Shown here piece after piece: positions 1-9,394 of a stretch of 9,394 nucleotides of DNA; position 1 is the first letter of the stretch; each line of letters opens with the position of its first letter. Source of the stretch: Pseudomonadota bacterium (GTDB lineage: Bacteria; CALINM01); assembly GCA_026415985.1 (NCBI GenBank), contig JAOAGA010000065.1:1-9394 (forward strand), given 5' to 3'. A program made the position numbers and the translations under genes. The notes beneath the pieces were generated by a model that saw only the letters and a list, made by a program, of their open reading frames with translations, searched no databases and was not told the origin of the DNA.

Positions 1-203
1 GTGTACCACTTGTATACTTTCGATAATATTCTTTTTGCGTTTTCAAAACCTGCCTGAGCCGAGTAATAGGATTTGGAACTATAAAATTTATCAACAGATA
101 AGGTTGATTCAGTAGATATTATGTTAGTTATTAAAAGCGCCATTAAAGAAATAATAACAAAAGAGATAATAACAGAAATAAGAGCAAAACCATCCTTTCT
201 CAT
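1..203 (-). CDS. MshP-like prepilin-type protein, partial (C-terminus off the left edge)
   Basis: The first 67 codons are visible, reading from ATG at 203 to the window edge. The protein begins MRKDGFALISVIIS, a short basic leader ending in Gly5, then a hydrophobic helix to about residue 27. This is the layout of a type IV prepilin-like protein. The usual Glu at mature position 5 is Ser here. Loss of that Glu is known in PilX/GspK/MshP-type minor pilins. After the helix comes YYSAQAGFENAKR (about 47-59), which resembles the alanine-glutamine-rich segment following the helix in PilX and MshP proteins. The ATG overlaps the TGA of the upstream gene by four bases, and an AAGGA ribosome site lies 7 nt upstream. 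Its place after MshC-, MshD- and MshO-like genes supports MshP. The family call for this fragment is inference from order and N-terminus only. Confidence 0.75.
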   Translation of the reverse strand, partial: MRKDGFALISVIISFVIISLMALLITNIISTESTLSVDKFYSSKSYYSAQAGFENAKRILSKVYKWY

Positions 204-673
204 CTTTTATTCCTTAAAAAAATCGCCGTTTCTAAACTAATTATACTATTAGTCAATGAATGGCTAACTCTTAATCTCACTAAATCCCTATTAGGTTGCC
301 ATCTAAGTGAGGTTACATTAAAAAATGTTACATTATCACCAATAATCTGAGCAGTTGTACTATTAGTGGATAAATATAATTTGTTGTTGGAAAGGAAAAA
401 TCTTACAGAGGTGTAATTTCTTAACAAACTATAGGGGATTTTAAACCTTACATCACTTCCTGTGGTATAACTGTTTTGATAGGCATACTTTAGTTCTTTT
501 AATATTCTCTCGAAAATGAGCTTGTTTTCTAAATTGATTTCCTTTCTTGGTGTTAATAAAGAAAAAAATCTTGTTTCCTGAAATAGTATTCCACCTACAA
601 ACCCTGCAATTATGCCGATGAGGATTATAACCAAAACTATCTCGATTAAAGTAAAGCCTTTATTGTTTTTCAT
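200..673 (-). CDS. MshO-like type IV pseudopilin
   Basis: A 157-residue prepilin. The class III leader is MKNNKG followed by FTLIE, so a prepilin peptidase would cut after Gly6 and methylate Phe7; Glu11 is the conserved mature Glu5. One hydrophobic helix spans about 7-30 and the rest is a predicted periplasmic globular domain. After the helix the pattern of a long alpha-helix (residues about 42-62) followed by short beta segments is the GspJ/PilW/MshO style. The start overlaps the TGA of the MshD-like gene (ATGA), and no clear ribosome site is visible, so translation is probably coupled. Its own TGA overlaps the next ATG in the same way. The likely role is a minor pseudopilin that primes or tips an MSHA-type pilus at the inner membrane. 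The MshO label rests mainly on gene order; pseudopilin is certain. Confidence 0.88.
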   Translation of the reverse strand: MKNNKGFTLIEIVLVIILIGIIAGFVGGILFQETRFFSLLTPRKEINLENKLIFERILKELKYAYQNSYTTGSDVRFKIPYSLLRNYTSVRFFLSNNKLYLSTNSTTAQIIGDNVTFFNVTSLRWQPNRDLVRLRVSHSLTNSIISLETAIFLRNKR

Positions 674-1032
674 AGACTACTGTAGTTTGTAAACCACGTG
701 GTTATTTTTATCTCTGACAAGTCCGGTGTAGTAACCTTAACATCACATATAACACGCCAGCTTGAATAGTTTGTAAATGTAACGGTTCTTGTGAAATTAC
801 TCAGCACATCATTGAAATTTTTTACTTTAACTCTGCTGAAACCAGATACATTTTTAAACCTTGTCACCTCTTCCATCTTTCCTTCTGCCAGGTAGAGTGC
901 ATTTAAATAGGCTTCACTTTTATAGCTTTCTTTTGAAGATTGAAATACCGGAAATATTATAGCGGGAACAACAATTGCAGTAATTAGTATGATTATTATA
1001 ACCTCGATTAAGGAAAACCCTTTACTGGACAT
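670..1032 (-). CDS. MshD-like type IV pseudopilin
   Basis: A 120-residue prepilin, a little short for the class. MSSKG is the leader, cleavage is expected before Phe6 (FSLIE), and Glu10 is the mature Glu5. A strongly hydrophobic Ile-rich helix runs to about residue 29. The segment around 40-56 (LNALYLAEGKMEEVTRF) matches the Ala-x-x-Leu-Ala-x-x-Lys-x-Glu-Glu pattern seen after the helix in PilV, GspI and MshD proteins. The start lies inside the end of the MshC-like gene (11-nt overlap) and has an AGGGAG ribosome site 5 nt upstream. The stop overlaps the start of the MshO-like gene by four bases. It would act with its neighbours as a minor pilin subunit. Telling MshD from PilV or GspI depends on the neighbourhood. 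Confidence 0.87.
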   Translation of the reverse strand: MSSKGFSLIEVIIIILITAIVVPAIIFPVFQSSKESYKSEAYLNALYLAEGKMEEVTRFKNVSGFSRVKVKNFNDVLSNFTRTVTFTNYSSWRVICDVKVTTPDLSEIKITTWFTNYSSL

Positions 1033-1495
1033 TAATACTCCCTGTATCTGAAATAATCCTTATTCTTTTTGATTTTCCGCTATGTAGAAGAAGAATAGAA
1101 GTAACATTTTTATATAAATTCCTGCCTAAGGGGTCAAACCTCACTGAATAATTTTTAAAAAAGCTAACTCCGGGGTATTTTTTTGAAATATTTATATCAA
1201 AGTTAGTTAGGTCATCGGGATTCTGGATAATTGTGTAATTGGCAAAGCCTATTCTTAACCTGTCGGGGGTATTAATATAAACCCTATGAGTTCTTGAGGT
1301 GTTAAGAGCCCTTTGTCTTGCATAACCTAAATCGTAGGCAACCTTTTTTACCGCTAAGTCTAAGGTATTTTCGGTGGGAGATTTAAAATAAGTTATAAGG
1401 GCAGAAGATATAATAGCAATAATAATCGAGACGATTACAAACTCAATTAATGTAAAACCGGTATTTTTACCAAAAAACTTAATAACAAATCTCAA
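1022..1495 (-). CDS. MshC/GspH-like type IV pseudopilin, TTG start
   Basis: A 157-residue prepilin and the first gene of the four-gene pilin operon. The leader is 13 residues, ending NTG before FTLIEF; cleavage is expected after Gly13 and Glu18 is the mature Glu5. After the helix (about 14-34) comes DLGYARQRALNT, the D-x-x-Y-A-R-x-x-A motif of the GspH/FimT/MshC group. Later FDPLGR and the C-terminal SDTGSINVQ match the Phe-x-Pro-x-Gly and Thr-Gly-x-Val/Ile elements of that group. The start must be TTG: an in-frame TGA lies three codons upstream, no ATG or GTG lies before the hydrophobic helix, and AAGGAGA ends 9 nt upstream of the TTG. Use of TTG may keep its level low. No major pilin gene is next to it, unlike the classic order. 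Confidence 0.87.
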   Translation of the reverse strand: MRFVIKFFGKNTGFTLIEFVIVSIIIAIISSALITYFKSPTENTLDLAVKKVAYDLGYARQRALNTSRTHRVYINTPDRLRIGFANYTIIQNPDDLTNFDINISKKYPGVSFFKNYSVRFDPLGRNLYKNVTSILLLHSGKSKRIRIISDTGSINVQ

Positions 1496-1610
1496 TCTGC
1501 TTCATCTCCTTATCTTAATAACCTTATAAAACACGCTTTTGGTATAATATATAATAATAAAAAAAACAAAATATCGGTTAAGATTTATTATACTCAGCCT
1601 TCTTATAAAA

Positions 1611-1638
1611 ATTATAACATTATCAGATTGTTTTTCAA
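1611..1638 (-). promoter_or_regulatory. Probable sigma-70 promoter of the pilin operon
   Basis: Read on the minus strand, TTGAAA (1638-1633) and TATAAT (1616-1611) are separated by 16 nt, pointing at the MshC-like gene about 110 nt downstream. A second TATAAT-like box occurs nearer the gene (around 1590) without a convincing -35. The -35 box lies in the loop of the inverted repeat described separately. The region is very AT-rich, so chance matches are common; strength and use are inferred. Confidence 0.5.
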
Positions 1639-1671
1639 TGAAATTAAAATTTTATAACAATCTTCCTGATA
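1621..1671 (-). repeat. Imperfect inverted repeat at the end of the uptake operon, possible terminator
   Basis: TATCAGATTGTT (1621-1632) pairs with AACAATC (1656-1662) and then TGATA (1667-1671), with a 4-nt bulge and a loop of about 23 nt. It covers the last codons and stop (1652) of the 154-residue gene. On the minus strand it is followed, after about 10 nt, by a short T-run, so it could be a weak terminator for the uptake operon. It also contains the -35 box of the pilin promoter. The long loop and distant T-run make the terminator reading uncertain. Confidence 0.35.
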
Positions 1672-2116
1672 TCTCTTTTTGGTTTAAAAGAGATTTTAAG
1701 CAAGAAAAGTCGATCAACTTTCTCAAATGATTAAACTCATTCTTTTCAGTTAATAAATTAATATGTTTTATTGCATGTGATAATACGTCTACCTCATTAA
1801 TTTTTTTAGGTCTTGGCTTTAAGGGTGTGCTTTCAGCTGGTTCCTTTAAATTTTCTAATTCGCGAATGAAATTAAGATTTTTTATCTTCCCCTCAAATTT
1901 GCATAAAGCAATATAAGTAAGGGTCAAGGTAGTATCTTCTTCGTATCTCCAGCTTGTAGAATGGATAAGATATGGGGTAAATTCAAACTTTTCAACCTCT
2001 CTTAAAACAATAAGGTCAGGGTCTTCATTCATTTTTTCAAGGAAAAGTCTTTCCTTGAAATAAAGGACTTTGCCTTGTTCGTTTATGAAGGTAAAGAAAA
2101 TCTCTAAATTAATCAT
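1652..2116 (-). CDS. Conserved-looking hypothetical protein, last gene of the uptake operon
   Basis: A 154-residue soluble protein with no signal peptide or membrane segment; I cannot assign a function. The N-terminal half alternates short hydrophobic and charged stretches, as in a beta-rich domain. It carries a striking HSTSWRYEEDTTLTLTYIAL segment (about 52-71). A polar, proline-containing linker follows (about 90-107: EPAESTPLKPRPKK), then a helical C-terminal part with DVLSHAIKHINLL (110-122). The invariant-looking His-Ser-Thr-Ser-Trp-Arg and His-Ala-Ile-x-His elements remind me of uncharacterised bacterial proteins, but I cannot name a family. The ATG overlaps the TGA of the ATPase gene (ATGA), so it is co-translated with the transporter and may work with it, for example on the imported ligand in the cytoplasm. 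That role is inference from position only. Confidence 0.8.
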   Translation of the reverse strand: MINLEIFFTFINEQGKVLYFKERLFLEKMNEDPDLIVLREVEKFEFTPYLIHSTSWRYEEDTTLTLTYIALCKFEGKIKNLNFIRELENLKEPAESTPLKPRPKKINEVDVLSHAIKHINLLTEKNEFNHLRKLIDFSCLKSLLNQKEISGRLL

Positions 2117-2859
2117 ACCTTGAGAACAATATATTTATTTTCGTCAAAAATTATCTTGAAGCTTACATTAAATATTTTTTCGAGAAAGTCTATATCTATA
2201 TCATCTTTTTCTTTTTTTATAATTTCACCATCTTTTAAAAAATATAAATCATCACAATAAAGGTAAGCTATTGATACCTCGTGTAATACAGTAATAATAC
2301 TTTTACCTTCTTTAACAAGGTCTTTCAGTATTTTTATGATATGAATCTGATTATGAAGATCAAGGTTAGTAAGTGGCTCATCAAGAATTATTATATCTGG
2401 ATTTTGTGCTATCAACCTTGATAAAAGAACAAGCTTTTGTTCTCCACCGGATAGTTCGGTATACCTTCTGTCTTTAAAATGTTCGATATTTAGTTTTTGC
2501 AAGGCTGAAACAGATATATCTATGTCTTTTTTTGTTGGATAAAAGCTGAAATAGGGCATTCTTCCCGTCAAAACAACATCTAAAACCTTATAAGGATAGA
2601 TAGGATAGTGAATTTGAGGAAGGTATCCCACAAGTTTTGAAAAATCTTTCATTGAAAAAGATTCGGCAATTTTTTGGTGAAATCTTACCTCACCTTTATA
2701 GGATCTTTCAAAACGTGCAATAATTTTGATGAGGGTAGATTTACCACTTCCATTTTTACCTAAAATACCTATAAATCTTCCTTTTTCAAAAAAACAATTT
2801 AAATCATTGAAAATTAGTCTATCACCATAGGAAAACTGTAATTTCTCAACGCTTATCAT
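2113..2859 (-). CDS. ABC transporter ATP-binding protein, iron/cobalamin uptake type (FepC/BtuD-like)
   Basis: The 248-residue ATPase drives import through the adjacent FecCD permease. All nucleotide-binding elements are present: Walker A GKNGSGKST (34-42), Q-loop Gln82 (LPQ), signature LSGGE (136-140), Walker B IIILDEP with Asp160-Glu161, D-loop NLDLHNQ (165-171) and switch His193. The length is normal for the FepC/FhuC/BtuD group. I take the start at ATG 2859 (MISVEKLQFSYG). It lies one base after the permease TGA, has AAGG about 7 nt upstream and fits the family N-terminus. The open frame extends to an ATG at 2922, but that would overlap the permease by 62 bases with unrelated residues. 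The stop overlaps the start of the next gene. The protein acts as a dimer on the cytoplasmic face. The family is certain; the substrate is not visible from the ATPase. Confidence 0.95.
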   Translation of the reverse strand: MISVEKLQFSYGDRLIFNDLNCFFEKGRFIGILGKNGSGKSTLIKIIARFERSYKGEVRFHQKIAESFSMKDFSKLVGYLPQIHYPIYPYKVLDVVLTGRMPYFSFYPTKKDIDISVSALQKLNIEHFKDRRYTELSGGEQKLVLLSRLIAQNPDIIILDEPLTNLDLHNQIHIIKILKDLVKEGKSIITVLHEVSIAYLYCDDLYFLKDGEIIKKEKDDIDIDFLEKIFNVSFKIIFDENKYIVLKV

Positions 2860-2860
2860 C

Positions 2861-3859
2861 TCAAAACCTTGTAAGATTATCGAATTTTGTTTTAATAACA
2901 TAAATGAAAAAAGGCGTTCCAAGCATGGTTGTAAAAACGCCTACCGGGAGCTCGAAATCAAAGACACTCCTTGAAAAAGAATCAACAACTACAAGAAAAT
3001 TACCACCCAAAAAAAAGCTAAAAGGTATACATACTCTGTTATCGGGGCCCACAATCATTTTGACAAGATGAGGGATAATTAAACCTATCATTCCAATAAT
3101 ACCAGCAACCGATATAGCAGTTGTAGCAATAAGTCCTGCTGGTATTAAGATTAATGCCTTTTCTGTGTCAGGATCCAAACCTACCGATCTGGCTTCATCC
3201 TCTCCTAATGCCATTACATTCATTCTAAAACTAAAAAGCAAAAGCCAAAAAAAACATATTAAGATTATTACATAGATTTTTTCCAATTTTTCTAAGTTTG
3301 CGGTATGTAAATTACCCATCAACCAGTGGATGATAGACTGTAACTTAAAGGGGTCAACTATAAACTGAAGAACAGTAAGAAGAGAAGTAAAAAAACCTGA
3401 AACTATGACACCTGCCAGAATGAAGCTTGAATTTGAAGGTTTGCTTCCAATTTTGGCAATAAAATAGGTAAGAAAAACAGCGATAAGACCAAAAAAGAAG
3501 GCGGTTAATTGTAATGGTAAAAATGGAAATGAAACAGCAAGAGCAGCACCAAAGGCTGAACCTGATGATAGTCCTATAACATCCGGAGACACAAGAGGGT
3601 TTCTAAAAATTGATTGCAATGTCATTCCTGATACGGAAAGCGAAGCACCTACAAGAAAAGATATAATTACCCTCGGCAGACGAACTTCAAGTATTATATT
3701 TCTGATTAATTGAAAATCGTTGTCATATACATTTTTAAAGATAAAGATATTAATTATTCTCTCTAAAGTAACCATCTTTGATGGTCCAGAAGCTATAGCT
3801 ATTAAAAAAATTACCATAGATAAAACAACGGAAAAGAAAAATAAAGAACCATTCTTCAT
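2861..3859 (-). CDS. FecCD/BtuC-type ABC transporter permease
   Basis: A 332-residue inner-membrane protein with about ten hydrophobic segments, the normal size for FecCD permeases. Family marks in order: RLPR (60-63) before the second helix, GASLSVSGMTLQSIFRNPLVSPD (71-93) with the NPL and SPD core, and GLSSGSAFGAALA (96-108). Then come the cytoplasmic coupling loop ALGEDEARSVGLD (217-229), which contacts the ATPase, PVGVFTTMLGTPFF (305-318) and a short basic tail. A single permease gene implies a homodimer, as in BtuC and HmuU. The ATG directly follows the TAG of the binding-protein gene with no spacer, and AGGAAAG lies 8 nt upstream. It moves the ligand delivered by the periplasmic binding protein into the cytoplasm. 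Members carry ferric siderophores, haem, cobalamin or other metal chelates; sequence alone does not choose. Confidence 0.95.
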   Translation of the reverse strand: MKNGSLFFFSVVLSMVIFLIAIASGPSKMVTLERIINIFIFKNVYDNDFQLIRNIILEVRLPRVIISFLVGASLSVSGMTLQSIFRNPLVSPDVIGLSSGSAFGAALAVSFPFLPLQLTAFFFGLIAVFLTYFIAKIGSKPSNSSFILAGVIVSGFFTSLLTVLQFIVDPFKLQSIIHWLMGNLHTANLEKLEKIYVIILICFFWLLLFSFRMNVMALGEDEARSVGLDPDTEKALILIPAGLIATTAISVAGIIGMIGLIIPHLVKMIVGPDNRVCIPFSFFLGGNFLVVVDSFSRSVFDFELPVGVFTTMLGTPFFIYVIKTKFDNLTRF

Positions 3860-4831
3860 CTAAATATCTTTCCTGTAGAAATCTCTCATTATTCTCTTGG
3901 CTTCGTTGTTTAAATCTATTTTAAACCTTTCAGGATAAATATATTTGGACATAGCTTTTATGGCATATATGAATTTCAGCGTCCACATATCATAATAGAA
4001 AATATTTTTATATTCATAAACTTCTTTATTTTTAACTGCCCTTATTCCTTTAAGAAGTGGCTCATTTATAATATCATTGGGATCTTTTTTTTCATTAAAC
4101 CACATAATAATAACATCGGGGTCCCACTCTTTCAGCTTTTCTACATTTATAACTACATGTTCTTTATATATTTCTTTACAGACATTAACTCCACCAGCGA
4201 TCTCAATTAGCTCGTTTACAATACTATCACCGCAAGAAGTGTTAAAGATACTCTGAGCCCACATAAAATATACTTTTTTTCTTTTATCAATTTTTGAAGT
4301 ATCTTTTTTAATTTTAGCTATTTCTTTACTTGTCTTATCAATAAGTTCTTTTGCTATTTTCTCCTTTCCAAATATCTTACCGAAGTCTTCAATTTCTTTG
4401 TATACATCATCAATCTTCTTTATAAAAACTCCATAAACCGGAATATTGTATTTTTCAATATTTTCTATTAATTCTTTTTGTTCACTCCATACAATAACAA
4501 TGTCTGGTTTTAAGGCAATTATGCTTTCTAAGTTTCCAAAATCCCAATTGCCCGGTGCAGGAATTTTTTTATTTTTAATTCTCTCATCGAGCACAGAATA
4601 CTGTGAGAAAACGTCTCCGCTATAAATATTAGTTGATATTCCGACAATTGTATCCTGAGCACCAATCATATAAATACCAGTCAAGGCACTTTCTATTAAA
4701 CAGACAACTCTTTGAGCAGGTTTATTCATGGTAATTTTTTTGCCTCTAAAGTCAGTTACTTCTATTTTTTTTGAATGGGACTCATTTGCATATAAAATTG
4801 TAAGAAAAATGAACAAAAAAATTTTTTTCAT
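3860..4831 (-). CDS. Periplasmic substrate-binding protein, class III (BtuF/FepB-like)
   Basis: A 323-residue periplasmic binding protein. A signal peptide covers about residues 1-20 (MKKIFLFIFLTILYANESHS); no lipobox cysteine is seen, so it is likely soluble. The N-lobe begins EVTDFRGKKITMNKPAQRVV (about 24-43), the classic start of the PF01497 group, followed by NLESIIALKPDIVIVW (100-115). A long charged helix linking the lobes runs about 140-185. The C-lobe includes EKLKEWDPDVIIMW (231-244). The C-terminus, with Asp-Met-Trp at 281-283 and YIYPERF (297-303), resembles family members linked to metal or corrinoid uptake rather than enterobacterial FepB, a weak impression. GGAG lies 5 nt before ATG. 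The gene follows the receptor by 80 bp containing a stem-loop and abuts the permease. It captures the ligand in the periplasm. Confidence 0.93.
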   Translation of the reverse strand: MKKIFLFIFLTILYANESHSKKIEVTDFRGKKITMNKPAQRVVCLIESALTGIYMIGAQDTIVGISTNIYSGDVFSQYSVLDERIKNKKIPAPGNWDFGNLESIIALKPDIVIVWSEQKELIENIEKYNIPVYGVFIKKIDDVYKEIEDFGKIFGKEKIAKELIDKTSKEIAKIKKDTSKIDKRKKVYFMWAQSIFNTSCGDSIVNELIEIAGGVNVCKEIYKEHVVINVEKLKEWDPDVIIMWFNEKKDPNDIINEPLLKGIRAVKNKEVYEYKNIFYYDMWTLKFIYAIKAMSKYIYPERFKIDLNNEAKRIMRDFYRKDI

Positions 4832-4850
4832 AGTCTCTCCAAAAAATTGT

Positions 4851-4876
4851 GGCTCAGAGAATAAACTCTCTGAGCC
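4851..4876 (-). terminator. 10-bp stem-loop between receptor and binding-protein genes, attenuator or processing site
   Basis: GGCTCAGAGA (4851-4860) and TCTCTGAGCC (4867-4876) form a perfect 10-bp stem with a 6-nt loop. On the minus strand it is followed by ACAA and six T's, ending 10 nt before the ATG of the binding-protein gene. This fits a leaky intrinsic terminator that gives more receptor than transporter, or an RNA stem that protects the receptor mRNA 3' end. On the plus strand no T-run follows, so it belongs to the minus-strand operon. Confidence 0.65.
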
Positions 4877-4911
4877 TATATAAGAAGAGGGATTAGATGT
4901 ATATATTAAAT

Positions 4912-6930
4912 TTAAAATTTGACAGACAGAGCTCCTTTTACGTTAAATCCGGGATCCTGAAATTGCCATGGCATCTCATATTTCCTGTTAAATAAGTTAT
5001 TAATATCAAAAGCTAAATCTACAGAGTAATCTTTATTTCTTGTTAGTTCTTTAGATATATTTATGTTAACATACTCATAACTGCCAAACTCTCTCCTTGA
5101 GCTTTTATCAGTGCTATCGTAGTATTTACCAACAAAAGTTGCATAGGGAGAAAAACTTATTTCGAATGGCAATTTAGCATTAAAACCTAAATTTGCAGTA
5201 TAATCAGGAACAAAAGTTATATCAGAGTTATCAAAATTTATATTGAAGGGATTATTTACCTTAGTATTAATTAGAGTCAGATTTCCAAACCATGCAAAAT
5301 TATTAGTAAACTGGTTTTTAATCTCTAACTCTAAACCAACTGATTTAGATTTACCTGCATTTTCAGAGCGACTCTGAGAAGGCGATAAAGAAACAACATT
5401 TTCAACAATCGCATCATCAACTATAGTATAAAATCCTCTCAGAGACATATAAAACTTATCAAAAAATGCTTCCAATCCCACATCGTAAGAGTAACCTGAT
5501 TCGGGTTTTAAGTTTGGATTGGGAAGCTGACCACTATTAGGAGAACCAGAGGGAATTGTTCCGCCAACCTGTTTTGCGGAAGGTGGGGTAAAACTCATTC
5601 CTGCGTTAGCAAAAACAGATATATTATTAGTTGCACTATATCTCAAACCACCGCTTAAAAGTATTTTATTCCAATCTTTTTCTTTTAAAGGGGGGACAAC
5701 ACCGGAAATCAACTCATAATCACTTTCTATTTTATTTAATCTACCACCTAATCTTAAGGTAAGTTTGTTCAAAACTAACTTTTCCTGTAAATATAAACCG
5801 TAAGAAGATGTTTTTGAATTATTTCCAATGCTTATGAGACCATTACTTTCAGTATATGTGTCATAATAAACTTTTTGATAGTCTACCCCGGCAATAAAAA
5901 TACTATTCCCAAAATGTTTGAGAGAGTATTGAAAATCGACGGGAATAATTTTTTGTCTTACCCCACCATGTTCTCTTAATTGTAACTCATTTGGGTCATT
6001 ATAAACATCTCCGTCGTAATCGTAAAAATCTTCTGCCCATCTTCTGTGATAATTTCTGTATCCTGCTTTAAGAATAATATTTGCGTTCTCACCCATATCC
6101 TTTTTGTAATCAAAGTTTACAGTATCGTAGTTATGGTTAAAGTCCCTATTAGGTCTACCAGCATCGCCAGTATGTTGAGTGTGATTTGCAAATATTGAAA
6201 AGCTATGTTTATCAGGCTTAAAAAAATATGTGAGTTTACCGTAAATCTTATTTTTTTGATATTGAGGATCATCTATCATTTTGAGCCAGGAATTATAAGT
6301 TCCGTAATTTGAATAATTGGATCTCTCATAGTCAGCTCCGAAGAAATAATTTAAATTACCCTTTCTGTTCTGATGATAAATGTTAGTAAAATTAGTATTC
6401 CAAGAACCTGTTCCTAATGTAATTTTTGAGAAATCTTTTTCAATTTTTTCCTTCATTATAAAATTTGTTACTCCTGCTAAGGGTGACTGACTACCTGCAA
6501 AATCTGCGGTAAGGTAGTTTGAATATTGAATTGAAGCAGGACCTCTAAATATTTCTACCCTGTCTACTCCAACTGCAGAAAGACTCATAGGATCAACCAT
6601 ATTATCTATAGGAACACCATCAAGTAAAAAAAGATTGTATTTAGGGCCTAATCCGCCAAAAGATCCCCAGTTAGCATCATTTCTTGATAGGGGGTTAATA
6701 AAAACACCGGGCTGAAAAGTTATTAATTCACTGAGATTATTATTTTTTAAAGAGATTTTATCTATTTCTTCTTTAGTCATAATATCCACTTTTTGGGTGA
6801 CATTAATCTCAGATTGTTCAATCTTTGCCTCCGTGACCACGATGTCTTCCAGTGCATAGTTTTTTTCAGAGCCAAAAGCATAAGAAACTGCTAAAAACAA
6901 AATCAGAAAACATAGATACAACCTTTTCAT
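4912..6930 (-). CDS. TonB-dependent outer-membrane receptor
   Basis: A 672-residue receptor with a signal peptide at about 1-20 (ending AFG). The TonB box is EDIVVTE (28-34). The plug domain runs to about 165 and shows LSELITFQPGVFI (67-79), LLDGVPIDN (102-110) and VDRVEIFRGPASIQYS (122-137), all standard plug motifs. The rest is a 22-strand barrel with alternating aromatic strands, a conserved NPNLKPESGYSYDVGLEAFF stretch in the second half, and NLFNRKYEMPW near the end. It closes with Phe672, the terminal aromatic used for outer-membrane insertion. AAGGAGG lies 6 nt before ATG. It would import a scarce ligand using TonB. The downstream class III binding protein and FecCD permease suggest a metal chelate, haem or corrinoid. 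I see no feature that fixes the ligand; a loop near 256-269 is rich in His, Asn and Asp. Confidence 0.95.
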   Translation of the reverse strand: MKRLYLCFLILFLAVSYAFGSEKNYALEDIVVTEAKIEQSEINVTQKVDIMTKEEIDKISLKNNNLSELITFQPGVFINPLSRNDANWGSFGGLGPKYNLFLLDGVPIDNMVDPMSLSAVGVDRVEIFRGPASIQYSNYLTADFAGSQSPLAGVTNFIMKEKIEKDFSKITLGTGSWNTNFTNIYHQNRKGNLNYFFGADYERSNYSNYGTYNSWLKMIDDPQYQKNKIYGKLTYFFKPDKHSFSIFANHTQHTGDAGRPNRDFNHNYDTVNFDYKKDMGENANIILKAGYRNYHRRWAEDFYDYDGDVYNDPNELQLREHGGVRQKIIPVDFQYSLKHFGNSIFIAGVDYQKVYYDTYTESNGLISIGNNSKTSSYGLYLQEKLVLNKLTLRLGGRLNKIESDYELISGVVPPLKEKDWNKILLSGGLRYSATNNISVFANAGMSFTPPSAKQVGGTIPSGSPNSGQLPNPNLKPESGYSYDVGLEAFFDKFYMSLRGFYTIVDDAIVENVVSLSPSQSRSENAGKSKSVGLELEIKNQFTNNFAWFGNLTLINTKVNNPFNINFDNSDITFVPDYTANLGFNAKLPFEISFSPYATFVGKYYDSTDKSSRREFGSYEYVNINISKELTRNKDYSVDLAFDINNLFNRKYEMPWQFQDPGFNVKGALSVKF

Positions 6931-6981
6931 CTTACTCCTCCTTATAGTTTGGTTTTGTTAATATGTAAACTCAAAATTCAC

Positions 6982-6995
6982 CTGAAAACTTTCAG
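6982..6995. repeat. Short dyad at the methyltransferase stop codon
   Basis: CTGAAA-AC-TTTCAG is a perfect 6-bp dyad with a 2-nt centre, overlapping the TGA of the methyltransferase gene and 52 nt before the receptor start. The loop is too small for a good RNA hairpin. It may be a protein-binding dyad or chance. Confidence 0.2.
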
Positions 6996-7693
6996 AATTT
7001 CCTGTGAAAGATATAAATACCAAAAACATCAGAACTTTTATGCCAATAATGTCCATTTTCATAAATAAGATTCTTATAAATTTTCAGTTTTTCAAAACAA
7101 GAGATGGGCCTTTTTTCATAAAATTCCATATGTTCGTATGCTTCTTTAAGAGAGTGATATGCAAAGGAAGTATCGGCAGTAAAAACTCTAAAAAGTTTCA
7201 ACTCATAGTCTTTTTGGATTTTGATTCTATTATTTTGATTCTTTAATTCTGATACAATAAAAACATATCTCGCTTCCAATGAAAAAACCTTAGTCAAAGC
7301 TAACTCAAATGGGATATCCATTAGATGCAAACTATTACATGCAATTACTATGTCATAACCACGATATTCAAATGTTGGTATATCCTCCCACCTCCTTGTG
7401 TCAAAGTTTATGAAATCGATCTCCCTCTTAAAAATCTCTTGAAAAAGAAGGTTTCTCATGTTCAAAGAGGGTTCTATTATTGTTACGTCACACCCCACAG
7501 ATGACAAGGGAAGAGATAGGACACCATTTCCGCCACCAATATCAAGGACTCTAAAATTTGGTTCTATAATCTTAAATAAAAGTTCTAAGATCTGTTTATG
7601 AAAATGATTGTGTTCTATCCACAATTTATACCACTTTGCATAACTATTCCAGAAAGAAACTGAATTTGAAAGATATTCACATTTAAAATACAC
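6992..7693 (-). CDS. Class I SAM-dependent methyltransferase, linked to the uptake operon
   Basis: A 233-residue cytoplasmic protein with a Rossmann-type SAM-binding core. Motif I is VLDIGGGNG (49-57), the acidic residue at the end of strand 2 is Glu75 (TIIEPS), Asp98 lies in the motif II/III region (NFDTRRW), and the strand-4 motif is YDIVIACNSLHLMDI (113-127). The N-terminal 45 residues are aromatic-rich (FWNSYAKWYKLW) as in many type 11/12 methyltransferases that shield a small-molecule substrate. I chose the GTG at 7693: AGGAGG sits 5 nt upstream and no ATG fits. It lies 61 bp before the receptor on the same strand and is probably co-transcribed. The acceptor is unknown. A role in making, modifying or degrading the ligand carried by the receptor is inference from position. 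Confidence 0.87.
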   Translation of the reverse strand: MYFKCEYLSNSVSFWNSYAKWYKLWIEHNHFHKQILELLFKIIEPNFRVLDIGGGNGVLSLPLSSVGCDVTIIEPSLNMRNLLFQEIFKREIDFINFDTRRWEDIPTFEYRGYDIVIACNSLHLMDIPFELALTKVFSLEARYVFIVSELKNQNNRIKIQKDYELKLFRVFTADTSFAYHSLKEAYEHMEFYEKRPISCFEKLKIYKNLIYENGHYWHKSSDVFGIYIFHRKF

Positions 7694-7730
7694 GAAAACC
7701 TCCTGATTGAACTTCCTTCAGGAAAGATTT

Positions 7731-7745
7731 ACATCTTCGTGATGT
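7731..7745 (-). repeat. Leader hairpin of the methyltransferase gene with ACGAA loop
   Basis: On the minus strand ACATC-ACGAA-GATGT is a perfect 5-bp stem, 38 nt before the GTG start. A matching hairpin with the same loop and a changed stem pair is in the tonB leader (8628-8640). On the plus strand the loop reads TTCGT, and a run of five T's follows after 5 nt. Confidence 0.45.
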
Positions 7746-7782
7746 GATGATTTTTATAAATAAGAATGGCTAAAATAGATTA

Positions 7783-7800
7783 TGATGCATTCGTGCATCA
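7783..7800. repeat. Perfect 7-bp palindrome at the predicted transcription start; plus-strand terminator shape
   Basis: TGATGCA-TTCG-TGCATCA is a perfect 7-bp stem with a UUCG-type loop. On the plus strand it is followed by A and eight T's (7802-7809), the form of an intrinsic terminator, yet no plus-strand gene precedes it. On the minus strand it begins within a few nt of the predicted start of the methyltransferase transcript, where it could be an operator or a 5'-terminal stem. Which use is real cannot be decided from sequence. Confidence 0.55.
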
Positions 7801-7812
7801 ATTTTTTTTATC

Positions 7813-7840
7813 ATTATAACAAAAAATTAATCCCTGTCAA
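7813..7840 (-). promoter_or_regulatory. Consensus sigma-70 promoter for the methyltransferase/receptor operon
   Basis: On the minus strand TTGACA (7840-7835) and TATAAT (7818-7813) match the consensus at all twelve positions, with a 16-nt spacer. The predicted start is near 7806, giving a leader of about 110 nt before the GTG. The overlapping stretch TATAATGATAAA resembles two Fur-type hexamers, but this is weak in such AT-rich DNA. A fully consensus promoter suggests strong expression that is held back by a regulator or by the leader. Confidence 0.7.
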
Positions 7841-7855
7841 TTTTTTTTTGAAATC

Positions 7856-8602
7856 TTATCTTTTTTCTGAATCTAAATTAAACCTGATAGTAAGTAATGC
7901 TTTAGATAATATTGGTTTTCCATTAATTTTTGCAGGACTAAAAGTTGATTTTCTGACTGCTTCCACAGCAGACTCTGTCATACCATATCCCGCTGATTCT
8001 ATAACTTCAGTTTCTAAGAGATTACCATGTTCATCTATGGTTAATCTCAAAACAACTACCCCCTGAATCCCTAATTTTTTAGCCAGAAGCGGATAAATTG
8101 GTAACACTTTTTTTAAAAATTTGGGAGCATTATCTCTACCTATGATGAGATCCTCTGTTGCTTTGCTGTCAAAGGTCTTATGTCCATCAAGCATATTACT
8201 TGAATTTGTTTTTTTCTCGATTATATTTTCTTCTTTATTGTAGGTATCATTTTTGAGATTATCTACAAATCTTTGAACCAGATTTTGTTCTGAACTTTCC
8301 TGTCTCAAACTAATTTCTTCGGTTATTACCTCTTCTATATTATTTTTTACCTCAATATTTGTGTCATCTGACAACAAATGTTTCTCATCTTTTGCTCTAT
8401 TTATTGTTTTTGAGTTATTTCTTAAAGTAAGTTTTTTATAAGAAGAATTTACTGGTTTAGTAATATCAACGATAATAAAATCATTAGCAACTTGAATTTT
8501 AGGAATGCTTCTATATGTTGGTAACAAAAATAAAAAAAGATGAAAACACAATGAAATTGTTAGTGAAAAAATTTTTTCTCTATTCATAAAATATTTTTTC
8601 AT
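7856..8602 (-). CDS. tonB: TonB energy-transducing protein
   Basis: A 248-residue inner-membrane protein that couples the proton motive force to outer-membrane receptors. A short basic N-terminus is followed by one membrane helix (about 11-29) containing SLCFH, the Ser-x-x-x-His motif (Ser17, His21) needed in known TonB proteins for contact with ExbB/ExbD. The periplasmic linker (about 30-158) is rich in Asn, Glu, Lys and Ser and has almost no proline, unlike the usual Pro-rich spacer. The C-terminal domain (about 160-245) has LPIYPLLAKKLGIQGVVVLRL, HGNLLE and FSPAKINGKPI, clear PF03544 marks. The start at 8602 has no visible ribosome site; Met6 is an alternative. It lies upstream of the methyltransferase and receptor, so it is probably the dedicated TonB of this uptake system. 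No exbB or exbD is present here. Confidence 0.93.
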   Translation of the reverse strand: MKKYFMNREKIFSLTISLCFHLFLFLLPTYRSIPKIQVANDFIIVDITKPVNSSYKKLTLRNNSKTINRAKDEKHLLSDDTNIEVKNNIEEVITEEISLRQESSEQNLVQRFVDNLKNDTYNKEENIIEKKTNSSNMLDGHKTFDSKATEDLIIGRDNAPKFLKKVLPIYPLLAKKLGIQGVVVLRLTIDEHGNLLETEVIESAGYGMTESAVEAVRKSTFSPAKINGKPILSKALLTIRFNLDSEKR

Positions 8603-8627
8603 TTTATAAAATTCGGAATTTAAAAGG

Positions 8628-8640
8628 CACCTTCGTGGTG
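8628..8640 (-). repeat. Leader hairpin of tonB with ACGAA loop
   Basis: On the minus strand CACC-ACGAA-GGTG forms a 4-bp stem with the same pentaloop as the methyltransferase leader hairpin, 25 nt before the tonB ATG. The third stem pair is C-G here and T-A there. On the plus strand the loop is TTCGT, followed after two G's by five T's. Confidence 0.45.
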
Positions 8641-8663
8641 GGTTTTTAGAACCTAACTTTTTG

Positions 8664-8681
8664 ATGTATCTCCGGATACAT
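8664..8681. repeat. Perfect 7-bp palindrome at the predicted tonB transcription start
   Basis: ATGTATC-TCCG-GATACAT is a perfect 7-bp stem with a 4-nt centre. On the plus strand the loop is TCCG closed by C-G, the stable cUNCGg form; no T-run follows closely. On the minus strand it begins at about the predicted start of the tonB transcript, the same arrangement as 7783-7800 for the methyltransferase, though the stem sequence differs. Operator or 5' stem are both possible. Confidence 0.5.
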
Positions 8682-8685
8682 TTAA

Positions 8686-8714
8686 ATGTTAAAAAAAATA
8701 TTTATTTTTGTCAA
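8686..8714 (-). promoter_or_regulatory. Probable tonB promoter
   Basis: On the minus strand a perfect -35 TTGACA (8714-8709) is followed after 17 nt by TAACAT (8691-8686), a four-of-six -10 box. The predicted start is near 8679, giving a leader of about 77 nt. The spacer is almost pure A/T. Confidence 0.5.
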
Positions 8715-8752
8715 AATATTTCAGATAAAATATACAGAATTAACAGATTAAA

Positions 8753-8761
8753 TGATATAAT
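8753..8761 (+). promoter_or_regulatory. Extended -10 promoter of the thioesterase gene
   Basis: TGATATAAT is a perfect extended -10 element (TG-N-TATAAT) 22 nt before the ATG at 8784. The -35 region at 17-nt spacing (TACAGA) is poor, as often seen with extended -10 promoters. The predicted leader is only about 16 nt. Confidence 0.5.
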
Positions 8762-8783
8762 TTAAATAAGTATTAATAAATAT

Positions 8784-9188
8784 ATGTACAGGAAACGTAT
8801 AGAAGAAATAATTAAAGGTGATAAACTTTTCCATTTATACGGGATGGAAGTTCTATCAACCGATTTAGGGTATGCAAGGCTTCAGGCAGAGGTTAAGGAG
8901 GAACATCTTAATGCCCACAATATCGCCCATGGTGCTATGATTTTTGCTTTAATGGACGTTGCCTTTGCAATTTCTGTAAACTCCTATGAAGATGCTGTAG
9001 GCATCCAGTTTGGGTTCAATATATTCAAGTCTACTGGATTAGGCGATGTGATAATAGCTGAGTCAAAAGTTATTCACAAGGGAAGAAGCAGTATGGTTGT
9101 AGAAGTTAAAGCAGAAAGTAAAAATACAGGTAAAATACTTGCAAAGGGGATGGCAACCGCTCTTCCTCTTCCTAAAAAAATCACTTAA
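8784..9188 (+). CDS. PaaI-family hotdog-fold thioesterase
   Basis: A 134-residue single-domain hotdog protein that would hydrolyse an acyl- or aryl-CoA thioester in the cytoplasm. The core motif LNAHNIAHGAMIFALMDVAFA (42-62) matches the Asn-x(5)-His-Gly-x(7)-Asp pattern of PaaI. Asn43, His49, Gly50 and the presumed catalytic Asp58 at the start of the central helix are all present. Beta strands follow (QFGFNIFKSTGLGDVIIAESKVIHKGRSS, about 75-103) and the protein ends in a short basic tail. The length is typical, and the N-terminus MYRKRIEEIIKGDKLFHLYGMEV fits the family, so the ATG at 8784 is right although no ribosome site is visible. It is divergent from tonB and five bases ahead of the DUF362 gene. 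Its substrate is unknown; PaaI itself acts in phenylacetate degradation, but no other such gene is here. Confidence 0.92.
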   Translation: MYRKRIEEIIKGDKLFHLYGMEVLSTDLGYARLQAEVKEEHLNAHNIAHGAMIFALMDVAFAISVNSYEDAVGIQFGFNIFKSTGLGDVIIAESKVIHKGRSSMVVEVKAESKNTGKILAKGMATALPLPKKIT

Positions 9189-9193
9189 AAATA

Positions 9194-9394
9194 ATGTTTA
9201 AAACAAAAATCAATAATGTTTCAAAATATGAAGATATCAATAAAATTAAAGAGGTTTTGGCCAACTCTTTAAACTTTATAAATCGCCCGTTGGAGCAACA
9301 CAAAAGATATCTTGTCAAACCTAACTTATTAAAACCATCATTAGCAGAAAGTGCCATAACTACCCATCCTGCCATAATCAGAGCAGTTATAGAG
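9194..9394 (+). CDS. DUF362-family protein, partial (C-terminus off the right edge)
   Basis: The first 67 codons are open from ATG 9194 to the window edge. The segment KRYLVKPNLLKPS (about 37-49) followed by ITTHPAIIRAVIE (55-67) is the N-terminal signature of DUF362 proteins: a Lys-Pro-Asn loop and a Thr-His-Pro before a helix. Members of this family often continue into a domain with 4Fe-4S cysteine clusters, which cannot be seen here. Their activity is poorly defined. The gene starts five bases after the thioesterase stop, so the two are likely co-transcribed. No ribosome site is visible. The minus-strand frame over the same bases has no family features and is a shadow. Confidence 0.82.
   Translation, partial: MFKTKINNVSKYEDINKIKEVLANSLNFINRPLEQHKRYLVKPNLLKPSLAESAITTHPAIIRAVIE

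Follow-up and report, generated by a model that had tools for sequence, protein, structure and literature searches.

Our analysis indicates that the leaders of two adjacent minus-strand genes in the window (the whole 9,394-nucleotide stretch analysed here) very probably belong to a family of cis-acting RNAs that controls nickel and cobalt uptake. In the full explanation, which we hold with moderate confidence, these leader RNAs would regulate the uptake of nickel, and possibly of cobalt, through a regulator that holds hairpins with NGRA loops.

Leaders in the window

The initial annotation had described two hairpins with ACGAA loops lying 25-38 nt before the start codons of a methyltransferase gene and of tonB, in leaders that both open with a palindrome. 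Both hairpins can be read off the minus strand exactly as described. The one from 7745 to 7731 ends 37 nt short of the methyltransferase GTG (7693), and the one from 8640 to 8628 ends 25 nt short of the tonB ATG (8602). They differ at the second stem pair (T-A versus C-G), the compensatory change that had been claimed, and the palindromes are found at 7783-7800 and 8664-8681, each directly after a promoter. These palindromes are themselves hairpins with H2-like loops (CGAA and CGGA), a point that the earlier account had missed, along with a third hairpin of the methyltransferase leader beside AGGAGG. We number the hairpins H1 to H3 from the transcript start; the loops of all of them follow the rule (A)NGRA, usually closed by a C-G pair. 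The features are as follows.

7813-7840, minus strand: sigma-70 promoter of the methyltransferase operon, TTGACA-16-TATAAT with extended TG (12/12 consensus match)
7783-7800, minus strand: H1 of the methyltransferase leader, TGATGCA-CGAA-TGCATCA, at the predicted transcript start (NGRA hairpins upstream of H2 are enriched across leaders)
7731-7745, minus strand: H2 of the methyltransferase leader, ACATC-ACGAA-GATGT (covariation with relatives)
7712-7725, minus strand: H3 of the methyltransferase leader, TTTCC-TGAA-GGAAG (same hairpin in the relative G002)
7691-7704, minus strand: AGGAGG and GTG start of the methyltransferase (minimum-energy fold)
6992-7693, minus strand: class I SAM methyltransferase (Pfam Methyltransf_23; 44 orthologues)
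2113-6930, minus strand: TonB-dependent receptor, Peripla_BP_2 binding protein, FecCD permease and ABC ATPase, components of one and the same uptake system (Pfam; operon conserved in G002)
8686-8714, minus strand: sigma-70 promoter of tonB, TTGACA-17-TAACAT (10/12 match)
8664-8681, minus strand: H1 of the tonB leader, ATGTATC-CGGA-GATACAT, at the predicted transcript start (leader hairpin analysis)
8628-8640, minus strand: H2 of the tonB leader, CACC-ACGAA-GGTG (leader hairpin analysis)
7856-8602, minus strand: tonB (TonB_C, E 4.4e-18)

Neither leader contains a terminator. In the methyltransferase leader CCTGA of H3 can alternatively pair with TCAGG beside AGGAGG, and H3 is thus predicted to be one that can expose or hide the ribosome-binding site. 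The TTCGTG over the start codon can pair with CACGAA of H2, giving an alternative state, and in the minimum-energy fold ACGAAGAU pairs with the region of the ribosome-binding site and start codon. The tonB leader has neither a clear H3 nor a fold that sequesters the ribosome-binding site. Elsewhere in the window, the uptake operon ends in a small protein (1652-2116) that is 38% identical in G002 and has no Pfam family, and three prepilin-like proteins with GFTLIE-type N-termini stand in a row on the minus strand at 200-1495.

How much do two such hairpins say by themselves? As a bare motif ACGAA is not enriched in the window (10 observed versus 10.9 expected). Closed by a stem with four or more Watson-Crick pairs it occurs twice, against a mean of 0.08 in 1000 dinucleotide shuffles, 4 of which reach two or more such hairpins. 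We regard the two hairpins by themselves as weak evidence, and it is the comparative data that settle the matter.

Leaders of relatives

Only one other genome of the window's phylum, G002, has this operon. Its methyltransferase is 60% identical, and its leader reads GATGTC-AGAA-GACATC, CCACC-AAGAA-GGTG, CTTCC-TGAA-GGAA and GGGAGG, in the same order as in the window, with the stem sequences changed and the loops and order retained. After the uptake operon of G002 come an aldehyde ferredoxin oxidoreductase and a radical SAM/SPASM protein (L020:556-3583); the oxidoreductase suggested a molybdenum/tungsten system, a reading that was dropped on the CbiM, DUF4198 and NikR evidence given below.

Orthologues of the methyltransferase (n = 44) were found in genomes of Desulfobacterota type and Nitrospirota type, phylum labels that rest on the two loci at the centre of the searches, and most of their leaders carry the element. 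These leaders contain AAGCC-A[T/C]GAA-GGCT, usually a hairpin like CACC-AGAA-GGTG, then CTTC[A/G]TGGC, a T tract and the start codon. The usual form is that of a transcription attenuator, 5'-GCC-A[C/U]GAA-GGC ... CUUC[G/A]UGGC-UUUUUU, in which the 5' arm and loop of H2 (GCCAYGAAG) are complementary to CUUCRUGGC, so that H2 and the intrinsic terminator are mutually exclusive. In a second topology (loci L086-L096) GUGGUC-AUGAA-GGCCAC is kept and it is the 3' arm that enters the terminator, the H2 arm GGCCACAGUUU pairing with AAACUGUGGC; since this terminator is built from the 3' arm, the loop is conserved there without pairing. We take these two topologies, in both of which one small hairpin appears to compete, as strong evidence that H2 would act as an antiterminator. 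In four loci (L072-L074 and L076) the attenuator is followed by a second unit (e.g. GCC-ACGAA-GGU with CUUCC-ANGAA-GGAAG) directly before GGAGG, and it is this second, putatively translational unit that the window's methyltransferase leader matches. Most leader loops are ANGAA; H3 has other loops (AGCA, CGCC) in some leaders and is absent in L180 and L185.

Covariation supports the pairing in both folds. In a set of 36 attenuators, 95.7% of the terminator helix is paired, and the second base of the H2 loop faces the terminator arm as U-A in 19 sequences and as C-G in 17, with zero mismatches. H2 covaries in its own right as well: in a separate set of 30 hairpins with gap-free cores, the window and class B included, 89.3% of cells are paired. 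Shuffles give 78.8%, sliding the partner leaves no more than 50%, and four of the five pairs show changes on both sides. Because this set was picked by hand from the leaders and includes related sequences, its shuffle counts should not be read as probabilities. The 75 leader regions upstream of H2 contain 44 NGRA-loop hairpins, where 1.3 are expected and 200 shuffles reach at most 6. The stems of these hairpins have no sequence in common, and H1 is found in only 39 of the 75 regions. When three genomes were searched with the hairpin pattern by itself, matches were no more frequent than for a reversed control, from which we conclude that H2 is too short a query and that a longer model is needed. 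The initial annotation had named absence from relatives, or stem changes without compensation, as what would speak against a structured leader; the hairpin is present in the relatives and its stem changes are compensated.

Genes downstream of the element

The longer model, a covariance model that we call R1, was built from the methyltransferase leaders and two CbiM leaders. It matches in 107 of 295 Nitrospirota genomes (E up to 1e-3) and in 124 of 395 Desulfobacterota genomes (E up to 1e-4), and the genes that follow are for the most part CbiM/NikM, TonB, ExbB, TonB-receptor and DUF4198 genes. Directly downstream of 40 Nitrospirota sites lie 61 proteins, among them CbiM (14), PDGLE (10), TonB (8), DUF4198 (5), TonB receptor (4), ExbB (3) and CbiQ (2), and by our own reading nickel/cobalt or TonB-type uptake genes follow about 33 of the 40 sites. 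Methyltransferases and TonB receptors dominate downstream of the Desulfobacterota sites, with CbiM, DUF4198 and FecCD also present, a tally that is partly circular because some of these sites are in the training set of R1. The element is thus found before nickel/cobalt transport genes, which it is predicted to control, and the methyltransferase is a marker gene of nickel/cobalt uptake operons. The proposal that a structured leader RNA co-controls an uptake system has held up in the orthologous leaders, with their compensatory stem changes, and in a regulon of nickel/cobalt uptake. Large CobN/BchH-like proteins, named by eye, lie inside methyltransferase-TonB receptor operons at L102:10955-14962, L103:650-4642 and L056:4018-4776.

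R1 is a terminator model, and its weak matches include unrelated terminators. The four weak matches in the window's phylum (C33, C95, C106 and C221) are other terminators: three precede a DAHP-synthase-like gene, and the match in C95 is followed by tRNA-like sequence, not by an uptake gene. All three genomes of the phylum carry a CCACAG...CTGTGG-TTTTTT leader before the DAHP-synthase-like gene (L204, L205 and L209, that is G001:C221, G002:C106 and G000:C33), which looks like a separate attenuator.

Could the family then have no sensing role, being only a conserved terminator or a processing hairpin, or could it be a global translational site of the CsrA type? Dimers of CsrA/RsmA bind repeated short hairpins with A-N-G-R-A loops near the ribosome-binding site, and a few of our loops, the ACGGA loops in the second elements of L055 and L059-L061, are exactly ANGGA. 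However, the great majority are ANGAA without a GGA core, and the elements are attenuators local to a single regulon, not global sites. A tblastn search with E. coli CsrA gave no match in the fetched loci, and a CsrA site was rejected since the loops are mostly GAA and no csrA lies near the loci. As for a terminator without sensing, the strong R1 matches cluster before nickel/cobalt uptake genes and exclude NikR (see below), and a terminator before every uptake operon would be sensible only if it were conditional. We consider this whole group of readings quite improbable.

NikR and the probable nickel signal

NikR (PF08753) is found in 144 of the 295 Nitrospirota genomes. The strong element (R1, E up to 2e-7) is found in 67, none of which has NikR, and none of the 144 NikR genomes has the strong element (Fisher P 3e-24, a value that ignores kinship, related genomes not being independent points). 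In the weak range of R1 (E 1e-6 to 1e-3) NikR and a match occur together in 13 genomes, and these matches may be ordinary terminators. The 30 genomes that encode the methyltransferase divide into 27 with the element but no NikR and 3 with NikR but no element. For two of these three, G513 and G535, the operons have GTGCTAC-N13-GTAGCAC and GTGTTAC-N14-GTAACAC upstream, with nikR about 0.4 kb away; these palindromes are the published NikR signal of delta-proteobacteria (PMC545781). Since genomes have the element or NikR but not both, with NikR operators where the element is missing, we conclude that the element appears to stand in for NikR. The two share the genes that they control and the predicted repression of uptake by nickel, and their distributions are mutually exclusive; they differ in that NikR binds DNA palindromes (GTGTTAC-N13/14-GTAACAC), whereas the element would act at the level of RNA and is found where NikR is absent. 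Because of the content of the regulon and the exclusion with NikR, we have good confidence that nickel would be the signal. CbiM-type transporters can carry cobalt.

Might the palindromes instead be DNA operators of a metal repressor, with the hairpins incidental? H1 lies at the transcript start, a possible operator position, and the orthologous operons of G513 and G535 do have NikR-type operators. Yet the stems of H1 and H2 are wholly different between leaders while the loop and the pairing persist, which is the opposite of a DNA palindrome read by a protein, and the odd 5-nt loops and the exclusivity with the terminator point to RNA. This reading was rejected on covariation, and we think it extremely improbable.

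If the hairpins of the window belong to the family, its genome should be without NikR, and other nickel genes in it should be preceded by the element. NikR was not found in any of the three genomes of the window's phylum, the window's own genome being 84% complete. After the promoter of the sole CbiM operon found in the window's genome stands AAGCCACGAAGGCTTAATATTTCAGATTTGAAAATCTGAAAATGCTTTCGTGGCTTTTTT, a full attenuator (E 6.9e-10). The stretch immediately before CbiM in G000 shows no element, since CbiM is the operon's second gene and the element stands before the first. The CbiM leader of G002 has GCC-ACGAA-GGC and TGCGAAA-AGAA-TTTCGCA, without a terminator.

Discussion

How could so small a hairpin control the expression of an operon? 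The median energy of the terminator state is -25.7 kcal/mol versus -13.8 kcal/mol for the H2 state, a gap of about 12 kcal/mol. Since the terminator is far more stable, the RNA left alone should terminate, and the genes can be expressed only if some other factor keeps H2 in place. Each leader has two to four small (A)NGRA-loop hairpins, H1 at the transcript start, then H2 (C-ANGRA-G) and often H3. In most relatives one arm of H2 doubles as a terminator strand; in the window the same hairpins adjoin the ribosome-binding site instead. We propose that, when nickel is scarce, a regulator would bind the NGRA loops and hold H2 (and H3), so that transcription or translation proceeds; when nickel is plentiful, the regulator would release them, and a terminator or a fold that sequesters the ribosome-binding site would switch uptake off.

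The regulator would be an RNA-binding antiterminator protein, active at low nickel. A protein is suggested by the large excess in stability of the terminator over the H2 state and by the recurrence of one loop in stems that are otherwise unrelated, and we find a protein sensor fairly probable, rather than a bare riboswitch. By analogy with ANTAR systems, repeated hairpins that share only the loop and closing pair would suit a dimeric or multivalent RNA-binding protein. ANTAR target RNAs (the eut, nas and ami leaders) have two hairpins with conserved loop residues, of which the second excludes an intrinsic terminator, and are bound by a dimeric protein (PMC3369931). Our element resembles them in that H2 shares its 5' arm and loop, or its 3' arm, with an intrinsic terminator, the two being mutually exclusive. 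It differs in its loops, which are of 4-5 nt, (A)NGRA and mostly C-G closed, whereas ANTAR loops are hexanucleotides with A1 and G4, and in its regulon, which is nickel/cobalt uptake rather than nitrogen or ethanolamine. A His/Glu-rich protein of about 66 aa (MDDLQKLKHLLRHWMEHNDEHAETYRNW...), with no convincing Pfam family, is encoded at L101:8766-8966 and in 14 other motif-bearing loci, which are nickel/cobalt transport loci; it could be a nickel chaperone or sensor, and we mention it as a lead only.

The family may alternatively be a true riboswitch, in which the loops themselves would bind nickel, cobalt or a nickel-bearing small molecule without any protein. The logic of the regulon and the mutually exclusive folds would fit equally well, and the surroundings of the loci yielded no candidate regulator gene. 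The guanidine-II riboswitch (mini-ykkC) is likewise built of tandem small hairpins, with short, conserved ACGR loops, and acts on terminators or ribosome-binding sites. However, with H2 of only 3-5 bp and a terminator stronger by about 12 kcal/mol, an off-switch needs an apo-RNA that favours a very weak fold; a larger conserved aptamer core was not seen, and identical loops in unrelated stems resemble protein sites. We consider a riboswitch unlikely, if by no means negligible, and continue to favour a protein that holds the hairpins.

The element differs from guanidine-II in its (A)NGRA loop, whose second base is variable (A, C or T), in its unrelated regulon and in having no Rfam match. The NiCo riboswitch (czcD motif) has a four-way-junction aptamer and is found mainly before efflux genes; like our element it is a cis-acting RNA tied to nickel/cobalt homeostasis, but the new element precedes uptake genes and does not match the NiCo model of Rfam. 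Rfam 15 as a whole gave no matching family and only noise (with E cut-offs of 10 for the window stretch and 3 for 12 relatives), in line with the initial annotation, which had recognised no known riboswitch class, and we found no description of the element in open-access papers. The annotation's further reading of a metal-responsive or protein-binding leader gains from the nickel/cobalt uptake regulon and from the exclusion of the terminator. Competition between hairpins is a known means of attenuation in general; the RNA family, its nickel regulon and its putative sensor would be new.

More generally, we think it probable that RNA attenuation, in the place of NikR, governs an entire nickel-homeostasis regulon across at least three phyla, through a metal-sensing antiterminator protein that would recognise the repeated (A)NGRA-loop hairpins, or else as the first class of nickel-uptake riboswitch. 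The family would account for the control of nickel uptake in a large part of the Nitrospirota and Desulfobacterota and in the window's lineage. The element also defines a regulon of poorly annotated genes, which includes the methyltransferase, DUF4198 proteins and CobN-like proteins, and it points to an undiscovered metal sensor acting on RNA.
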